From positions 1-64,000 of the forward strand of contig NZ_QPJY01000004.1 of NCBI RefSeq assembly GCF_003337735.1: 64,000 nucleotides of DNA, read 5' to 3'. The notes below the pieces were generated by a model. It ran no database searches. It saw only the letters and a list, made by a program, of their open reading frames with translations, and was not told the origin of the DNA. How positions within the stretch are numbered: the first letter of the stretch is position 1; each line of letters opens with the position of its first letter. This stretch comes from Thioalbus denitrificans (GTDB lineage Bacteria; Pseudomonadota; Gammaproteobacteria; DSM-26407). The translations under genes were made by a program, and so were the position numbers. Below, in pieces: positions 1 to 64,000 of this stretch.

Positions 1-79
1 AGCTATTGATTTTTCCACAATCTTCCTCAGCCAATACATGAACTGGAAGTAATAGTATTGCTATTAGCATTGCTCTCAT
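1..79 (-). CDS. Cassette ORF, secreted protein (partial, runs off left edge)
   Basis: An ATG at 79-77 opens a frame of 26 codons to the window edge. It begins MRAMLIAILLLPVHVLAEED, a clean signal peptide with a VLA-EE-type cleavage site. It starts 10 bp after an attC on the cassette-coding strand, the normal position for a cassette gene start. Nothing can be said about the mature protein. Confidence 0.55.
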   Translation of the reverse strand, partial: MRAMLIAILLLPVHVLAEEDCGKINS

Positions 80-87
80 TTTGTGTA

Positions 88-160
88 GCCCTAACGTTTA
101 AGCTGTGCGGCGCAAACGAAGCGCAGCGTAGTTTGCTTCCGAACAAGCGCCATGTTAGCC
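88..160 (-). repeat. attC recombination site 1
   Basis: On the minus strand the site opens with GGCTAACATGGCGC and ends with a CGTTAGGG box. The boxes are imperfectly complementary, and the central part contains the AAGCGCAGCGTA-type core shared with two of the other three sites. It folds into the single-strand hairpin typical of attC. The TAA stop of the 173-residue cassette ORF lies inside its first box, a common cassette arrangement. Confidence 0.8.
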
Positions 161-676
161 ATTTTTGGCACAACTAGACTCCCATTTCTCAAACAACGAA
201 TAGAGATACTTTTGAACTTTTTCTTTATTCCTCGCCTCTACAGTATCCAGCGTGTACTGAAAGAAAATACTTTTGTACACAACCCTTTGGTAGCAATACC
301 CTAGATCATACTCATCATTACACGGCATATTAATTTCTGGATTTCCGGTTACCTCAGACCAGCCATTGGCTATACCGCTTATTTCGTGTTCAAGATCAAC
401 TTTATATTTATTGATATGGCTAAATTCGTAGCCCTCTACTCCAGCCATTATCAGCTTGGCAGGAAGCCTGATTGTTTGGCTTTGCCCTGATTCATCAAGG
501 CCTTTTACGTTGTCCTTTAGGTACTGACCGAAGGCACTAAGGCCCGGCACGTATTCATGTGGAACGCAGATAGTTGTATCGTCAAAAGTCAATTTGACGA
601 GGTCTTGGGCGTTCTCGGCAGCCGCCAACGATGTAAAAAGTGCCGCATATAAAGATGCGTATATATGTGTTTTCAT
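155..676 (-). CDS. Integron cassette protein, secreted, unknown function
   Basis: This 173-residue protein has an N-terminal signal peptide (MKTHIYASLYAALFTSLAAA, then ENAQ). The mature part is acidic and holds four cysteines (C37 and C118, a third near residue 127 in GYCYQ, one near the C-terminus), so disulphides are possible in the periplasm. I recognise no family. The ORF lies between two attC sites and fills its cassette. The ATG at 676 is 8 bp inside the attC at 684-755, as expected for a cassette start. Base composition is AT-rich relative to the chromosome, consistent with capture. Expression presumably depended on a promoter near attI or in the upstream cassette. Confidence 0.75.
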   Translation of the reverse strand: MKTHIYASLYAALFTSLAAAENAQDLVKLTFDDTTICVPHEYVPGLSAFGQYLKDNVKGLDESGQSQTIRLPAKLIMAGVEGYEFSHINKYKVDLEHEISGIANGWSEVTGNPEINMPCNDEYDLGYCYQRVVYKSIFFQYTLDTVEARNKEKVQKYLYSLFEKWESSCAKNG

Positions 677-683
677 TTTTTAT

Positions 684-755
684 GGCTAACGACCAAGCTC
701 ATTTGCGCGAATGAAGCGCAGCGTATTGAGCGTCAAATGGAGCGCCTGGTTAGGG
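684..755 (-). repeat. attC recombination site 2
   Basis: On the minus strand it runs from CCCTAACCAGGCGCTC to GGTCGTTAGCC. The core contains TACGCTGCGCTTCATTCGCG, almost identical to the cores of sites 1 and 4. The stop codon of the upstream lipoprotein cassette (752-750) lies within the first box. Confidence 0.8.
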
Positions 756-1196
756 CTTAATTGCCACAACATTAAATCCATGAGGATACTCCTGCCACTG
801 ACAAGATTCTGGTTGCGTACTGTTTGACAACTTTTCAACCACAGCACCAATGCCAAAATAAGCCGCATTTAGATTGTTTCTTGCCACTGGCGCATAGCCA
901 TTCTTCTCTATGCAATAACACCAGTCGTATGAGTGACCACCGTCTGCGGCCAAAATCACCATTTGTGTATAGCTTTTTTTACTTAGATACGCATTCCCGG
1001 CGTTATCAGTAAGCATTTTCTTGAATTCTACTTCAGGCTTCATGGCGATTTTGTAGTTTACAAATTTGATTGTTGCGCCTTTTATAGGAACCCCATTTTC
1101 ATCCACAACCTTCAGATTGACCTCTGGTTGTGACGTAGTTGGCCATGGCGCACAACCAGATAACAAAACAAGTGAGAAAAGAGTGAGGAACTTCAT
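750..1196 (-). CDS. Integron cassette lipoprotein
   Basis: The 148-residue product starts MKFLTLFSLVLLSGCAPWP. This is a short lipoprotein signal with lipobox LSGC, so Cys15 would be acylated. After a linker comes NLKVVDENGVPIKGATIKF, which resembles the first strands of carboxypeptidase-regulatory-like or other beta-sandwich folds. The C-terminal half has four further cysteines, including a WCYC motif. No enzyme motif is visible. The gene fills one cassette between attC sites 2 and 3. Membrane-anchored or secreted products are frequent among cassette proteins, but the function here is unknown. Confidence 0.75.
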   Translation of the reverse strand: MKFLTLFSLVLLSGCAPWPTTSQPEVNLKVVDENGVPIKGATIKFVNYKIAMKPEVEFKKMLTDNAGNAYLSKKSYTQMVILAADGGHSYDWCYCIEKNGYAPVARNNLNAAYFGIGAVVEKLSNSTQPESCQWQEYPHGFNVVAIKP

Positions 1197-1206
1197 TTCT
1201 TCATAG

Positions 1207-1292
1207 CCCTAACGTTGCTGGTAACCGGCGCCGCCCCGAAAGTAGCCGCGAAGCGCCGCAGAGATTTCCGGCGGTTTACTGGCTTGTTAGAT
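1207..1292 (-). repeat. attC recombination site 3
   Basis: On the minus strand it starts ATCTAACAAGCCAGTAAACC and ends AACGTTAGGG. The core diverges from the other three sites (GGCGCTTCGCGGCTACTTTC) but keeps paired outer boxes and an internal stem. It is the longest of the four at 86 bp. Confidence 0.7.
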
Positions 1293-1299
1293 TGGTTTT

Positions 1300-1539
1300 T
1301 CATCGCTTCCTTTGCAGTATTTCCGTTACCAATGCGAAGAAATGCATAATCATACCGATACCTACACCCGCGACACCAAGCAACACAAGCCAATAACCCA
1401 ACCCACCGAAGCCAACAGCTGCGAAAGCACCACCAAGAAACGCCAGCAACCCTGAAACCGTAACGATCTTGAGCCCGCGCCACTTAGGTTCCCGCGAATC
1501 TACCCCCAGCTTCTTTTCAAATGTGAACTTCTTGAACAT
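1300..1539 (-). CDS. Integron cassette small membrane protein
   Basis: A 79-residue ORF starting MFKKFTFEKKLG. It has a basic N-terminus, then two hydrophobic stretches (about residues 24-46 and 48-70) separated by a Gly-Tyr-Trp turn, so a two-helix inner-membrane hairpin is likely. The C-terminus is basic (LQRKR). No family was recognised. It is the ORF-bearing cassette nearest the integrase and hence probably the most recently captured. A longer antisense-like frame overlapping it was rejected because it runs through the attC. Confidence 0.65.
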   Translation of the reverse strand: MFKKFTFEKKLGVDSREPKWRGLKIVTVSGLLAFLGGAFAAVGFGGLGYWLVLLGVAGVGIGMIMHFFALVTEILQRKR

Positions 1540-1555
1540 CGCGCTGTGCTAAGCA

Positions 1556-1627
1556 ATCTAACGCTGCACATAAGCCGCGCGAACGAAGCGCAGCGTAGTG
1601 AGCGTCGGCTTGATGGGCTTGTTAGGC
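1556..1627 (-). repeat. attC recombination site 4 (nearest attI)
   Basis: On the minus strand: GCCTAACAAGCCCATCAAGC to GCAGCGTTAGATT, with the TACGCTGCGCTTCGTTCGCG core seen in sites 1 and 2. No ORF of useful size lies between it and the presumed attI, so it may belong to an empty cassette of roughly 90 bp. Confidence 0.8.
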
Positions 1628-1986
1628 ATGAATAACTCCCGGCCGACTTAACAAGTTGGCTAGATGTTTTCTTAGATGCCTTACATCGCGACTATTGTTC
1701 AAGCGTTGACCAATGCTTAACAGTTCAAATCAATGGAAGCTTTCCACCTATCACCAATAAATGGAAAGTTGCCGTATAGTTCCACAGTTGGTGACATGCA
1801 TTCCTTTTTCATTACTTAAGTATTCTATTGCACTCAACGCGTTAGACGGACCTCGGCATCTCCGCCTGCTGATTTCATACGCGTTAATACATGGCCATCG
1901 GCCGTATATCAACGACCGTGACTTGACCGCCTGTTGTGGGTTGCCCATGCTTCCCCCCGCAAGCAAGAACAAATGGAGAACGCGAC
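1628..1986. other. Presumed attI / Pc region between cassettes and intI
   Basis: This 359-bp stretch carries no convincing gene. On the minus strand two GTTRRRY matches, GTTAAGT (1652-1646) and GTTAAGC (1721-1715), are candidate attI crossover points. The first is the more plausible because it follows AACTT and directly precedes attC site 4. A cassette promoter is expected here or in the start of intI but cannot be pinned down by eye. Confidence 0.4.
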
Positions 1987-2640
1987 ATGGAACGTCGAAA
2001 GCCCTCCCCTTTTCTCGTGCGTGTGCGCGGTGCGCTTCGCGTCAGACACTGCAGCTACAGGACCGAGCAGACCTACATACACTGGGTCAAGCGTTTTATT
2101 CTGTTTCACGAAAAGACCCATCCGGAACGGATGGGAGAAGCCCATGTGGCCGCGTTCCTCACCCATCTCGCCGTCGACCGGGGCGTCTCGCCGAGCACAC
2201 AGAACCAGGCGCTGAATGCACTGGTCTTCCTTTACCGGCATGTACTCAATCGGCCCCTTGGCGACATCGGCACTGTGGTCAGGGCCAGGCGAAAATCCCG
2301 TATACCCATGGTGCTCTCGCGTGAGGAGGTTTCGCGGACGCTCCGTTTTCTCCACGAAAGCGCGGTACAGAAGGCCGTCAGGGCCGCGGTGTGCAGGGCC
2401 GGCATCCGGAAACCCACCACCTGCCTCACGTTCAGGCACTCCTTCGCCACCCATCTGTTGGAACGCGGGGCAGATATCCATACGGCGCAGGAGCAGCTTG
2501 GCCACATGGACGTGCGCACCACCCGGATCCACACCCACGTTCTGCAGAGAGGCGGACGGGCGGTACTGAGCCCGCTGGGGGCTGCATTGAATCGGACCCC
2601 GGGAATGACGGAGCGCGGTGGGGATGCATCGGTGAGGTAG
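1987..2640 (+). pseudogene. intI: Integron integrase, internally deleted and catalytically dead
   Basis: The frame opens [20 protein letters not shown] and follows chromosomal IntI integrases through the N-terminal SAM-like domain to [14 protein letters not shown]. It then jumps directly to [13 protein letters not shown], which belongs about 105-110 residues later in the family. The lost segment holds the first catalytic Arg, the beta-sheet Lys and the IntI-specific insertion. In what remains, the HxxR motif reads LTFR (His lost) and the nucleophile region reads TTRIHTHV where TTMIYTHV is expected (Tyr to His). The product is 217 residues against a usual 320-340. A GTG 51 bp upstream is in frame, but ATG 1987 with GGAG 10 bp before it fits the family start. 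The frame stays open, so DNA binding could persist, but recombination should not. Confidence 0.88.
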
Positions 2641-3015
2641 GGGCACACCTATCTGGCGGCCCCAACGCGGCAGGGTGTGCCCGCCGGGGGGCGCCCTGCC
2701 GTCATGCCGGATTGAGACACGATCTGCGGCACTCACTGGCCCGCTGCGATATTGTGGGTATTCCGGCATCCTTGCTGGCTGCGGCATGGCGGTCCTCTCC
2801 CTCGACCATGGACGAAAAATAGCGCCATTCCGGTGCGGGCGCAAAGATCCGGGACCATTTTCGAACGACGGGCACTGGGAGATTGGTCTGCTCTGCCCCC
2901 CGGTTATCCGGGGTGCCCAAATTACCGCGACTGAATCAGAGCGGACAAATCCGAACCTGCATGGCCGGAGGCAGTGGATGACCCTGTGTGCAGATGAATC
3001 CGCACCTGTATGACC
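2641..3015. other. Gene-poor interval between intI relic and lexA
   Basis: About 375 bp of GC-rich sequence with no frame resembling a known protein. Several overlapping open frames exist on both strands but lack family signatures and ribosome sites. I see no inverted-repeat ends or other mobile-element features in it. Confidence 0.5.
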
Positions 3016-3168
3016 GTGAGGCGTGAAGAGTGAGGGGTGAGGTGAGAGTCCTCGGGTGTTCCATCCCGTCTCTCCATCCGGCGCCGCCCTGTCGGCATCG
3101 TCCACCAGCGCAGGCATCCAGTTGAAACCCCGCCGGTGGAAAACCCCCTCACCCCTCACCCCTCACCC
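3016..3168. repeat. GTGAGGG-type short tandem arms, inverted pair
   Basis: The left arm (3016-3047) is a run of GTGAGG/GTGAAG units. The right arm (3145-3168) is the complementary CCCTCACCCCTCACCCCTC run. They face each other across a 97-bp spacer. A similar arrangement recurs at 61022-61104. Confidence 0.7.
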
Positions 3169-3200
3169 AACTGGCATTTTCCCCGCCCTTCCCCCATACT

Positions 3201-3215
3201 GTTCTCCAAACGTTC
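3201..3215 (+). promoter_or_regulatory. Candidate LexA operator, GTTC-N7-GTTC
   Basis: The direct repeat GTTCTCCAAACGTTC lies 23 bp before the lexA start codon. This is the spacing and sequence known for alphaproteobacterial SOS boxes (GTTC-N7-GTTC), not the CTG-N10-CAG palindrome of enterics. Its position just ahead of lexA suggests autorepression. Confidence 0.6.
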
Positions 3216-3237
3216 TCTGCCCATGGAGATACCGGCC

Positions 3238-3858
3238 ATGCCCGACAGCCCGTCACTCACCCGCCGCCAGCAGGCCATCCACGACTACCTCCTGGACCGG
3301 GCGCGGGAGACCGACCAGGCGCCCACGCTGGACGAGATCTGCGCCGACCTCGGTTTGAAGTCGCGGGGGTCGCTGCACAAGCACATCCAGGCGCTGGTGG
3401 ACGCGGGGCTGGTGGAGCCCATGGAGCGGCGCCACCGCGGCGTGCGGCTGGCACCGGTGGCGGAGGTGTCGACCGCCCGCAGCCTGCCCCTGTTCGGGAC
3501 CATCGCGGCGGGCCGGCCCATCGAGGCGCTGGAGACGCCGGAGTCGGTGCCGGTGCCAGACGCCCTCTGCCCGCGGGGGGCGGCCTACGTGCTCAACGTG
3601 CGCGGCGACTCGATGATCGAGGACGGCATCCTGGACGGGGACCGGATCGTGGTGGAGCAGCGGGAGACGGCCCGCAACGGCGAGGTGGTGGTGGCGCTGG
3701 TGGACGGCAGCGAGGCCACCCTGAAGCGCATCGAGCAGCGCCCCGGCGAGGTGGCGCTCCACCCCGCCAACGCCGCCATGGAGCCCCTGCGCTACGCCCC
3801 GGATCGGGTCGCGATCCAGGGGGTGCTGGTGGGTTTGCTGCGCGACTACCGCCACTGA
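3238..3858 (+). CDS. lexA: LexA repressor
   Basis: SOS-response repressor of 206 residues with the usual two domains. The winged-helix DNA-binding domain covers residues 7-71 (LTRRQQAIHDYL onward). The S24 autocleavage domain follows, with the cleavage pair Ala91-Gly92 in TIAAGRP, catalytic Ser125 in GDSMIEDG and Lys163 in ATLKRIE. RecA filaments trigger self-cleavage and derepress DNA repair genes. The recognition-helix region, KSRGSLHKHIQALVDAGLV, is closer to alphaproteobacterial LexA (RSKSGIHRLITAL) than to the E. coli SPNAAEEHLKAL version, and it fits the GTTC-N7-GTTC site upstream. I place the start at ATG 3238 (MPDSPSLT), matching the family length. ATG 3223 and a longer in-frame opening at 3136 are also possible. 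Confidence 0.93.
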   Translation: MPDSPSLTRRQQAIHDYLLDRARETDQAPTLDEICADLGLKSRGSLHKHIQALVDAGLVEPMERRHRGVRLAPVAEVSTARSLPLFGTIAAGRPIEALETPESVPVPDALCPRGAAYVLNVRGDSMIEDGILDGDRIVVEQRETARNGEVVVALVDGSEATLKRIEQRPGEVALHPANAAMEPLRYAPDRVAIQGVLVGLLRDYRH

Positions 3859-3877
3859 GCCGTACTGCCGCCCCGCC

Positions 3878-4330
3878 ATGGCCGACGACTGGAAACCGGA
3901 TCGCTTCTGGGAGGACCGCCCCCTCGGGGAGCTGAGCGAGGCGGAGTGGGAGTCGCTCTGCGACGGCTGCGGGCGCTGCTGCCTGATGAAGCTGGAGGAC
4001 GAGGACAGCGGCGAGATCTACTACACCAACATCGCCTGCGAATTGCTGGACACCGACACCTGCCGCTGCCGGGACTACGCCCACCGGCAGGCGCGGATCC
4101 CCGGCTGCCTGAAGATCACCCCCGAGTCCCTGCCGAAGCTGGCGGGCTGGCTGCCCGCGACCTGCGCCTACCGCCGCCTGGCGGAGGGCAAGCGCCTGCT
4201 CTCCTGGCACCCGCTGGTGAGCGGCAGCCCGGGCAGCGTCCACCGCGCCCGCATCTCGGTGCGCGGCCGGGTGATCTCCGAGACCGAGGCGGACGACCCG
4301 GAACACCACCTGGTGAGCTGGGTCTGGTAG
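3878..4330 (+). CDS. YcgN-like UPF0260 cysteine-cluster protein
   Basis: A 150-residue cytoplasmic protein of the YcgN/UPF0260 branch of YkgJ-type Fe-S or zinc cluster proteins. The family pattern is plain: WESLCDGCGRCCLMKLEDED near residues 25-44, then CELLDTDTCRCRDY near 57-70, PGCLKITPE, and CAYRRLAEG with a C-terminal HHLVSWVW. Seven conserved cysteines could bind a metal or Fe-S cluster. The biochemical role is unknown even in model species. It starts 19 bp after lexA on the same strand and may be cotranscribed with it, which would place it under SOS control, though that is only inferred from spacing. Length matches the family. Confidence 0.85.
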   Translation: MADDWKPDRFWEDRPLGELSEAEWESLCDGCGRCCLMKLEDEDSGEIYYTNIACELLDTDTCRCRDYAHRQARIPGCLKITPESLPKLAGWLPATCAYRRLAEGKRLLSWHPLVSGSPGSVHRARISVRGRVISETEADDPEHHLVSWVW

Positions 4331-4403
4331 CGGCGGGTCAAACCCCGTCGGGATCCGGATGGGCAGCCAACTCCCACCCGGGAGTTTCTCTCTTACTCAT
4401 TCC

Positions 4404-4440
4404 CTTGGTGTTCTTCGCGTCTTGGCGTCTTGGCGTTTTG
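4404..4440. repeat. CTTGGCGT-unit tandem run between convergent genes
   Basis: Four degenerate copies of an 8-9-nt unit, the best pair reading CTTGGCGTCTTGGCGT, fill the space between the convergent ycgN-like and uspA stops. Unlike other arrays in the window it has no facing arm. No T-tract hairpin typical of terminators is visible here. Confidence 0.6.
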
Positions 4441-4474
4441 TCTTTGTTACAAGAGAGCGGGAAGCCCCGGCGCC

Positions 4475-4972
4475 TCAGCCCTCGTCCTCGCGCACCGGCA
4501 CCAGCAGCACCGGGACCGGGGAGCGCTGGGTCACCTTGTGGGCCACGGAGCCGAGGAGCATCTCGCCGAAGGCGGAGTGGCCGTGGGAGCCCATGACGAT
4601 CACGTCGGCGTTGACCCGCTTCGCCTCCTTGATGATCGCCTCGGCCGGCTGCCCTGAGCGCACCAGGACTTCGCCGACCCGGGACATGCACACCGCCGCC
4701 TCGTCGAACTCCGTGGCGCAGAACTCCTGCAGCCGCTCGCGCAGCTCGGCCTTGAGCTTCTCCAGGCCCTCGGCGCGCAGCTTGTCCAGGGTGGTCTTGG
4801 AGACGTAGCTGTCCACCAGCGACTGGCCGAAGGTGCCCAGCGGCTCGAGGACACTGACCGCCACGATGGTGGCGTCGTGACGCTCCGCCATGGCCATGGC
4901 GTAGCGGAAGACATGGGGGCCCACGGGACCCACATCGGTAGCGTAGAGGATGGTCTTGATCTGGGGCAGCAT
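4475..4972 (-). CDS. Universal stress protein, UspA family
   Basis: A 165-residue single-domain Usp protein. The N-terminal strand MLPQIKTILYATDVGPVG carries the conserved Asp of the nucleotide-binding fold. The C-terminal motif G-x2-G-x9-G-S reads GSHG...GS near residues 131-145, followed by VTQRSPVPVLLVPV. That motif places it with the ATP-binding Usp proteins, which act in the cytoplasm in stress and anaerobic survival. The start ATG 4972 has GGAGAACAGG upstream. A sigma-70-like promoter (TTGTCC, 16 bp, TATACT) lies at 5034-5007, so transcription does not depend on the FNR box further upstream, which is cut off by an intrinsic terminator. Confidence 0.93.
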   Translation of the reverse strand: MLPQIKTILYATDVGPVGPHVFRYAMAMAERHDATIVAVSVLEPLGTFGQSLVDSYVSKTTLDKLRAEGLEKLKAELRERLQEFCATEFDEAAVCMSRVGEVLVRSGQPAEAIIKEAKRVNADVIVMGSHGHSAFGEMLLGSVAHKVTQRSPVPVLLVPVREDEG

Positions 4973-5006
4973 GGTCCTGTTCTCCGTCCGGCATCGATTT
5001 TATGCA

Positions 5007-5034
5007 GTATAAGCGGAACTTATCGGCGGACAAC
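5007..5034 (-). promoter_or_regulatory. Sigma-70-like promoter of uspA
   Basis: On the minus strand TTGTCC (5034-5029) and TATACT (5012-5007) are separated by 16 bp, 35 bp before the uspA ATG. This gives the gene its own promoter downstream of the terminator at 5097-5125. Confidence 0.5.
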
Positions 5035-5096
5035 AGCCGCACGGTTCCGGAGCCGACATGAAGGCGGTACGCCCGGATCCTGCGCTCGGGAGGGAC

Positions 5097-5125
5097 AAAA
5101 AAAAACCCCGCTGGAGAGCGGGGTT
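5097..5125 (-). terminator. Intrinsic terminator
   Basis: On the minus strand a 9-bp perfect stem (AACCCCGCT / AGCGGGGTT, 4-nt loop) is followed by nine T residues. It terminates transcripts coming from the 5130-5200 region before they reach uspA. Confidence 0.85.
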
Positions 5126-5165
5126 AAGACAGGAGATATGACCCTGCGGAAGAATTACCGTAGTC
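5097..5165 (-). ncRNA. Candidate anaerobically induced small RNA
   Basis: A perfect terminator lies about 65 nt downstream of the start predicted from an FNR-type box centred 41.5 bp upstream of about 5160. No ORF with a ribosome site fits between them. The predicted transcript has a single-stranded segment containing UCUCCUG, complementary to Shine-Dalgarno sequences, before its terminator hairpin. This is the layout of FNR-controlled small RNAs such as FnrS. The start site is inferred and the -10 element is weak. Confidence 0.35.
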
Positions 5166-5194
5166 AATCTTCCGGGAATGTTCCCCATCCCACA

Positions 5195-5208
5195 TTGACC
5201 TGGATCAA
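5195..5208. promoter_or_regulatory. FNR/ANR/DNR-type box
   Basis: TTGACCTGGATCAA on plus (TTGATCCAGGTCAA on minus) matches TTGAT-N4-ATCAA with one change. It lies 234 bp before nhaD on plus and 223 bp before uspA on minus. The nearer functional target is the short terminated unit at 5097-5165. Confidence 0.6.
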
Positions 5209-5441
5209 TAAAACCCCGGGATTTATTAAGGGAGTATTTCACTCCCCCCTCTTGTGCGCCGGGGCGACCCCCACCCGCTTCGAAAGAGCATGGCATTGGC
5301 ACGCGGGATTACGCTAGAATGCAGCGTTGCGCCGCAATAGATACCACAAAAACAACCAGTTAGACAACGGAAGCCGCTCGGCAAAGACCCGCCACGGGTG
5401 CGGCCGCCGCTTCCCGTCCTGCTCGAGAAGGAGTCCACACA

Positions 5442-6875
5442 TTGAACAGTGCGGTAGTCGCTCCACTGCTGGGGCTCATCCTCAGCCTGTTTGCGCCGGC
5501 GGCCGCGTGGGCCGCCACGGGCAACGCCGAGCCCCTCGATCTCACCCGAAGCGAGGTGGGCATATTCGCCCTGGTGATCTTCGTCCTGGCCTATGCGCTG
5601 GTGATGGCCGAGGAGTTCACCCACCTGCGCAAGTCCAAGCCGGTCATCCTGGCCGCCGGCCTCATCTGGCTCTCCATCGCCTGGTACTACTCCGTCCACG
5701 GCGGCCAGAGCGAGGAGGTCGCCATGGCGGTGCGGCACAACATCCTCGAGTATGCCGAGCTGTTCCTGTTCCTGCTCTCGGCGATGACCTACATCAACGC
5801 CATGGAGGAGCGGCTGGTGTTCGACGCCCTGCGGGCCTGGCTGATTCGCAAGGGATTCAACTACCGGCAGCTGTTCTGGATTACCGGCATCCTGGCCTTC
5901 TTCATCTCGCCGGTCGCCGACAACCTCACCACCGCCCTGCTCATGTGCGCCGTCCTGCTCGCGGTGGGCGCCGACAGCCCCCGCTTCGTGGCGCTGGGCT
6001 GCATCAACATCGTCGTGGCCGCCAACGCCGGCGGCGCCTTCAGCCCCTTCGGCGACATCACGACCCTGATGGTCTGGCAGAAGGGCATCGTGGATTTCTG
6101 GGATTTCTTCGCCCTGTTCCTCCCCTCGGTGGTGAACTTCGCGGTGCCCGCGGCACTGATGCACTTCGCCATCCCCGACATCTCCCCCGCTCCCAGCGAT
6201 GAGCGGATTCCCATGCGCCGCGGCGCCCGGCGCATCGTCGCCCTGTTCGCCGCCACCATCGTCACCGCGGTGAGCTTCCACAACTTCTTCCACCTGCCCC
6301 CGGTGCTGGGCATGATGACCGGCCTGTCCTACCTGCAGCTGTTCGGCTTCTACCTGCGCAAGACCCATGGCCGGGTACCGTCGGCGCATCCCTACAACCT
6401 CGAAGTGGCGGACAAGATGATCGGCGACGTGGTGCCCTTCGACATCTTCAACAAGATCGCGCGGGCCGAGTGGGACACGCTGCTGTTCTTCTATGGCGTG
6501 GTGGTCTGCGTGGGCGGCCTCGGCTTCATCGGCTACCTGGAGCTGGCCTCCCAGGTGATGTACAGCGACTGGGGCGCAACCCTCGCCAACGTGAGCGTGG
6601 GCATCCTGTCGGCCATCGTGGACAACATCCCGATCATGTTCGCCGTGCTGACCATGAATCCGGACATGAGCCACGGCCAGTGGCTGCTGGTGACGCTCAC
6701 CGCCGGGGTGGGCGGCAGCCTGCTCTCCATCGGTTCGGCCGCCGGCGTGGCCCTCATGGGCCAGGCCCGGGGACGCTACACCTTCTTCAGCCACCTGAAG
6801 TGGACGCCGGCCATCGCCCTCGGCTATGCCGCCAGCATCCTCACCCACATGTGGCTGAACGCGGCCCACTTCTGA
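5442..6875 (+). CDS. nhaD: NhaD-type Na+/H+ antiporter
   Basis: A 477-residue inner-membrane protein of the ion-transporter superfamily. It begins with a cleavable-looking signal (GLILSLFAPAAAWAA) and then about ten or more hydrophobic helices. Diagnostic NhaD stretches are ISPVADNLTTALLMCAVLL near residue 160, the NIVVAANAGGAFSPFGDITT loop near 185-205, and VDNIPIMFAVLTMNP near 395. The acidic Asp/Asn pairs in these half-helices carry the transported Na+ or Li+. The protein exports sodium in exchange for protons, typical of halotolerant or alkaliphilic proteobacteria. The start is TTG 5442 with GAAGGAG 8-14 bp upstream. No ATG near the N-terminus preserves the signal. Confidence 0.93.
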   Translation: MNSAVVAPLLGLILSLFAPAAAWAATGNAEPLDLTRSEVGIFALVIFVLAYALVMAEEFTHLRKSKPVILAAGLIWLSIAWYYSVHGGQSEEVAMAVRHNILEYAELFLFLLSAMTYINAMEERLVFDALRAWLIRKGFNYRQLFWITGILAFFISPVADNLTTALLMCAVLLAVGADSPRFVALGCINIVVAANAGGAFSPFGDITTLMVWQKGIVDFWDFFALFLPSVVNFAVPAALMHFAIPDISPAPSDERIPMRRGARRIVALFAATIVTAVSFHNFFHLPPVLGMMTGLSYLQLFGFYLRKTHGRVPSAHPYNLEVADKMIGDVVPFDIFNKIARAEWDTLLFFYGVVVCVGGLGFIGYLELASQVMYSDWGATLANVSVGILSAIVDNIPIMFAVLTMNPDMSHGQWLLVTLTAGVGGSLLSIGSAAGVALMGQARGRYTFFSHLKWTPAIALGYAASILTHMWLNAAHF

Positions 6876-6883
6876 TCCGGTGC

Positions 6884-6912
6884 GCCGGGCGCGGGTGAGT
6901 CACCCGCGCCCG
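6884..6912. other. Strong GC hairpin after nhaD
   Basis: A near-perfect inverted repeat (CCGGGCGCGGGTGA / TCACCCGCGCCCGG) follows the nhaD stop by about 10 bp. It lacks a T-tract, so it may act as a 3-prime stabiliser or a weak terminator. The remaining bases to 7050 show nothing. Confidence 0.55.
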
Positions 6913-7050
6913 GCCGGAACCCTCCGCACGTCAACCCGCAGCCAGCACAGCTGCTGCGTCGTTGCGTGATGAAAATCGTCCGGAGGACCGTCTGGAGAGA
7001 ATCCGCGCAGAAAACGCGAAGAGGATGGGCAGGCAGGACGGGCGCGGGCG

Positions 7051-7767
7051 CTAGTCGCCCTCCAGCTCCCGCCACAGGCACTGGCCGCCGCTGGCCTTGT
7101 CCACCCGCGCCAGGGTGTCGGCGTGGGCCTGCCGTTCGGCGGGGCTGGCGCGCAGCACCCGCAGGGGCGGCCGGTCGGCGGGCAGGAGGCTGTTGCTGAT
7201 GACCTGGTAGTTGTTGGCGGCGCTGGAGAGCCCCCCCAGGGAGAGGGCGCCCTGGCCGCCGGTCATGGCCAGGTAGACGTCGGCGAGAATCTCGGCGTCG
7301 AGCAGCGCCCCGTGCAGGTCGCGGTGGGAGTTGTCCACGTCGTAGCGCCTGCACAGGGCATCCAGGCTGTTCTTCTGCCCCGGGTGCATCTGCCGCGCCA
7401 TCACCAGCGTGTCCACCACGACACACAGCTCGCCGACATTGCGCCGCTCGCCGATGAGGCGCAGCTCGTTGTCGATGAAGCCCACGTCGAAGGGGGCGTT
7501 GTGGATGATGAGCTCGGCGCCCTCGATGAAGGCCAGGAAGTCCCCGACCACATCGTTGAAGCGCGGCTTGTCGGCGAGGAACTCGTTGGTGATGCCGTGC
7601 ACCTCCACCGCGCCCTCGTCGATGTCCCGATCGGGCTGCAGGTACTGGTGGAAGCGCCGGCCGGTCAGGCGCCGGTTGTCGAGTTCGACGCAGCCGATCT
7701 CGATGATGCGGTGACCCTGCTCCGGCTCGAGGCCGGTGGTTTCCGTATCCAGCACCACCTGCCGCAT
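7051..7767 (-). CDS. dnaQ: DNA polymerase III epsilon subunit (3-5 proofreading exonuclease)
   Basis: A 238-residue DEDDh exonuclease. ExoI motif: VVLDTETTGLEP (Asp7, Glu9). ExoII: NAPFDVGFIDNEL. ExoIII: HGALLDAEILADVYL with the active-site His. The C-terminal tail links to the polymerase alpha subunit in the family. It removes misincorporated bases during replication. I take ATG 7767 as the start because it overlaps the rnhA stop by one base (TGATG) and gives the family N-terminus [13 protein letters not shown] longer in-frame opening runs back into rnhA. The gene is translationally coupled to rnhA, the common gammaproteobacterial arrangement. Confidence 0.95.
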   Translation of the reverse strand: MRQVVLDTETTGLEPEQGHRIIEIGCVELDNRRLTGRRFHQYLQPDRDIDEGAVEVHGITNEFLADKPRFNDVVGDFLAFIEGAELIIHNAPFDVGFIDNELRLIGERRNVGELCVVVDTLVMARQMHPGQKNSLDALCRRYDVDNSHRDLHGALLDAEILADVYLAMTGGQGALSLGGLSSAANNYQVISNSLLPADRPPLRVLRASPAERQAHADTLARVDKASGGQCLWRELEGD

Positions 7768-8219
7768 CAGCCGGCCCTCCGCGACTTCAGCTCGTCGATG
7801 CCCCGGTTGGCCAGTGCGTCGGCGCGCTCGTTCTCGGGATGCCCGCTGTGGCCCTTGACCCAGTGCCAGCGCAGGTGATGGCGGGCGGCGGCGGCGTCGA
7901 GCCGCTGCCACAGCTCGGCGTTCTTGACCGGCGTCTTCGCGCTGGTCTTCCAGCCGCGCAGCTTCCAGTTCTTCAGCCACTCGGTGATACCCTTGCGCAC
8001 GTACTCCGAGTCGGTGGTGATATCCACCTCGCAGGGCCGGGTAAGGGTTTCCAGGGCGACGATGGCGGCCATCAGCTCCATGCGGTTGTTGGTGGTCTGC
8101 GCCTCGCCGCCCCAGAGCTCGCGCTCGTGGCCGTCATAGCGCAGCAGCGCGCCCCAGCCGCCCGGGCCGGGATTGCCCCGGCAGGCGCCGTCGGTGAAGA
8201 TTTCAACCGTTTTGGCCAC
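7767..8219 (-). CDS. rnhA: Ribonuclease HI
   Basis: A 150-residue RNase HI that cleaves RNA in RNA-DNA hybrids (R-loops and primers) using two Mg ions. All catalytic residues are at E. coli numbering: Asp10 in [15 protein letters not shown], Glu48 in NNRMEL, Asp70 in TTDSEYV, His124 in VKGHSGH and Asp134 in ERADALAN. The basic handle ([13 protein letters not shown]) is present. It sits between a methyltransferase gene, whose end it overlaps by 17 bp, and dnaQ, so the three are one transcription unit. Confidence 0.97.
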
Positions 8220-8976
8220 GTCTATGCAGGCTCCTCGCGGTGGGTTCAGCCAGCCCGGCGGGAAGCACGCTGCGGCGCGGGCGCCAGCGCGGCTTGATGG
8301 GTGTGAGCGGGATGACCCGCTTGCGCGCCGTCACCAGGTAGACCCCGCCCAGCGCCGGCCACCAGCGCCGGCCGCCCCCCTCCAGGAATCCGAGGCGCGC
8401 CATCATACCACGGTGCTGCAGCGGCGGCCGGAAGAAGAAGTGATGGGCGCTCTCGATCTCGAACCCCAGCAGCGTCAGCCAGTCCCGTATCCGGTTCAGG
8501 CTGAGGAACTGCCCGCTCCAGGGCACCGTTTCACTGCGGCGGCTCAACAGCCGGCGCAATCCCCAGAAGCTCCAGGGATTGAAGCCGGTGAGCACCAGCC
8601 GCCCCTCAGGGATCAGGACCCTCAGGGCCTCGCGGATCACCTCGTGGGGCCGGCGCTCGAACTCGAGGATATGCTGCAAGACCATCACGTCCACGCTGGC
8701 CGATGCCAGCGGCAGCGCATCCGGCTCCGCGCACAATCCCGGCACCGTCGCGGGCGGCACCCGGCACAGTAGAATACGGTGCCGGATGGGGCTCGCGGCC
8801 AGTGCCGCGGCGGAGTGCTCGCAGCCCACGGCCACCAGGTGATAGCCGAACAGGCCGGGCAGCACGCCCCCCAGCAACTCCCCCTCCGCCTGCAGCAGGG
8901 CCCGGCCCAGCGGCGTGGCGTACCAGCCCCTCATGCTGGATAGCGGTGGTGCGAGCGGTGGCGGCGATGAACTCAT
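8203..8976 (-). CDS. Class I SAM-dependent methyltransferase (YafS position)
   Basis: A 257-residue protein with a Methyltransf_11-type core. A degenerate motif I lies around [11 protein letters not shown], an acidic end of strand 2 is in [20 protein letters not shown], and the post-core block [21 protein letters not shown] is characteristic of the proteins encoded between gloB and rnhA (YafS in E. coli). Substrate unknown. The motif I glycines (GxGxG) are poorly conserved, so activity is less certain. The start at ATG 8976 gives [19 protein letters not shown]. The true start may be the internal Met15, which matches homologues better. It is divergent from gloB and overlaps rnhA. Confidence 0.8.
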
Positions 8977-9150
8977 GCAGCCGATATTACGCACCCGCCC
9001 CGCCGAGCGGAACCGGCTCGTACGCAGGGGACGCCCGGGTACCGTAAGTGGTTGACCCCGGACCCGGGCCTTGCGAGCATGGCCCATGCGCCACGGTCGC
9101 GCCGGCGTTCTTTTACCGTTTCGAGATATGCCCACTAAGGCATTGAATAG

Positions 9151-9933
9151 ATGAATACAACACACCCTGTCATGGCGGTCCCCGCCTTCGACGACAACTA
9201 CATCTGGCTGATCCAGTATCCGCCGCGCCGCCGCGTCGCCATCGTCGACCCCGGCGATGCGGAGCCGGTCCTGGAGACGCTCGGGCGCACCGGACTGGAG
9301 CCGGCGGCCATCCTCATCACCCATCATCACGGCGATCACACGGGCGGCGTCCGTGATCTCCTGGCCCACTACGACATCCCGGTCTATGCGCCGGAGGACC
9401 GTCGCATTCCCGCCGTCACCCACGTGGTCCGGGACGGCGACCGGGTCGAGCTCCCGGATCTGGAGCTGACCCTGGAGGTGATGGAGACGCCCGGCCACAC
9501 GCTCACCCATGTGGTCTACCACGGCGACGGCATGCTGTTCTGCGGCGACACGCTGTTCACCGGCGGCTGCGGGCGCCTGTTCGAGGGCACCCCGGAGCAG
9601 ATGCACCGCTCCCTCTCGCGCATCGCCGCCCTGCCCGCCGCAACCCTGGTCTACTGCGCCCACGAATACACCCTGGCCAATCTCGGCTTCGCGCGGGTGG
9701 TGGAACCGGACAGCGCCGCGCTGAAGGCGCGCCGCGCGGCCGCCGAGGCCTCGCGCGCCCGCGGCGAGCCCACCGTGCCCTCCACCCTGGCGGAGGAGCT
9801 GGACACCAACCCCTTCCTGCGCAGCGAAGATCCCGTCGTCGTGGCGGCGGCATCGAACTTTGCCGGTCAGGCGCTGAAGGATCCCGTCGAGGTTTTCGCC
9901 ACCGTCCGCCACTGGAAGGACACGCTCGACTGA
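9151..9933 (+). CDS. gloB: Hydroxyacylglutathione hydrolase (glyoxalase II)
   Basis: A 260-residue metallo-beta-lactamase-fold thioesterase. It hydrolyses S-lactoylglutathione to lactate and glutathione, completing methylglyoxal detoxification in the cytosol. The metal motif THHHGDHTGG is at residues 57-66. Further ligands are His in ETPGHTLTH, Asp in FCGDTLFTGGCGR and His in YCAHEYTLANL. The C-terminal glutathione-binding part ends DPVEVFATVRHWKD, as in the family. No strong Shine-Dalgarno precedes ATG 9151. Met8 (MAVPAFDDNYIWL) is an alternative start that better matches the usual N-terminus. The gene is divergent from the methyltransferase-rnhA-dnaQ unit. Confidence 0.95.
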   Translation: MNTTHPVMAVPAFDDNYIWLIQYPPRRRVAIVDPGDAEPVLETLGRTGLEPAAILITHHHGDHTGGVRDLLAHYDIPVYAPEDRRIPAVTHVVRDGDRVELPDLELTLEVMETPGHTLTHVVYHGDGMLFCGDTLFTGGCGRLFEGTPEQMHRSLSRIAALPAATLVYCAHEYTLANLGFARVVEPDSAALKARRAAAEASRARGEPTVPSTLAEELDTNPFLRSEDPVVVAAASNFAGQALKDPVEVFATVRHWKDTLD

Positions 9934-10141
9934 GGGCGGGGGCACGCCCTCCCCCCATCCGCCCGGATGCAGGCTTCGCGCAGAAACATTTTTTAACATT
10001 TGTCATGTAATCATTTTCTTCTGTATTTCATCTTGTTGCATAAGCTATGTAATGCAATGACTGAGAACATGGTTCGATTTATGTCTTGATCCACCCCGTT
10101 TATGTCCGTACCATCGCCGGTGGTTTTTGAGCCTGGGGGGC

Positions 10142-11776
10142 ATGGACTTGACACGCAAGACCACGACCGGCGTCGGGCTCGCCCTCGTCTCTCTTCTGAC
10201 CCTGAGCGCCTGCGGCGTCCAGCCCCTGAAATCCGGCGCCAGCGCCAATTCTGCCGTCAACAGTCTCTCCGACTCCGGCATCGAGGATCCGGGCAGCTCG
10301 TTCGCCGCCCTGCTGCGGGAGCGGCTCCAGGCCCCGGCGTCCAACCTCGACGAAACCCCGGTCTCCGACGATCTGTGGGAGCGCATCCGCGCCAGCTTCC
10401 GGCTCGATCACGAGGTCAACCGCCCCCGGGTGGCGGCCGAGCTGGACATGTACACCCGCCACCCGAACTACCTGGCGCGGGTGGGCGCGCGGGCCGAGCC
10501 CTACCTGCACTACATCGTGGAGTCGATCGAGCAGCGCGGCGCGCCGCTGGAGCTGGCCCTGCTGCCCGTGGTCGAAAGCGCCTTCCAACCCAACGCCTAC
10601 TCGCCCGGACGGGCGGCGGGGCTGTGGCAGTTCATCCCCGACACCGGGCGCCGCTTCGGGCTGGAGCAGAACTGGTGGTATGACGGCCGGCGCGACGTCT
10701 ACGCCTCCACCCAGGCGGCGCTGGACTACCTGGAGCTCCTGCGGGATCAGTTCGACGGCGACTGGCTGCTGGCGCTGGCGGCGTACAACTCCGGTTCCGG
10801 CACGGTAAGCCGCGCCATCGAGAAGAACCGCAATGCCGGACGCCCCACCGACTTCTGGTCCCTGGACCTGCCGCGCGAGACCCGCAGCTACGTCCCCCGG
10901 CTGCTGGCCATCTCCGCCATCGTCTCCGATCCCGGCGCCTACGGGGTGGACCTCGTGCCCATCACCAATGAGCCCTACCTGGCGCGGGTCGACCTGGACG
11001 GCCAGATCGATCTCGGGCTGGCGGCGGATCTCGCCGGCATCAGCCTGGACGACCTCTACCGCTACAACCCCGGCTTCAACCGCTGGGCCACCGCGCCCCA
11101 GGGGCCCCACTACCTGATGCTGCCGGTGGAGAAGCTCGACCTGTTCAACGAGAAGCTGGCCCAGGTGCCCGCCGACGAGCGCATGCGCTGGAACCGCTAC
11201 CGGGTCAGTCGCGGCGACACCCTCGGCACCATCGCCCAGGCCCACGGCACCTCCGTGGCCATGCTGATGGACAGCAACAAGCTGAAGAGCACCCGCATCC
11301 GGGTGGGGCAGGAACTGCTGATACCCGTCGGTTCCGGGGCGGGAGTCCGGGTGGCGGCGGCGGGCGCCGGCGGTACGGGAACAGCCGCTTCCGCGCCGAA
11401 GGGTGGCCGCAAGGTGGTGCATACGGTGCAGGCCGGGGACACCCTGTGGGACATCGCCCGCCAGCACGGCGTCACCACCCGCCAGATCGCCGACTGGAAC
11501 CGCATCGCCCTCAACGACACCCTGCGGCGCGGCCAGAAGCTGACCCTGTGGCCCGGCAATGCCCAGGCGGCCGCTCCCGCCGCGCCCGCCTCGACCACCC
11601 AGAGCATCCGCTACACGGTGCGTTCGGGAGACTCCCTGTGGGCCATCTCGAAGCGTTTCCGCGTCAGCGTGGCCGACCTGCGTGACTGGAACGACCTCGC
11701 CACCGGCCAGCAGCTGCGCCCGGGGCAGCGCCTGCAGGTCTACCTGAACGTGGCCGAGCTGTCCGGCAACATCTGA
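10142..11776 (+). CDS. mltD: Membrane-bound lytic murein transglycosylase D with three LysM domains
   Basis: A 544-residue lipoprotein. Signal MDLTRKTTTGVGLALVSLLT ends in lipobox LSAC, so it should anchor in the outer membrane. The SLT domain (about residues 125-270) has the catalytic Glu in LLPVVESAFQPNAYSPGRAA and the GLWQFIPDTGRRFGL and AYNSGSGTVSRAI blocks. Three LysM peptidoglycan-binding repeats follow: YRVSRGDTLGTIAQAHGTS, HTVQAGDTLWDIARQHGVT and YTVRSGDSLWAISKRFRVS. It cleaves peptidoglycan glycosidic bonds to 1,6-anhydro products during wall growth. ATG 10142 with a GGGGGG site is preferred to an in-frame TTG 15 bp upstream. The 208-bp upstream gap is AT-rich and probably holds the promoter. 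Confidence 0.95.
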   Translation: MDLTRKTTTGVGLALVSLLTLSACGVQPLKSGASANSAVNSLSDSGIEDPGSSFAALLRERLQAPASNLDETPVSDDLWERIRASFRLDHEVNRPRVAAELDMYTRHPNYLARVGARAEPYLHYIVESIEQRGAPLELALLPVVESAFQPNAYSPGRAAGLWQFIPDTGRRFGLEQNWWYDGRRDVYASTQAALDYLELLRDQFDGDWLLALAAYNSGSGTVSRAIEKNRNAGRPTDFWSLDLPRETRSYVPRLLAISAIVSDPGAYGVDLVPITNEPYLARVDLDGQIDLGLAADLAGISLDDLYRYNPGFNRWATAPQGPHYLMLPVEKLDLFNEKLAQVPADERMRWNRYRVSRGDTLGTIAQAHGTSVAMLMDSNKLKSTRIRVGQELLIPVGSGAGVRVAAAGAGGTGTAASAPKGGRKVVHTVQAGDTLWDIARQHGVTTRQIADWNRIALNDTLRRGQKLTLWPGNAQAAAPAAPASTTQSIRYTVRSGDSLWAISKRFRVSVADLRDWNDLATGQQLRPGQRLQVYLNVAELSGNI

Positions 11777-11941
11777 TCCCTCCGCCCCGGGTCGTGCACC
11801 ACCGGGGAGGCGACTGTCCGGATTCCCCCGCCTTGGCCTACCCTTGGCTGTCGTTGAATTCCGCCATTCCGCCCCCACCCTACTCCCTGTGACCCGCACC
11901 GCCGGGACGAGGGAACCACTGCCTGCCACGAGGGGATCAGG

Positions 11942-14377
11942 ATGCCTGAGAAGGAACAGCCGGAAGCCATCGAGATCATCGACAGCGACGGGATGGACGA
12001 GGATCAAAACCCTGCCAGGGGGTCGGAGCTGGCCGTCGCCTCCGAACTCCTGCCGGCCGAGATCCACCTGATTCCCGTCCACGACCGCCCCTTCTTTCCG
12101 CCCCAGACGGTCCCGGTGCTGCTGAGCGAGGAACCCTGGCTGGAGACCATCGAGGAGGTGGGCGAGGAGCCGCGCCACCTGCTGGGCCTGGTCGCATCCC
12201 GCACCGACGCACCGCCGGAGGAGGCGGCACCCGATGACTTCGCCCGGATGGGCACCGTGGTGCGCATCCATCACCCCATGCGCGCCTCGGGCAAGATCCA
12301 GTTCATCGCCGAGGGACTGCAGCGGTTCCGCATCGTCAAGTGGCTGACCCGCACCCCGCCCTACCGGGTGCGGGTGGAGTATCCCCATGAACAGCGCCAC
12401 GAGGAGAACGCCGACGAGCTGCGCGCCTACGCCATCGCCATCATCAACACCCTCAAGGAGCTGGTTCCCCTCAACCCCCTCTACAGCGAGGAGCTGAAGT
12501 TCTTCCTCACCCGCTTCGGCCCCCAGGACCCCTCCCCCCTGACCGACTTCGCCGCCAGCCTGACCACGGCGTCGAAGGAGGAGCTGCAGGAGGTGCTCGA
12601 GGCGGTGAACCTGCGCCGGCGCATGGAGAAGGTGCTGGTGCTGATCAAGAAGGAGCTGGAGGTGGCCAGGCTCCAGACCCGGATCCGCCAGCAGGTGGAG
12701 GAGCGCATGAGCGAGCAGCAGCGCCAGTTCTTCCTGCGCGAGCAGCTCAAGGCCATCCAGAAGGAGCTCGGCATCGCCAAGGACGACAAGACCGCCGACC
12801 TGGAGCGCTTCCGCGAGCGGCTGGAGTCGCTGCGGATTCCCGACCCGGCCCGGGGCAAGGTGGACGAGGAGCTGGAAAAGCTCTCCATCCTCGAGACCGG
12901 CTCGCCGGAGTACGGGGTCACGCGCAACTACCTGGAGACCATCACCAGCCTGCCCTGGGGCCGCTACTCGGAGGACAACCTGGACCTGGACCACGGGCGC
13001 AGGGTCCTGGACCGCGACCATGACGGCCTCGACGATGTGAAGAAGCGAATCCTCGAGTTCCTCGCCGTGGGGGCCCTGCGCGGGGAGGTCTCCGGCTCCA
13101 TCATCCTCCTGGTGGGGCCGCCCGGGGTGGGCAAGACCTCCATCGGCCACTCCATCGCTGACGCCCTGGGCCGGCGCTTCTACCGCTTCTCCCTGGGCGG
13201 GATGCGCGACGAGGCCGAGATCAAGGGCCACCGCCGCACCTATATCGGCGCCATGCCCGGCAAGTTCATCCAGGCCATCCGCGAGGCGGGCACCGCCAAC
13301 CCGGTGATCATGCTGGACGAGATCGACAAGATCGGCGCCTCCTACCAGGGCGATCCCGCCTCGGCCCTGCTGGAGGTCCTGGACCCCGAGCAGAACAGCG
13401 ACTTCCTCGACCACTACCTGGACCTGCGCTTCGATCTCTCCAAGGTGCTGTTCATCTGCACCGCCAATCAGCTCGACACCATCCCCCAGCCGCTGCTGGA
13501 CCGCATGGAGGTGATCCGGCTCTCGGGCTACATCACCACGGAGAAGGTGGCCATCGCCAGGCATCACCTGTGGCCGCGCCAGGTGGAGCGCGCCGGACTG
13601 CGGCGCGGGCAGATCCGCATCACCGAGGCCGCCCTGCGCCAGATCATCGAGGGCTACGCCCGCGAGGCCGGCGTGCGCAACCTGGAGAAGCAGCTCGGGC
13701 GCATCGTGCGCAAGTGTGCGGTGGATATCCTCGGCGGCGCCGAGACTCCCGTGCGAATCGGCACCCGCGACATCGAGCGGCTGCTCGGCAAGGCCCACTT
13801 CCAGCGTGAAAAGCCGCTCAGCGGCCTGGGCGTGGTCACCGGGCTGGCATGGACGGCGATGGGCGGCGCGACGCTGTCCATCGAGGCCACCCGGGTCCAC
13901 ACCAAGAACCGCGGCTTCAAGCTCACCGGCAAGCTCGGCGACGTGATGCGCGAATCGGCCGAGATCGCCTACAGCTACATCAGCTCCCACCTGAAGACCT
14001 ACCGCGCCGAGCAGACCTTTTTCGACGAGGCGTTCGTCCACCTGCACGTCCCCGAGGGGGCCACCCCGAAGGACGGCCCCAGCGCCGGCGTCACCATGGC
14101 CACCGCGCTGCTGTCGCTGGCGCGCAAGGAGCGCCTGGCCCGGCCCCTGGCCATGACCGGCGAGCTCACCCTCACCGGCCAGGTCCTGCCGGTGGGCGGC
14201 ATCCGCGAGAAGGTCATCGCCGCGCGGCGCTCGCGCATCCCCGAGCTGATCCTCCCCGAGGCGAACCGCGGCGACTTCGAGGAGCTGCCGGACCACATCC
14301 GGGCCGGGCTGACCGTGCATTTCGCCCGCCACTACCGTGACGTCTACCGCATCGTGTTCGCAAACACCCCGGAATGA
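11942..14377 (+). CDS. lon: ATP-dependent Lon protease
   Basis: An 811-residue LonA-type protease, monocistronic, not beside clpXP. The N-terminal LAN domain starts at about residue 38 (IHLIPVHDRPFFPPQTVPVL). The coiled coil RRMEKVLVLIKKELEVARLQ follows. The AAA+ module has Walker A GPPGVGKTSIGHS, the block SLGGMRDEAEIKGHRRTY and Walker B NPVIMLDEIDKIG. The C-terminal proteolytic domain has the Ser in PKDGPSAGVTMATALLS and the Lys in GGIREKVIAARRS, the Ser-Lys dyad. It degrades misfolded and regulatory proteins in the cytoplasm. The acidic 35-residue N-terminal extension and the lack of a clpX neighbour suggest a second Lon paralogue rather than the housekeeping copy, but this needs the rest of the genome. 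Confidence 0.95.
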   Translation: MPEKEQPEAIEIIDSDGMDEDQNPARGSELAVASELLPAEIHLIPVHDRPFFPPQTVPVLLSEEPWLETIEEVGEEPRHLLGLVASRTDAPPEEAAPDDFARMGTVVRIHHPMRASGKIQFIAEGLQRFRIVKWLTRTPPYRVRVEYPHEQRHEENADELRAYAIAIINTLKELVPLNPLYSEELKFFLTRFGPQDPSPLTDFAASLTTASKEELQEVLEAVNLRRRMEKVLVLIKKELEVARLQTRIRQQVEERMSEQQRQFFLREQLKAIQKELGIAKDDKTADLERFRERLESLRIPDPARGKVDEELEKLSILETGSPEYGVTRNYLETITSLPWGRYSEDNLDLDHGRRVLDRDHDGLDDVKKRILEFLAVGALRGEVSGSIILLVGPPGVGKTSIGHSIADALGRRFYRFSLGGMRDEAEIKGHRRTYIGAMPGKFIQAIREAGTANPVIMLDEIDKIGASYQGDPASALLEVLDPEQNSDFLDHYLDLRFDLSKVLFICTANQLDTIPQPLLDRMEVIRLSGYITTEKVAIARHHLWPRQVERAGLRRGQIRITEAALRQIIEGYAREAGVRNLEKQLGRIVRKCAVDILGGAETPVRIGTRDIERLLGKAHFQREKPLSGLGVVTGLAWTAMGGATLSIEATRVHTKNRGFKLTGKLGDVMRESAEIAYSYISSHLKTYRAEQTFFDEAFVHLHVPEGATPKDGPSAGVTMATALLSLARKERLARPLAMTGELTLTGQVLPVGGIREKVIAARRSRIPELILPEANRGDFEELPDHIRAGLTVHFARHYRDVYRIVFANTPE

Positions 14378-14397
14378 CCACGCCCAATCACCGAAAT

Positions 14398-14413
14398 CAT
14401 GACAAACGTCATG
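14398..14413. promoter_or_regulatory. Perfect short palindrome ahead of bacteriohemerythrin
   Basis: CATGAC-AAAC-GTCATG has 6-bp perfect arms. It lies 20 bp after the lon stop and about 95 bp before the hemerythrin start. It could be an operator, but no regulator is implied by the sequence alone. Confidence 0.3.
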
Positions 14414-14507
14414 CTTCCGATCGCCGGAGCGGATCCATAATCAGCCGGACCATCCAGGTGCCCGGGGTCCCTCCATGCCCCCGGAGCCGGCAGAGGAGCG
14501 AGCGGAC

Positions 14508-14972
14508 ATGAGCAAACTGGTAGAGTGGAGCGAGGAGCTGAGCGTCGGCATCCAGGAGATCGACGAGCAGCACAAGATGCTGGTGGACCTCCTGAACCAG
14601 CTGCACGAAGCCATCCACAAGCGTCACGGTTCGGAGGCCACGCGCAAGATCCTCGACGAGCTGGCGGACTACACCCGCATCCATTTCGCCGTGGAGGAGA
14701 GCCTCATGCGGGTGCTCGAGTACCCCGACTACGAGGCCCACAAGCGCGAGCACGAGGACCTCATCCAGCAGATGACGGACCTGAAGCAGAAGCTCGACAC
14801 CGGGACCCACTCCATCAGCTTCGAGCTGCTGCATTTCCTCAAGGTCTGGCTCACCAAGCACATCCTCGAGTCCGACAAGGAGTACAGCCCCTACTTCCTC
14901 AGCAAGGGCGTCAAGGCCTCCTGGCAGAAGAAATCCTGGGTGGGCAAGCTCTGGGGTTCCCTCACCCACTGA
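14508..14972 (+). CDS. Bacteriohemerythrin
   Basis: A 154-residue four-helix-bundle di-iron protein that binds O2 (and possibly NO) in the cytoplasm. Ligand motifs are in order: W...IDEQHKMLVDLLNQLH, HFAVEESLMRVLEYPDYEAHKREHEDL, and the C-terminal HILESDKEYSPYF. These supply the His/Glu/Asp set of the family. The start is ATG 14508 (MSKLVEWSEELSVGIQEID), supported by GAGGAG 9-15 bp upstream and by the family N-terminus. An in-frame ATG 33 bp earlier gives a proline-rich extension without family support. The C-terminal tail KASWQKKSWVGKLWGSLTH is basic and tryptophan-rich and slightly longer than usual. Confidence 0.93.
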   Translation: MSKLVEWSEELSVGIQEIDEQHKMLVDLLNQLHEAIHKRHGSEATRKILDELADYTRIHFAVEESLMRVLEYPDYEAHKREHEDLIQQMTDLKQKLDTGTHSISFELLHFLKVWLTKHILESDKEYSPYFLSKGVKASWQKKSWVGKLWGSLTH

Positions 14973-15084
14973 CCCCGGCCGCTGACTGCGGCACACGGCA
15001 TCCCCGCCACGGTCCGCGCCCGGCCGTAGCGGGGATGCCCGCGCATCCGCCCCCCTTCCCTGCCCGCCCCCACCGCCGCCGCCG

Positions 15085-15119
15085 CGTTCAGCCGCCGTTC
15101 AGGACCCGCGCCCTATCCT
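15085..15119 (+). promoter_or_regulatory. Candidate response-regulator operator and -10 element
   Basis: CGTTCAG occurs at 15085-15091 and again at 15096-15102, exactly 11 bp (one helical turn) apart. TATCCT at 15114-15119 is a plausible -10. A direct repeat ending about 11 bp upstream of the -10 is the layout of PhoP/OmpR-family activated promoters. It precedes the lipoprotein-PepSY-regulator-kinase genes, suggesting autoregulation by the regulator encoded at 16188. Confidence 0.5.
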
Positions 15120-15170
15120 GCTCGCAAGTCGGGGCGATTCCGCCCCGCGGCAACAGGAGAGCAGACAGCC

Positions 15171-15752
15171 ATGCGAGTCAACGGAACCACTCTGATCGCG
15201 GGCGCGCTGGGCCTGGCCCTGGCCGGCTGCGCCAGCGCCGATGCCCGTTTCGATGCCCCCCGCTACGGCAGCTACAGCGAGGGCTCCTACGGCCTCGACA
15301 GCAGCTTCAGCGACACCGCCAAGGTCACCCGGGTCGAGCCGCTCTACCAGCGGGTGAGCGTCCCGGAACACCGGCGCCAGTGCTGGGAGGAGCCGGTCCG
15401 GAGCAGCAGCTACCTGGGGGGGGAGAACCTGGCCGGCACCCTCATCGGCGGCGTGGTGGGCGGCGTGGTCGGCAACCGCTTCGGTTCCGGCAGCGGCCGT
15501 GACGCCATGACCGTGGCCGGCACCATCGCCGGCGCCGTGGTCGGGGCCGAGCTCAGCCAGCGCCGGGACGCCGGTTACGCCTATCCCGCGGTGGAGGAGC
15601 GCTGCGAATGGGTCACCGACTACCGGGACGAGGAGCGCATCGACGGCTACCGGGTATACTACCGCTACGAGGGCCGGGAGTTCGTGACCACCCTGCCCTA
15701 CGACCCGGGGCGCCAGCTGCGCGTGCGCGTGAACGTGGAGCCCGAGGGATAG
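15171..15752 (+). CDS. Glycine-zipper 2TM outer-membrane lipoprotein
   Basis: A 193-residue protein starting MRVNGTTLIAGALGLALAGC, a lipoprotein signal with lipobox LAGC. Residues 83-128 carry the glycine-zipper (17-kDa antigen/SlyB-like) segment: GTLIGGVVGGVVGNRFGSG, then TVAGTIAGAVVGAEL. Two conserved cysteines flank it (RQCWEE and ERCEWVTDYRDEERIDGY). A C-terminal conserved block, YRYEGREFVTTLPYDPG, is typical of proteins annotated as glycine zipper 2TM. The family is thought to stabilise the envelope. It is first in a unit with a PepSY-like protein, response regulator and kinase, so it is probably an envelope-stress target of that system. Confidence 0.88.
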   Translation: MRVNGTTLIAGALGLALAGCASADARFDAPRYGSYSEGSYGLDSSFSDTAKVTRVEPLYQRVSVPEHRRQCWEEPVRSSSYLGGENLAGTLIGGVVGGVVGNRFGSGSGRDAMTVAGTIAGAVVGAELSQRRDAGYAYPAVEERCEWVTDYRDEERIDGYRVYYRYEGREFVTTLPYDPGRQLRVRVNVEPEG

Positions 15753-15781
15753 ACCGGAACCCCGCCGAACAGGAGACGGAC

Positions 15782-16099
15782 ATGCCGAGACGCCGCCCGG
15801 ACATCCTCCTGCACCTGCTTCTGCTGGCCGTGCTGCTGGCGTCGCCGCTCGCCGCCCTGGCGCAGCCGGGACGCGGCGGGGACGGCCCGCAGAACAGCCG
15901 CGACCGGTTCGAACGCCAGGAGACGCGGCGCGGCGGCGTGTCCCTGGGCGAGGCGGTCGCGGCGGTCCAGCGCGCGACCGGCGGCCGCGTGCTGAGCGCC
16001 GATACCCGCAACGGCAGCCATCGCATCAAGGTGCTGCTCCCCGGCGGCCGGGTCCGGCTCTACCAGGTGGACCGGGACACCGGCGCGGGCATGCCCTGA
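15782..16099 (+). CDS. Small secreted PepSY-like protein
   Basis: A 105-residue protein with a clear signal peptide (ILLHLLLLAVLLASPLAALA, cleavage before QPG). A disordered arginine-rich linker follows. The C-terminal half, SLGEAVAAVQRATGGRVLSA...RIKVLLPGGRVRLYQVDRDTG, resembles one PepSY repeat, with the typical VLSAD turn. PepSY proteins are thought to modulate periplasmic proteases or signalling. Its place just before a response regulator and sensor kinase suggests it feeds into or responds to that system. It starts 29 bp after the lipoprotein stop at ATG 15782 with AGGAGACGG upstream. Confidence 0.75.
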   Translation: MPRRRPDILLHLLLLAVLLASPLAALAQPGRGGDGPQNSRDRFERQETRRGGVSLGEAVAAVQRATGGRVLSADTRNGSHRIKVLLPGGRVRLYQVDRDTGAGMP

Positions 16100-16187
16100 A
16101 CGGCGGCGCCCATGCTCCGGACCCCGCCCGGCGCCGCGAGCGCACCGCAACGATCCCGCCCCGAACCCTGACCCGCGGAGTACATCC

Positions 16188-16877
16188 ATGCGCATCCTCG
16201 TGGTGGAAGACGAAGCGCAGCTGCGCGAACAGCTCGCCGCCCGGCTGCGGGCCGAGGGCTACGCGGTGGAGACCGCCGCCGACGGCGACGAGGGGCTGTG
16301 GCAGGCCACCGAATTCCCCATCGACCTGGCGGTCATCGATCTCGGCCTGCCGGGGCTTCCCGGCGACGAGATCATCCGTCGCGCCCGGGCGGCCGGGCGA
16401 ACCTTCCCCGTCCTCATCCTCACCGCCCGCGGCCGCTGGGAGGACAAGGTGGAGGGGCTCGAGGCGGGCGCCGACGACTACCTGGTCAAACCCTTCCACG
16501 TGGAGGAGCTGCTGGCCCGCATCCGGGCGCTGCTGCGCCGCGCCGCCGGCGTGGCCTCGCCGCGCCTGGAATGGGGCCCCCTCGCCATCGACACCCGCAC
16601 CCACAGCGTCACCCTGGGCGAGACGCCGGTGGAGCTGACCGCCTACGAGTACCGGGTGCTGGAGTACCTGGCCCTCAACAGCGGCCGGGTAATCTCCAAG
16701 ACCGAGCTGACCGAGCACCTCTACGAGGAGGAGTCCGACCGCGACAGCAACGTCATCGAGGTGTTCGTGCGCCGGCTGCGGCGCAAGCTCGACCCGGACG
16801 GCCGGCTCCAGCCCATCGAGACCCGCCGCGGCGAGGGCTACCGCTTCAACCTGGCCGGCGACGGTTCATGCGGCTGA
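16188..16877 (+). CDS. OmpR/PhoP-family response regulator
   Basis: A 229-residue two-domain regulator. The receiver spans residues 1-115, with acidic pocket VVEDEA, phospho-acceptor Asp51 in LAVIDLGLPG, Thr in LTARGRWEDKVEGLEAGADDY and Lys in LVKPFHVEELLARI. The C-terminal winged helix runs from LEWGPLAIDTRTHSVTLG to RRGEGYRFNL. The insertion ARGRWEDKVEGLEAGADDYLVKPFH is characteristic of PhoP-type regulators. It binds direct repeats, and a matching CGTTCAG repeat lies ahead of this operon. The stop overlaps the kinase start by 10 bp, so they are translationally coupled. Confidence 0.93.
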   Translation: MRILVVEDEAQLREQLAARLRAEGYAVETAADGDEGLWQATEFPIDLAVIDLGLPGLPGDEIIRRARAAGRTFPVLILTARGRWEDKVEGLEAGADDYLVKPFHVEELLARIRALLRRAAGVASPRLEWGPLAIDTRTHSVTLGETPVELTAYEYRVLEYLALNSGRVISKTELTEHLYEEESDRDSNVIEVFVRRLRRKLDPDGRLQPIETRRGEGYRFNLAGDGSCG

Positions 16878-18241
16878 GCCTGCACGCCCGCCTGCTGCTC
16901 ACAGCGACCCTGGTCCTGGCCGCCTTCCTGGGCCTGACCGGCGCCGCGCTGGACCGGGCCTTCCGGGCCAGCACCGAGGAGGCGCTGGTGGAGCGGCTCC
17001 GCGCCCAGGTGTTCGGCCTGCTCGCCGCCACCGAGTTCGGCGCCGACGGCCTGGAATTGCCGGCGGAGCTGCCGGAGCCGCGCTTCTCCCAGCCCGGCTC
17101 CGGGCTCTACGGCGCCATCCGCGGCGCCAACGGCGCGATTGCCTGGCGTTCCCGCTCACTGCTCGGCCTGCCGGCCGTGTTCCCCGCCGACCTGGAGCCC
17201 GGGGAGTGGCGCCGCACCGCCCTGGACCTGGCTCAGGGCCGCACCTTCAACACCCTGAGCTTCGGGGTCAGCTGGGAGGTGGGCGCCACGCCCCACCGCT
17301 TCACCGTCAGCGTGGCCGAGGGCAGCGAGGTGGTGGAGCAGCAGCTGCGCGGATTCCGCCGCAGCCTGTGGGGCTGGCTGGGTGCCTCGGCGCTGGTGCT
17401 GCTCGCCGTGCAGGGCACCATCCTGCGCTGGGGCCTGGCGCCGCTGCGCCGCGCCGTGCGCGAGCTGGAGGAGATGGAGGCGGGCGAGCGCCCGGCGCTC
17501 GGCAGCGACTATCCCCGCGAGCTGCGGGGACTCACCCGCAGCATCAACACCCTGCTCAACAGCGAGCGCCGGCGCCTGGAGCGCCACCGCAAGGCCCTGG
17601 CGGACCTGGCCCACAGCCTGAAGACGCCCCTGGCCGTCCTGCGCGGCCTCGCCTCCGGCGGGGTCGACGCGGCGGCGAAGGCCACGCTGGAGGAGCAGGT
17701 GCAGCGCATGGACGCCACCGTGCAGCACCAGCTGCAGCGCGCCACCCTGCCCGCCGTCCCCGTGTTCGCGCGTCCGGTCGCGGTCGCCGCCGTCGCCCGC
17801 CGGCTGGTGGCGACACTGGAGAAGGTCCACGCCGACAAGGCGCTCCGCTTCGAGCTCGAACTCTCACCCGGGGCGGAGTTCCGCGGCGCCGAGGGCGACC
17901 TGATGGAGCTGCTCGGCAACCTGCTCGACAACGCCTGCAAGTGGGGGCGGGAACAGGTCCGGCTCAGCGCGGTCGCGCAGCCCGCGGGCGGCCCGGACAC
18001 AACGGCCGGGCTGGAGCTGACGGTGGAGGACGACGGCCCGGGTATCGCCGCGGAGGATCATCAGCGGGTGCTCGCCCGGGGCGGCCGCGCCGACACCCGC
18101 ATCCCCGGCCACGGCATCGGCCTGGCGGTGGTGGCGGACCTGGCCGAGGCCTACGGCGCCACGCTCGCCATCGACCGCAGCCCCCTCGGCGGGGCCCGGG
18201 TCAGACTGCGTTTTCCCGCTCCACGCCCGCAACCGGAGTGA
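16868..18241 (+). CDS. PhoQ-like sensor histidine kinase
   Basis: A 457-residue inner-membrane kinase. TM1 is residues 9-30, then a periplasmic sensor domain of about 140 residues ending near VVEQQLRGFRRS. TM2 is GWLGASALVLLAVQGTIL. A HAMP-like linker follows (LAPLRRAVRELEEMEAGERP). The H-box is LADLAHSLKTPLAVLRGLA, the LAHSLKTPL version typical of PhoQ-type kinases. The ATPase domain has N-box LLGNLLDNACKWG, G1 VEDDGPGI and G2 HGIGLAVV. It phosphorylates the adjacent regulator. The last 41 bp overlap the end of phnP on the other strand. Confidence 0.93.
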   Translation: MRLSLHARLLLTATLVLAAFLGLTGAALDRAFRASTEEALVERLRAQVFGLLAATEFGADGLELPAELPEPRFSQPGSGLYGAIRGANGAIAWRSRSLLGLPAVFPADLEPGEWRRTALDLAQGRTFNTLSFGVSWEVGATPHRFTVSVAEGSEVVEQQLRGFRRSLWGWLGASALVLLAVQGTILRWGLAPLRRAVRELEEMEAGERPALGSDYPRELRGLTRSINTLLNSERRRLERHRKALADLAHSLKTPLAVLRGLASGGVDAAAKATLEEQVQRMDATVQHQLQRATLPAVPVFARPVAVAAVARRLVATLEKVHADKALRFELELSPGAEFRGAEGDLMELLGNLLDNACKWGREQVRLSAVAQPAGGPDTTAGLELTVEDDGPGIAAEDHQRVLARGGRADTRIPGHGIGLAVVADLAEAYGATLAIDRSPLGGARVRLRFPAPRPQPE

Positions 18242-19004
18242 GATCGAGGGCTTCCGACGACTCCCGCTGACCGTCGCGAACGAACTCGACGTCCGCCGGG
18301 ATCCCGTCCATCCGCCCCATCCGCCAGCGATCGAGTTGGTGGCTGACGTGGGTAATCAGCGTCCGGCGGGCGCCCAGCGCAACCCGCAGTGCCGACAGCC
18401 GGGACCAGGGCCCGCCGTCCGCCGCGGCCGGGACACCCTCCTCCCAGTCGGCGCCGGTGATGAGCAGATCCGGGACCCAGCGTGACAGCGCCTGCAGGGC
18501 CGGGCCGGCCAGGCGCGGCGCCCCGGGAAGCCAGACGATCCGGGACTCCCCGTGCTCCAGGGCGTAGCCGTACTCCGGGCTCCCCGTCAAAGGCAGCGCA
18601 AGGATGCCGATCGGGCCCAGGCGCAGGGGCTGGAGGGGTTCGAGGGTCAGGGGCCGCAACAGGCCCGGTTCGCGGACCAGGTCCAGGTCCGCGGGCGGTG
18701 CCGGGCCGAACAGGGGTATCGGCGCACCCACGCCCCAGCGCAGGGCATGGAGGCCGGAGAGGCGCCCGGGCCGCCAGTCCGGAAGCAGGATGGCGTCCAG
18801 CCGCCCGTCCGGCACCCGGCGCTCGCCCGGCAATCCCGGACAGCCGCCGACAAGCAGGCGGGCCGGCCCCGCCTCCACCTGCAGGCAGCCGCCCGGCCGG
18901 CGCCGGGCCGAACGGTCGAAACGGGCGCGGCTACAGGCCGGGCAGTCACAACCGTAGACCGGGACGCCGGCCTCCGTGCCGGTGGACAGGAAACTCAGTC
19001 GCAC
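18201..19004 (-). CDS. phnP: PhnP homologue lacking the catalytic metal site (pseudoenzyme)
   Basis: A 267-residue metallo-beta-lactamase-fold protein that aligns with PhnP, the phosphoribosyl cyclic phosphodiesterase of C-P lyase operons. It keeps the structural zinc cysteines (GVPVYGCDCPAC) and the partner His in THVSHQLD, and the diagnostic block LHALRWGVGAPIPLFGP. The catalytic motif, LLTHxHxDHVQGL in PhnP, reads LLPDWRPGRLSGL: all three His and the Asp are gone. The later His (PLPLNH) is PLTG and the bridging Asp (WLSDT) is WLPGA. Only the final His remains. The frame is intact, so this is a pseudoenzyme rather than a pseudogene. The start GTG 19004 overlaps phnN by 10 bp. It is the last gene of the phn operon and overlaps the convergent kinase by 41 bp. 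Confidence 0.85.
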   Translation of the reverse strand: MRLSFLSTGTEAGVPVYGCDCPACSRARFDRSARRRPGGCLQVEAGPARLLVGGCPGLPGERRVPDGRLDAILLPDWRPGRLSGLHALRWGVGAPIPLFGPAPPADLDLVREPGLLRPLTLEPLQPLRLGPIGILALPLTGSPEYGYALEHGESRIVWLPGAPRLAGPALQALSRWVPDLLITGADWEEGVPAAADGGPWSRLSALRVALGARRTLITHVSHQLDRWRMGRMDGIPADVEFVRDGQRESSEALDLTPVAGVERENAV

Positions 19005-19588
19005 GCGCCTTCCTCCCCGAGCAGCAGGGCCACCAGCCGCTCGCCGGCCTCCTCCAGAGGCCCCTCGTTGGCAATCACCAGCACCCGGTCGAGCTGCTGT
19101 CCCTGCAGTTCGGCCCCGCGGGCGATGCGGCGGTCCACCGCGGCGGCATCCTCCCGCCCCCGGGACCGGAGGCGCTCCCGGCGCACCGCCTCGGTGGCCG
19201 TGACCAGGACACCCACCAATTCCGGAAACAGGCGCCGGGCTTCGGGGAGGTAGGCGCGGGAACCGTTCACCACCACGTCGTGACCGGCCGCCAGCCAGGT
19301 CGCTATCTCCCGTCCCACGCCATAGCGCAGGCCATGGCTGTCCCAGTGCATGGCGAACAGGCCCTCCTGCAGGCAGCGTTCGAATTCCGCGGCGCTGACC
19401 GCCACGTGGTCCTCCCCCCCGGAACCGGCGGGCCGGGTGATATGGCGCCGGGCGAAGTGAATCCGGTCCCGCCCCTCGAGCCGCTGCCGGGCATAGGCCA
19501 TGAGGCTGTCCTTGCCGGCGCCGGAGGCGCCCATCAGGTAGAAGAGGCGTCCGCCTTGCCTGACCCTGCGTGCGTTGGACATGTCCAT
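18995..19588 (-). CDS. phnN: Ribose 1,5-bisphosphate phosphokinase
   Basis: A 197-residue P-loop kinase that converts ribose 1,5-bisphosphate to PRPP, the last step of the C-P lyase pathway. The Walker A motif GASGAGKDSLM is at residues 20-30. RRHITRPAGSGGEDHVAVS is the guanylate-kinase-like substrate block diagnostic of PhnN. VVVNGSRAYLPEARRLFP and a lid rich in Arg (RRERLRSRGRED) follow. Length fits the family (about 185-200). It lies between the DUF1045 gene (79 bp gap) and phnP (10 bp overlap) on the minus strand. Confidence 0.93.
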   Translation of the reverse strand: MDMSNARRVRQGGRLFYLMGASGAGKDSLMAYARQRLEGRDRIHFARRHITRPAGSGGEDHVAVSAAEFERCLQEGLFAMHWDSHGLRYGVGREIATWLAAGHDVVVNGSRAYLPEARRLFPELVGVLVTATEAVRRERLRSRGREDAAAVDRRIARGAELQGQQLDRVLVIANEGPLEEAGERLVALLLGEEGACD

Positions 19589-19667
19589 GCTCAGTCGAAA
19601 TACCAGACCCGGGGTTCATTTCGCAGCGAGTGTGCCGGGGCAAGGTGACAGTGGAATGACCGGCGGG

Positions 19668-20396
19668 TTACTTGACCCGGGCCGCCGCGGCTGGCTCCGG
19701 GGCCAGCGGGAATCTCTCCAGCAGTTGGAAGGGTGAGCCGCGATCCGGCTGCCGGTAGAGCGCCAGGCCGGTGACGGCCAGCGGCGCCCGGCACAGGGGT
19801 GTCACCACCGGCGCCAGGGCGAGCCGCAACTGTTCCCGCGAGGCTTCGTCGAGGCGGCCGGTCAGGGTCAGGTGGAAGCGGAACTCCTCCATCACGTAAG
19901 GATAGCCCCAGCTCCCCAGCAGCCGCTCCTGGCACGGGGTGAGGCCGGCCCGGCGGCGCCGGGCGAGCTCCGCCTCCGGTGCCGGGGCCCGGAAGGCATC
20001 CAGCTCCCGTACGCAGGCGGCGGCGAGCGCATCGAGCGCCGGGCAGGCCGCGGCAGGACGCAGGGCCAGGAACCCGTCCAGCGCCTCGAGGCCGAGGGGG
20101 GGCGCGACGACCGCCGGCTTCGCGGCGCAGAAGCGTGCCACGGCGGCAGTGAGTTGCCCTGGGGTCACCCCCTGCCGCAAGGCGAAGGGTGGTTTGAGCG
20201 TGGCGTGGAATCCGTACCGGCGCGGGCTGGCGGTGATGGCGGCCAGCCAGGCCGCGTCGAATCCCGGCAGCGGTTCGGGTGGGTAGTCGGCACCGTGCTC
20301 CGGGTCGCGGCCGAGCCATCGGCAGCCGAAGCGCCACAGGGGCGAATCCGGCTCCGGGGCATAGTAGATCGCGTAGCGCGCCTGGGCGCCGTCCAT
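19668..20396 (-). CDS. DUF1045 phosphonate-operon protein, 2H-phosphoesterase-like
   Basis: A 242-residue protein of the DUF1045 family found in C-P lyase operons. It carries two HxTL-type motifs, YGFHATLKPPF near residue 62 and FRFHLTLTGRL near residue 174. These are the paired active-site signature of 2H phosphoesterases, which open cyclic phosphates. The pathway intermediate made by PhnJ and needed by PhnN is a 1,2-cyclic phosphate normally opened by PhnP. Since PhnP here has lost its metal site, this protein is a candidate replacement (my inference). The start ATG 20396 overlaps the phnM stop by one base, so translation is coupled. Confidence 0.85.
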   Translation of the reverse strand: MDGAQARYAIYYAPEPDSPLWRFGCRWLGRDPEHGADYPPEPLPGFDAAWLAAITASPRRYGFHATLKPPFALRQGVTPGQLTAAVARFCAAKPAVVAPPLGLEALDGFLALRPAAACPALDALAAACVRELDAFRAPAPEAELARRRRAGLTPCQERLLGSWGYPYVMEEFRFHLTLTGRLDEASREQLRLALAPVVTPLCRAPLAVTGLALYRQPDRGSPFQLLERFPLAPEPAAAARVK

Positions 20397-21541
20397 CAGT
20401 AGACGCGCATTCCGGCGCGCCAGACATCGCGCACCAGGGGAAACCGATGGTACTCGTGCACCCGCACCAGGTCTCCGCGCAGGCCCGGCTCGATGCTGCC
20501 GCGGTCCTCGAGACGGGCCGCGCGGGCCGGATTCCGGCTCACCCGGGCCACCGCCCCCGGCAGGGTGATGGACGCCACGCTCTCCTCCAGGGTGAAGGCC
20601 GCCTGGAGCAGGCTGCTCGGGAAGTAGTCCGAGGAGACGATGTCCAGCAGGTCCGCCTCGGCCAGGGCCCGGGCCGAGACGTTGCCCGAGTGGGAGCCGC
20701 CGCGAACCAGGTTCGGCGCGCCCATGAGCACCTGCAGGCCGTGGCCGCGGGCGGCGCGGGCCGCCTCCAGGGTGGTGGGAAACTCGGCGATGGTCATGCC
20801 CAGCGCCCGGGCCTCCTCCACGTGGGCCGGCTCGGCGTCGTCGTGGCTGGCGAGCGGCAGTCCGCGCTCGTGGCAGCGGGCCACGATATGCGCGCGGTTG
20901 CTGTCGCTGTGTTCATGGCTGGAGCGGATCTGGCGCTCCATGAAGGCCTCCATCTCGGCATCGCTGAGGCGGTACTTGCCCTGATAGTACTCCCGGTACT
21001 TGTCCAGGTTCACGAACTGGCGCTGCCCCGGCGCATGGTCCATCACCGAGACCAGGCGCACCAGCCCGTTGCCGTCGAAATTGTGGAACAGCCGGGTCAG
21101 GTCCGGGTGGCCCAGCTCGCAACGCAGGTGCAGGAAGTGCTCGGCGCGGGTGGCGTGTTCCGCCTGGGCGAGGGTGACGGCGGTGGCCATGTCGTCCAGG
21201 TTCTCCATGCGGGCGCTGCCGTCCTTCACGTCACCGAGCGCCAGGGCATCGAACACGGTGGTGATACCCGCCGCCACCACCTGGGCGTCGTGGGCCACCA
21301 CCGCCGGCAGCGAGGGCCAGCGCACGCCCGGACGGGGGGTGAAGTGCTTCTCCAGGTTGTCGGTGTGCAGTTCCACCAGCCCAGGCAGCAGGTAGTCACC
21401 CTCCAGGTCGGTGGCCCCGGCGGCGCTGGTGACACCGGTATCCACGGCGCGGATAACGCCGCCGGTCACCTGGACGGTGCCGAGAAAGACCTCCGTGGCG
21501 GTCACCACCCGGGCATTGGTCAGCAACAGGTTCTGGCTCAT
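20396..21541 (-). CDS. phnM: Alpha-D-ribose 1-methylphosphonate 5-triphosphate diphosphatase
   Basis: A 381-residue amidohydrolase-superfamily enzyme that removes pyrophosphate from the phosphonate-ribosyl triphosphate before PhnJ acts. Typical PhnM features: DYLLPGLVELHTDNLEKHFTPRPG with the metal-binding HTDN variant near residue 58, GITTVFDALALGDV, then LPLASHDDAEPAHVEEA with the His-Asp pair, and LDIVSSDYFPSSLLQAAF near residue 300 with the final metal Asp. It precedes DUF1045 (1-bp overlap) and follows phnL by 69 bp. The only other sizeable gaps inside the operon are phnC-phnD, phnD-phnE and DUF1045-phnN. Confidence 0.96.
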   Translation of the reverse strand: MSQNLLLTNARVVTATEVFLGTVQVTGGVIRAVDTGVTSAAGATDLEGDYLLPGLVELHTDNLEKHFTPRPGVRWPSLPAVVAHDAQVVAAGITTVFDALALGDVKDGSARMENLDDMATAVTLAQAEHATRAEHFLHLRCELGHPDLTRLFHNFDGNGLVRLVSVMDHAPGQRQFVNLDKYREYYQGKYRLSDAEMEAFMERQIRSSHEHSDSNRAHIVARCHERGLPLASHDDAEPAHVEEARALGMTIAEFPTTLEAARAARGHGLQVLMGAPNLVRGGSHSGNVSARALAEADLLDIVSSDYFPSSLLQAAFTLEESVASITLPGAVARVSRNPARAARLEDRGSIEPGLRGDLVRVHEYHRFPLVRDVWRAGMRVY

Positions 21542-21610
21542 CTGACAGGCTCCATTCCTTCGAATTCCCGGCCGGGCCGTTCGGGGCGGGGATTGCCGTG
21601 GGCACCCCGG

Positions 21611-22318
21611 TCAGGCGGCCGATTCAGTCGCCGCCCCCACCATGTCGAGCACGGTGCCGGCAACGGCGTCGCGGACCTCGGCATCGTGGAAGATGCCCAC
21701 CACCGCCGCGCCGTTCGCCCTGGCCTCCTCGATGAGCCCGATCACCACGGCGCGGTTGGCCGCGTCGAGAGAGGCGGTGGGCTCGTCGAGCAGCAGCACC
21801 GGGTAGCCGGGCAGGAAACCGCGGGCGATGTTCACCCGCTGCTGCTCGCCGCCGGAGAAGGTGCTCGGCGCCAGCTCCATCAGCCGCGGGGAGATGTTCA
21901 GCCGCTCCAGCAGCGTCGCGGCCTTGCGCCGCGCGACGGCTGCCGTCTCCCCCTGCAGGCGCAGGGGCTCGGCGACCACGTCCAGGGCCGGCACCCGCGG
22001 TACCGCGCGCAGGAACTGGCTCACGTAGCCGATCGTCTCGCGACGCACCTCGATCACCTTGCGCGGCTCGGCGCCGGCCAGGTCGAGCAGCGCCCCGCGG
22101 TGCCGGATCCAGACCCGCCCCCGCTGCAGCCGGTAATTGGCGTAGAGGGAGCGCAGCAGGGTGCTCTTGCCGGCGCCGGAGGGACCGTTGAGCACCAGGC
22201 ACTCCCCCGCGCGGACCTCGAATTCCACGCCGCGGAGCACCTCCATGGAGACCCCGCCCTGGTTGTGCAGCGTGAAGGTCTTGCCCAGGTTCTCCACGCG
22301 GATCATCACGTCGTTCAT
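21611..22318 (-). CDS. phnL: C-P lyase complex ATPase-like subunit PhnL
   Basis: A 235-residue ABC-type ATPase. Walker A is GPSGAGKSTLLRSLYANY, the signature is [20 protein letters not shown] and Walker B is YPVLLLDEPTASLDAANRA. The inserted segment WIRHRGALLDLAGAEPRKVIEVRRETIGYVSQFLRAVPRV is PhnL-specific. No transmembrane partner is needed: PhnL acts with PhnK on the PhnGHIJ core, and ATP turnover is needed for phosphonate breakdown. It is separated from phnK by 10 bp. Confidence 0.95.
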   Translation of the reverse strand: MNDVMIRVENLGKTFTLHNQGGVSMEVLRGVEFEVRAGECLVLNGPSGAGKSTLLRSLYANYRLQRGRVWIRHRGALLDLAGAEPRKVIEVRRETIGYVSQFLRAVPRVPALDVVAEPLRLQGETAAVARRKAATLLERLNISPRLMELAPSTFSGGEQQRVNIARGFLPGYPVLLLDEPTASLDAANRAVVIGLIEEARANGAAVVGIFHDAEVRDAVAGTVLDMVGAATESAA

Positions 22319-22328
22319 CGACAGGTCC

Positions 22329-23114
22329 TCAGGGCTGCAGTACGGAGGAGACCAGCAGCTGGGTGTAGGGATGCTGGGGATCGTCCAGCACCTGGTCGGT
22401 CAGCCCGCTCTCCACCACCTCGCCCCTGCGCATCACCATCAGCCGGTGGGCGAGCAGGCGCGTCACCGCCAGGTCGTGGGTCACCACCACCGCCGCCAGG
22501 CCCAGGTCGGCGACCAGGCCGCGCAGCAGGTCCAGCAGGCGCGCCTGCACCGAGACGTCCAGGCCGCCGGTGGGCTCGTCCATGAAGACCAGCCGCGGCT
22601 GGGTGACCAGGTTGCGGGCGATCTGCAGCCGCTGCTGCATGCCGCCGGAGAAGGTGTCGGGGCGATCGTCGATGCGCCCGGCATCGATCTCCACCCGCTC
22701 CAGCCAGGCGTGGGCGGTCTCGCGGATGCGTCCGTAGTGGCGGGCGCCGACCGCCATCAGCCGCTCGCCCACGTTGCCCCCGGCGCTCACCGCCAGGCGC
22801 AGGCCGTCGCGGGGGTTCTGGTGCACGATCCCCCAGTCGGTGCGCATCAGCAGCCGCCGCTCCGCCTCGGAGAGTCCATAGATGTCCACCATGCCCTGGT
22901 GGCGGGTGCGGTAGAGGACCTGCCCCGCCGTGGGTTGCAGTCGTGCCGAGAGGCAGGCGAGCAGGGTCGACTTGCCCGAGCCCGATTCCCCCACGATTCC
23001 CAGCACCTCGCCGGGATGGAGCTCGAAGTCCACGTCCCGGCAGCCGAGCGTGCCGCCGTACCAGTGGCTCACCCCCACCGCCCGCAGCAGCGGCTGTTCC
23101 GTCTCGTTCATCAT
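22329..23114 (-). CDS. phnK: C-P lyase complex ATPase-like subunit PhnK
   Basis: A 261-residue ABC-type ATPase that docks on PhnJ in the C-P lyase core complex. Walker A is [18 protein letters not shown], the signature is DTFSGGMQQRLQIARNLVTQ and Walker B is RLVFMDEPTGGLDVSVQARLLDLLRG. The region GMVDIYGLSEAERRLLMRTDWGIVHQNPRDGLR is typical of PhnK. The start is one of two adjacent ATGs (23114 or 23111). A longer in-frame extension upstream overlaps the phnJ end and is not family-like. The 43-bp gap to phnJ contains a 16-bp remnant of the ACAGGATT repeat family. Confidence 0.95.
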   Translation of the reverse strand: MMNETEQPLLRAVGVSHWYGGTLGCRDVDFELHPGEVLGIVGESGSGKSTLLACLSARLQPTAGQVLYRTRHQGMVDIYGLSEAERRLLMRTDWGIVHQNPRDGLRLAVSAGGNVGERLMAVGARHYGRIRETAHAWLERVEIDAGRIDDRPDTFSGGMQQRLQIARNLVTQPRLVFMDEPTGGLDVSVQARLLDLLRGLVADLGLAAVVVTHDLAVTRLLAHRLMVMRRGEVVESGLTDQVLDDPQHPYTQLLVSSVLQP

Positions 23115-23139
23115 CAGCGTTTCCGCCCTTTCCCTGAGA

Positions 23140-23155
23140 CCCTGTCTATTGAATT
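23140..23155. repeat. Remnant of ACAGGATT-family repeat terminus
   Basis: CCCTGTCTATTGAATT matches the conserved end (CCTGTCTATTCA) of the three larger elements at 35637, 36581 and 45443. It lies 3 bp after the phnJ stop codon, the same stop-proximal position as the larger copies. Confidence 0.55.
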
Positions 23156-23157
23156 TC

Positions 23158-24042
23158 CTACGCTTGACCCACCGCCTCGGGCTCCGGCCCCCTGTGGCCG
23201 GCATCGCGTCGCTCGCGGCAGTGGTCGCTGTCGGAGCAGACGAACAGCCGCCCGCCGCGATCGTCCACCACCACCTCGTCGAGGAAGCTGTCCCCGGCGC
23301 CGCACAGTGCGCAGCAGGCCTCCCAGCGCTGCACCTCGAAGGGGTGATCCTCGAAGTCCAGGCTCTTCACCCCGGTGTAGGGCGGCACCGCGTAGATGCG
23401 CTTCTCGCGCCCGGCGCCGAAGAGCTGCAGCGCCGGCATGCGATCCATTTTCGGATTGTCGAACTTCGGGATCGGCGAGGGGGCCATCACGTAGCGGCCA
23501 TTCACCAGCACCGGGTAGTTGTAGGCGGTGCTGATGCGGCCGAAGCGGGCGATGTCCTCGTAGAGCTTCACGTGCATCACCCCGTAGTCGGCCAGGGCGT
23601 GCATGCGCCGCGTCTCCAGCTCCCGCGGCTCCATGAAGCGCAGAGGCTCGGGAATGGGCACCTGGTAGACGAGGATCTGGTCTTCCCGCAGCGGCCGCTC
23701 GGGAATGCGGTGCCGGGTCTGGATCAGCGTCGCCTCGGCCGTCCGCTCGGTGGTGTCCACCCCGGTGGTGCGGGCGAGGAAGCGGCGGATGTTCACCGCG
23801 TTGGTGGTGTCGTCGGACCCCTGGTCGATCACCTTCAGCACGTCATCGGGGCCGATGAGGCTGGCGGTCACCTGGATACCCCCGGTGCCCCAGCCGTAGG
23901 GCAGCGGCATCTCCCGCCCGCCGAAAGGCACCTGGTGCCCCGGGATGGCCACCGCCTTGAGGATGGCGCGGCGGATCATGCGCTTGGTCTGCTCGTCCAG
24001 GTAGGCGAAGTTGTAGCCTTCCAGCGGCGCTCCGGCGGTCAT
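23158..24042 (-). CDS. phnJ: Carbon-phosphorus lyase, radical SAM subunit PhnJ
   Basis: A 294-residue catalytic subunit that uses a radical SAM mechanism to break the C-P bond of ribose-1-phosphonate 5-phosphate, giving an alkane and the cyclic phosphate. N-terminal block YNFAYLDEQTKRMIRRAILK is almost invariant. The cluster cysteines are in CALC (about residue 248) followed by 21 residues, then CSDSDHC, the PhnJ-specific CX2C-X21-CX5C arrangement. I prefer ATG 24042 (MTAGAPLEGYNF), preceded by GGAGGGAGTGGAGAG. ATG 24060 is possible. It begins 20 bp after the phnI stop. The C-terminal tail after the cysteines is a little longer than in E. coli. Confidence 0.97.
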   Translation of the reverse strand: MTAGAPLEGYNFAYLDEQTKRMIRRAILKAVAIPGHQVPFGGREMPLPYGWGTGGIQVTASLIGPDDVLKVIDQGSDDTTNAVNIRRFLARTTGVDTTERTAEATLIQTRHRIPERPLREDQILVYQVPIPEPLRFMEPRELETRRMHALADYGVMHVKLYEDIARFGRISTAYNYPVLVNGRYVMAPSPIPKFDNPKMDRMPALQLFGAGREKRIYAVPPYTGVKSLDFEDHPFEVQRWEACCALCGAGDSFLDEVVVDDRGGRLFVCSDSDHCRERRDAGHRGPEPEAVGQA

Positions 24043-24062
24043 TCTCTCCACTCCCTCCATTT

Positions 24063-25154
24063 TCACTCCCCCGCTTCCCGCCGTGTATCCCAGTCCGTCC
24101 GCAGGCGACGGATCAGCTCCAGCTCCGATTGGAAGTCCACGTAGTGGGGCAGCTTGAGGTGCTGCACGAAGCCCGATGCCTCCACGTTGTCGCTGTGCAT
24201 GAGCACGAACTCCTCGTCCTGCGCCGGCGAACTCACCGCCTCGTCCAGCTCGCCGGCGCGCAGGGCCCGGTCCACCAGCGCCATGGACATGGCCTTGCGC
24301 TCGCTGTGACCGAAGGCGAGGCCGTAGCCGCGGGTGAACCGGGGCGGTTCGGTGGCGCTGCCCCTGAACTGGTTGATCATCTCGCACTCGGTCACGGTGA
24401 GGGTGCCGACGACGACGGGGAAGCCCAGATCCTCTGGCACCAGCTCCAGCTCCAGCTCGCCGACCCGGATCTCCCCGGCGAAGGGGTGGTTGTTGCCGTA
24501 ACCGCGCTGGGTGGAATAGCCCAGCGCCAGCAGGAAACCTTCGTCGGCACGGGCCAGGTTCTGCAGCCGCGCCGCCCGGGAGGCCGGCAGATCGAGAGGC
24601 TCGCGGGTGAGGTCGGGTATCGATTCCTCCCCTGCCGGAGCGTCACCGCGCTCCACGAGGCCCTCCCGGTCGAGCAGGTCGAGCACCCTCGGCATGGGCC
24701 CCTGCGGCGGTTCGGCCTCGGGAGCCGCGACCGGCTCGCCCCACTCGGTGGCGGCGAGGGAGAAGTCGAGCAGGCGGTGGGTGTAGTCATAGGTCGGCCC
24801 GAGCACCTGCCCGCCCGGCAGGTCCTTGTAGGCGGCGGAGATGCGCCGATCGATGTGCATGGCGGCCGTGTCGAGCGGTTCGCAGGTTCCCAGCCGCGGC
24901 AGCGTGGTGCGGTAGGCGCGCAGGAGGAAGGCTGCTTCCACCAGGTCGCCGCGGGCCTGCTTGATGGCCAGGGCGGCGAGCTCCCGGTTGTAGAGCGAGC
25001 CCTCGGCCATGACCCGGTCCACCGCCAGCCCGAGCTGGTCGGCGATCTGCGCCAGGCTCAGCTCCGCCTCGCAGCTGTTCCCGCGCCGCTCCTCCGCCAG
25101 CCAGCGCTGGGAGTTCTCGATGGCCTGCTCGCCCCCCTTCACTGCGACGTACAT
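24063..25154 (-). CDS. phnI: C-P lyase core subunit PhnI
   Basis: A 363-residue subunit. PhnI is a nucleosidase that, with PhnGHL, attaches the phosphonate to the ribose of a nucleoside triphosphate. The family signature is clear: MYVAVKGGEQAIENSQRWLAEERRG at the N-terminus, LSLAQIADQLGLAVDRVMAEGSLYN, then FAGEIRVGELELEL, TECEMINQF and FGHSERKAMSMALVDRAL. The C-terminus SGFVQHLKLPHYVDFQSELELIRRLR is also conserved. Only 3 bp separate it from phnH, consistent with coupled expression of the PhnGHIJ complex. Confidence 0.97.
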   Translation of the reverse strand: MYVAVKGGEQAIENSQRWLAEERRGNSCEAELSLAQIADQLGLAVDRVMAEGSLYNRELAALAIKQARGDLVEAAFLLRAYRTTLPRLGTCEPLDTAAMHIDRRISAAYKDLPGGQVLGPTYDYTHRLLDFSLAATEWGEPVAAPEAEPPQGPMPRVLDLLDREGLVERGDAPAGEESIPDLTREPLDLPASRAARLQNLARADEGFLLALGYSTQRGYGNNHPFAGEIRVGELELELVPEDLGFPVVVGTLTVTECEMINQFRGSATEPPRFTRGYGLAFGHSERKAMSMALVDRALRAGELDEAVSSPAQDEEFVLMHSDNVEASGFVQHLKLPHYVDFQSELELIRRLRTDWDTRREAGE

Positions 25155-25157
25155 GGC

Positions 25158-25772
25158 TCAGGCCTCCAGTTCCACCGAGCGCGGCAGGGCCGCGATGCGG
25201 TTGCCGCAGGTGAGCAGCAGATCGACGCCGCGGGGGTGGAGGGCGTGGTTGGTCCGCCACTGGGCGGGAAACGACTCCGCCAGACCCTGCACGCCGAGGT
25301 GCGCCGTGGCCGGGATGCCAGGCCCCCGCAGGCGCCACCCGCCCCCGGATTCCAGTCCGCTCACCTGCACGATGAGCGTGGTTGAGCGTTCCGGGTACTC
25401 GTCGCTGCCGCGGGCGAACGCCTCCAGCTCCGGCAGGGCGGAGGAGTCCGTCACCAGCGCGAAGGCGGCGCGGGCCGGCTGCTCCACCAGCGGGCAGCCG
25501 CAGTGAAAGCGCAGGTGCTCGCGAACACCCCGGCCCGCGCATGCGGCCGGGTCGAGCCACAGCGGCGTGTCGTAGTCGAGCAGCGCCAGGCACACGGCCA
25601 TGCTGGCCGGGTTCAGCGGCACCGGCGTGGGTACGCTCTCCAGTGCCTGTACCGTCCCCGGGCGCGAGATGGCGGCCAGGACGCTGCGGAAGATGCGCTG
25701 GGCGTCCAGGACCGGATCCTGCAGACCCGGGAGTATCGCGGCGGTATCGAGCCGTTCGTTCATGGTTGGCAT
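25158..25772 (-). CDS. phnH: C-P lyase core subunit PhnH
   Basis: A 204-residue subunit of the PhnGHIJ complex with the PLP-transferase-like fold reported for PhnH but no cofactor site. Recognisable blocks: LPGLQDPVLDAQRIFRSVLA near residue 14, AISRPGTVQAL, MAVCLALLDYDTPLW near residue 58, and a C-terminal FPAQWRTNHALHPRGVDLLLTCGNRIAALPRS. Met1 or Met4 could start translation. The gene is 15 bp from phnG and 3 bp from phnI. Confidence 0.95.
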   Translation of the reverse strand: MPTMNERLDTAAILPGLQDPVLDAQRIFRSVLAAISRPGTVQALESVPTPVPLNPASMAVCLALLDYDTPLWLDPAACAGRGVREHLRFHCGCPLVEQPARAAFALVTDSSALPELEAFARGSDEYPERSTTLIVQVSGLESGGGWRLRGPGIPATAHLGVQGLAESFPAQWRTNHALHPRGVDLLLTCGNRIAALPRSVELEA

Positions 25773-25787
25773 CCTCGGTCGTCGCCC

Positions 25788-26270
25788 TCAGTCATCACCG
25801 CGCACCAGGGTGAAGAACTCCACCCGGGTCGCCCCGGCGCGGGCAGCGCGGCGCCGGCGCTGCTCGTTCAGCTCCCTGGCCACCGGGGTCACCAGCACCG
25901 ACTCCAGCCGGTTGCGCCTCCCGGGCTGCTGCAGCAGGGCGTCGAACAGCGCCGCCAGCTCGGCATGACGGGGGTTGCGATCGCTCGTGTAGCCGTAGCC
26001 GACAGTGCCGTCGTCGAGGCGGACCACGCAGCGGCTGAGCGTGATCTCGCCCAGGTTGAAGGGACCGCCGCTGCCGCACACCCGGCCCCGGACCATGGCC
26101 AGCCCCGCCTCCGGCCGGCGCAGATAGTCATAGGCGGGCTTGTCCCCCAGGCCGTTCCACATCCGCTCCAGCAGCGGCAGCGGCGCCCGGGCGAACAGCC
26201 CCATCCAGCGCCGGCGGCGCTGCTGGTCGATGGAGCGGGGTTCATCCTGTGCTGCATGCATCTCCGTCAT
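25788..26270 (-). CDS. phnG: C-P lyase core subunit PhnG
   Basis: A 160-residue subunit that with PhnI, PhnH and PhnL transfers phosphonate to the nucleoside. RRRWMGLFARAPLPLLERMW near residue 20 and the block GRVCGSGGPFNLGEITLSRCVVRLDDGTVGYGYTSDRNPRHAELAALFDALLQ are diagnostic. The order phnG-H-I-J matches E. coli. It follows phnE by 33 bp. Confidence 0.95.
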   Translation of the reverse strand: MTEMHAAQDEPRSIDQQRRRRWMGLFARAPLPLLERMWNGLGDKPAYDYLRRPEAGLAMVRGRVCGSGGPFNLGEITLSRCVVRLDDGTVGYGYTSDRNPRHAELAALFDALLQQPGRRNRLESVLVTPVARELNEQRRRRAARAGATRVEFFTLVRGDD

Positions 26271-26302
26271 CCTTCAGTTCCAGGCTCCCTTGCGTGTCGA
26301 TT

Positions 26303-27106
26303 TCAGATGAACCGCTTCCGCACCCACTGCGACAGCAGGTCCAGCAGGCTCACGGTGACGACGATGATGATCATCACCGCGGCGGTCTCGGCGAAGTAGA
26401 AGCCGCGGATGTACTCCCACAGCACCACCCCGATGCCGCCGGCGCCCACCATGCCCACCACCGTGGCCGAACGGACGTTGGACTCGAACCGGTAGAGGGT
26501 GTAGGAGATCCACAGCGGCAGGACCTGGGGAATGACGCCGTAGAGAATGTCCTGCAGGGCGCTGGCGCCCGTGGCGCGCACTCCTTCCACCGGGCCGGGC
26601 TCGATGGCCTCCACCGCCTCGGAGAAGAGCTTGGCCAGGATGCCGGTGGTATGGACGAACAGGGCCATCACCCCGGCGAAGGGGCCGAGGCCCACCGCCA
26701 CCACGAACAGCATGGCGAAAACCATTTCGTTGATGGCCCGGAAGGCGTCCATCAGCCGCCGCACGGGCTGGTAGACCCACCAGGGCACCAGGTTCTCCGA
26801 GGAGAGGATCCCGAACGGGATGGCGCACAGGACTGCCAGCACCGTGCCCCAGACGGCGATCTGGATGGTGACCAGCATCTCCTCGAGATAGAGCGGCCAG
26901 TCGTGGAAGTCGGGCGGGAAGAAGTCCCGCGTGAACTCCCACATGTTCCCGCTGTCCCGCACCAGGGCCCCGGGATCCATTTCCGCCCCCCGCCAGGACC
27001 AGCCCAGCAGGGCCAGGAACGCGCCCCAGCCCAGCAGCGTGATCAGGTTCCAGCGCGGTTCCCCGGCCAACGGCATGGCGCCCGGAGTCGAAGCGGTTTC
27101 CTGCAT
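26303..27106 (-). CDS. phnE: Phosphonate ABC transporter permease PhnE
   Basis: A 267-residue inner-membrane permease. An N-terminal helix ([18 protein letters not shown]) is followed by a periplasmic loop, then the MetI-like domain with helices such as [23 protein letters not shown] and [22 protein letters not shown]. The EAA loop for the ATPase contact is [23 protein letters not shown]. It should dimerise with PhnC subunits to import phosphonates delivered by PhnD. A single phnE is present, as in most operons. Confidence 0.95.
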
Positions 27107-27175
27107 CGTCGGTCACTCCACCTCGGAATGGGGCGCGGCGCCCCGCGTCGACCGCGCGGGGCGCCGCGCAATCCG

Positions 27176-28180
27176 TCACTGCCCGGACTCGAGCGCCGCC
27201 AGCCGCTGCTGCAGACGGGCCAGCTCGGCGTCGATGCTCTTCAGCTTCTCCGCCTTGTCGGACTCGGAGAGACGCTCGTCGTTCTCCACCTTGACCCGGT
27301 CCTTGAACAGCGCCAGCTGGCGGATGGGCAGCAGCTGATCGTCGCTGGAGGCCCGGAACGGCGCCCACTGCAGATCGGCCAGCACCTTCAGCTCCCGCGC
27401 CTTGTCCCCGCCCTCGACGCCGTAGTGCATGAAGAAGTCGCGGATCCTGCGCTTGTCGCCGTCGGAGAGGTTCTTGCGCCAGGCGATGGGGTCGGAGGGA
27501 ATCAGGGGCGACTTCCAGATGACCTTCACGTTCTTGTACTTCTCGGGGAAGTTGAGCTCCATGCGCGCCAGGTTCTCGGTATTGTTGGTGGCCACGTCCA
27601 CCTGCCCGTTGGCCACCGCCAGGGCGTTGGTTTCGTGGTTGGCGTTGACCACGCGCCTGAAGGCCTTCTTGGCCTCGACGCCATTGACGGCGAAGACGTA
27701 GTAGCCGGGCACCAGGTAGCCGGAGGTGGAGTTGGGGTCGCCGTTGCCGAAGCTCAGATCGGCGGCGTTGTTCAGCACATCGTCCACCGAGTTCAGCCTG
27801 TCGTTGTCCTTCTGGGTGATGAGCACGGACCAGTAGCCCGGGTTGCCGTTCACGTCCACGGTCTGGGCGAAGATCTCCGCCCCGGCGCGATCGACGGCCT
27901 CCATGGCCGACTTGTTGCCGTACCAGGCCACGTCCACCTTGTCGAAGCGCATTCCCTCGATGATGCCGGCGTAGTCCGGGGCGAAGTAGGCCTTGACCGG
28001 CATGCCGAGCTTCTTCTCCATGTCGGCGAGGAAGGGATCCCAAACCGACCGGAGGTTCTGGGTGGATTCGGTGGAGATGATGCCGAAGCGCAGTGTCTGC
28101 AGCTCCTCGGCCAGGGTGGCGCCGCTGGCGATGAGGCCGGCGGTCAGGGTGGCGGCCATCAGGAAGGTTCTGCGTTTCAT
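27176..28180 (-). CDS. phnD: Phosphonate-binding periplasmic protein PhnD
   Basis: A 334-residue solute-binding protein. Signal peptide MKRRTFLMAATLTAGLIASG ends near ATLAEE. Family motifs: LRFGIISTESTQNLRSVWDP, MPVKAYFAPDYAGIIEGMRFDKVDVAWYGNKSAMEAVDRA, and NPGYWSVLITQKDND. These form the phosphonate-binding cleft. A C-terminal extension (RVKVENDERLSESDKAEKLK onward) predicts a coiled coil, as in E. coli PhnD. It is separated from phnC by 165 bp and phnE by 69 bp, so its expression may be uncoupled from its neighbours. Confidence 0.95.
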   Translation of the reverse strand: MKRRTFLMAATLTAGLIASGATLAEELQTLRFGIISTESTQNLRSVWDPFLADMEKKLGMPVKAYFAPDYAGIIEGMRFDKVDVAWYGNKSAMEAVDRAGAEIFAQTVDVNGNPGYWSVLITQKDNDRLNSVDDVLNNAADLSFGNGDPNSTSGYLVPGYYVFAVNGVEAKKAFRRVVNANHETNALAVANGQVDVATNNTENLARMELNFPEKYKNVKVIWKSPLIPSDPIAWRKNLSDGDKRRIRDFFMHYGVEGGDKARELKVLADLQWAPFRASSDDQLLPIRQLALFKDRVKVENDERLSESDKAEKLKSIDAELARLQQRLAALESGQ

Positions 28181-28345
28181 GGTCTCTTTTCTCCCTCGGT
28201 TGAATATGAGTTCGTGGTGTTGTGTATCGGCGGGACGGCAGCGCTCCGCCGCTCCCGCACGGCCCTGTTCACGACGCGGGGGGCCGGACCGGGCGGCGAC
28301 GCCGGATCCTCCTGCAGGTCACGGAATGGCTGCGGCAGGTCGGGC
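28181..28345. other. phnC-phnD intergenic interval
   Basis: 165 bp with no ORF. It lies inside the phn operon and could carry a processing site or secondary promoter ahead of phnD. I see no hairpin with a T-tract. Recorded because it is the largest gap in the operon. Confidence 0.4.
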
Positions 28346-29206
28346 TTACGCCGTCGCGGCGCACGCGGCCCGCTCGCGTTCGCCGCCCGCGCCCGGCCCT
28401 CCCACGGGGCTGTCCCGGAGGCTGTCCAGACCCAGTTCCATGGCATCGCGGGCGCCGTAGAGCTCGCGCAGGTAACCGGCGCTGAGCTCCCGGGTCGGTC
28501 CGTCGAAGTGGATGCGCCCGTCCTTGAGCGCCACCGTGCGCGGGCAGTAGCGCACCGCGAAGTCCACCTGGTGCAGGGAGACGATGACCGTCCGCCGATC
28601 CTCGCGATTGAGGGTGGAGAGCGATTCCATCACCCGGCGCGAGGACTCGGGGTCCAGGGAGGCGATGGGCTCGTCGGCGAGAATCAACTCCGCCTGCTGG
28701 GCCATGGCGCGGGCGATGGCGACCCGCTGCTGCTGGCCGCCGGAGAGGGTCGAGGCACGCTGCAGGGCCCGGTCGGCGAGACCGACCCGCCGCAGTGCCG
28801 CCAGGGCGAGCTCCCGCTCCTTGCGGGTGAACCGGCCGGTGGATCCGCGCCATTCGGGAATCCGCCCGAGCAGGCCCACCAGCACGTTCTGCAGCACCGT
28901 CAGCCGTCCCACCAGGTTGAACTGCTGGAAGATGAATCCGATGCGGGTGCGGCTCAGGCGCACGTCGCGGGCGAGCCGCCCCCCGGACTGGATAAGCCGC
29001 CCCTGCACCTCGATGCGGCCGCTGTCGACGCCGCGATCACCCACGGTCAGGCCGGCGATGTGGCGCAGCAGGGTGGACTTGCCGGAGCCGGAAGCGCCGA
29101 TGAGCGCCACCATCTCGCCGCGGTTCACCCTGAGGTGAACACCGTCCAGCGCCTTGCCGGCCCCGAAGGTACGGTTCAGGTCGTAGATATCAACTGTCGA
29201 ACTCAT
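28346..29206 (-). CDS. phnC: Phosphonate ABC transporter ATP-binding protein PhnC
   Basis: A 286-residue ABC ATPase. Walker A is [17 protein letters not shown], the signature is [20 protein letters not shown] and Walker B is [20 protein letters not shown]. The block [28 protein letters not shown] is typical of PhnC. It energises phosphonate import through PhnE. The start at ATG 29206 ([20 protein letters not shown]) overlaps the preceding DksA-like gene by 17 bp. The C-terminal 20 residues after [10 protein letters not shown] are low-complexity and not conserved. Confidence 0.95.
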
Positions 29207-29456
29207 CCCTTTGCTCCAGCTGCGGATATCGGTAGGTTCGGGCCGCCATCTCATTGGCCTCGGCACACTCCAGGCACAGGCGGCAGCCCGGCAGGGCTGC
29301 ACGGCGTGGCCGTGGAATCGGTTCGCCACACTGCATGCAGAACCGGGCCGAGGCCCGGGCGGGGTCCGCGGCCTCCCGGCCCCGGATCACCACTGCGCTG
29401 ATGGCGGCCTCCAGGAACGCGTCCTGCACCTCCGCCGCGTAGTCCGCGATATCCAT
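29190..29456 (-). CDS. Small TraR/DksA-type zinc-finger protein, first gene of phn operon
   Basis: An 88-residue protein. After a helical N-terminus ([19 protein letters not shown]) comes a C4 zinc finger, CMQC and CLEC separated by 17 residues, as in TraR, YbiI and the DksA C-terminal domain. It lacks the long coiled coil of DksA. TraR-like proteins bind the RNA polymerase secondary channel and alter promoter choice. The start ATG 29456 has GGGAGGATGAGG upstream, and its end overlaps phnC by 17 bp, so it is translationally coupled to the transporter. Its role in phosphonate use is not established. It could tune transcription of the operon. Confidence 0.82.
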
Positions 29457-29506
29457 CGCCTCATCCTCCCGGCCCTGTGTGATAGCCGCAGAGTCTGGCA
29501 ATGCTC

Positions 29507-29546
29507 TGTGACAGCGGATTGAAGGCCGGATGAACATTGGATGAAG
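29507..29546 (-). promoter_or_regulatory. Candidate Pho box array upstream of phn operon
   Basis: On the minus strand four 7-mers follow each other at exact 11-bp steps: CTTCATC, GTTCATC, CTTCAAT and TGTCACA. Each is followed by a 4-bp spacer. PhoB boxes are tandem 11-bp units of the CTGTCAT-N4 type. The array ends about 50 bp before the first operon start codon. Phosphate-starvation control of phn by PhoB is well established elsewhere. Confidence 0.6.
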
Positions 29547-29554
29547 GGCCGCTC

Positions 29555-29704
29555 TCAGCGCCCCGCGTACTTGCGCAGGAAATCCCCGGCATCGAGGCGG
29601 CGGAAATCGGGCAATGCCCGGCGCAGCCGCTCGTGGTCCCACTCCCACCACGCCAGGTCGAGCAGGCCGTCGATGACCGCCCGGTCGAAGCGCTGCCGCA
29701 GCAT
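29555..29704 (-). pseudogene. C-terminal remnant of phosphonate-operon hexapeptide acetyltransferase
   Basis: An open frame of 49 codons reads MLRQRFDRAVIDGLLDLAWW then EWDHERLRRALPDFRRLDAG and DFLRKYAGR. This matches the C-terminal tail of CatB-like hexapeptide-repeat acyltransferases that accompany C-P lyase operons (RERFDDAVIERLLALRWWDW-type tails). The left-handed helix domain with the hexapeptide repeats is absent. Upstream sequence shows only VIGPSHARA, then unrelated DNA. It is on the same strand as the operon and directly upstream of the Pho-box array, so a former operon-linked gene seems to have been cut away. Confidence 0.65.
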
Positions 29705-29822
29705 GGCGCGGGCGTGTGAAGGGCCGATGACAGGCGGGAACTGTGAAGGGGTTCGCGCAGCGGTGTTTGCCCGGGGCGCGGCACCGCGTCTATGATGTGG
29801 AGGACGGGAGGGAGTACAGCAA

Positions 29823-30560
29823 GTGGCTGATGGAAGAGGGATAACCGTTCGGACAGTCCGGGACGCGGGAGCGCTGTCCCTGGTCCTGCTCGCCCTGCTG
29901 CTGCCCGCGGCGGCCAGCGCCGAGGTCTACAAGTTCGTCGACCCCGACGGCCGCGTCACCTATACCGATACGCGCCACCAGCCGGCCTGGATGAAGCTGG
30001 TGAAGACCTGGAAGGGCTGGGCCCTGCCCAGGACCAGCACCGCCGCGCTGAAGAGCGGCCGCAAGCAGTTCACTGACACCATCGCCTCGGCGGCCCGCGA
30101 GCAGGGGCTGCCGGAAGCCCTGGTCCACGCGGTCGTCAGCGCCGAGTCCGCCTACCGCCCCGATGCCGTCTCCCGTGCCGGCGCGGTGGGGCTGATGCAG
30201 CTGATGCCCGAGACCGCGAAGCGCTACGGCGTGACCGATCGCACCGACCCGGAGCAGAACGTGCGCGGCGGCACCCGCTACCTGCGCGACCTGCTGGAGA
30301 TGTTCGACAACGATACGACCCTGGCCATCGCCGCCTACAATGCCGGTGAGGGCGCGGTGCAGAAGTACGGCAACACGATTCCCCCCTATGCCGAGACCCA
30401 GGAGTATGTGCGCCGGGTGAAGGCCTACTACGCCCAGTTCAGCGGCGAGCAGGGCACGGCATCGGCCAAGCCGGCACCGGCCGCCGACACCGCGGCGACC
30501 GCCCAGGAACCGCCAGGCGGAAAACGCCGCCCGGTGGCGGTGATCGAGTGGAGCCGGTAA
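29823..30560 (+). CDS. DUF4124 / SLT lytic transglycosylase
   Basis: A 245-residue exported protein. The signal peptide (ALSLVLLALLLPAAASA) is followed by a DUF4124 module, EVYKFVDPDGRVTYTDTRHQ, and an SLT (Slt70/MltE-like) domain. The catalytic Glu is in VVSAESAYRPDAVSRAGAVG, with LMQLMPETAKRYGV, NVRGGTRYLRDLLEMF and AIAAYNAGEGAVQKYG blocks after it. The C-terminal tail is proline/alanine-rich. It cuts peptidoglycan in the periplasm. The start is GTG 29823 with GGGAGGGAG upstream. It is monocistronic with a strong terminator. Confidence 0.92.
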   Translation: MADGRGITVRTVRDAGALSLVLLALLLPAAASAEVYKFVDPDGRVTYTDTRHQPAWMKLVKTWKGWALPRTSTAALKSGRKQFTDTIASAAREQGLPEALVHAVVSAESAYRPDAVSRAGAVGLMQLMPETAKRYGVTDRTDPEQNVRGGTRYLRDLLEMFDNDTTLAIAAYNAGEGAVQKYGNTIPPYAETQEYVRRVKAYYAQFSGEQGTASAKPAPAADTAATAQEPPGGKRRPVAVIEWSR

Positions 30561-30585
30561 CGCCGGTTCCCCACCCGCAACAACA

Positions 30586-30619
30586 GGAAGGGCGGCCCGG
30601 GGGCCGCCCTTCCGTTTTC
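30586..30619 (+). terminator. Intrinsic terminator after SLT transglycosylase gene
   Basis: A GGAAGGGCGGCC / GGCCGCCCTTCC stem (12 bp with a short loop) is followed by GTTTT on the plus strand. It sits between convergent genes. Confidence 0.8.
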
Positions 30620-30654
30620 AGCCGGACGCGTCCATCCGGGCCCACGGGGCCGCG

Positions 30655-31464
30655 TCAGCCCCAGTAGAACCAGTTCCAGCCCGTGGAGCGGGTCAGATCC
30701 ACGGTCCGGGTCTGGGACTGATCGCCGTAGGTGACCGTCAACCGGTAGACGCCCGGCTCCAGCGCGGCGAGGAACCAGGGCCCCTCCGCCACCACGTCGA
30801 GGATCAGCCCGCCGGCGGCATCCCGCACCTGGACCCTGACATCCGCCACGTAGCTGCCGCGGCCCCGTTCCGCGAACCCGAGCTTGAGCCGGTAGCGATC
30901 CTCCACCGCCCGCAGCGCCTCGCGCTCGCCCGTGCCGATGCCCCCGCTGCGGTACTCCACACCGGCCACGGCTGCGGGCTCGGGGGCGGCGGCGCTGGTC
31001 ACGTAGATGCGCCAGGCCTCCCGCCAGTCGCCGCGCAGGGCCGCCTGCGCCTCGGCCAGAGTCAGATCGCCGCGGCAGACCCGCTCCCGCAGCACTGCCT
31101 CCAGGCGGTCCTTGCGGTGCACGCTCCACTCGCCGCCCAGGGGCTGGGGCCACAGGTTGGCGGCGCTGTCCGCACCCCCCAGCCCCAGGCTGACGAGATG
31201 ATCGAGCTCGCAGCCCCCGGCGGCGGCGCAATAACCGTCCCGGGGTCCCTCCAGGCCATAGGCCACGTAGATATCGAAGATCTCCTGGACATCCCGCGGC
31301 GCGGGTTCCGGTACGCCGCCCGGCGCGCACAGCGCCTGTGCGCTGACCGCGCGGGTCTCCCCCGGCGTCAGTGCCGGATCGGGCAGATCCCGCGCCTGCG
31401 CCGCCCCCATCCCGGCCGCCATGCAGGCGACCACGCCAATCCATCGTCCTATCCGGTTGTTCAT
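30655..31464 (-). CDS. Secreted HNH-nuclease-like protein with C-terminal beta domain
   Basis: A 269-residue protein with signal peptide RIGRWIGVVACMAAGMGAAQA. The first domain (about residues 25-145) has the HNH-type signature CELDHLVSLGLGGADSAANL followed by WPQP and HRKDRLEAVLRERVC. This is the DH...GG...NLWP pattern of small secreted HNH-motif proteins in Proteobacteria. Cysteines flank the motif. The C-terminal domain (about 195-269: VRVQVRDAAGGLILDVVAEG, GVYRLTVTYGDQSQTRTVDL) looks like a carboxypeptidase-regulatory-like beta-sandwich. This combination is longer than the usual single-domain versions. Activity and target are unknown. The gene is convergent with the SLT gene. Confidence 0.75.
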   Translation of the reverse strand: MNNRIGRWIGVVACMAAGMGAAQARDLPDPALTPGETRAVSAQALCAPGGVPEPAPRDVQEIFDIYVAYGLEGPRDGYCAAAGGCELDHLVSLGLGGADSAANLWPQPLGGEWSVHRKDRLEAVLRERVCRGDLTLAEAQAALRGDWREAWRIYVTSAAAPEPAAVAGVEYRSGGIGTGEREALRAVEDRYRLKLGFAERGRGSYVADVRVQVRDAAGGLILDVVAEGPWFLAALEPGVYRLTVTYGDQSQTRTVDLTRSTGWNWFYWG

Positions 31465-31790
31465 TACACTCCCCTGAATTGAAGATGCCTGGTGCACTTG
31501 AAATGGCACCGCCGGGGTCCGCCGCTGGGTTTCGTGTACCGAGCCGCACACGATTTTCTGGTATAGGGGAGGACCCGCTGCCGGAGATGCCATGCGGGCG
31601 GACAGGAGGGCGGACGGGATTCCGGCGCCCATGTCGATTCGGAGTGGCTGTTCGGACTGTCCCTGCACCCGCGTCCCTGTCCTCTGCCCGCTGGTCACGG
31701 TGACGCTGGCGGGGAACAGGCCCCACTCACCGACACCAGCCCGTAACATTAATCCCGCAGGTTCTTTAAGGCAAAGGCCCCGGCCCCGGA
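31465..31790. other. Intergenic interval between HNH-like gene and attH
   Basis: 326 bp with no ORF that resembles a protein. It must hold the promoter of the HNH-like gene (minus strand) and the end of the attH transcript. I see no strong hairpin with a T-run or repeat. Confidence 0.4.
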
Positions 31791-32936
31791 TCAGCCGCCG
31801 TAGCCGGTCAGCTCCACGTAGCCCACCCCGCCCAGGGCGCGGCCATCCCGCTCGCCCCCGACGCTCACCGCGCCCTCCCAGTAGCGCACCGAGAGGTCGA
31901 GCTCCTGGTCCGGGAGACGGGGTACGATCTCGAGGGTCAGATCCAGGGTCGGCACGGACAGCCTCCAGCCGACCGGGTAGACCGCGCCGGTGGCGGGGCT
32001 GGTCCACTCCCTCCCCGCCTCCAGCCTGACCGCGTCGTGCGCCAGGCGGGTGCTGCGCCCCTCGCTGTCCACCAGGACCCCGGCGCTGTGGGGATCGGTG
32101 GAACCGTCGGCGCGGCGCAGGCGGTAGTACATCAGGTCGCTGCCATCCTCCAGCTGCAGGGCGAACCAGTCCCAGCCCACCTGGCCCGCCCCGAGGGCGC
32201 TGGTGCTCCACTCCCGGTCGAACCAGCTGCTGCCGCTCACGGGATACTCGACGCCGGCGAGGCGGACCACGCCCTGGCTGGCGATGCGGGTTCCGGAGTA
32301 GTAGTAGGAGGCATTGCCCGCCGCGGCGCTCTTCCGGCTCAGCCCCCGGTCGCCCTGCAGCACCCAGGGCTTGCCGCCCTCCAGGGTGAGATCCAGGGCG
32401 ATCCCCGCCTCGGCCACGCTGATGCGCAGGGGGAACAGCTCCGCCCCCTGCCCATCCACCCGCCAGTCCCGCAGCCACACGGCGAAGGGCCGCGACTGGG
32501 CGCCGGCCAGTTCCAGGCTGTCCCGGCTCATGCGCTCGAAGGCATGGAAGCCCCCGCCCTCCGTGTCGGTGAGGGTGAAATGGCTCATGTAGACCTGGTT
32601 GGTGGCCCAGGCCGTATCCCGGGCCGGGGGATCCGGGCGCAGGGCGAAGCGGAAGAAGGTCAGCTGGTAGCCGAAGTGGCGTCCGTCCGCGGTCTGCAGG
32701 TTGCCGGTGAAGTACCACCACTCGCTGCGGTAGTCGGGGTGCGGACCGTGATCGGCGGGAAACCTGAAGGGCCGGGGCTCCAGCGCCCGGGCGAACCCCG
32801 CCCCGTCCCCCCCCAGCAGTTCCCCCAGCCGGAAGCCGCCCCCCTCCTGCGCCCGGAGGGCGGGCGCGAACGCCAGCACCGCGGCGAAAAGGAGATGGGT
32901 CAGCCGCCGCACAAGACTCAAGGGACCCGTTTCCAC
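31791..32936 (-). CDS. attH: AttH/CrtC-like lipocalin-fold exported protein
   Basis: A 381-residue protein with signal peptide LTHLLFAAVLAFAPALRA. The mature part belongs to the AttH/carotenoid 1,2-hydratase-like lipocalin superfamily: FRFPADHGPHPDYRSEWWYF, TGNLQTADGRHFGYQLTFFR, then VYMSHFTLTDTEGGGFHAFE, GSSWFDREWSTSAL and WDWFALQLEDGSDLMYYRLR. It is the third member of the AttEFGH-type exporter with the permease and ATPase upstream. The substrate is not known; a lipid or hydrophobic cargo is inferred from the lipocalin folds. It is 139 bp from the permease gene, an interval holding a repeat. Confidence 0.88.
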   Translation of the reverse strand: METGPLSLVRRLTHLLFAAVLAFAPALRAQEGGGFRLGELLGGDGAGFARALEPRPFRFPADHGPHPDYRSEWWYFTGNLQTADGRHFGYQLTFFRFALRPDPPARDTAWATNQVYMSHFTLTDTEGGGFHAFERMSRDSLELAGAQSRPFAVWLRDWRVDGQGAELFPLRISVAEAGIALDLTLEGGKPWVLQGDRGLSRKSAAAGNASYYYSGTRIASQGVVRLAGVEYPVSGSSWFDREWSTSALGAGQVGWDWFALQLEDGSDLMYYRLRRADGSTDPHSAGVLVDSEGRSTRLAHDAVRLEAGREWTSPATGAVYPVGWRLSVPTLDLTLEIVPRLPDQELDLSVRYWEGAVSVGGERDGRALGGVGYVELTGYGG

Positions 32937-32991
32937 TACCGTTCGACCTCTCGACGTTCCACCACTGCGAGGGAACCGTTCCGTTTCCGGA

Positions 32992-33053
32992 TAAACCGCA
33001 GATTAACGCTGACTGGCATTGAATCAACGAAAATCAGCGCGAATCCGCGGTTC
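32992..33053. repeat. Inverted repeat of CCGCAGATT / AATCCGCGG type
   Basis: Left arm (32992-33012) contains AACCGCAGATTAACGCTGA. Right arm (33031-33053) is the inverse, reading AACCGCGGATTCGCGCTGAT on minus. The arms are 18 bp apart and differ at a few positions. It follows the stop of the permease gene by 22 bp, like the other repeats. Confidence 0.65.
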
Positions 33054-33075
33054 AACAAGTGTTTTCAAAAATCCG

Positions 33076-35625
33076 TCACTCACCGCGCAGGGCGAGGGCC
33101 GGGGGGGTGCGGGCCATGAGCCAGGCGGGGTAGACGCCGGCGAGGAGGCCCGCGGACAGGGCCAGCAGCACGGCCTGGCCGAGGATGGCCGGATCGGTGG
33201 TCCACTGCAGGGTCCAGCCGAAGGCGCGGTAGTTGATGACGTGGGTGAGGACACGGGCCATGAGCAGTCCCGCCGGCACCGCCAGCAGCCCCGCCGTCAG
33301 CCCCATCAGGCCGGTCTGGGCCGTGACCAGCAGCCACACCTGGCGCGGGGTCAGGCCGTTGACCCGCAGCACCGCCATCTCCCGGGCCCGCTCCAGGTGC
33401 AGCGCCAGCAGCGCGCTCAGCACGCCCACGAAGGCCACCACCACCGCCAGCAGCCGCAGCACGGTGGTGATGGTGAAGGTGCGGTCGAACACCTCCACCG
33501 AGGCGTTGAAGAGCTCGCGGTTGGCGCGGACCGCGAGGGCGAGGCCGTCGGCGGGCAGCACGCGGATGCGGGCCATGAGTTGTTCGATGTCCACGTCGGG
33601 CCGGGCGTGGACGCCGAGGGAGGAGACGGCCTCGTCGTTCCACAGGCGGCGGTAGAGGGCGGCATCGAGGTACACCACCCCCTGGTCCGAGCGGTAGTCG
33701 TAGAACACGCCCGCCACCGGCAACCGGACCGGGCCCGCCGAACCCCGCAGTTCGAGGGTGTCACCCACCGCGAGTCCGTGGCGAAAGGCGTAGGGCTCGG
33801 AGATCAGGACCGCGCTGCCGGCGCGGAAGGCCGTCCAGGCGGCGTCCGGCGCGCCGGACCGGAAGCGGAAGCGTTCCCGCTCCGACTCCGGCAGGGCGGC
33901 GGCGACGATCTGGGTGGGGCCGGTGGCGGACTCCACGACGACGCGCCGGTAGGAGGCCACCTCCGCCACCCCCTCCAGTCCGGCCACCCGTTCCATGAAT
34001 CCGCGGCCGAGGTCGGGCCAGGCCCCGCCGCCGGCGGTCCGTGCCGGCGCCACGTAGACATCGGCGCGCAGGGACTCGTCCAGCCAGTGCACCACCGTGT
34101 CGCGGAAGCTGGCCACCATCGTGCCCACGCCCACGGTCGCCGCGACGGCCACCATCAGGGCGGCGGCGGCGACGCCCGTGCGGCTGAGGTGGGCGGTGAT
34201 GCCCCGCGCGGCCATGTTGCCGAGCGCACCCAGCAGGAATGCCAGGAGCGGCCTGAAGGCGGCCACCAGCAGCAGGGTCAGCTTCGGGGTGAGCAGCGCG
34301 CAGGCCAGCACCAGCGCCACCAGGGCCACGTAGCCGAGCGCCAGGCTGTGGCCGGGCACGAGCACGGCCACCGCCCCGACGAGGGCGAGCCCGGCGCCGG
34401 CGGCGGCGGACCAGCGCACCCCGCGGTGCAGGCGGGCCTCCAGCACCACGCGGTTGAGGATGGCGCGCGGCGGTGTCAGCGCCGCCTCCAGCGCGGGGGG
34501 CAGTGCCGCCAGCAGCGCGGCCGACACGCCCAGCAGCAGGCCCTTGGCGAGGCCGGAGGCGGTGATCGACAGCTCCCTGACCGTGAGCACGAAGTAGATG
34601 TCGTTGATGGTGCGGGTCACCAGCCGCAGCAGCAGCTCCGCCAGCCCGAGCCCGAGCCCGAGCCCCAGCAGCGCCCCCACCAGCCCGGTGACGGCCGCTT
34701 CCGCGAGCACCAGGCGGAAGATCTGCCGCCGCGTCACGCCGAGGGTGCGCAGGCTGCCCAGCAGGGGGCGCCGGCGGACCACGGAGAAGGTGGTGGTGTT
34801 GTAGATGAGGAAGGTGCCCACGAGCAGGGCGAGCAGGCTCATGGCGGAAAGGTTCAGGTGGAATGCCTCGGTCATCCGCCCCAGCGCGGCGCTGCGCTGC
34901 TCGGCCGGCAGGATAGCGGCACCGGCGGGGAGCAGCGCGCGCAGCCGTTCCAGCGCCGCGCCGCCCGCCGCGCCCGTCGGCAGCACCAGGTCAACGTGGC
35001 TGATCCGGCCCTGCTCGCCCAGGATCTCCTGGGCCGAGGCGATGTCCGTCAGCACCAGCCCGCGCACCAGGCGCCGCAGCGCTGGATCCGTGGTCTCGAG
35101 ATACCCGGCCAGGGTCAGGGTCGCGGTCCGGCCCCGGGCCAGCACCTCCAGTTGCTCCCCGGGGGCAATCCCCAGCGAGTCGGCCGTCTCCGCGGCCATC
35201 AGCACGGCACCCGGCACCGCGAGCAGGCGCGTCACCGGTGTGCCGCCGCCGCCCACCCGCACGTAGCCGCGCACCCGGGCCTCGGCGAAGGGATCCACCC
35301 CGAGCAGCCGCAGGGAGCGTTCCGGATCGGCACTCGGCGCCACGTAGTCGTCGATGACCGGCGCCATGAGGATATCCCCGGGCGCCATTCGCAGCGCCCG
35401 GTAGACCGACTCGTCCAGCCCGCGCGGTCCGCCGATGACCTGGTGCGTTGCCCGGCCCGCGGTCTGCTCCGCGGCCAGCGAGAAGCCGCGCCGGGCGCTG
35501 TCGTTGGCCAGGTCGATGGCCACCACCACCGCCACCCCCAGCGCGATGCCCAGCACCGTGAGCCCCGTCTGCCAGGGATGACGCCAGAGAAACCGCAGGC
35601 TCGCACGCCAGAGAACCGGGATCAT
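33076..35625 (-). CDS. FtsX-family ABC permease (AttFG-like, duplicated)
   Basis: An 849-residue inner-membrane protein with two tandem FtsX/MacB modules, consistent with an AttF-AttG fusion. TM1 is at residues 17-40 (WQTGLTVLGIALGVAVVVAI). A large MacB-like periplasmic domain follows (about 45-235), then FtsX helices LSLLALLVGTFLIYNTTTFSVVRRR, FRLVLAEAAVTGLVGALLGLGLGL and so on. A second periplasmic domain and C-terminal FtsX block contain LRLLAVVVAFVGVLSALLAL and TGLMGLTAGLLAVPAGLLMARV. It should couple to the ATPase encoded upstream and work with AttH, moving a lipid or lipoprotein-like substrate outward. A 213-bp repeat element separates it from the ATPase gene. Confidence 0.9.
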   Translation of the reverse strand: MIPVLWRASLRFLWRHPWQTGLTVLGIALGVAVVVAIDLANDSARRGFSLAAEQTAGRATHQVIGGPRGLDESVYRALRMAPGDILMAPVIDDYVAPSADPERSLRLLGVDPFAEARVRGYVRVGGGGTPVTRLLAVPGAVLMAAETADSLGIAPGEQLEVLARGRTATLTLAGYLETTDPALRRLVRGLVLTDIASAQEILGEQGRISHVDLVLPTGAAGGAALERLRALLPAGAAILPAEQRSAALGRMTEAFHLNLSAMSLLALLVGTFLIYNTTTFSVVRRRPLLGSLRTLGVTRRQIFRLVLAEAAVTGLVGALLGLGLGLGLAELLLRLVTRTINDIYFVLTVRELSITASGLAKGLLLGVSAALLAALPPALEAALTPPRAILNRVVLEARLHRGVRWSAAAGAGLALVGAVAVLVPGHSLALGYVALVALVLACALLTPKLTLLLVAAFRPLLAFLLGALGNMAARGITAHLSRTGVAAAALMVAVAATVGVGTMVASFRDTVVHWLDESLRADVYVAPARTAGGGAWPDLGRGFMERVAGLEGVAEVASYRRVVVESATGPTQIVAAALPESERERFRFRSGAPDAAWTAFRAGSAVLISEPYAFRHGLAVGDTLELRGSAGPVRLPVAGVFYDYRSDQGVVYLDAALYRRLWNDEAVSSLGVHARPDVDIEQLMARIRVLPADGLALAVRANRELFNASVEVFDRTFTITTVLRLLAVVVAFVGVLSALLALHLERAREMAVLRVNGLTPRQVWLLVTAQTGLMGLTAGLLAVPAGLLMARVLTHVINYRAFGWTLQWTTDPAILGQAVLLALSAGLLAGVYPAWLMARTPPALALRGE

Positions 35626-35636
35626 TTTTTGTTTAA

Positions 35637-35841
35637 TGGACAGGATTGACAGGATTAACAGGATTTTAAAAAGAGAAGCCTTATCCGCAGATTACACGGA
35701 TTACGCCGATTGAGTACTGGTCTGGCCGTGCCGATAACCAGCCCATGAGACCGTGTTGAAGCAAGAGCGCGCATCAACGACCAAGAAAACCGATAACCTG
35801 AACAGCTTAATCCCGTGAATCCTGTAAATCCTGTCTATTCA
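35637..35841. repeat. Composite palindromic repeat E1 (ACAGGATT arms, CGCAGATTA block)
   Basis: Left end: three ACAGGATTN units (35637-35655), a short AT-rich gap, then CCGCAGATTACACGGATTAC units (35682-35710). A core of about 100 bp follows. The right end is the inverse AATCCTGTAAATCCTGTC run (35818-35837) ending TATTCA. The TGA stop of the ATPase gene is 35841-35839, within the right terminus. Core bases 35731-35751 match the core of E2 at 18 of 21 positions in opposite orientation. Confidence 0.8.
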
Positions 35842-36564
35842 GTTAGTTTCGTTCGTTTGCCGGATCAGGCGCCCGTCGTGGAGGGTGTAGACGGCGTCGG
35901 CGATGGCGGCGACTTCGGGGCTATGGGTGACCACCAGCAGGGTCTTGCCGCGGCGGCGGGTGAGGCGATCGAGGAGCTCCAGCACGGCCGCGCCGGTCTC
36001 CTCGTCCAGGTTGCCGGTGGGTTCGTCGGCCAGCACCAGCTCCGGGTCGTGGACCAGGGCCCGGGCGATGGCCACCCGCTGCTGCTCGCCGCCGGAGAGC
36101 CGTTCGGGGAAGCTCCCGGCGCGATCCTTCAGCCCCACCTGCGCCAGCAGATCGAGGGCGATGGCCTCGCCGCGGCCGTCACGCCGCCCCTGCAGCTCCA
36201 GCGGCAGCAGCAGGTTCTCCAGCACGGTCAGGGTGGGCACCAGGTTGAAGAACTGGAACACGAAGCCCACGTGGCTGCGGCGGAACAGGGTCCGGTCGTG
36301 CTCCCTCATGGCGGTGATGTCGGCGCCCAGCACCCGCACCGTCCCGGCATCCGGCGGGTCGATCCCGGCCACGAGGTTCAGCAGCGTGGACTTGCCCGAG
36401 CCGCTGCGCCCGAGCAGCGCCACCACCGCCCCCGCCCCCATGCGGAAATCGAGCCCCGCGAACACCACCCGCTCCCGCTCCCCCTCGCGGTAATGCTTCG
36501 CCAGCCCGGCGATCTCCACCACGGGAACGGTCACGGCCTGGGGAGACGTCTGAGGGGTTTGCAT
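35839..36564 (-). CDS. ABC transporter ATPase (LolD/MacB-like, AttE)
   Basis: A 241-residue ATPase of the MacB/LolD/AttE group. Walker A is [18 protein letters not shown]-loop region [20 protein letters not shown], signature [20 protein letters not shown] and Walker [21 protein letters not shown]. It powers the FtsX-type permease encoded next. The gene is bracketed by two inverted copies of the composite repeat (E1 downstream, E2 upstream), and its stop codon lies in E1. The exact AttE assignment rests on the neighbouring attH and permease. Confidence 0.9.
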
Positions 36565-36580
36565 GGCAGTAATGGCAGTA

Positions 36581-36811
36581 ATAGGCAGGATTTACAGGAT
36601 TGACAGGATTTTCCAAGAAACAAGACAGCGTCAGGTTTCAGCGATCAACGATGCGCGATCCGCTTATCGGATGCAGCGCGACGCAGTACTGGCTTTCACC
36701 CGTCTCATCGGCTGGGTATCGCTGCCTCCGAGGAGGGTGGTTAATCTGCGTAATCTGCGGATAAAACTTCTGTATTTAAAATCCCGTTAATCCTGTCAAT
36801 CCTGTCTATTC
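36581..36811. repeat. Composite palindromic repeat E2 (inverted copy of E1)
   Basis: Left end: ACAGGATTN units (36584-36612). Right end: AATCTGCGTAATCTGCGGAT block (36743-36762), then AATCCTGTCAATCCTGTC and TATTCA (36790-36811). Read on the minus strand the order is ACAGGATT arm, CGCAGATTA block, core, ACAGGATT arm, the same as E1. The hemH stop is 7 bp past the right terminus. It lies 17 bp upstream of the ATPase start. Confidence 0.8.
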
Positions 36812-36817
36812 AAGAAA

Positions 36818-37930
36818 TCAATCCGGCGCGCCGGCCGCCAGGGCCCGTTCGCGGCTGGCGTCGCACTCGGCGTCGGCCGTGGCGGCGTCCCAGGCGGGCG
36901 CGGTTTCGGGCCAGCCGGAGGCGTGGCGCAGAACCAGGCTTTCCAGGAGATCGATGTGGAGGGGATCGTCGTTGAGGGCGCGGATGTAGCTGTACTCCTC
37001 CCCCCCGGCGCCGAGGAACAGGTCGCGGTTCTCCACCGCCAGCTCCTCCAGGGTCTCCAGGCAGTCGGCGGCGAAGCCGGGGCTCACCACATCCACCCGC
37101 TTCACACCCGCCCGGGCCCACTCCCGCAGGGTGGCGTCGGTGTAGGGCTTGACCCAGGGATCGCGGCCGAACCGGGACTGGAACGCCACGGCCCAGGCGT
37201 CGTCCGGCAGCCCCAGGCGCTCGGCCACCAGCCGCGCGCTCTTGCGGCACTGGCAGGGATAGGGATCCCCGCGGCGGTGGTAGCGCTCGGGAATGCCGTG
37301 GAAGGAGAACAGCAGCCGTTCGCCCGGGGTGCGCTGCTCCCAGGCGGCGCGGAGGGACGCCGCCAGCGCCTCGATATAGGCCGGGTCGTCATGGTAGTGG
37401 GTGATGAAGCGAAGCTCCGGCAGCCAGCGCCAATTCCGCATCACCTCCGCGATCCGATCCACGGTGGTGGCGGTGGTGGTGGCCGAGTACTGGGGATAGA
37501 GGGGCAGCACCAGCAGCCGCTCCACCCCCGCCGCGCGCAACTCATCCAGGGCCGCGGGAATGGAGGGATTGCCGTAGCGCATGCCCAGCGCCACCTTGAC
37601 GGGGCCCGGGCAACGCTGCGCCAGGCGCTCCTGCAGCAGCGCCGCCTGCTGGCGGGAAATGGACAGCAGCGGAGACCCGTCGTCGGTCCACACCGCGGCG
37701 TAGTTGCGCGCCACCCGCGCCGGGCGCACACGCAGAATGACGCCGTGGAGGATCAGCCACCACAGCGGCCGCGCCAGCTCCACCACCCGTCGGTCCCAGA
37801 GAAACTCGGCCAGGTAGCGCCGCACCGCCGCGGCGGTGGGGGCATCGGGGGTGCCCAGGTTGACCAGCAGCACCCCCGTGGCCGGCAACCGCCCATGGCG
37901 GTACCCCGGGTCGCGGACACCAGCGCTCAT
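36818..37930 (-). CDS. hemH: Ferrochelatase
   Basis: A 370-residue enzyme that inserts Fe2+ into protoporphyrin IX to make protoheme, on the inner face of the cytoplasmic membrane. N-terminal block GVLLVNLGTPDAPTAAAVRRYLAEFL. Active-site His in LLFSFHGIPERYHRRGDPYP and Glu in SPGFAADCLETLEELAVEN. LLVLPLYPQYSATTTATT is also invariant. The CQCRK segment after the active-site His is typical of proteobacterial hemH. Its start is 10 bp from the thioredoxin stop, so hemH follows the thioredoxin gene in one unit. Confidence 0.96.
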   Translation of the reverse strand: MSAGVRDPGYRHGRLPATGVLLVNLGTPDAPTAAAVRRYLAEFLWDRRVVELARPLWWLILHGVILRVRPARVARNYAAVWTDDGSPLLSISRQQAALLQERLAQRCPGPVKVALGMRYGNPSIPAALDELRAAGVERLLVLPLYPQYSATTTATTVDRIAEVMRNWRWLPELRFITHYHDDPAYIEALAASLRAAWEQRTPGERLLFSFHGIPERYHRRGDPYPCQCRKSARLVAERLGLPDDAWAVAFQSRFGRDPWVKPYTDATLREWARAGVKRVDVVSPGFAADCLETLEELAVENRDLFLGAGGEEYSYIRALNDDPLHIDLLESLVLRHASGWPETAPAWDAATADAECDASRERALAAGAPD

Positions 37931-37940
37931 GGGTGGGTTC

Positions 37941-38315
37941 TCAGGCCTGGGCGCCGCCCTGCTCCTCGGCGATCTGGCGGTGCACCTCGGCCATGTCGAC
38001 CTCGCGGATCTGACCGATGAGCTGTTCCAGCGCCGAGCCCGGCAGTGCGCCCGGCTGGGAGAAGAGGATGACCTTTTCGCGGAACACCATCAGGGTGGGA
38101 ATGGAGCGGATCTGGAAGTGGGAGGCCAGCTCCATCTGGTCTTCGGTGTTCACCTTGGCGAACACGACATCCTCGTGCTGCTCGGAAATTTCATCGTAGA
38201 CCGGCGCGAAGGACTGGCACGGGCCACACCAGGGGGCCCAGAAGTCCACCATCACGATGTCGTTGTTCTCGATGACCTCGACGAAGTTGTCCTTGTTCAG
38301 CTCGACAGTGCTCAT
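37941..38315 (-). CDS. Thioredoxin
   Basis: A 124-residue cytoplasmic thioredoxin-fold protein with the standard active site VDFWAPWCGPCQSFAPVYDE (Cys30 and Cys33) and the cis-proline loop IRSIPTLMVFREK. The C-terminal helix extends about 15 residues past typical TrxA (MAEVHRQIAEEQGGAQA). It is likely a paralogue of TrxA rather than the main thioredoxin. It reduces disulphides in client proteins. It lies upstream of hemH on the minus strand. Confidence 0.93.
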   Translation of the reverse strand: MSTVELNKDNFVEVIENNDIVMVDFWAPWCGPCQSFAPVYDEISEQHEDVVFAKVNTEDQMELASHFQIRSIPTLMVFREKVILFSQPGALPGSALEQLIGQIREVDMAEVHRQIAEEQGGAQA

Positions 38316-38411
38316 TGAAATGCTCCGGCAGGTGCCCCGGCAGTACCGTGGACGGAAGTGAAGGGATTGGATTGGATTGAATTGGCGCTAGGATAGCCCA
38401 AGCGGCGGGTG

Positions 38412-38438
38412 AAAAAGAACCGCGCTGAGCGCGCGGTT
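38412..38438 (-). terminator. Second terminator downstream of adk
   Basis: On minus, the near-palindrome AACCGCGCG / CGCGGTT is followed by CTTTTT. It is the second of two hairpins in tandem after adk, and should insulate the thioredoxin-hemH unit. Confidence 0.6.
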
Positions 38439-38454
38439 ACTGGCCCGGAAACGG

Positions 38455-38492
38455 AAAGGGCCCGCGTTTCCCTCCGGGGAGCGCGGGCCCTT
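38455..38492 (-). terminator. Terminator of adk
   Basis: A 12-13-bp stem (AAGGGCCCGCGC / GCGCGGGCCCTT-like) is followed on minus by TTCCGTTTCC. It starts about 18 bp after the adk stop codon. Confidence 0.7.
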
Positions 38493-38510
38493 CGTGATAC
38501 CGGGGGCGTC

Positions 38511-39272
<762 letters not shown>

Positions 39273-39386
39273 CTATTATGCGCACACGCGCCTCACTCGG
39301 CCACTCAAGCGCAGTTAATGCTGCAACGCGCAATCACTTATGATGTCGAATGGTAGATTGAATCCGCGAACGAATTCGGGACACCC

Positions 39387-40136
39387 ATGGAAATCAACCG
39401 CAAGACTTTCCTGCTGCTGGCAATGCTGTGCCTGGCCCCGCCCGTCCACGCCGGTTGCGACGATCCGCCGGGCCCCCAGGTGAACTGGTCCCGCTGCGAC
39501 AAGGTGGGCGCGGATCTGCAGGGCCAGGATCTCAGCAACGCGGTCCTGGTGCGGACCAATCTGACCCGGGCCAACCTGGACGGTGCCAACCTGGACGGTG
39601 CCGACCTCAGCTTCGCGGACCTCACCGAGGCCCGCATGAACGGGGCCCGCCTGCGCCGCACGACGCTGGTGGGGGCCAACCTGGGCTCGGTGGCCCTGAA
39701 CGACGCCCGGCTCAACGGCGCGCGGCTGGAACGCGCCCGCCTCTACCAGGCGGATCTCAGCGGTGCCCGGCTGACCGGCGCCCGCCTCTACGATGCGGAT
39801 CTGAGCGGCATGACCGGGATCGGTGCCGACTTTACCGGGGCCAACCTGGAACGGACCCGGCTGGATGGCGCCGACCTGGCCGGCGCCGACCTCACCCAGG
39901 CCAACCTCGAGGGGGCCTCGCTGGAATCGGCCCGGCTCACGGGCGCGACACTCGTGAAGGCGCGGCTGGTGGGCGCTTCGCTCTACGACACCGACCTGAG
40001 TGAAGCGAATCTCGAGAAGGCGGACCTCAGCGGCGCCGATATCACCGGGATCCGGCTCGAGGGAGCCCAGCTCGGGAACGCCAGCTGGACCGACCGCCGC
40101 CGCTGCCGCCCCGGCTCCGTCGGCGAGTGCCGCTGA
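39387..40136 (+). CDS. Exported pentapeptide-repeat protein
   Basis: A 249-residue protein with a signal peptide (FLLLAMLCLAPPVHA, then GCDDPPG). From about residue 40 to 235 it is almost entirely A(D/N)LxX pentapeptides, for example LTRANLDGANLDGADLSFAD and LAGADLTQANLEGASLESAR. They should form a right-handed quadrilateral beta-helix. Four cysteines (two N-terminal, two C-terminal) probably cap the helix by disulphides in the periplasm. Function unknown. Secreted pentapeptide proteins of this sort are common in Gammaproteobacteria, and gyrase mimicry is unlikely because it is exported. Confidence 0.9.
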   Translation: MEINRKTFLLLAMLCLAPPVHAGCDDPPGPQVNWSRCDKVGADLQGQDLSNAVLVRTNLTRANLDGANLDGADLSFADLTEARMNGARLRRTTLVGANLGSVALNDARLNGARLERARLYQADLSGARLTGARLYDADLSGMTGIGADFTGANLERTRLDGADLAGADLTQANLEGASLESARLTGATLVKARLVGASLYDTDLSEANLEKADLSGADITGIRLEGAQLGNASWTDRRRCRPGSVGECR

Positions 40137-40192
40137 GGCCGGCGGCCATGACGCACTGACGCCGTCCCGCTCGGAACCCCCGCGAAGGCTCC

Positions 40193-41002
40193 ATGCTGCG
40201 CATCGTCACCCTGAACACCTGGAAGGGCGAGGGCGACTACCCCGCGCGGCTGGAGGCCATGGGAACGGGACTGGCGCAACTCGCCCCCGACGTGGTGGCC
40301 CTGCAGGAGTGCCTGCTGGCGCCGGCCGCGGGGCTCGATACCGCCGCGGCGCTCGCCGCCCGCCTGGGCTTCCACCATGCGCTCCTCCCCATGCGCCGGA
40401 AGGTGCGCCGGGTGGGCGATCGACAGCTCGACTGCTGGGCTGGGCTTGCCCTGCTCTCCCGCTGGCCCATCCTGGAACAGTCCGATCTGACCCTGCCCTC
40501 GCTGGCCGGGGACGGCGAGCGGCGCGCCCTCCTGGCGCGCCTGGAACGTCCCGGCGGCCCGATCACCGCGGCCTGCCTGCATCTGAGCTGGCTGCCCGGC
40601 GCGGGCGGGACGCGCCGGAAGCAGCTGGAGGCGGTGCTTGCCGCCCCCCTGTGGGGCGCACCCGCGCGGCTGCGGCTGCTGGCGGGCGATATCAACGCGG
40701 CGCCGGACAGCCCCGAGCTGCGCGCCCTCGGGGACGGCGTCCACGGCTGGAGGGCCCGTTCCTGCTGGGACGCCTCGGGCGCCACGCCAGCGGCGACCTT
40801 CGACCCCGCCAATCCCCTCACGGCGCCGCTGGAGCGGCCCGCGACCCTGGACCACATCCACGCCCTCTTCCGCCCGGAGGCGGCCGCACCGTGCTTCGGC
40901 GCCGTGCGCGTGGTGCTGAACCACCCCGATCCCCACGGCACCTGGCCCAGCGATCACTTCGGCGTGCTCGCCGGGATAATCCCCCCGGCGTCCGGGGGCT
41001 AA
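40193..41002 (+). CDS. Endonuclease/exonuclease/phosphatase (EEP) family hydrolase
   Basis: A 269-residue cytoplasmic protein of the exonuclease III/DNase I-like superfamily. Motifs in order: RIVTLNTWKGEGDY (Asn8), VVALQECLLAP (metal-binding Glu), CLHLSW (His), LLAGDINAAPDSPELR (Asp-x-Asn) and the C-terminal WPSDHFGVLA (Asp-His). All catalytic positions are present. The substrate may be a nucleic acid, phosphoinositide-like or sphingomyelin-like phosphodiester; sequence alone cannot tell. It starts 57 bp after the pentapeptide gene. Confidence 0.85.
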   Translation: MLRIVTLNTWKGEGDYPARLEAMGTGLAQLAPDVVALQECLLAPAAGLDTAAALAARLGFHHALLPMRRKVRRVGDRQLDCWAGLALLSRWPILEQSDLTLPSLAGDGERRALLARLERPGGPITAACLHLSWLPGAGGTRRKQLEAVLAAPLWGAPARLRLLAGDINAAPDSPELRALGDGVHGWRARSCWDASGATPAATFDPANPLTAPLERPATLDHIHALFRPEAAAPCFGAVRVVLNHPDPHGTWPSDHFGVLAGIIPPASGG

Positions 41003-41062
41003 TCAGGGGCGTCCCGGCGCGCTATCCTCTACTCATGACACAACACGGTCGGGGGTAGACCG

Positions 41063-42652
41063 GTGAGAAGAGCAGGACGGCGCCCGCTGCGGGCGCCCCA
41101 GCGCGGCGTGGTGGCCGCCGGGCATCCACGCACCGCCGCCGCGGCGGTGGAAGTCCTGGAGGCGGGTGGCAACGCCTTCGACGCCTGCCTGGCCGCCTTC
41201 CTGGCCGCCTGCGTGGCCGAGCCGGTGCTGGCGTCCCTCGGCGGCGGCGGATTTCTCATGGCCCGCCCGCAGGGGAAGACGCCGCTCCTCTACGATTTCT
41301 TCACCCAGACTCCCGCCCACCGGCGCCAGCCCCGGGAACTCGATTTCCACCCCATCGTGGCCGATTTCGGCACCGCCCAGCAGGAGTTCCACATCGGCAT
41401 GGGCTCGATGGCGGTACCCGGCGCCGTCAAGGGGCTGTTCCGGGTCCACCGCGAGCTCGGCCGCCTGCCCATGACCGACCTGGTGGCGCCGGCCGTGGCG
41501 CTCGCGCGCGAAGGGCTGCGCCTGAATGCCTTCCAGTCCTATATCTTCGATATCGTCGGCATCATCTTCCGCAGCACCCCCGGCGCGCTGGCGGTCTATG
41601 GCAGCCGCCGTGATCCGGCACGGCTGGTGGGCCACCGGGAGCTGCTGCGCCAGCCGGAGCTGGCCGATGCGCTGGAGGCACTTGCCCGCGAGGGGGAACG
41701 GCTGTTCTACCGGGGCGAGATGGGACGGCGGCTGATACGCGACAGCACCGAGGGCGGGGGACACCTGGTGGACGCGGATCTGCGCGACTACCGGGTCATC
41801 AAGCGCCGTGCGCTGCGGGTGGACTACCGCGGCAGCCGGCTCTACACCAACCCGCCCCCCTCCTCCGGCGGCCTGCTGGTGGCTTTCGCCCTGAAACTCC
41901 TGGAAGCGCTGCCGCGCGGGACGCTGGATTTCGGCACCGACGCCCACCTGGAGGGACTGGTCCGGGTCATGGCGCTGACCAACGAGGCCCGGGTACGCCA
42001 CCACGCCGATCGGCCCACCGCCCACCTGGATGCCGCGAGCCTCCTCGACCCGGGCTGCCTGAGACACTACCGGGAACGGGTGCTGGGGCATCCCGCCGCA
42101 CGCCGCGGCACAACCCACATCAGCGTCATCGATGCCGGGGACAACATGGCCGCCATGACCGTCTCCAACGGCGAGGGCTGCGGCTATGTCCTGCCGGGGA
42201 CCGGCATCATGCTCAACAACATGCTCGGCGAGGAGGACCTCAATCCCCACGGCTTCCACTGCTGGCAGCCCGGCACCCGGATGTCCTCCATGATGGCCCC
42301 GAGCCTGCTGCTGCTGCCGGACGGCCGCCACGTGGCGCTGGGCTCGGGTGGCTCCAACCGCATCCGCAGCGCCCTGCTGCAGGTGGTCATGAACCTGGCC
42401 GACTCCGGCATGGACCTGCGCGGCGCGGTGCACGCGCCCAGGCTGCACCTGGAGGGCGAACGGCTCAGCGTGGAGGGCGGTTTCGCGCCTGATCAGGTGG
42501 AGCTGCTGCGCGGTCTGGCCGGTCAGTGCGAGGTCTGGCAGGGCCGCAACCTGTTCTTCGGCGGTGCCCACTCGGTGCTCCGCGACACCGGCAGCGGACG
42601 CCTCTCCGGCGCCGGCGATCCGCGGCGCGGGGGGGTGGCTCGGGTCGCCTGA
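41063..42652 (+). CDS. Gamma-glutamyltranspeptidase-family protein
   Basis: A 529-residue Ntn-hydrolase-type GGT. The first part has GVVAAGHPRTAAAAVEVLEA and GGNAFDACLAAFLAACVAEP with the glycine-rich LGGGGFLM block. The autocleavage/nucleophile Thr lies in RRGTTHISVIDAGDNMAAMT, followed by NNMLGEEDLNP and the MSSMMAPSLLLLPDG and GSGGSNRIRSALLQ substrate-binding blocks. No signal peptide is evident at the GTG 41063 start, so it may be cytoplasmic, unlike E. coli GGT. The family hydrolyses or transfers gamma-glutamyl groups of glutathione. It follows the EEP gene by 60 bp. Confidence 0.9.
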   Translation: MRRAGRRPLRAPQRGVVAAGHPRTAAAAVEVLEAGGNAFDACLAAFLAACVAEPVLASLGGGGFLMARPQGKTPLLYDFFTQTPAHRRQPRELDFHPIVADFGTAQQEFHIGMGSMAVPGAVKGLFRVHRELGRLPMTDLVAPAVALAREGLRLNAFQSYIFDIVGIIFRSTPGALAVYGSRRDPARLVGHRELLRQPELADALEALAREGERLFYRGEMGRRLIRDSTEGGGHLVDADLRDYRVIKRRALRVDYRGSRLYTNPPPSSGGLLVAFALKLLEALPRGTLDFGTDAHLEGLVRVMALTNEARVRHHADRPTAHLDAASLLDPGCLRHYRERVLGHPAARRGTTHISVIDAGDNMAAMTVSNGEGCGYVLPGTGIMLNNMLGEEDLNPHGFHCWQPGTRMSSMMAPSLLLLPDGRHVALGSGGSNRIRSALLQVVMNLADSGMDLRGAVHAPRLHLEGERLSVEGGFAPDQVELLRGLAGQCEVWQGRNLFFGGAHSVLRDTGSGRLSGAGDPRRGGVARVA

Positions 42653-42767
42653 AGCGGGGAGCCTGCGAAAGGGTTCACACTCGGGGGCCGGTCCGCTACC
42701 CTGCCGCGCCCTGAGCGTCTATGCTGAAGGCATCATAACCCACTGGCCATGCACGGAACCCGCGCCT

Positions 42768-43883
42768 ATGGACATCACGCCCCTGCTCAAGCTGATGGTG
42801 GAGAAGAACGCCTCCGACCTGTTCTTCAGCACCGGTACCGTCCCCCACCTCAACATCGAGGGCGAGACCCTGCCGGTAGGCAAGACCCCGCTTCCCCCCG
42901 GGAAGGTCAAGGATATCGCCTACGGGGTAATGAACCGGAAACAGATCGACGAGTTCGAGGAGACCATGGAGTGCAACTTCGCCATCGCGCTCCCGGGCGT
43001 GGGGCGATTCCGCGCCAACGTCTTCCGGCAGCGGGGCGAGGTGGGCATGGTGCTGCGCCAGATCAAGTCGGTCATCCCCTCCCTGGAAAGCCTGCGCCTG
43101 CCCATGATCCTCAAGGATCTGATCATGGAGAAGACCGGGCTGGTCCTGGTTGTTGGACCCACCGGCTCGGGCAAGTCCACCACCCTGGCCTCCATGATCG
43201 ACTACCGCAACCAGAACAAGTCGGGGCACATCCTCACCATCGAGGACCCCATCGAGTTCGTGCATGACCACAAGAAGTGCGTGATCGACCAGCGCGAGGT
43301 GGGGGTGGACACCCTCACCTACGGCCACGCCCTCAAGAACGCCATGCGCGAGGCGCCGAACATCATCCTGATCGGCGAGATCCGCGACATGGAGACGATG
43401 CAGTACGCCATGAGCTACGCCGAGACCGGCCACCTGGTGCTCTCGACCCTGCACGCCAACAACGCCAAGCAGACCCTCGAGCGCATCATCAACTTCTTCC
43501 CGCTGCAGGTGCACAGCCAGCTGCTCCACGACCTGTCGCTGCAGATGCGGGCGGTCATCGCCCAGCGGCTGGTGACCGGCGTGGACGAGATGCGCGTCCC
43601 CGCGGTGGAAGTGATGCTGGGCGCGCCGGATATCGCCGACCGCATCCAGAAAGCCGAAGTGGACCAGATTCCCTACACCATCGCCGAGAACACCATCATC
43701 GGCATGCAGACCTTCGACCAGGCCCTCTACAGCCTGTGGGAGAAGAACCTCATCACCCGCGAGGAGGCGCTCAAGAACGCCGACTCCCGCAACGACCTGG
43801 CCCTCAAGATGCGCATGGGCGGCGAGAGCGGCGGGGTGGAGGAGGAACCGGACGAATCGGGCCGCTACCGGTTCCGGCTCTGA
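42768..43883 (+). CDS. pilU: Twitching motility ATPase PilU
   Basis: A 371-residue secretion-ATPase-family protein that assists type IV pilus retraction at the inner membrane. N-terminal PAS-like part starts MDITPLLKLMVEKNASDLFF. Walker A is VVGPTGSGKSTTLASMIDYR, the Asp box is HILTIEDPIEFVHDH, Walker B is NIILIGEIRDMETMQYAM and the His box is GHLVLSTLHANNAKQTLERI. The C-terminal KMRMGGESGGVEEEPDE tail and the HKKCVIDQREVGVDT block match PilU rather than PilT. No pilT lies upstream. I place the start at ATG 42768, matching the family N-terminus. A longer in-frame frame overlaps ggt. Confidence 0.93.
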   Translation: MDITPLLKLMVEKNASDLFFSTGTVPHLNIEGETLPVGKTPLPPGKVKDIAYGVMNRKQIDEFEETMECNFAIALPGVGRFRANVFRQRGEVGMVLRQIKSVIPSLESLRLPMILKDLIMEKTGLVLVVGPTGSGKSTTLASMIDYRNQNKSGHILTIEDPIEFVHDHKKCVIDQREVGVDTLTYGHALKNAMREAPNIILIGEIRDMETMQYAMSYAETGHLVLSTLHANNAKQTLERIINFFPLQVHSQLLHDLSLQMRAVIAQRLVTGVDEMRVPAVEVMLGAPDIADRIQKAEVDQIPYTIAENTIIGMQTFDQALYSLWEKNLITREEALKNADSRNDLALKMRMGGESGGVEEEPDESGRYRFRL

Positions 43884-43901
43884 TTCCGGACACGGTCTTT
43901 C

Positions 43902-44045
43902 TTATCCGCAGATTACGCAGATTGCGCAGATTTCCCGTGGCTGGCCGGGCCAGTGCAGGCAGCTACTGATCACCCCGGATGATTTCCGCGTTATCAGGAC
44001 CCCGGGTAGATTCCAATCGGCGTAATCTGCGTAATCTGTGGATGA
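43902..44045. repeat. Inverted CGCAGATTA-unit repeat A1
   Basis: Left arm 43902-43932 reads TTATCCGCAGATTACGCAGA with a third unit after it. The right arm 44015-44045 is its inverse, CGTAATCTGCGTAATCTG and GGAT. The core is about 82 bp. It lies between the convergent pilU and Rieske stop codons, ending 5 bp from the latter. Confidence 0.8.
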
Positions 44046-44049
44046 TCAG

Positions 44050-44370
44050 TCAGTCCCAGCGGTCGTCGCGGACCTGGACCATGCCGTCCGTCACCTGGAC
44101 GGGGAAGGTGCTGACGGGTTCGTAGGCGGGCGGCGCGGTCACCTCCCCGGTCTTGATGTTGAACTTCGCCGCGTGACGGGGACAGACGATCTCATCGCCT
44201 TCCAGGTCGCCGCCGGCGAGGCAGCCGCCGTCGTGGGTGCAGACATCCTCGATGGCGTAGAACCCCCCGTCGAGGTTGTAGACCGCGATCTCGGCGCCAT
44301 CGATATTCACGGTGCGGTATTGCCCCGGCGCGATGTCATCGGCCGGCGCGACGTTAATCCAGTCGGACAT
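44050..44370 (-). CDS. Rieske [2Fe-2S] ferredoxin-type protein
   Basis: A 106-residue protein with one Rieske domain. The cluster motifs are CTHDGG and CPRHAAKF (two Cys, two His), separated by 16 residues between first His and second Cys. The N-terminus lacks a signal, so it is a soluble electron carrier or nitrite-reductase NirD-like subunit. Being last in the suf gene group suggests a role linked to Fe-S assembly or a maturation client, which is inferred from position. It starts immediately after a TTTTCAG tandem run. Confidence 0.9.
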   Translation of the reverse strand: MSDWINVAPADDIAPGQYRTVNIDGAEIAVYNLDGGFYAIEDVCTHDGGCLAGGDLEGDEIVCPRHAAKFNIKTGEVTAPPAYEPVSTFPVQVTDGMVQVRDDRWD

Positions 44371-44372
44371 GG

Positions 44373-44396
44373 TTTTTCAGTTTTCAGTTTTCAGTT
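44373..44396. repeat. TTTTCAG tandem repeat (3 units)
   Basis: TTTTCAGTTTTCAGTTTTCA lies directly upstream of the Rieske start codon and continues into AGTTGCC. It is followed at 44413-44429 by CCCTGTTCCCTGTTCCC, another 7-nt tandem. Neither is part of a visible inverted pair. Confidence 0.7.
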
Positions 44397-44430
44397 GCCG
44401 GTTGGCCGAGTGCCCTGTTCCCTGTTCCCC

Positions 44431-44528
44431 GCTTTAATTCGGGGACAGTTTACTTATTTCCGGGAGGAGCATGCTCGCTCAGCAACCGCGGTGCCCGGGA
44501 AATAAGTAAACTGTCCCCGAATTAAAGC
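44431..44528. repeat. 31-bp perfect inverted repeat of GGGGACAGTTTACTTATTT type
   Basis: The left arm (44431-44461) starts GCTTTAATTCGGGGACAGTT and continues TACTTATTTCC. The right arm (44498-44528) is its exact reverse complement over 31 bp, with a 36-bp loop. It is a palindromic element of the type that accompanies REP-associated (Y1/RAYT) transposases, but no transposase gene is in the window. The stop codon of sufT (TAA at 44524-44522) is inside the right arm. Confidence 0.85.
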
Positions 44529-44869
44529 AGCCCCAGCTGCAGGCGCGCGGCCTCGCTCAGGCGGTTGCGGTCCCAGGGCGGATCCCAGACCAGTTCGAGT
44601 ACACAGTCCTTCACTCCCTCCACCTGGCGCACCTCTTCGGCCACCTTGCCGGGAAAGGTCTGGGCCACGGGACAACCGGGGGCCGTCAGGGTCATGTCGA
44701 TGGAGACCACGCCGCTGGGATCGATATCCAGCCGGTAGATGAGCCCCAGGTCATAGATGTTGACGGGTATCTCCGGATCGTAGATGGTGCGCAGCCGCTC
44801 CTCCACCTGACTGTACAGCGTCTCTATATCCACCTTCTCCTCCGGTTTTCTCTTCAACCAGCCTAGCAC
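44522..44869 (-). CDS. sufT: SufT (MIP18/DUF59 family Fe-S assembly protein)
   Basis: A 115-residue MIP18-family protein. DIETLYSQVEERLRTIYDPE and IPVNIYDLGLIYRLDIDPSG lead into MTLTAPGCPVAQTFPGKVAE with the conserved Cys. The tail ELVWDPPWDRNRLSEAARLQ is also typical. SufT helps mature Fe-S proteins and is often found at the end of suf clusters. The last codons read GLL then TAA, and the TAA is supplied by the inserted 31-bp inverted repeat, so the native C-terminus may have been altered. Confidence 0.92.
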   Translation of the reverse strand: MLGWLKRKPEEKVDIETLYSQVEERLRTIYDPEIPVNIYDLGLIYRLDIDPSGVVSIDMTLTAPGCPVAQTFPGKVAEEVRQVEGVKDCVLELVWDPPWDRNRLSEAARLQLGLL

Positions 44870-44896
44870 TGCCCTTGACCCCCGGGTCGTGTCCGA

Positions 44897-45394
44897 TCAA
44901 TGGCCGCCGCCGATGGCGCACTGGTGGTGCTCCTCCGGCTCCTCGGTGTTGACCGTCCCGTCGACGCCGTGCATGGCCGCATGCATGGTGTGCCAGGCCA
45001 GGGTCGCGCACTTGACCCGCATGGGGAACTCGCGCACCCCCGTCAGCACCTGCAGCTTGCCCACCCTGCCCGCGGTGGCGGGATCGGGATGATCGTGGGT
45101 GAGCAGGTCGCGCACGGCCTCGAACAGGGCCTCGGCCTCGGCCTCGGTCTTGCCCATCACCGCCTGGGTCATCATGGATGCCGAGGCGGTGGAGATGGCG
45201 CAGCCGGCGCCCTCGAAACCCACATCCTTCACCACCCCGTCCTCCACGGTCATGTGGATGGTGAACTCGTCGCCGCAGATGGGGTTGAAGCCATAGGCGC
45301 TGCGGTTGGCGCCTTCCGGGCGCTTCATGTAGTTGCGCGGCTTGCGGTTGTGCTCGAGGATGACCTCCTCGTACAACGCCCTCAGATCCGACAT
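44897..45394 (-). CDS. sufU: SufU-type Fe-S scaffold protein
   Basis: A 165-residue IscU/SufU-like scaffold. Cys residues are in NPICGDEF, FEGAGCAIS and RVKCATLAW, with the SufU insertion between (EAEALFEAVRDLLTHDHPDP). The ending EEHHQCAIGGGH is extra and could bind metal. It would receive sulphur from SufS and build or deliver Fe-S clusters. I take ATG 45394 (MSDLRALYEEVILEHN) as the start; a longer frame upstream runs into the repeat. Use of SufU in a gammaproteobacterial suf cluster, rather than SufA/SufE, is a notable variant. Confidence 0.9.
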   Translation of the reverse strand: MSDLRALYEEVILEHNRKPRNYMKRPEGANRSAYGFNPICGDEFTIHMTVEDGVVKDVGFEGAGCAISTASASMMTQAVMGKTEAEAEALFEAVRDLLTHDHPDPATAGRVGKLQVLTGVREFPMRVKCATLAWHTMHAAMHGVDGTVNTEEPEEHHQCAIGGGH

Positions 45395-45442
45395 GACTGC
45401 TACACCTCCTGATTCCGTACTGCCGCTGTGTACCGCTTGTTC

Positions 45443-45622
45443 ATAGACAGGATTCACAGGATTAACTGGATTCCGAGAAGATTAATCCGCCGATTACGCC
45501 GATTACGCCGATTCAAGTTCTTTCTAGCTGCACAGAGTCGTATGCATTGATCAACACACGCCAATTGCCATGCAGCGTCCCATCCGTAACATCCTGTCAA
45601 TCCTGTAAATCCTGTCTATTCA
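45443..45622. repeat. Composite palindromic repeat E3
   Basis: Left end: GACAGGATTCACAGGATTAA (45446-45465) and a third diverged unit, then CCGCCGATTACGCCGATTAC units (45487-45511). Core about 80 bp. Right end: ATCCTGTCAATCCTGTAAAT and a third unit (45591-45622). It sits between sufS and sufU and ends 28 bp from the sufS stop. Same architecture as E1 and E2 but with a CGCCGATTA variant. Confidence 0.78.
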
Positions 45623-45649
45623 AAATTCAGGTTTCCGTGGCGAACCGCG

Positions 45650-46930
45650 TCAACGGCCCAGCACCCGGCGCACCTGGTGCAGCCCCTCCACCAGGCGCTC
45701 CACCTCCGCGTGGGTGTTGTAGAGCGCGAAGGAGGCACGCGCGGTGGCGGGCACACCGAAGCGGCGCATGAGCGGCTGGGCACAGTGGTGACCGGTGCGC
45801 ACGGCGATACCCTCGTGATCGAGGATGGTGCCGATATCGTGGGGATGGGCGCCCTCCATCGTGAAGGAGATGATGGCGGCCTTCTCCGCGGCCGTGCCGA
45901 TGATGCGCACGCCGGGCACCGACCGCAGGGCCCGGGTGGCATGATCCAGCAGCTCCCGTTCATGAGCCGCGGCCCGCTCCAGCCCCACGGACTCCAGCCA
46001 CTCCAGCGCGGCGGCGAGCCCAATCGCACCCTCCATGTCGGGGGTGCCGGCCTCGAAGCGCAGGGGCGGCGCGGCGAAGGTGGTCCGGTCGAAGGTCACC
46101 GACAGGATCATCTCGCCGCCACCCTGCCAGGGCGGCATCGCCTGGAGATGCTCATGCTTTCCGTACAGCGCCCCGATGCCCGAGGGCCCATAGGTCTTGT
46201 GGCCGGAGAAAACGTAGAAATCCACGTCCAGGGCCTGCACATCCATCGCCACATGGGGCAGCGCCTGGGCGCCGTCCACCAGCACGGGCACGCCGCGCGC
46301 ATGGGCCCGGGCCACGATCTCCGCCACCGGGTTGATGGTGCCGAGCGCATTGGATACATGGGTCAGCGCCAGCAGCCGGGTCCGATCGCCCAGCAGTCCG
46401 TCGAGCGCCTCGAGCCGCAGTTCACCGCTGTCGGTCACCGGCACCACCCGCAGCTGCGCCCCGATCTGCTGGCACAGCAGCTGCCAGGGCACGATGTTGG
46501 CATGGTGCTCCATCTCGGTGACCAGGATCTCGTCACCGGCCTGCAGGCGCGGGCGGAGAAAACTCCAGGCCACCAGGTTGATGGCCTCGGTGGCGCCGCG
46601 GACGAAGACTATCTCCCCGGGCCGACGGGCGTTGAGACGGCGCTGAACCGAACCCCGCGCGGCCTCGTAGGCCTCCGTCGCCCGCGCACTCAGGGCGTGG
46701 ACCCCGCGGTGGACGTTGGCGCAATCGCGCTCGTAGAAGCCGGACACGGCGTCGATGACCGCGCGGGGCTTCTGTGTCGTCGCCGCGTTGTCCAGGTAGG
46801 CCAGCGGCTGCCCGTTGACCTCCTGGTGCAGCACCGGGAACTGCGCCCGGATCGGTTCCACGTCCAGGGGCAGGGTCATTGCGCCGGTCGTGACGGCCGT
46901 CATGCCCGACTGTCCACCGGCGGCATTCAT
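45650..46930 (-). CDS. sufS: Cysteine desulfurase SufS
   Basis: A 426-residue PLP enzyme that takes sulphur from cysteine for Fe-S assembly. Features: AYLDNAATTQKPRAVIDAVS, VTEMEHHANIVPWQLLC, PLP Lys in DFYVFSGHKTYGPSGIGALY and the catalytic Cys loop RTGHHCAQPLMRRFGVPATA. The start ATG 46930 overlaps the sufD stop by 4 bp (ATGA), so it is translationally coupled. The N-terminal 17 residues before MTLPLDVEP are not conserved and an internal Met could start translation. Confidence 0.96.
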   Translation of the reverse strand: MNAAGGQSGMTAVTTGAMTLPLDVEPIRAQFPVLHQEVNGQPLAYLDNAATTQKPRAVIDAVSGFYERDCANVHRGVHALSARATEAYEAARGSVQRRLNARRPGEIVFVRGATEAINLVAWSFLRPRLQAGDEILVTEMEHHANIVPWQLLCQQIGAQLRVVPVTDSGELRLEALDGLLGDRTRLLALTHVSNALGTINPVAEIVARAHARGVPVLVDGAQALPHVAMDVQALDVDFYVFSGHKTYGPSGIGALYGKHEHLQAMPPWQGGGEMILSVTFDRTTFAAPPLRFEAGTPDMEGAIGLAAALEWLESVGLERAAAHERELLDHATRALRSVPGVRIIGTAAEKAAIISFTMEGAHPHDIGTILDHEGIAVRTGHHCAQPLMRRFGVPATARASFALYNTHAEVERLVEGLHQVRRVLGR

Positions 46931-48254
46931 GCCCCTGCCGCCTCCTGCCGGTCCAGCCGCGACCACAGCAGCCGCTCCAGCGCCTGGCGCAGGGGCACCA
47001 GCGGGACCCGCGCCAGCACGTCGCCCACGAAGGCGTGGATGAGCAGGCGCCGAGCCTCGGCCTCGCCCACGCCGCGGGCGCGCAGGTAGAACAGCGCGTC
47101 GCGATCGAGCTGCCCCACGGTGGCGCCGTGGGCGCACTTCACGTCGTCGGCGTAGATCTCCAGCTGCGGACGTGCGTCCATCTCGGCGTTGCGGGAGAGC
47201 AGCAGGCTCTTGTTCGACTGCCGGGCATCGGTGTGCTGGGCATCGGGATGCACCACCACCCGGCCGCTGAACACCCCGCGGGCGGCGCCGTCGAGCACCC
47301 CCTTGAAGAACTGCTCACTGGTACAGCCGGGGAGGCGGTGGTCGATGTGCAGGTGGTGATCCGTGTGCTGCCGGCCGCTGGCGACGTAGAGGCCGTTGAG
47401 GCGGGTCTCGGCGCCCTCGCCGCTGAAATCGACCCGGACCTCGGCGCGGGAGATGAGCCCGCCCAGCGCCACGGCGGTGGAGACGAGCCGGCTGCCCGCC
47501 GCCTGGCGGATGCGCAGCTCGCCCACGTGGAAGGCGCGCAGACTTTCGCGGTTGAGGCGGTAGTGCACCAGCTGCGCCTTCTCCGCCAGGCTGATCCGGG
47601 TATGGGTGTTGGTGAGGTAGCGGCTGCCCTCCGGGCCCACGTACTCCTCCACCACCGTGGCTGAGCTTTCCGCCCCGGCGATGACCAGGTTGCGCGGCGA
47701 TGCCAGCGCGCCTTCTCCGCCCACGAAGACGAGGTGCAGCGGCTCCTCGATCCGGGCCCCGGGGGCCAGCTCGATGCAGGCGCCGTCGGACATGAAGGCG
47801 GTGTTCAGGGCCGTGAAGCCGCTGCCGTCCTCGGGCAGCCAGGCGAGGTGCGGACGCAGGGACTCGCCCTGCTCCGCCAGCACCGCGGCCAGGGGACGCA
47901 CCCGCACGCTTGCGCCGAGTCCCGGCAGGTTGGAGAGCTCCGGCCGGTAGTGGCCGTTCACGAAGACCAGGCGCGGACCGTCCAGTCGCAGCTGCAGCAG
48001 CGACTCGATCTGGGCGCGATCGGGAACCGCCGTCCCCGGCGCGGCCGGCGTGAACACCTGCCCGGTGATGCTGGAGACATTGGTGTATTTCCACGCCTCG
48101 TCGCGAAGCGTTGGGAAACCGGTCGCGGCCAGGTGTTCCAGCGCGTTGCGGCGCAGACCGTCCAGCCAAACCAGGCCCTGGCCGGACAGCTCCGGCTGCC
48201 GTTCGCGGAACTGCTCCAGGTAGTGGATTGCGGCTTTGCTGGTGGCGGTCATGG

Positions 48255-48258
<4 letters not shown>
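46927..48258 (-). CDS. sufD: SufD Fe-S assembly scaffold subunit
   Basis: A 443-residue member of the SufBCD complex. Diagnostic SufB/D C-terminal region: [40 protein letters not shown] and [20 protein letters not shown] with the invariant GATVGQLD. The N-terminal helical part ([20 protein letters not shown]) is typical of SufD. It is overlapped by 4 bp with sufC (ATGA) and by 4 bp with sufS. It helps acquire iron and assemble clusters with SufB and SufC. Confidence 0.95.
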
Positions 48259-49028
<770 letters not shown>

Positions 49029-49036
49029 GGTAAAAC

Positions 49037-49076
49037 CTCGTGAGTGCGTGAGTTCGTGAGTGCGTTAATGCGTGCG
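49037..49076. repeat. GTGAGTGC-type tandem run between sufB and sufC
   Basis: About four degenerate 8-nt units (CGTGAGTG, CGTGAGTT, CGTGAGTG, CGTTAATG) fill the 56-bp gap between the sufC start and sufB stop. It lies inside the operon and near the sufC ribosome site. Confidence 0.65.
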
Positions 49077-49084
49077 CGGGCGGG

Positions 49085-50533
49085 TCAGCCCACGGCCCCT
49101 TCCAGGCTCACGCCCAGCAGCTTCTGGGCCTCCACGGCGAACTCCATGGGCAGCTCCTTGAGCACCTCCTTGCAGAAGCCGTTGACGATCATGGTCACGG
49201 CCTCCTCGGTGGAGATGCCCCGCTGCAGGCAGTAGAACAGCTGGTCTTCGCTGATCTTGGAGGTGGTGGCCTCGTGCTCCACCTGGGCGGAGGGATTCTT
49301 CACCTCGATGTAGGGGAAGGTATGGGCGCCGCACTTGTCGCCCATCAGCAGCGAGTCGCACTGGGTGTAGTTGCGCGCCCCTTCGGCGGACCTGGTCACC
49401 TTCACCAGGCCGCGGTAGGCGTTCTGGCCCCGTCCCGCGGAGATGCCCTTGGAGATGATGGTGCTGCGGGTGTTCCTGCCGATATGCACCATCTTGGTCC
49501 CGGTATCGGCCTGCTGGCGGTTGTTGGTCAGCGCCACGGAGTAGAACTCGCCCACCGAGTTGTCCCCGGTGAGGATGCAGCTGGGATACTTCCAGGTGAT
49601 GGCCGATCCGGTCTCCACCTGGGTCCAGGAGATCTTCGCGTTGCGCCCGCGGCACTCGCCGCGCTTGGTGACGAAGTTGTAGATGCCGCCGCGCCCCTCC
49701 TCGTCGCCCGGGTACCAGTTCTGCACCGTGGAGTACTTGATCTCGGCATCGTCCAGCGCCACCAGCTCCACCACCGCGGCATGCAGCTGGTTCTCGTCCC
49801 GCATGGGAGCGGTGCACCCCTCCAGGTAGCTGACGTAGCTGCCCTCGTCCGCGACGATGAGGGTGCGTTCGAACTGTCCGGTGGACTTGGCGTTGATGCG
49901 GAAATAGGTGGACAGCTCCATGGGGCAGCGCACCCCCTTGGGCACGTAGACGAAGGAGCCGTCGGAAAATACCGCGGAATTCAGGGCGGCGAAGAAGTTG
50001 TCCCGCTGCGGCACCACCGAACCCAGGTATTTGCGCACCAGCTCGGGGTGCTCGCGCACCGCCTCGGAGAAGGAGCAGAAGATGATTCCGAGCTTGCCGA
50101 GCTTGTCCTTGAAGGTGGTGGCGACCGACACGCTGTCGAACACCGCGTCCACCGCGACGCCGGCCAGCGCCGCGCGCTCCTCCAGGGGGATGCCCAGCTT
50201 CTCGTAGGTCTCCAGCAGCTTCGGGTCCACCTCGTCGAGGCTCTTGGGCGCGTCCTTCTTCGACTTCGGCGCCGCGTAGTAGACGATGTCCTGGTAATCG
50301 ATGCGCGGATAGTGGACATGGGCCCACTCCGGTGCGGGCATCTCCAGCCAGTGGCGGTAGGCCTCGAGCCGCCACTCGAGCATCCACTCCGGCTCGCCCT
50401 TCTTGGCCGAGATGGCGCGGATGACATCCTCGTTCAGCCCCGGAGGAAGCGACTCGGACTCCAACTCGGTCACGAAGCCGTGCTTGTATTTCTGCTGGAT
50501 GAGGGCGTCGATCTCGTGGTTGGCAGTGCTCAT
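49085..50533 (-). CDS. sufB: SufB Fe-S assembly scaffold subunit
   Basis: A 482-residue scaffold subunit on which the nascent cluster is built. Diagnostic blocks: [60 protein letters not shown], then [20 protein letters not shown] and the C-terminal [20 protein letters not shown]. The cluster-relevant Cys of the family (KRGECRG region) is present. First gene of the operon, preceded by an IscR-like site. No sufA, iscR or sufE lies in the window. Confidence 0.97.
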
Positions 50534-50631
50534 TCGAACCTCCGTCGTGGGTCTTCACCCGGCATGCCGGGCACCGCTGCGGCACATCCCGGCGCTCACC
50601 GGCAGGGCGCGGAAACCGTGGGCGTCCGCCC

Positions 50632-50658
50632 TTATTCCGACTAATTTGCTCGGGTTTG
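50632..50658 (-). promoter_or_regulatory. Candidate IscR type-1 site upstream of sufB
   Basis: The plus strand reads TTATTCCGACTAATTTGCTC then GGGTTTG. It matches the type-1 IscR motif (ATA-N-YY-GACT-RWWW-Y-ACTCGGGTAT-like) at the GACTAATTT and CTCGGGT halves. It is 100-125 bp before the sufB start codon, suitable for control of the minus-strand suf operon by a cluster-bound IscR. IscR is not in the window. Confidence 0.55.
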
Positions 50659-50790
50659 GTTGCAGCAAATCCTGACTGTTTCCGTCGGACTTTTCAACCC
50701 CTCGGGAAGTGGGCTTTTGGAGCGGCGGGCGAGACGCCCCGGACGGAGCGGCCGGACGGGCATCCTGCCGCGCCCCGGGGGAGCCTGCGG

Positions 50791-51414
50791 TCAGTCGTCC
50801 GCGGCGAAGGCGGGCTGGCCGATGCAGTGGGCGTGGATACGCGCCACGGTGGGATAGCGGCCCGGATCCAGACCCGCCGCCAGGGCCATGCGCAGGAGCG
50901 GAACCAGGCAGATGTCGGCCAGGGTGGGACTGTCACCGTGGCAGTAGAGGCCGGTGACCGGGTTGTCCCTCAGCATGTGCTCGAGCGGCATGAGTCCGCG
51001 CTGCAGCCAGTATTCGCGCCAACGCTGCCTGGCCGCCGCGTCGAGACCCAGCTCCCCGGCCAGGAACCCCTGCACCCGGGGTTCCTCCAGCGGCTGGGTG
51101 TCGCAGGCCACCAGCTGCGCCAGGGAGCGCACCCGGGCCCGGCCGCGGGCATCGGCAGGCATCAGGGGCGGATCGGGGTAGAGATCGTCCAGGTACTCGA
51201 TGGCCGCCAGTGACTGGGTCATCACCCGCTGCCCGTCCATCACCACCAGGGGGCCGGGGGCGTCGAGGCTCAGGCCGGCGGCGAGCATCCGGGTCTCCCC
51301 CCACTCCTCGCGCAGCGTCTGCAGGTCGTGGGCCTGGAAGGGGATGCCCTTGAGGCGGAAGGCGATGCGTACGCGGGAGGCGGCCAGGCTGTCGCGGTGG
51401 CTGTAGAGATCCAT
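50791..51414 (-). CDS. Glutathione S-transferase, zeta / maleylacetoacetate isomerase-like
   Basis: A 207-residue GST. The N-terminal thioredoxin-like part MDLYSHRDSLAASRVRIAFR resembles MaiA (the SxAxxRVRIAL motif), with GPLVVMDGQRVMTQSLAAIE as the glutathione-binding Ser block. The C-terminal helical part contains TGLYCHGDSPTLADICLVPL. MaiA isomerises maleylacetoacetate or maleylpyruvate in aromatic degradation. The catalytic SSCS segment is altered here to DSLAAS, so substrate use is uncertain. It is divergent from pdhA. A longer in-frame opening upstream lies opposite pdhA and pdhB and is not real. Confidence 0.85.
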   Translation of the reverse strand: MDLYSHRDSLAASRVRIAFRLKGIPFQAHDLQTLREEWGETRMLAAGLSLDAPGPLVVMDGQRVMTQSLAAIEYLDDLYPDPPLMPADARGRARVRSLAQLVACDTQPLEEPRVQGFLAGELGLDAAARQRWREYWLQRGLMPLEHMLRDNPVTGLYCHGDSPTLADICLVPLLRMALAAGLDPGRYPTVARIHAHCIGQPAFAADD

Positions 51415-51576
51415 GCAGCGCTCCTTGGAGTTTGCCGATTCCATTCTAACCTTAATGTGGAACCCATGACGTTCGGAATCAATATCACGTTCCGGCGCCC
51501 CATGGCGTGACGGAGTGGAAACTTTGGCCGCACCGCGACCGTCCAATACTGCGTGTGACACAGGGAGTGCCCGGGA

Positions 51577-52653
51577 ATGACTATCGTCGCCCGCTTCACC
51601 ATGGACTACACCCGCTTCCTGGATCCTTCCGGGAAGGCCGTGGCCGAGTTGCCCGACTTCGCCCGTGATACGGAATGCCTGGTCGCCCTCTACCGTGCGA
51701 TGGTCCTGACCCGGGTGTTCGATACCCGCGCCGTGGCCCTGCAGCGCACCGGGCGCCTGGGCACCTATGCCTCCACCCTCGGTCAGGAGGCCATCGGCGC
51801 CGCCCTCGGCGAGGCGATGGCCCCGGAGGATGTGCTGGTGCCCTCCTACCGCGAGACCGGCGCCCAGATTGCGCGGGGGGTGAAGATGAGCGAACTGCTC
51901 CTCTACTGGGGCGGCGACGAGCGGGGCAGCTGCTTCACCGGCCCGCGGGAGGATTTCCCCATCAGTGTCCCGGTGGCCAGCCAGAGCTGCCACGCGGTGG
52001 GCGTGGCCCTGGCCTTCCGGCTGCGGGGCGAGCCGCGGGTCGCGGTTTCGGTCTGCGGCGACGGCGCCACCTCCAAGGGCGATTTCTACGAATCGCTCAA
52101 TGCCGCCGGGGTGTGGAGGCTGCCGCTGGTGTTCCTGGTGAACAACAACCAGTGGGCCATCTCCGTGCCCCGCTCGCGCCAGAGCGCCGCGGAGACCATC
52201 GCCCAGAAGGCCGTCGCCGCGGGGTTCAGCGGCGAACAGGTGGACGGCAACGACGCGGTGGCCCTGCGCGCGGTGCTGGACGAGGCCATCGGACGGGCCC
52301 GGGAGGGCGGCGGCCCCACCCTGGTGGAGGCGCTGACCTATCGCCTCTGCGACCACACCACCGCCGATGACGCCAGCCGCTACCGGCCCGCCGAGGAGGT
52401 GAGCGGCCACTGGGCGGAGGACCCCGTCGTCCGCCTGCGCAACCACCTGGTGGCCGCTGGGGTATGGCGCAAGGCCGAGGAGGAGGCGCTGCTCGACGAG
52501 TGCTCCCGGGCGGTGGAGGCGGCCGTCGCCGAATACGAGAGCCTGCCGCCGCAGGAACCGGCGTCCCTGTTCGACTATCTCTACGCCGAGCTGCCCGCGG
52601 CGCTGCGCGAACAGCGCGAGTCGCTGGTCCGGGGAGGCGGCGGCGATGAGTGA
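51577..52653 (+). CDS. pdhA: Pyruvate (2-oxoacid) dehydrogenase E1 alpha subunit
   Basis: A 358-residue thiamine-diphosphate subunit. LYRAMVLTRVFDTRAVALQR and GRLGTYASTLGQEAIGAALG open the fold. The ThDP/Mg motif reads VCGDGATSKGDFYESLNAAG then LPLVFLVNNNQWAIS. The phosphorylation-loop-like YRLCDHTTADDASRY follows. It decarboxylates pyruvate or a branched-chain keto acid together with the beta subunit. ATG 51577 is used, with GGGAG upstream. Met9 (51601) is an alternative. It overlaps pdhB by 8 bp. Branched-chain versus pyruvate specificity cannot be decided from sequence alone. Confidence 0.92.
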   Translation: MTIVARFTMDYTRFLDPSGKAVAELPDFARDTECLVALYRAMVLTRVFDTRAVALQRTGRLGTYASTLGQEAIGAALGEAMAPEDVLVPSYRETGAQIARGVKMSELLLYWGGDERGSCFTGPREDFPISVPVASQSCHAVGVALAFRLRGEPRVAVSVCGDGATSKGDFYESLNAAGVWRLPLVFLVNNNQWAISVPRSRQSAAETIAQKAVAAGFSGEQVDGNDAVALRAVLDEAIGRAREGGGPTLVEALTYRLCDHTTADDASRYRPAEEVSGHWAEDPVVRLRNHLVAAGVWRKAEEEALLDECSRAVEAAVAEYESLPPQEPASLFDYLYAELPAALREQRESLVRGGGGDE

Positions 52654-53635
52654 GAACGGCGGCATCACCCTGGTGGAGGCGGTCAACCTGGCGCTCGCCC
52701 GGGAGCTGGAGCGGGATCCCTCGGTGGTGGTGCTGGGAGAGGACGTGGGCGTCAACGGCGGGGTGTTCCGCGCCACCGCCGGCCTGCAGCAGCGCTTCGG
52801 CGAAGCCCGGGTTCTCGACACGCCGCTGGCCGAGACGCTCATCGCCGGCATGTCGGTGGGGCTCGCGGCCCAGGGCTTCCGCCCGGTGGCCGAGATCCAG
52901 TTCATGGGCTTCATCCACTCCACCCTGGACCAGATGCTCAACCACGCCGCGCGGCTGCGCAACCGCACCCGCGGCCGCCTGACCTGTCCCATGGTGCTGC
53001 GCGCCCCCTTCGGCGGCGGCATCCATGCCCCGGAGCACCACTCCGAGAGCACCGAGGCCCTGTTCGCCCACATCCCGGGCCTGCGGGTGGTCATCCCCTC
53101 CTCCCCGGCCCGCGCCTACGGCCTGCTGCTGGCCGCCATCCGCGACCCCGACCCGGTGGTGTTCCTGGAGCCCAAGCGCATCTACCGCGCGGTGAAGGAG
53201 CCGGTGGCGGACGACGGCCAGGCCCTGCCGCTCGATGCCTGCTTCGTGCTGCGGGAGGGCGGTGACGTGACCCTGGTGACCTGGGGCGCGCTGGTGCGGG
53301 AGACCCTGGCCGCCGCCGACACCCTGGCGGGCGAGGGCGTGGAGGCGGAGGTCATCGACGTGGCCACGGTCAAGCCCCTGGACACGGAGACCATCCTGGC
53401 CTCGGTGGCCCGCACGGGCCGCTGCGTCATCGTCCACGAGGCGGCCCGCAGCGGCGGCGTCGGCGCCGAGATCGCCGCGGTACTGGCGGAGCGCGGCCTC
53501 ACCACCCTGCTCGCCCCGGTGGTGCGCGTGACCGGCTACGACACCATCATGCCCCTCTACCGCCTCGAGCACCTCTACCTCCCGGACGAGGCGCGCATCC
53601 TCGCCGCAGTGCGCGGGGTCATGGAGTACGCATGA
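52646..53635 (+). CDS. pdhB: 2-Oxoacid dehydrogenase E1 beta subunit
   Basis: A 329-residue transketolase-like beta subunit. VVVLGEDVGVNGGVFRATAG with the catalytic Glu, VLDTPLAETLIAGMSVGLAA, AEIQFMGFIHSTLDQMLNHA, and the C-terminal domain GGDVTLVTWGALVRETLAAA, VIDVATVKPLDTETI are all family hallmarks. Forms the heterotetrameric E1. Its stop is followed at once by a CGCAGATTA-type repeat (A2) that separates it from the E2 gene by about 210 bp. Confidence 0.94.
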   Translation: MSENGGITLVEAVNLALARELERDPSVVVLGEDVGVNGGVFRATAGLQQRFGEARVLDTPLAETLIAGMSVGLAAQGFRPVAEIQFMGFIHSTLDQMLNHAARLRNRTRGRLTCPMVLRAPFGGGIHAPEHHSESTEALFAHIPGLRVVIPSSPARAYGLLLAAIRDPDPVVFLEPKRIYRAVKEPVADDGQALPLDACFVLREGGDVTLVTWGALVRETLAAADTLAGEGVEAEVIDVATVKPLDTETILASVARTGRCVIVHEAARSGGVGAEIAAVLAERGLTTLLAPVVRVTGYDTIMPLYRLEHLYLPDEARILAAVRGVMEYA

Positions 53636-53647
53636 AGTTTTGTTTTG

Positions 53648-53825
53648 TTATCCGCAGATTACGCAGATGACGCAGATTCGTTCCGGGAGGCTGCATGCTC
53701 TGTAGCACAGACCAGCTTCACAGCCACTCCAGAGCACAGCCGGACAGCAGGCTATCCGCCCGTTTGTCGTCTGCCGCGTCTAGCCGGAACAACATATCTG
53801 CGTAATCTGCGTAATCTGCGGATAA
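53648..53825. repeat. Inverted CGCAGATTA-unit repeat A2
   Basis: Left arm 53648-53678 opens with TTATCCGCAGATTACGCAGA. Right arm 53796-53825 is the inverse with a single mismatch, ending GTAATCTGCGGATAA. Core about 117 bp. It is inserted between pdhB and pdhC, ending 10 bp before the pdhC Shine-Dalgarno. Confidence 0.82.
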
Positions 53826-53847
53826 CCAAAAAATGGAGCGCCTGGTG

Positions 53848-54987
53848 ATGAACGGGAACCTGTTCTACCTGCCCGACCTGGGCGAGGGGCTGCCGGAGGC
53901 GGAGATCCGGGAGTGGCACGTGGCCGTGGGCGACAGCGTGGTGCAGGACCAGCCGCTGGTGTCGGTGGAGACGGCGAAGGCCATCGTGGATATCCCCTCG
54001 CCGCGCGCCGGGTCCATTGCCCGCCTGTTCGGCGAGCCCGGCGAGATGGTCCACACCGGCGACCCGCTGGTGGAGTTCGACGTCGAGGGTTCACGGCGGC
54101 CGGATACCGGAACGGTGGTGGGCGAGGTGAAGGGCGCCGGTGAGAGCGCGGAGAAGCCGGCTGCGGAGACGCGGCGCGAACACGCTGCGCCGGCCCGGCA
54201 GCAGCAGTCCCTGGGCGCGAAGGCCACCCCTGCCGTGCGTGCCCTGGCCCAGCGGCTGGAGGTGGATCTCGCCATCGTCACCCCGAGCGGCCCGGACGGG
54301 CTCGTTACCGCGGCGGACGTGCAGCGGGTCGCCCGCATCCTGGCCGAGGTGGGCCCCATCGAGCCCCTGCGCGGCGTGCGCCGGGCCATGGCCGTGAACC
54401 TGAGCCGCGCCCACGCGGAGGTGGTGGGCGTCTCGATCCACGATGATGCGGACATCCAGGCCTGGGCATCCGATGCGGATGTGACCCTGCGGCTGATCCG
54501 CGCCCTGGTGGCCGGTTGCGCCCGGGAACCGGCCCTCAATGCCTGGTACGACGCCCACGCGGTGGGACGCCGGGTGCTGAAACCCATCCACGTGGGTATC
54601 GCCGTGGACACCACCGACGGCCTGTTCGTGCCCATCCTGCGCGATGTGGCCGGACGCCCGCCGGATGACCTCCGCGCGGCACTGGATCGGATCAAGGCCG
54701 ATGTCCGCTCCCGCAGCATCCCGCCCGCGGAGCTGCGCGGCCATACCATCCTGCTGTCCAACTTCGGCACCTTCGCCGGCCGCTACGCCACCCCGGTGGT
54801 GCTGCCGCCCACCGTGGCCATCCTCGGCGCCGGCAAGGCCCATGATGCCGTCGTGGCCGTCGACGGGGCCCCCGCCGTGCACCGCATCCTGCCCCTGTCG
54901 CTCACCTTCGATCACCGCGCCGTCACCGGCGGCGAAGCCGCCCGCTTCCTCGGCGCAGTCCTGGAGGATCTCGAAAAGCCGGCGTAA
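53848..54987 (+). CDS. pdhC: 2-Oxoacid dehydrogenase E2 (dihydrolipoyl acyltransferase)
   Basis: A 379-residue E2. The single lipoyl domain has Lys in SVETAKAIVDIPSPRAG near residue 43. The E3/E1-binding domain is KATPAVRALAQRLEVDLAIV...GLVTAADVQRVA (about residues 127-165). The catalytic domain ends LPLSLTFDHRAVTGGEAARF, with His-Arg of the HRxxxxG motif. The usual DHRxxDG Asp is Thr, a variant common in many E2s. ATG 53848 is favoured because GGAG lies 9 bp upstream. ATG 53833 is possible. It transfers the acyl group to CoA and forms the complex core. No E3 gene follows in the window. Confidence 0.92.
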   Translation: MNGNLFYLPDLGEGLPEAEIREWHVAVGDSVVQDQPLVSVETAKAIVDIPSPRAGSIARLFGEPGEMVHTGDPLVEFDVEGSRRPDTGTVVGEVKGAGESAEKPAAETRREHAAPARQQQSLGAKATPAVRALAQRLEVDLAIVTPSGPDGLVTAADVQRVARILAEVGPIEPLRGVRRAMAVNLSRAHAEVVGVSIHDDADIQAWASDADVTLRLIRALVAGCAREPALNAWYDAHAVGRRVLKPIHVGIAVDTTDGLFVPILRDVAGRPPDDLRAALDRIKADVRSRSIPPAELRGHTILLSNFGTFAGRYATPVVLPPTVAILGAGKAHDAVVAVDGAPAVHRILPLSLTFDHRAVTGGEAARFLGAVLEDLEKPA

Positions 54988-55020
54988 GGGGCTGCGGTCT
55001 GAAACCGAAAAGACGGTTTG

Positions 55021-55170
55021 TCCGCAGATTACGCAGATAAACCCGCCATTCGGTCAGGTGACGGCTGTCCATGCAGACACCCGCCGCATCGGCTTGAACG
55101 CCTCACCCGCTCACATCGCAACGGGATTGCAATACCTGTTTATCTGCGTAATCGGCGTAATCTGCGGATA
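55021..55170. repeat. Inverted CGCAGATTA-unit repeat A3
   Basis: Left arm (55021-55040) TCCGCAGATTACGCAGATAA. Right arm (55141-55170) opens TATCTGCGTAATCGGCGTAA and ends TCTGCGGATA. Core about 100 bp. It is between the convergent pdhC and narL stop codons. Confidence 0.8.
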
Positions 55171-55184
55171 ATAAAACGATCCTT

Positions 55185-55835
55185 TCAGCGGTGGCCCTGC
55201 TCCACCGCCCAGACGGCGGCCTCGACGCGGGAGCGCAGCTTGAGCTTCTTGAGGATGTGCTTGACGTGCACCTTTATGGTGCCCTCGGCGATGTCCAGCT
55301 CGCGGGCGATGACCTTGTTGCTGTAGCCGCGGGCCAGCAGCTTCAGGATCTCCGACTCGCGCTCGGTGAGCCCCGATTCCGCCACGCTGCGGGGCCGGGT
55401 CTCCTCGCGCAGGGCCCGGGCCAGGAGCTCGGTGAGCCGATCACTGATGACCACCCGCCCCTGCCGCGCCTCCTCCAGCTGCGCCAGGATCTCCTCCGGC
55501 TCCATGTCCTTGAGCAGGTAGCCGTCGGCGCCTGCGCGCAGGGCGCCCACCACGTCGTCTTCGCTGTCGGAGACGGTGAGCATGATCACCCGGGCGTCGA
55601 GCTCGCCGCTCTTCAGCACCTTCAGGGTCTGCAGGCCATCCATGCCCTTCATGTTCAGATCGAGCAGCACCAGGTCCGGCGACAGCGCCTGTGCGAGCTT
55701 CACGCCCGACTCGCCGTCCGGGGCCTCGCCCACCAGGCGCAGGCCGGGATCCATGGCGATCAGATCGGCCACCCCCTTGCGGAACAGGGGGTGATCGTCA
55801 ATCACGAGTACGCTGGTGGTTTCCGTTTCGGACAT
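55185..55835 (-). CDS. narL: Nitrate/nitrite response regulator NarL
   Basis: A 216-residue NarL/FixJ-type regulator. Receiver: VLVIDDHPLFRKGVADLI, phospho-acceptor Asp59 in LVLLDLNMKGMDGL and Lys in GYLLKDMEPEEIL. The LuxR-type HTH is SGLTERESEILKLLARGYSN with KVIARELDIAEGTIKVHVKH. It recognises TACYYMT heptamers, and a 7-2-7 pair lies upstream of narK1. It forms a pair with narX, 12 bp away, and probably activates the nar genes under nitrate. Confidence 0.95.
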   Translation of the reverse strand: MSETETTSVLVIDDHPLFRKGVADLIAMDPGLRLVGEAPDGESGVKLAQALSPDLVLLDLNMKGMDGLQTLKVLKSGELDARVIMLTVSDSEDDVVGALRAGADGYLLKDMEPEEILAQLEEARQGRVVISDRLTELLARALREETRPRSVAESGLTERESEILKLLARGYSNKVIARELDIAEGTIKVHVKHILKKLKLRSRVEAAVWAVEQGHR

Positions 55836-55847
55836 GTTGACTCGCTC

Positions 55848-57806
55848 TCAGGTGTGCAGGTTGTGGAACCGGTCCATGTCCCGGCCCGGCTTGAATACGA
55901 GCTCCACCCGGGTACCGCCCCCGGGCGCTGGAAGCATCCGGATCTCCCCCCCGAGACTGCGGGCGCGCTCTTCCATGATAGCAAGGCCGTAGTGATGGCG
56001 ACGCTGCGGCCGGGGGGGAATGCCGCGGCCGTTGTCCTCCACCACCACCGTGATTCGGCCGCCGGCATCGGCCTCCAGGCTGACCCGCGCCCGGGTCGCC
56101 TCGGCATGGCGGGAGACGTTGGAAAGCGCTTCGCGCACCAGCTGCAGGACGTGGATCTCCTCGTTCGGCGAGAGCTGAACCCCCTGCAGCCGGTTCTCCA
56201 GCTCGATGGCGACCGCTCCCCGCCCGCCGAACTCCGCCACGGTCTCCTCCAGCGCCTGGCTGAGCCCGCGCCCGTCCATCTTGAGGCGGAAGGTGGTGAG
56301 CAGCTCCCGCAGCTGCCGATAGGCGCTGCTCACCCCCTCCCGCAGCTCGGTGACCACCTCCCGGGCCACTGCCCCGTCGTCCTGCTGGCGCAGGGCCATG
56401 TCGAGCCGGCTGACCTGGATCTTCAGGTAGGACAGGGACTGGGCCAGGGAGTCGTGGAGCTCGCGGGCAATCACGCCGCGCTCCTCGTAGAGGGCCAGGC
56501 GCCGGCTTTCGTGCAGCCGCTGGCGGGTGGTGAGGGCGGCGCCGATGTGTCCGGCCACGGTCGTCAGGAGCCGCTTCTGCCAGGGTTGGAGATCATCGCC
56601 GGCCGGCAGCTCCACCAGCAGCGCGCCGTAGCGCTGCTCCTGGTCGCCGATGGGCAGCGACAGCAGCCGCTGGCGCCGCCCGTCAGCGCCCGGCACGTCC
56701 ACCGTGTGGGTGGTGCCGTCGCCCAGGCAGAGGGCGCAGTCGGGCCAGGTGCAGAGCGCATCGGCCCCATCCGCACGGGTCGTGGTCAGCCTGAACGCCC
56801 GGCTGTCGTCGGCGTGGTCGCGGAGGCAGATGCTCCCCGGCCCCACCTCCGCCAGGGTCTCCAGGTCCTCCAGGACCGCCCGGAAGCTGGCCTCGGTCAG
56901 CGGCGGCTCACCCAGGCGCTTGCTGGTGATGTAGAGCAGTTCCAGGGAGCGGTTGCTGCGTTCCAGGTCCCGGGTCTTGCGCCGAACCAGCTCCTCCAGT
57001 CCCGCGTACATCCGCGACAGGTCCTGCGCCATGACGTTGAAGGCGCGGCCGAGCCGGCCCAGCTCGTCGGCGCTCTCGTAGCGGGTCCGCGCGCTGAGGT
57101 CACCCCGCCGCAGCTGCTCGGCGCAGGCGAGCAGATCCCGCAGCGGCAGCAGCACGTCGGTGTGCATCAGGTACATGGTGACCACCACCACCACCACCGT
57201 GAGGAACAGCGACACCACCTGGAACAGCCGCAGCCGCTGGATCTTGTTTTCCGCGTCCTCCTCGAGCAGGCCGACCAGCCGGTCGATCTCCGCGACGAAG
57301 CCATCCACAAGGTTGAGATAGCGGGCCCGGATATTGCCGCGGGTGGCGTCGGCCAGCTCGGCACTGATATCGCCGTGCAGACCTTCCGCCCACCCCGGGT
57401 GCGGGGTGGGGGCGACCACGCCGACATAGACATTGAGGATGGGTTTGATCAGCCGCTCCCACTTCCGGCTCACCAGCCGGTAGGCGGCGTTGAGCTTATG
57501 TTCGGGATCGTCGGGAATCACGCTTACCAGGCGCGGGCTGTCGAGCCGGGATTCGAACTCCCGCACCAGGGCCTCGGTGGTCCGCCAGTAGGCCTCCGGA
57601 TCCATGTCACCCGCATACACAAGGTCCGTGGCGATGCGGTAGGACTGCATGCGCAGGGAGCCGGCCTGGTTCACCGCCGAGGCCACGCCCTGGGTGGTCT
57701 CGGCAATGAAGACCGAGCTCAGCATGCCCAGGAAGGCGAGCGCCGTGATGGTGGCCATGGCCAGCCCCAGGCGCAGCAGCAGGGAGCGTTCGAAGATTTT
57801 CGCCAT
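55848..57806 (-). CDS. narX: Nitrate/nitrite sensor histidine kinase NarX
   Basis: A 652-residue inner-membrane sensor. TM1 is near residues 8-33 (LRLGLAMATITALAFLGMLS). The periplasmic P-box, which binds nitrate, is QAGSLRMQSYRIATDL near residue 47. TM2 (LRLFQVVSLFLTVVVVVVTM) is near 200, followed by HAMP, a GAF-like region with Cys-rich ALCTWPDCALCLGDG and the HPK7-type kinase with H-box ARELHDSLAQSL (His about 451), N-box LVREALSNVSRHA and VEDNGRGI. The start ATG 57806 matches family N-termini. An earlier in-frame Met is unlikely. It phosphorylates NarL. The two Cys pairs resemble the NarQ/NarX cysteine cluster. Confidence 0.94.
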   Translation of the reverse strand: MAKIFERSLLLRLGLAMATITALAFLGMLSSVFIAETTQGVASAVNQAGSLRMQSYRIATDLVYAGDMDPEAYWRTTEALVREFESRLDSPRLVSVIPDDPEHKLNAAYRLVSRKWERLIKPILNVYVGVVAPTPHPGWAEGLHGDISAELADATRGNIRARYLNLVDGFVAEIDRLVGLLEEDAENKIQRLRLFQVVSLFLTVVVVVVTMYLMHTDVLLPLRDLLACAEQLRRGDLSARTRYESADELGRLGRAFNVMAQDLSRMYAGLEELVRRKTRDLERSNRSLELLYITSKRLGEPPLTEASFRAVLEDLETLAEVGPGSICLRDHADDSRAFRLTTTRADGADALCTWPDCALCLGDGTTHTVDVPGADGRRQRLLSLPIGDQEQRYGALLVELPAGDDLQPWQKRLLTTVAGHIGAALTTRQRLHESRRLALYEERGVIARELHDSLAQSLSYLKIQVSRLDMALRQQDDGAVAREVVTELREGVSSAYRQLRELLTTFRLKMDGRGLSQALEETVAEFGGRGAVAIELENRLQGVQLSPNEEIHVLQLVREALSNVSRHAEATRARVSLEADAGGRITVVVEDNGRGIPPRPQRRHHYGLAIMEERARSLGGEIRMLPAPGGGTRVELVFKPGRDMDRFHNLHT

Positions 57807-58098
57807 GGACTGATGATAACCCGCCACCCGCGCTGTTATTAGGGAATACCCACAATTCCCCAGCGTGCTTGACCCATTCCGCCGCCCCACCCCTGGACGC
57901 CTGTTTTTCTGATGTTTTTCATATTGTTATTACATGTACCCCAGTTACTCATTTGGTGGTATTCCGATGAAAACAGTCGCTTTCTCCCCCCATTGAGACC
58001 CGCCTGGAGGCGTGCCTAGACTCGGCCGCAACGCTGAAAAACCCCATCGGGCAGCGGAGATTCAACGGCACGACGGTGTCTTGACGGAGGGAACGGCC
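57807..58098. other. narX-narK1 divergent intergenic region
   Basis: 292 bp separating the divergent units. AT-rich around 57901-57960 (TTTTTCATATTGTTATTACA), suiting promoters in both directions. It holds the NarL-like site. No ORF. Confidence 0.6.
57946..57961. promoter_or_regulatory. Candidate NarL 7-2-7 site upstream of narK1
   Basis: TACTCAT-TT-GGTGGTA: a perfect TACYYMT heptamer, 2-bp spacer and an inverted partner matching 5 of 7. It is 138 bp before narK1 and 140 bp before narX on the other strand. Two looser heptamers (TACCCAC at 57847 and TACCCCA at 57937) lie nearby. I found no convincing FNR box here. Confidence 0.5.
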
Positions 58099-59361
58099 AT
58101 GCCGAGCCAACGCGCAAAACAGCTCTCGGTCCTCACCATGAACACGCTGGCCTTCACCGCCTGCTTCGCGGTGTGGGTCATGTTCTCCATCATCGGCATC
58201 CCCATCAAGGAGACGCTGGTTCTCAACGAGACCCAGTTCGGCCTGCTGGTGGCCACTCCCATCCTGACCGGCTCCCTGCTGCGTCTGCCCCTCGGCATGA
58301 TGACCGACCGGTTCGGTGGCCGGCCGGTCCTGTTCGGCCTGCTGCTGGCGGTGATACCGCCGCTGTGGCTCATCGGCGGGGCCACCGAATTCTGGCAGTT
58401 CCTGGTGCTGGGCCTGTTCGTCGGTGCCGCCGGAGCCTCCTTCTCCGTGGGCATCGCCTACACCGCCCGCTGGTTCGAGAAGAAGACCCAGGGCTTCGCC
58501 ATGGGCATTTTCGGGGCCGGCAATGCCGGCGCCGCGCTCACCAAGTTCGTCGCCCCGAGCATCGTCGCCGCCTGGGGCTGGACGGCGGTGCCCAAGACCT
58601 ACGCCGGGGTGATGATCGTGGTGGCCGTCGTGTTCTGGATGTTCACCCACTCCGATCCCGACCACCGGGTGGAGGCCCACATCACCATCCGTGACCAGCT
58701 GCGCGCCCTCAAGGACCCGCACGTCTGGAAGTACTGCCAGTACTACTCCCTGGTGTTCGGCGGCTTCGTCGGCCTCTCCCTGTGGATGACCAAGTACTAC
58801 GTCTCCGAGTACGGCCACGATCTCACCCATGCGGCGCTGATGGCCGCCATCTTCGTGCTGCCCTCGGGTGTAATCCGCGCCCTCGGCGGCTGGCTGTCGG
58901 ACCGCTTCGGCGCCCACACGGTCACCTGGTGGGTCATGTGGGCATCGCTCGGCTCGCTGTTCTTCATGTCCTACCCGAACACCGAGCTGGCCATCGCGAC
59001 CGTGGACGGCGGCACGGTACGGCTCGGACTGCACCTGCCCGAGTGGGGCTTCACCGTGTTCCTGTTCGTGGTGGGCATCGCCTGGGGCTTCGGCAAGGCC
59101 TCGGTGTTCAAGTACCTCTCCGACGAGTACCCGAAGAACATAGGCGTCATCTCCGGCATCGTGGGGCTGGCGGGCGGCATGGGCGGGTTCCTGCTGCCCA
59201 TCCTGTTCGGCGTGCTGCTGGATGTCACCGGGGTGAACAGCACCGCCTTCATGCTGCTGTTCGGCATCACCCTCGTCTCCCTCATCTGGATGCACTTCTC
59301 CGGCGAACGGGAGAAGGACCGCCTGATGCGTCACCAGGACCTGGTGGACGTGCTGGAGTGA
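58099..59361 (+). CDS. narK1: Nitrate transporter NarK1-type (MFS)
   Basis: A 420-residue major-facilitator protein with 12 predicted helices. Nitrate/nitrite porter signatures: RLPLGMMTDRFGGRPVLFGL after helix 2, the nitrate signature GNAGAALTKFVAPSIVAAWG in helix 5, and GLAGGMGGFLLPILFGVLLD in helix 11. The conserved Arg for nitrate binding is in helix 2 (LLRLPLGM). NarK1-type proteins import nitrate with protons. The start ATG 58099 has GGAGGGAACGGCC upstream. A longer upstream frame is less likely. It is followed 49 bp later by the NarK2-type gene; in some species the two are fused. Confidence 0.93.
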   Translation: MPSQRAKQLSVLTMNTLAFTACFAVWVMFSIIGIPIKETLVLNETQFGLLVATPILTGSLLRLPLGMMTDRFGGRPVLFGLLLAVIPPLWLIGGATEFWQFLVLGLFVGAAGASFSVGIAYTARWFEKKTQGFAMGIFGAGNAGAALTKFVAPSIVAAWGWTAVPKTYAGVMIVVAVVFWMFTHSDPDHRVEAHITIRDQLRALKDPHVWKYCQYYSLVFGGFVGLSLWMTKYYVSEYGHDLTHAALMAAIFVLPSGVIRALGGWLSDRFGAHTVTWWVMWASLGSLFFMSYPNTELAIATVDGGTVRLGLHLPEWGFTVFLFVVGIAWGFGKASVFKYLSDEYPKNIGVISGIVGLAGGMGGFLLPILFGVLLDVTGVNSTAFMLLFGITLVSLIWMHFSGEREKDRLMRHQDLVDVLE

Positions 59362-59410
59362 GCGCGCCCATCGCACGGAACGTCGGTTCCAGCAACTCGA
59401 GGAAAAGATC

Positions 59411-61018
59411 ATGTCAGACATAAAGACCTGGGACGTGGAGGACCAGCGCTTCTGGGACTCCACCGGCAAGAAGATTGCCAACCGCAACCTCTGGATCTCC
59501 ATCCCGAGCCTGCTCTGCGGCTTCGCGGTGTGGCTCTACTGGGGCATCATCACGGTGCAGATGCTGAACCTCGGCTTCCCGTTCCAGCCCGCGGAGCTGT
59601 TCACCCTCTCGGCCATCGCCGGGCTTACCGGCGCGACGCTGCGCATCCCCTCGAGCTTCTTCATCCGCATCGCCGGGGGACGCAACACCATCTTCTTCAC
59701 CACCGCCCTGCTGATGATTCCCGCCATCGGCACCGGCCTGGCGCTGCAGGACCAGAACAGTCCGCTGTGGGTGTTCCAGGCACTGGCCTTCCTGTCGGGC
59801 TTCGGCGGCGGCAACTTCGCCTCCAGCATGTCCAACATCAGCTTCTTCTACCCGAAGCGGATGCAGGGCCTGGCGCTCGGCCTCAACGCCGGGCTCGGCA
59901 ACGCCGGGGTGACCACCATGCAGATCCTGGTGCCCCTGGTGATGACCTTCGGCCTGTTCGGCGGTGAGCCGATGATCCTGCAGAACACCTCGGGAACCCT
60001 CATCGGCAAGATTCCCGCCGGCTCCGAGACCTGGATCCAGAATGCCGGCTTCGTCTGGCTGCTGCTGCTGGTGCCGCTGGCCTTCGCCGGCTGGTTCGGC
60101 ATGAACAACATCCGCACCGAGGAGGTCTCGCCCCATCCGGGTTCCCCGGTAGGCGCATTCTCCAAGATCACCGGGATGCTACTCATCGGCTTCATCACCG
60201 CGGCCGCCGGCCTGTACCTGATCCTCCCGGCCCCCACCGGGATCGGCCTGCCCGGCTGGACCAAGTGGTTCGTGCTGGCGGGCATCATCGCCGCCACGGT
60301 ATTCCTGCTCAAGCAGATCCCCGGCGACATCAAGCCCAACCTCCAGCGCCAGTTCCGCATCTTCGGCAACAAGCACACCTGGGTGATGAGCGTCATCTAC
60401 ACCATGACCTTCGGCAGCTTCATCGGCTATTCCGCCGCCTTCGCGCTCGCCATCAAGGTCATCTTTGGCTACAGCCACATTCCCGGCGCCGACGGCCTGA
60501 TGACCCATGACACGGTGAATCCCAACGGTCCCAGCGCGCTGATGTACGCCTGGATGGGCCCCTTCATCGGCGCCCTCATCCGCCCCGTGGGCGGCTGGAT
60601 CGCCGACAAGCTGGGCGGCGCCAAGGTCACCCAGTTCATCACCATCGCCATGATCGTCAGCGCCCTGGGCGTGGCCTACTTCATGGCCGCCGCCTACCGC
60701 TCGGCCACCCCGGAGGAGTACTTCCTGCCCTTCTTCCTGCTGTTCCTGGTGCTGTTCGCCGCCAGCGGCATCGGCAACGGCTCCACCTTCCGCACCATCG
60801 CCATGGTGTTCCCGAAGGAGCAGGCGGGCCCGGCCCTGGGCTGGACCTCGGCCATCGCCGCCTACGGCGCGTTCATCATCCCGCAGGTGTTCGGCGAGCA
60901 GATCAAGGCCACCACCCCGGAGTACGCCCTCTACGGCTTCGCGATCTTCTACTTCATCTGCCTGCTGCTCAACTGGTGGTACTACCTGGGCCCCAAGGCG
61001 GAACACAAGAACCCGTGA
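59411..61018 (+). CDS. narK2: Nitrate/nitrite antiporter NarK2-type (MFS)
   Basis: A 535-residue MFS protein, longer than NarK1, with extra loops (residues 190-250). Signatures: LRIPSSFFIRIAGGRNTIFF (Arg in helix 2), GFGGGNFASSMSNISFFYPK and GLALGLNAGLGNAGVTTMQI (nitrate signature), IRPVGGWIADKLGGAKVTQF in helix 8. This is the nitrate-nitrite antiporter that brings in nitrate and exports nitrite made by NarG. Start ATG 59411 with AGGAAAAG upstream. It lies 99 bp upstream of narG, with a short repeat between. Confidence 0.94.
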   Translation: MSDIKTWDVEDQRFWDSTGKKIANRNLWISIPSLLCGFAVWLYWGIITVQMLNLGFPFQPAELFTLSAIAGLTGATLRIPSSFFIRIAGGRNTIFFTTALLMIPAIGTGLALQDQNSPLWVFQALAFLSGFGGGNFASSMSNISFFYPKRMQGLALGLNAGLGNAGVTTMQILVPLVMTFGLFGGEPMILQNTSGTLIGKIPAGSETWIQNAGFVWLLLLVPLAFAGWFGMNNIRTEEVSPHPGSPVGAFSKITGMLLIGFITAAAGLYLILPAPTGIGLPGWTKWFVLAGIIAATVFLLKQIPGDIKPNLQRQFRIFGNKHTWVMSVIYTMTFGSFIGYSAAFALAIKVIFGYSHIPGADGLMTHDTVNPNGPSALMYAWMGPFIGALIRPVGGWIADKLGGAKVTQFITIAMIVSALGVAYFMAAAYRSATPEEYFLPFFLLFLVLFAASGIGNGSTFRTIAMVFPKEQAGPALGWTSAIAAYGAFIIPQVFGEQIKATTPEYALYGFAIFYFICLLLNWWYYLGPKAEHKNP

Positions 61019-61021
61019 TGT

Positions 61022-61104
61022 GCGTGAGGCGCGAGGTGTGCGAGGGGTGAGTGGTCAGGCGCTGGAAGCCTCCATTTCGCACCTCGCTCCTCTCTCCTCA
61101 CCCG
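61022..61104. repeat. Short GTGAGG-type inverted arms between narK2 and narG
   Basis: Left arm (61022-61053) has GTGAGGCGCGAGGTGTGCGA then GGGGTGAG. Right arm (61077-61104) reads TCGCACCTCGCTCCTCTCTC then CTCACCC. It is a degenerate version of the pair at 3016-3168 and fills the gap after the narK2 stop. Confidence 0.6.
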
Positions 61105-61117
61105 ATAGGAGTCAGAC

Positions 61118-64000
61118 ATGAGTCACTTTCTGGACCGGCTTAAATTCTTCAAGCGCATCGAGGAAACCTTCTCCGGTGGGCACGGCATCGTCACCCGCGA
61201 GGACCGCCAGTGGGAGGACGCCTACCGCAACCGCTGGCGCTTCGACAAGGTGGTGCGTTCCACCCACGGGGTGAACTGCACCGGCGGCTGCAGCTGGAAG
61301 ATCCACGTCAAGAACGGCCTGGTGGCCTTCGAGATGCAGCAGACCGACTACCCGCGCACCCGCCCCGACATGCCCAACCACGAGCCCCGGGGCTGCCAGC
61401 GCGGAGCCAGCTTCTCCTGGTATCTCTACAGCCCCCACCGCATCAAGCACCCGCTGGTGCGCGGTCGGCTGCTGGAGCTCTACCGCGCCGAGCGCGCTTC
61501 CGGCAAGGACCCGGTGGAGGCCTGGGCCGCCATCCAGGCCGACCCGGAAAAGCGCCGGCGCTACACGAACGTGCGGGGCCTGGGCGGGTTCGTCCGCGGC
61601 CGCTGGGAAGAGGTGGTGGAGATGATCGCCGCGGCCAACGTGCACACGGCCAGGAAATGGGGGCCGGACCGCATCTACGGCTTCTCCCCCATTCCGGCCA
61701 TGTCCATGATCAGCTACGCGGCCGGATCCCGCTACCTGTCGCTCATCGGCGGTTCCTGCGGCAGCTTCTACGACTGGTACTGCGATCTGCCGCCCGCGTC
61801 CCCCCAGGTCTGGGGCGAGCAGACCGACGTGCCCGAGGCTGCCGACTGGTACAACTCGAGCTACCTCATCGTCTGCGGCGCCAACCTGCCCATGACCCGC
61901 ACTCCCGACGCCCACTTCGCCATCGAGGCCCGCTACAACGGCACCAAGGTGGTCTCCATGGCGCCGGACTACGCCGAGTACGTGAAGTTCGCCGATCTCT
62001 GGATGCCCGTGCGCCAGGGCACCGACGCCGCCGCCTTCCTGGCCATGGGCCACGTGGCGCTGAAGGAGTTCTACCTGGAACGGCAGGATCCCTACTTCCA
62101 GGAATATGCCCGCAAGTACACCGACTTCCCCATGCAGGTGCTGCTGCGCCGGCAGGGGGACAGCTACGTCAGCGACCGCTACCTGCGCGCCTCCGACTTC
62201 GACGGCGGCCTGGGGGAGACGAACAATCCCGAGTGGAAGACCATCGTTTTCGACGCCGGGAGCGGCGCCTTCGTGGTCCCCAACGGCTCCATGGGCTTCC
62301 GCTGGGGCGAGAACGGCAAGTGGAACCTGCTGCCGAAGAACGCCGCCGACGCCAGCGACATCGAGGCGGAGATCACCTGCATCGACAGCCGCGACGAGGT
62401 GGTTCCCGTGGCCTTCCCCCACTTCAACCCGGGCGAGGAGCGGGTGCTGGAGCGCAATGTGCCGGTGCGCCGGCTCACCCTCGCCTCCGGCGAGGAGGTC
62501 CTGGTCACCTCGGTGTTCGACCTGCAGCTGGCCCAGTACGGGCTCGACCGCGGACTCGGCGGCGGCAACGTGGCCGCCTCCTACGACGACGAGGTGGCCT
62601 ACACCCCCGCCTGGGCGGAGAAGGTGACCGGCGTGAAGCGCGCCGACCTCATCCGCACCGGGCGGGAGTTCGCCGACAACGCCGCCAAGACCCGCGGCAA
62701 GTCCATGGTCATCCTCGGTGCCGCCATCAACCACTGGTACCACAATGACATGAACTACCGCGCCATCATGAACCTGCTGCACATGTGCGGGTGCGTGGGG
62801 CAGTCGGGCGGCGGCTGGGCCCACTACGTGGGACAGGAGAAGCTGCGCCCGCAGGCGGGCTGGGCGCCGGTGGCCTTCGGCCTCGACTGGCACCGGCCGC
62901 CGCGGCAGATGAACTCCACCAGCTTCTGGTACTTCCACACCGACCAGTGGCGCTACGAGCGGGTGAGCGCCGATTCGCTCCTCGCCCCCACCGCCAAGGG
63001 GAAATACCGCGGCTACACCCTGGCCGACTACAACGTGGTGGCCCAGCGCCTCGGCTGGCTCCCCTCGGCGCCCCACTTCAACCGCAACCCCCTCGACATC
63101 GTCAACGATGCCGAGGCCGCGGGCGCGGCCGACGAGGCGGGGGTGGGGAAATACGTGGTGGAGCAACTCAAGTCCGGTGACCTCCGCTTCGCCGCGGAGG
63201 ACGTGGACGCCCCGGAGAGCTGGCCGCGCAACCTCTTCGTCTGGCGCGCCAACCTCATCGGCTGCTCGGCCAAGGGCCACGAGTACTTCCTGAAGCACCT
63301 GCTCGGCGCCCAGAACGGCGTCATGTCCGAGGGCGTCGAGGGCGCGGAGACGAAGGAGATCAAGTGGCACGAGAAGGCGCCCATCGCCAAGCTCGACCTG
63401 ATGGTGGACATCAACTTCCGCCTCAACTCCACCGGTGCCTACTCCGACATCATCCTGCCCACGGCCACCTGGTACGAAAAGGCGGACCTCAACACCACCG
63501 ACATGCACCCCTTCGTGCACCCCCTCTCCGAGGCGGTGGACCCGGCCTGGGAGTCGAAGACCGACTGGCAGATCTTCAAGACCATCGCCAGGGAGTTCTC
63601 GGAGCTGGCCGGCAAGCACCTGGGCACCCGCAAGGACCTGGTGGCCCTGCCCATGCTCCATGACACCCCCATGGAGCTGGCCCAGCCCTTCGGCGTGCAG
63701 GACTGGAAGCGCGGCGAGTGCGAGCCGGTGCCCGGCAAGAGCCTGCCGCTGCTGAAGGTGGTGGAGCGCGACTACGCTAACACCTACAAGAAGTTCACCT
63801 CGCTGGGCCCGCTGATGACCAAGCTCGGCAACAACGTCAAGGGCATCGACTGGGATACCCAGGACGAGTACGAGCACCTGAAGCACCACAACCGCACCAT
63901 CCAGGAGGACGGCGTCTCCAAGGGCATGCCGCAGCTGGAGGACGATATCGCGGTTTGCGACACGGTCCTGCTGATGGCCCCGGAGACCAACGGCGAGGTG
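61118..64000 (+). CDS. narG: Respiratory nitrate reductase alpha subunit (partial, cut by window end)
   Basis: The first 961 codons of NarG, the catalytic subunit of the membrane-bound, cytoplasm-facing nitrate reductase. Starts ATG 61118 with ATAGGAG upstream. The FS0 cluster ligands are His50, Cys54, Cys58 and Cys93 (HGVNCTGGCSW and RGCQRGASFSW). The molybdenum ligand Asp223 is in WYCDLPPASPQVWGEQTDVPE. The bis-MGD-binding region runs on through HGWAHYVGQEKL-type blocks to the edge. It reduces nitrate to nitrite with quinol electrons relayed by NarH and NarI, which should follow outside the window. The frame is open to base 64000. Confidence 0.97.
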   Translation, partial: MSHFLDRLKFFKRIEETFSGGHGIVTREDRQWEDAYRNRWRFDKVVRSTHGVNCTGGCSWKIHVKNGLVAFEMQQTDYPRTRPDMPNHEPRGCQRGASFSWYLYSPHRIKHPLVRGRLLELYRAERASGKDPVEAWAAIQADPEKRRRYTNVRGLGGFVRGRWEEVVEMIAAANVHTARKWGPDRIYGFSPIPAMSMISYAAGSRYLSLIGGSCGSFYDWYCDLPPASPQVWGEQTDVPEAADWYNSSYLIVCGANLPMTRTPDAHFAIEARYNGTKVVSMAPDYAEYVKFADLWMPVRQGTDAAAFLAMGHVALKEFYLERQDPYFQEYARKYTDFPMQVLLRRQGDSYVSDRYLRASDFDGGLGETNNPEWKTIVFDAGSGAFVVPNGSMGFRWGENGKWNLLPKNAADASDIEAEITCIDSRDEVVPVAFPHFNPGEERVLERNVPVRRLTLASGEEVLVTSVFDLQLAQYGLDRGLGGGNVAASYDDEVAYTPAWAEKVTGVKRADLIRTGREFADNAAKTRGKSMVILGAAINHWYHNDMNYRAIMNLLHMCGCVGQSGGGWAHYVGQEKLRPQAGWAPVAFGLDWHRPPRQMNSTSFWYFHTDQWRYERVSADSLLAPTAKGKYRGYTLADYNVVAQRLGWLPSAPHFNRNPLDIVNDAEAAGAADEAGVGKYVVEQLKSGDLRFAAEDVDAPESWPRNLFVWRANLIGCSAKGHEYFLKHLLGAQNGVMSEGVEGAETKEIKWHEKAPIAKLDLMVDINFRLNSTGAYSDIILPTATWYEKADLNTTDMHPFVHPLSEAVDPAWESKTDWQIFKTIAREFSELAGKHLGTRKDLVALPMLHDTPMELAQPFGVQDWKRGECEPVPGKSLPLLKVVERDYANTYKKFTSLGPLMTKLGNNVKGIDWDTQDEYEHLKHHNRTIQEDGVSKGMPQLEDDIAVCDTVLLMAPETNGEV

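Follow-up and report, generated by a model that had tools for sequence, protein, structure and literature searches.

The intergenic region between two divergent genes of Thioalbus denitrificans, one of uspA type and one of nhaD type, contains both an FNR box and an intrinsic terminator, which raises the question of what is transcribed between them. We analyzed this region within a window of 64 kb, the whole stretch of DNA under study, to which all positions without a contig label refer. Probably, box and terminator delimit a free-standing small RNA gene on the minus strand, from which FNR would activate an RNA of ~65 nt; through its CUCC, this RNA would pair with the ribosome sites of mRNAs and repress them.

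FNR box and terminator between uspA and nhaD

The uspA-type gene for a universal stress protein (4475-4972, minus strand; Pfam Usp, 3.8e-29) lies 3' of the terminator. On the other side, a divergent open reading frame on the plus strand (5442-6875, start codon uncertain; Pfam CitMHS, 2.4e-35) encodes an antiporter that we take to be of nhaD type, following the naming in an earlier sequence-only reading of this DNA. The same reading had placed an FNR-type box at 5195-5208, followed on the minus strand by about 65-70 nt and a 9-bp hairpin with nine T residues, and had given uspA a sigma-70-like promoter of its own; our analysis confirmed these features. The FNR/ANR-type box TTGACCTGGATCAA (5195-5208, assigned to neither strand) agrees with the consensus at 9 of 10 positions and is the only exact match to TTGAY-N4-ATCAA in the 64-kb window. 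From box to hairpin the distance is 69 nt on the minus strand. The terminator hairpin, AACCCCGCT-CTCC-AGCGGGGTT (minus strand, 5125-5104), combines a perfect 9-bp stem with an open CUCC loop (5116-5113) and leads into a T9 tail (5105-5097), the first two T of which are paired in the stem. The promoter TTGTCC-16-TATACT of uspA (5033-5006, minus strand, 9 of 12 positions matched) is located downstream of this terminator.

Judged from its sequence, the genome makes use of such FNR boxes. Palindromic TTGAYNNNNRTCAA sites occur 34 times genome-wide, compared to a single occurrence of the reversed pattern that served as control. At C1:588599 the genome encodes an Fnr that scores above the NCBIfam cut-off. 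Two Fnr-type genes adjoin each other at C1:588464-590268 (L174); one FNR box precedes the first of them, and a second box follows closely on the other gene.

When stems of at least 8 bp followed by at least 7 T in 9 positions were searched on both strands, the terminator was the sole match in 64 kb, and each of 20 first-order Markov controls yielded 0. A loose scan returned 2 terminators in 2.6 kb with 1.5 expected; matches of this kind therefore mean little. Since no upstream gene needs a terminator between divergent genes, the hairpin most likely ends a transcript begun within the intergenic region.

The promoter does not settle the direction in which the box acts; the minus strand is favored by the terminator. 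On the minus strand, a weak -10-like hexamer, AAGATT (5166-5171), is placed at class II distance from the box; its score is equaled by 11% of background windows and also by GAGTAT (5232-5237), the hexamer at the corresponding plus-strand position. Because the -10 element is weak and equally good both ways, the box could also serve nhaD. It would then activate this gene on the plus strand, and the minus-strand terminator would merely stop stray or divergent transcription ahead of uspA. That FNR boxes can serve either side is in keeping with such an arrangement, as are the equal scores, but a leader of ~200 nt would be needed before nhaD and such a strong terminator implies regular transcription of the minus strand. 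Moreover, no FNR box was found just upstream of nhaD in 80 other nhaD loci, relatives of the gene having been found down to ~60% identity. We therefore regard activation of nhaD as unlikely.

A small RNA gene on the minus strand, the reading that we prefer, also has to be weighed against an FNR-driven leader with read-through into uspA. In such an attenuation system the real product would be anaerobic expression of uspA, which lies downstream on the same strand, and some Pseudomonas usp genes are ANR-regulated. However, the terminator is perfect, no alternative fold was seen for the short leader and uspA has its own promoter past the terminator. In addition, units elsewhere have other neighbors, being located after a tRNA gene or between truA-like and trpF-like genes. 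Attenuation thus appears quite unlikely.

The predicted RNA and known small RNAs

Class II spacing from the box suggests a start at ~5158-5165; with its end at the T run, the predicted small RNA would comprise ~62-68 nt (5163-5097, minus strand). The predicted fold of this RNA consists of a 5' hairpin of 5 bp, CAGGG-UCAUAUC-UCCUG (5146-5130), and the terminator hairpin, with -21 to -23 kcal/mol in total. The first hairpin carries the stretch UCUCCUG (minus strand, 5136-5130), whose CCUG part is paired; the mean unpaired probability of its CUCC is 0.29, and the CUCC of the terminator loop represents the fully open anti-Shine-Dalgarno copy in the predicted fold. With regard to a possible Hfq-dependent trans-acting sRNA, the candidate has a U-rich tail.

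The statement of the sequence-only reading that no ORF fits this region holds in one respect and not in another. Mechanical frames do cross it, on the minus strand at 5000-5302 (100 aa) and on the plus strand at 4877-5317 (146 aa), whereas the 58 aa read from a plus-strand ATG (5141-5317) match no Pfam family above the cut-off. The longer plus-strand frame contains AGGAG-AT-ATG at 5132-5143, a plausible ribosome site with start codon, and the 58-aa frame could thus be considered as coding for a small protein. This is very improbable: the gap between AGGAG and ATG measures just 2 nt, the frame has no family match and crosses the FNR box, and the minus-strand terminator would be left unexplained. 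The AGGAG-AT-ATG motif and its 58-aa frame (5132-5317, plus strand) lie exactly opposite the UCUCCUG of the RNA, which is probably a coincidence.

No Rfam family reached its gathering threshold in the window. The sub-threshold match with the lowest E value was RF02278, the Betaproteobacteria toxic sRNA family, with 27.9 bits and E 0.0013 over 511 bases; as the gathering score is 50 bits, the candidate is not a member of this family. Still, the double hairpin with a CU-rich stretch against the ribosome-binding site, a feature of RF02278, is present in the predicted fold, and the candidate may work like these RNAs without belonging to them. Rfam includes a PhrS model. In 4950-5460, the covariance-model matches with E values of up to 10 did not include FnrS and none was named PhrS, which places the candidate outside both families. 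The proposal of an FNR-induced small RNA like FnrS and PhrS at an unrelated locus is partly supported: an FNR-activated short RNA is the best explanation, with the qualification that the RNA falls outside these two and all other Rfam families at threshold.

To our knowledge, small RNAs under FNR control have been described in a few organisms only (FnrS, NarS, AniS). FnrS is about twice as long as the candidate, and PhrS is under ANR control. In enterobacteria, FNR activates the trans-acting FnrS, which in turn represses functions that the cell can spare when oxygen is lacking (PMC8139620). FnrS would share FNR control with the candidate, for which such control is proposed, and differs from it in sequence, with no match, and in locus. 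AniS of Neisseria meningitidis is an Hfq-linked, FNR-controlled sRNA made in oxygen limitation, as cited in PMC4423775, and its targets are described as elusive in PMC5362039. Here too the putative FNR control of the candidate would be alike, and there is no Rfam match and the locus is another one. PaiI of Pseudomonas, an RNA of 126 nt, is induced without oxygen and depends on ANR and NarXL, with ANR control probably being indirect (PMC8139620). Induction without oxygen, which applies to PhrS and PaiI in Pseudomonas, is what we propose for the candidate, although the latter matches no Rfam family at threshold.

In build, the candidate is closer to other RNAs. According to three accounts (PMC5688073, PMC4603805, PMC11722255), RF02278 comprises the 'double-hairpin RNAs' ncS03, ncS05, ncS27 and ncS62 of Burkholderia and the related S17 of Bordetella, which are 57-92 nt long and combine a CU-rich anti-ribosome-site stretch with a short first hairpin, a terminator hairpin and several copies per genome. 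All of these elements recur in the predicted build of the candidate. In RF02278 the anti-ribosome-site stretch is located in the free 5' end, whereas the candidate carries CUCC in a hairpin arm and in the terminator loop; moreover, FNR control is not described in the passages considered from these accounts, whereas the candidate has an FNR box. NmsRA and NmsRB of Neisseria are sibling sRNAs with UC-rich anti-Shine-Dalgarno stretches between and in stem-loops that repress TCA-cycle mRNAs (PMC5362039). Siblings with anti-Shine-Dalgarno stretches exist in both cases, but the NmsRs are arranged in tandem and have three stem-loops, and the passages considered from PMC5362039 do not report FNR control, in contrast to the FNR box of the candidate. 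By analogy, the best reading would be control in the manner of FnrS and AniS joined to a build and a proposed action on ribosome sites in the manner of RF02278 and the NmsRs.

Units of the same build in Gammaproteobacteria

A search for the uspA-nhaD DNA in one same-genus genome gave no match and is uninformative either way, as the contig ends at nhaD codon 121. With the sole same-genus contig ending inside nhaD, the box/terminator architecture was compared across Gammaproteobacteria instead. Taking uspA as anchor identified one distant homolog only in 56 genomes, with no equivalent unit beside it.

Within the own genome, a terminator follows at a distance of no more than ~110 nt for 3 of the 34 boxes, and UCUCC is present in two of these three, the window unit and a sibling on another contig (G000:C5:159628-159745, minus strand; L223). 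The sibling is located behind a tRNA gene and has a TATCCT -10 hexamer at class II spacing, a 47-nt body with GTCTCC (GUCUCC in the RNA) and a 9-bp terminator. It found no match in the same-genus genome. The third box, at G000:C4:177447 (plus strand; L180) and 3' of an efflux-type gene, has a TGCAAT -10 hexamer and a strong terminator 94 nt on, without UCUCC.

Across 369 genomes, the pattern Box-N40-70-TCTCC-N20-50-T6 occurred at 13 places outside the own genome and at 5 in the reversed control. With a hairpin filter, TCTCC retained 7 units including the window, whereas the control word CCTCT retained 0 of 7 places. As the TCTCC pattern alone is too weak, a motif-free search was used (FNR box-N74-104-GSNN-T6, i.e. 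a G-[G/C]-N-N-T6 tail). It returned 97 distinct places in the 369 Gammaproteobacteria, some of which may be coding, several being covered by long frames, and 19 of the 97 had a terminator hairpin of at least 6 bp. Merging tandem copies and removing the window left 17 bodies. Among these, the anti-Shine-Dalgarno word CTCC was the most frequent of all 256 four-base words (11/17), compared to 2.9 ± 1.5 expected from shuffles that keep base composition only (P 0.004 after correction for any word). Places without a hairpin contained it in just 8 of 78 cases (Fisher 7e-6), and GGAG was present in 0/17 hairpin-unit bodies. In hairpin units, the -10 hexamer placed at class II distance also scored higher (P 2e-4).

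For the window unit, the sequence shows the box, its spacing, the terminator and the lack of a recognizable protein, and the layout of box, CUCC and terminator recurs in other lineages: units with CTCC span ~10 families (G000, G037, G068, G124, G156, G264, G296, G298, G310 and G319), and an Rfam scan of them gave no match apart from neighboring tRNAs. These results bear on whether the UCUCCUG of the window could pair with ribosome sites, as had been suggested. In favor of it, CTCC is the top-enriched word in box/terminator units of 369 genomes; against it, CCUG is paired in the predicted fold, and enrichment in the class does not prove function for the window unit. They also bear on the explanation that the box and the terminator have nothing to do with each other, are adjacent by chance and delimit no functional RNA. 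In its favor, the 34 boxes amount to 68 flanks, among which a small number of terminators at up to 110 nt would be expected, and three boxes have one. Yet the terminator of the window is unique in 64 kb and placed between divergent genes, and chance would account neither for the class-wide enrichment of CTCC nor for the better -10 hexamers of such units. Chance adjacency is hence improbable.

The best-conserved unit is present in tandem in G124 (C6:60849 and 61157) and as a single copy in its sister G373 (C3:2026804). It features UAUUCUCC and a CCCGCCG terminator and falls into no Rfam family. In both genomes it adjoins a gene that is presumably truA-like, with a presumed trpF-like gene on the other side in G373, both names having been assigned by reading the sequences. 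Between CTGCTAAC and the T run the three copies are near-identical: a single base differs among them over the stretch that begins with CTGCTAACGG, includes UAUUCUCC and ends at the T run. The half-sites of the box are conserved as well, whereas the flanks diverge, both upstream of the box and past the terminator. A conserved body with diverged flanks is the pattern that would be expected of a selected RNA gene. Homologs of a unit from G298 were sought within its genus, where the box alone was matched.

Proposed action and wider meaning

From this anatomy we infer how the candidate RNA would be transcribed, depend on FNR, pair and act on targets. At low oxygen, FNR would bind the box at about -41.5 and activate the weak class II promoter. 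RNA polymerase would then produce a non-coding RNA of ~65 nt with two hairpins and stop at the terminator (5125-5097), ahead of the uspA promoter. The RNA would carry CUCC twice, first within the arm and loop of the 5' hairpin and again, fully open, in the terminator loop. Pairing of CUCC with the Shine-Dalgarno regions of mRNAs that are unneeded without oxygen may lower their translation.

The window unit and its sibling might moreover belong to a recurrent, unnamed kind of gammaproteobacterial RNA gene, a generalization that we put forward tentatively as possible rather than probable. Its members would combine an FNR class II promoter with a terminator-ended RNA of 60-80 nt carrying CUCC anti-Shine-Dalgarno seeds, would have arisen or persisted in ~10 families, sometimes as siblings, and could act as an oxygen-off brake on the translation of chosen mRNAs. 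If expressed, the window unit would extend the FNR-controlled sRNAs to a lineage that is unstudied. Should the pattern hold across the class, anoxic control by anti-ribosome-site RNAs would be far wider than Rfam shows, and the units could be found in each genome by a simple search for box, CUCC and terminator.

Some minor observations were made alongside. An ORF at 1936-2640 of the window (plus strand) resembles a tyrosine integrase of the integron type with an apparent internal deletion, as judged by sequence motifs alone. More units with FNR box, CUCC and terminator, outside Rfam, were seen in other gammaproteobacterial families (L238, L240, L259, L275, L286, L317, L207, L217 and L215). Finally, G298 has a third short FNR-box unit (C126:3259-3357, minus strand; L267) of ~50 nt without CUCC, which possesses a TAATAT -10 hexamer and a strong terminator.
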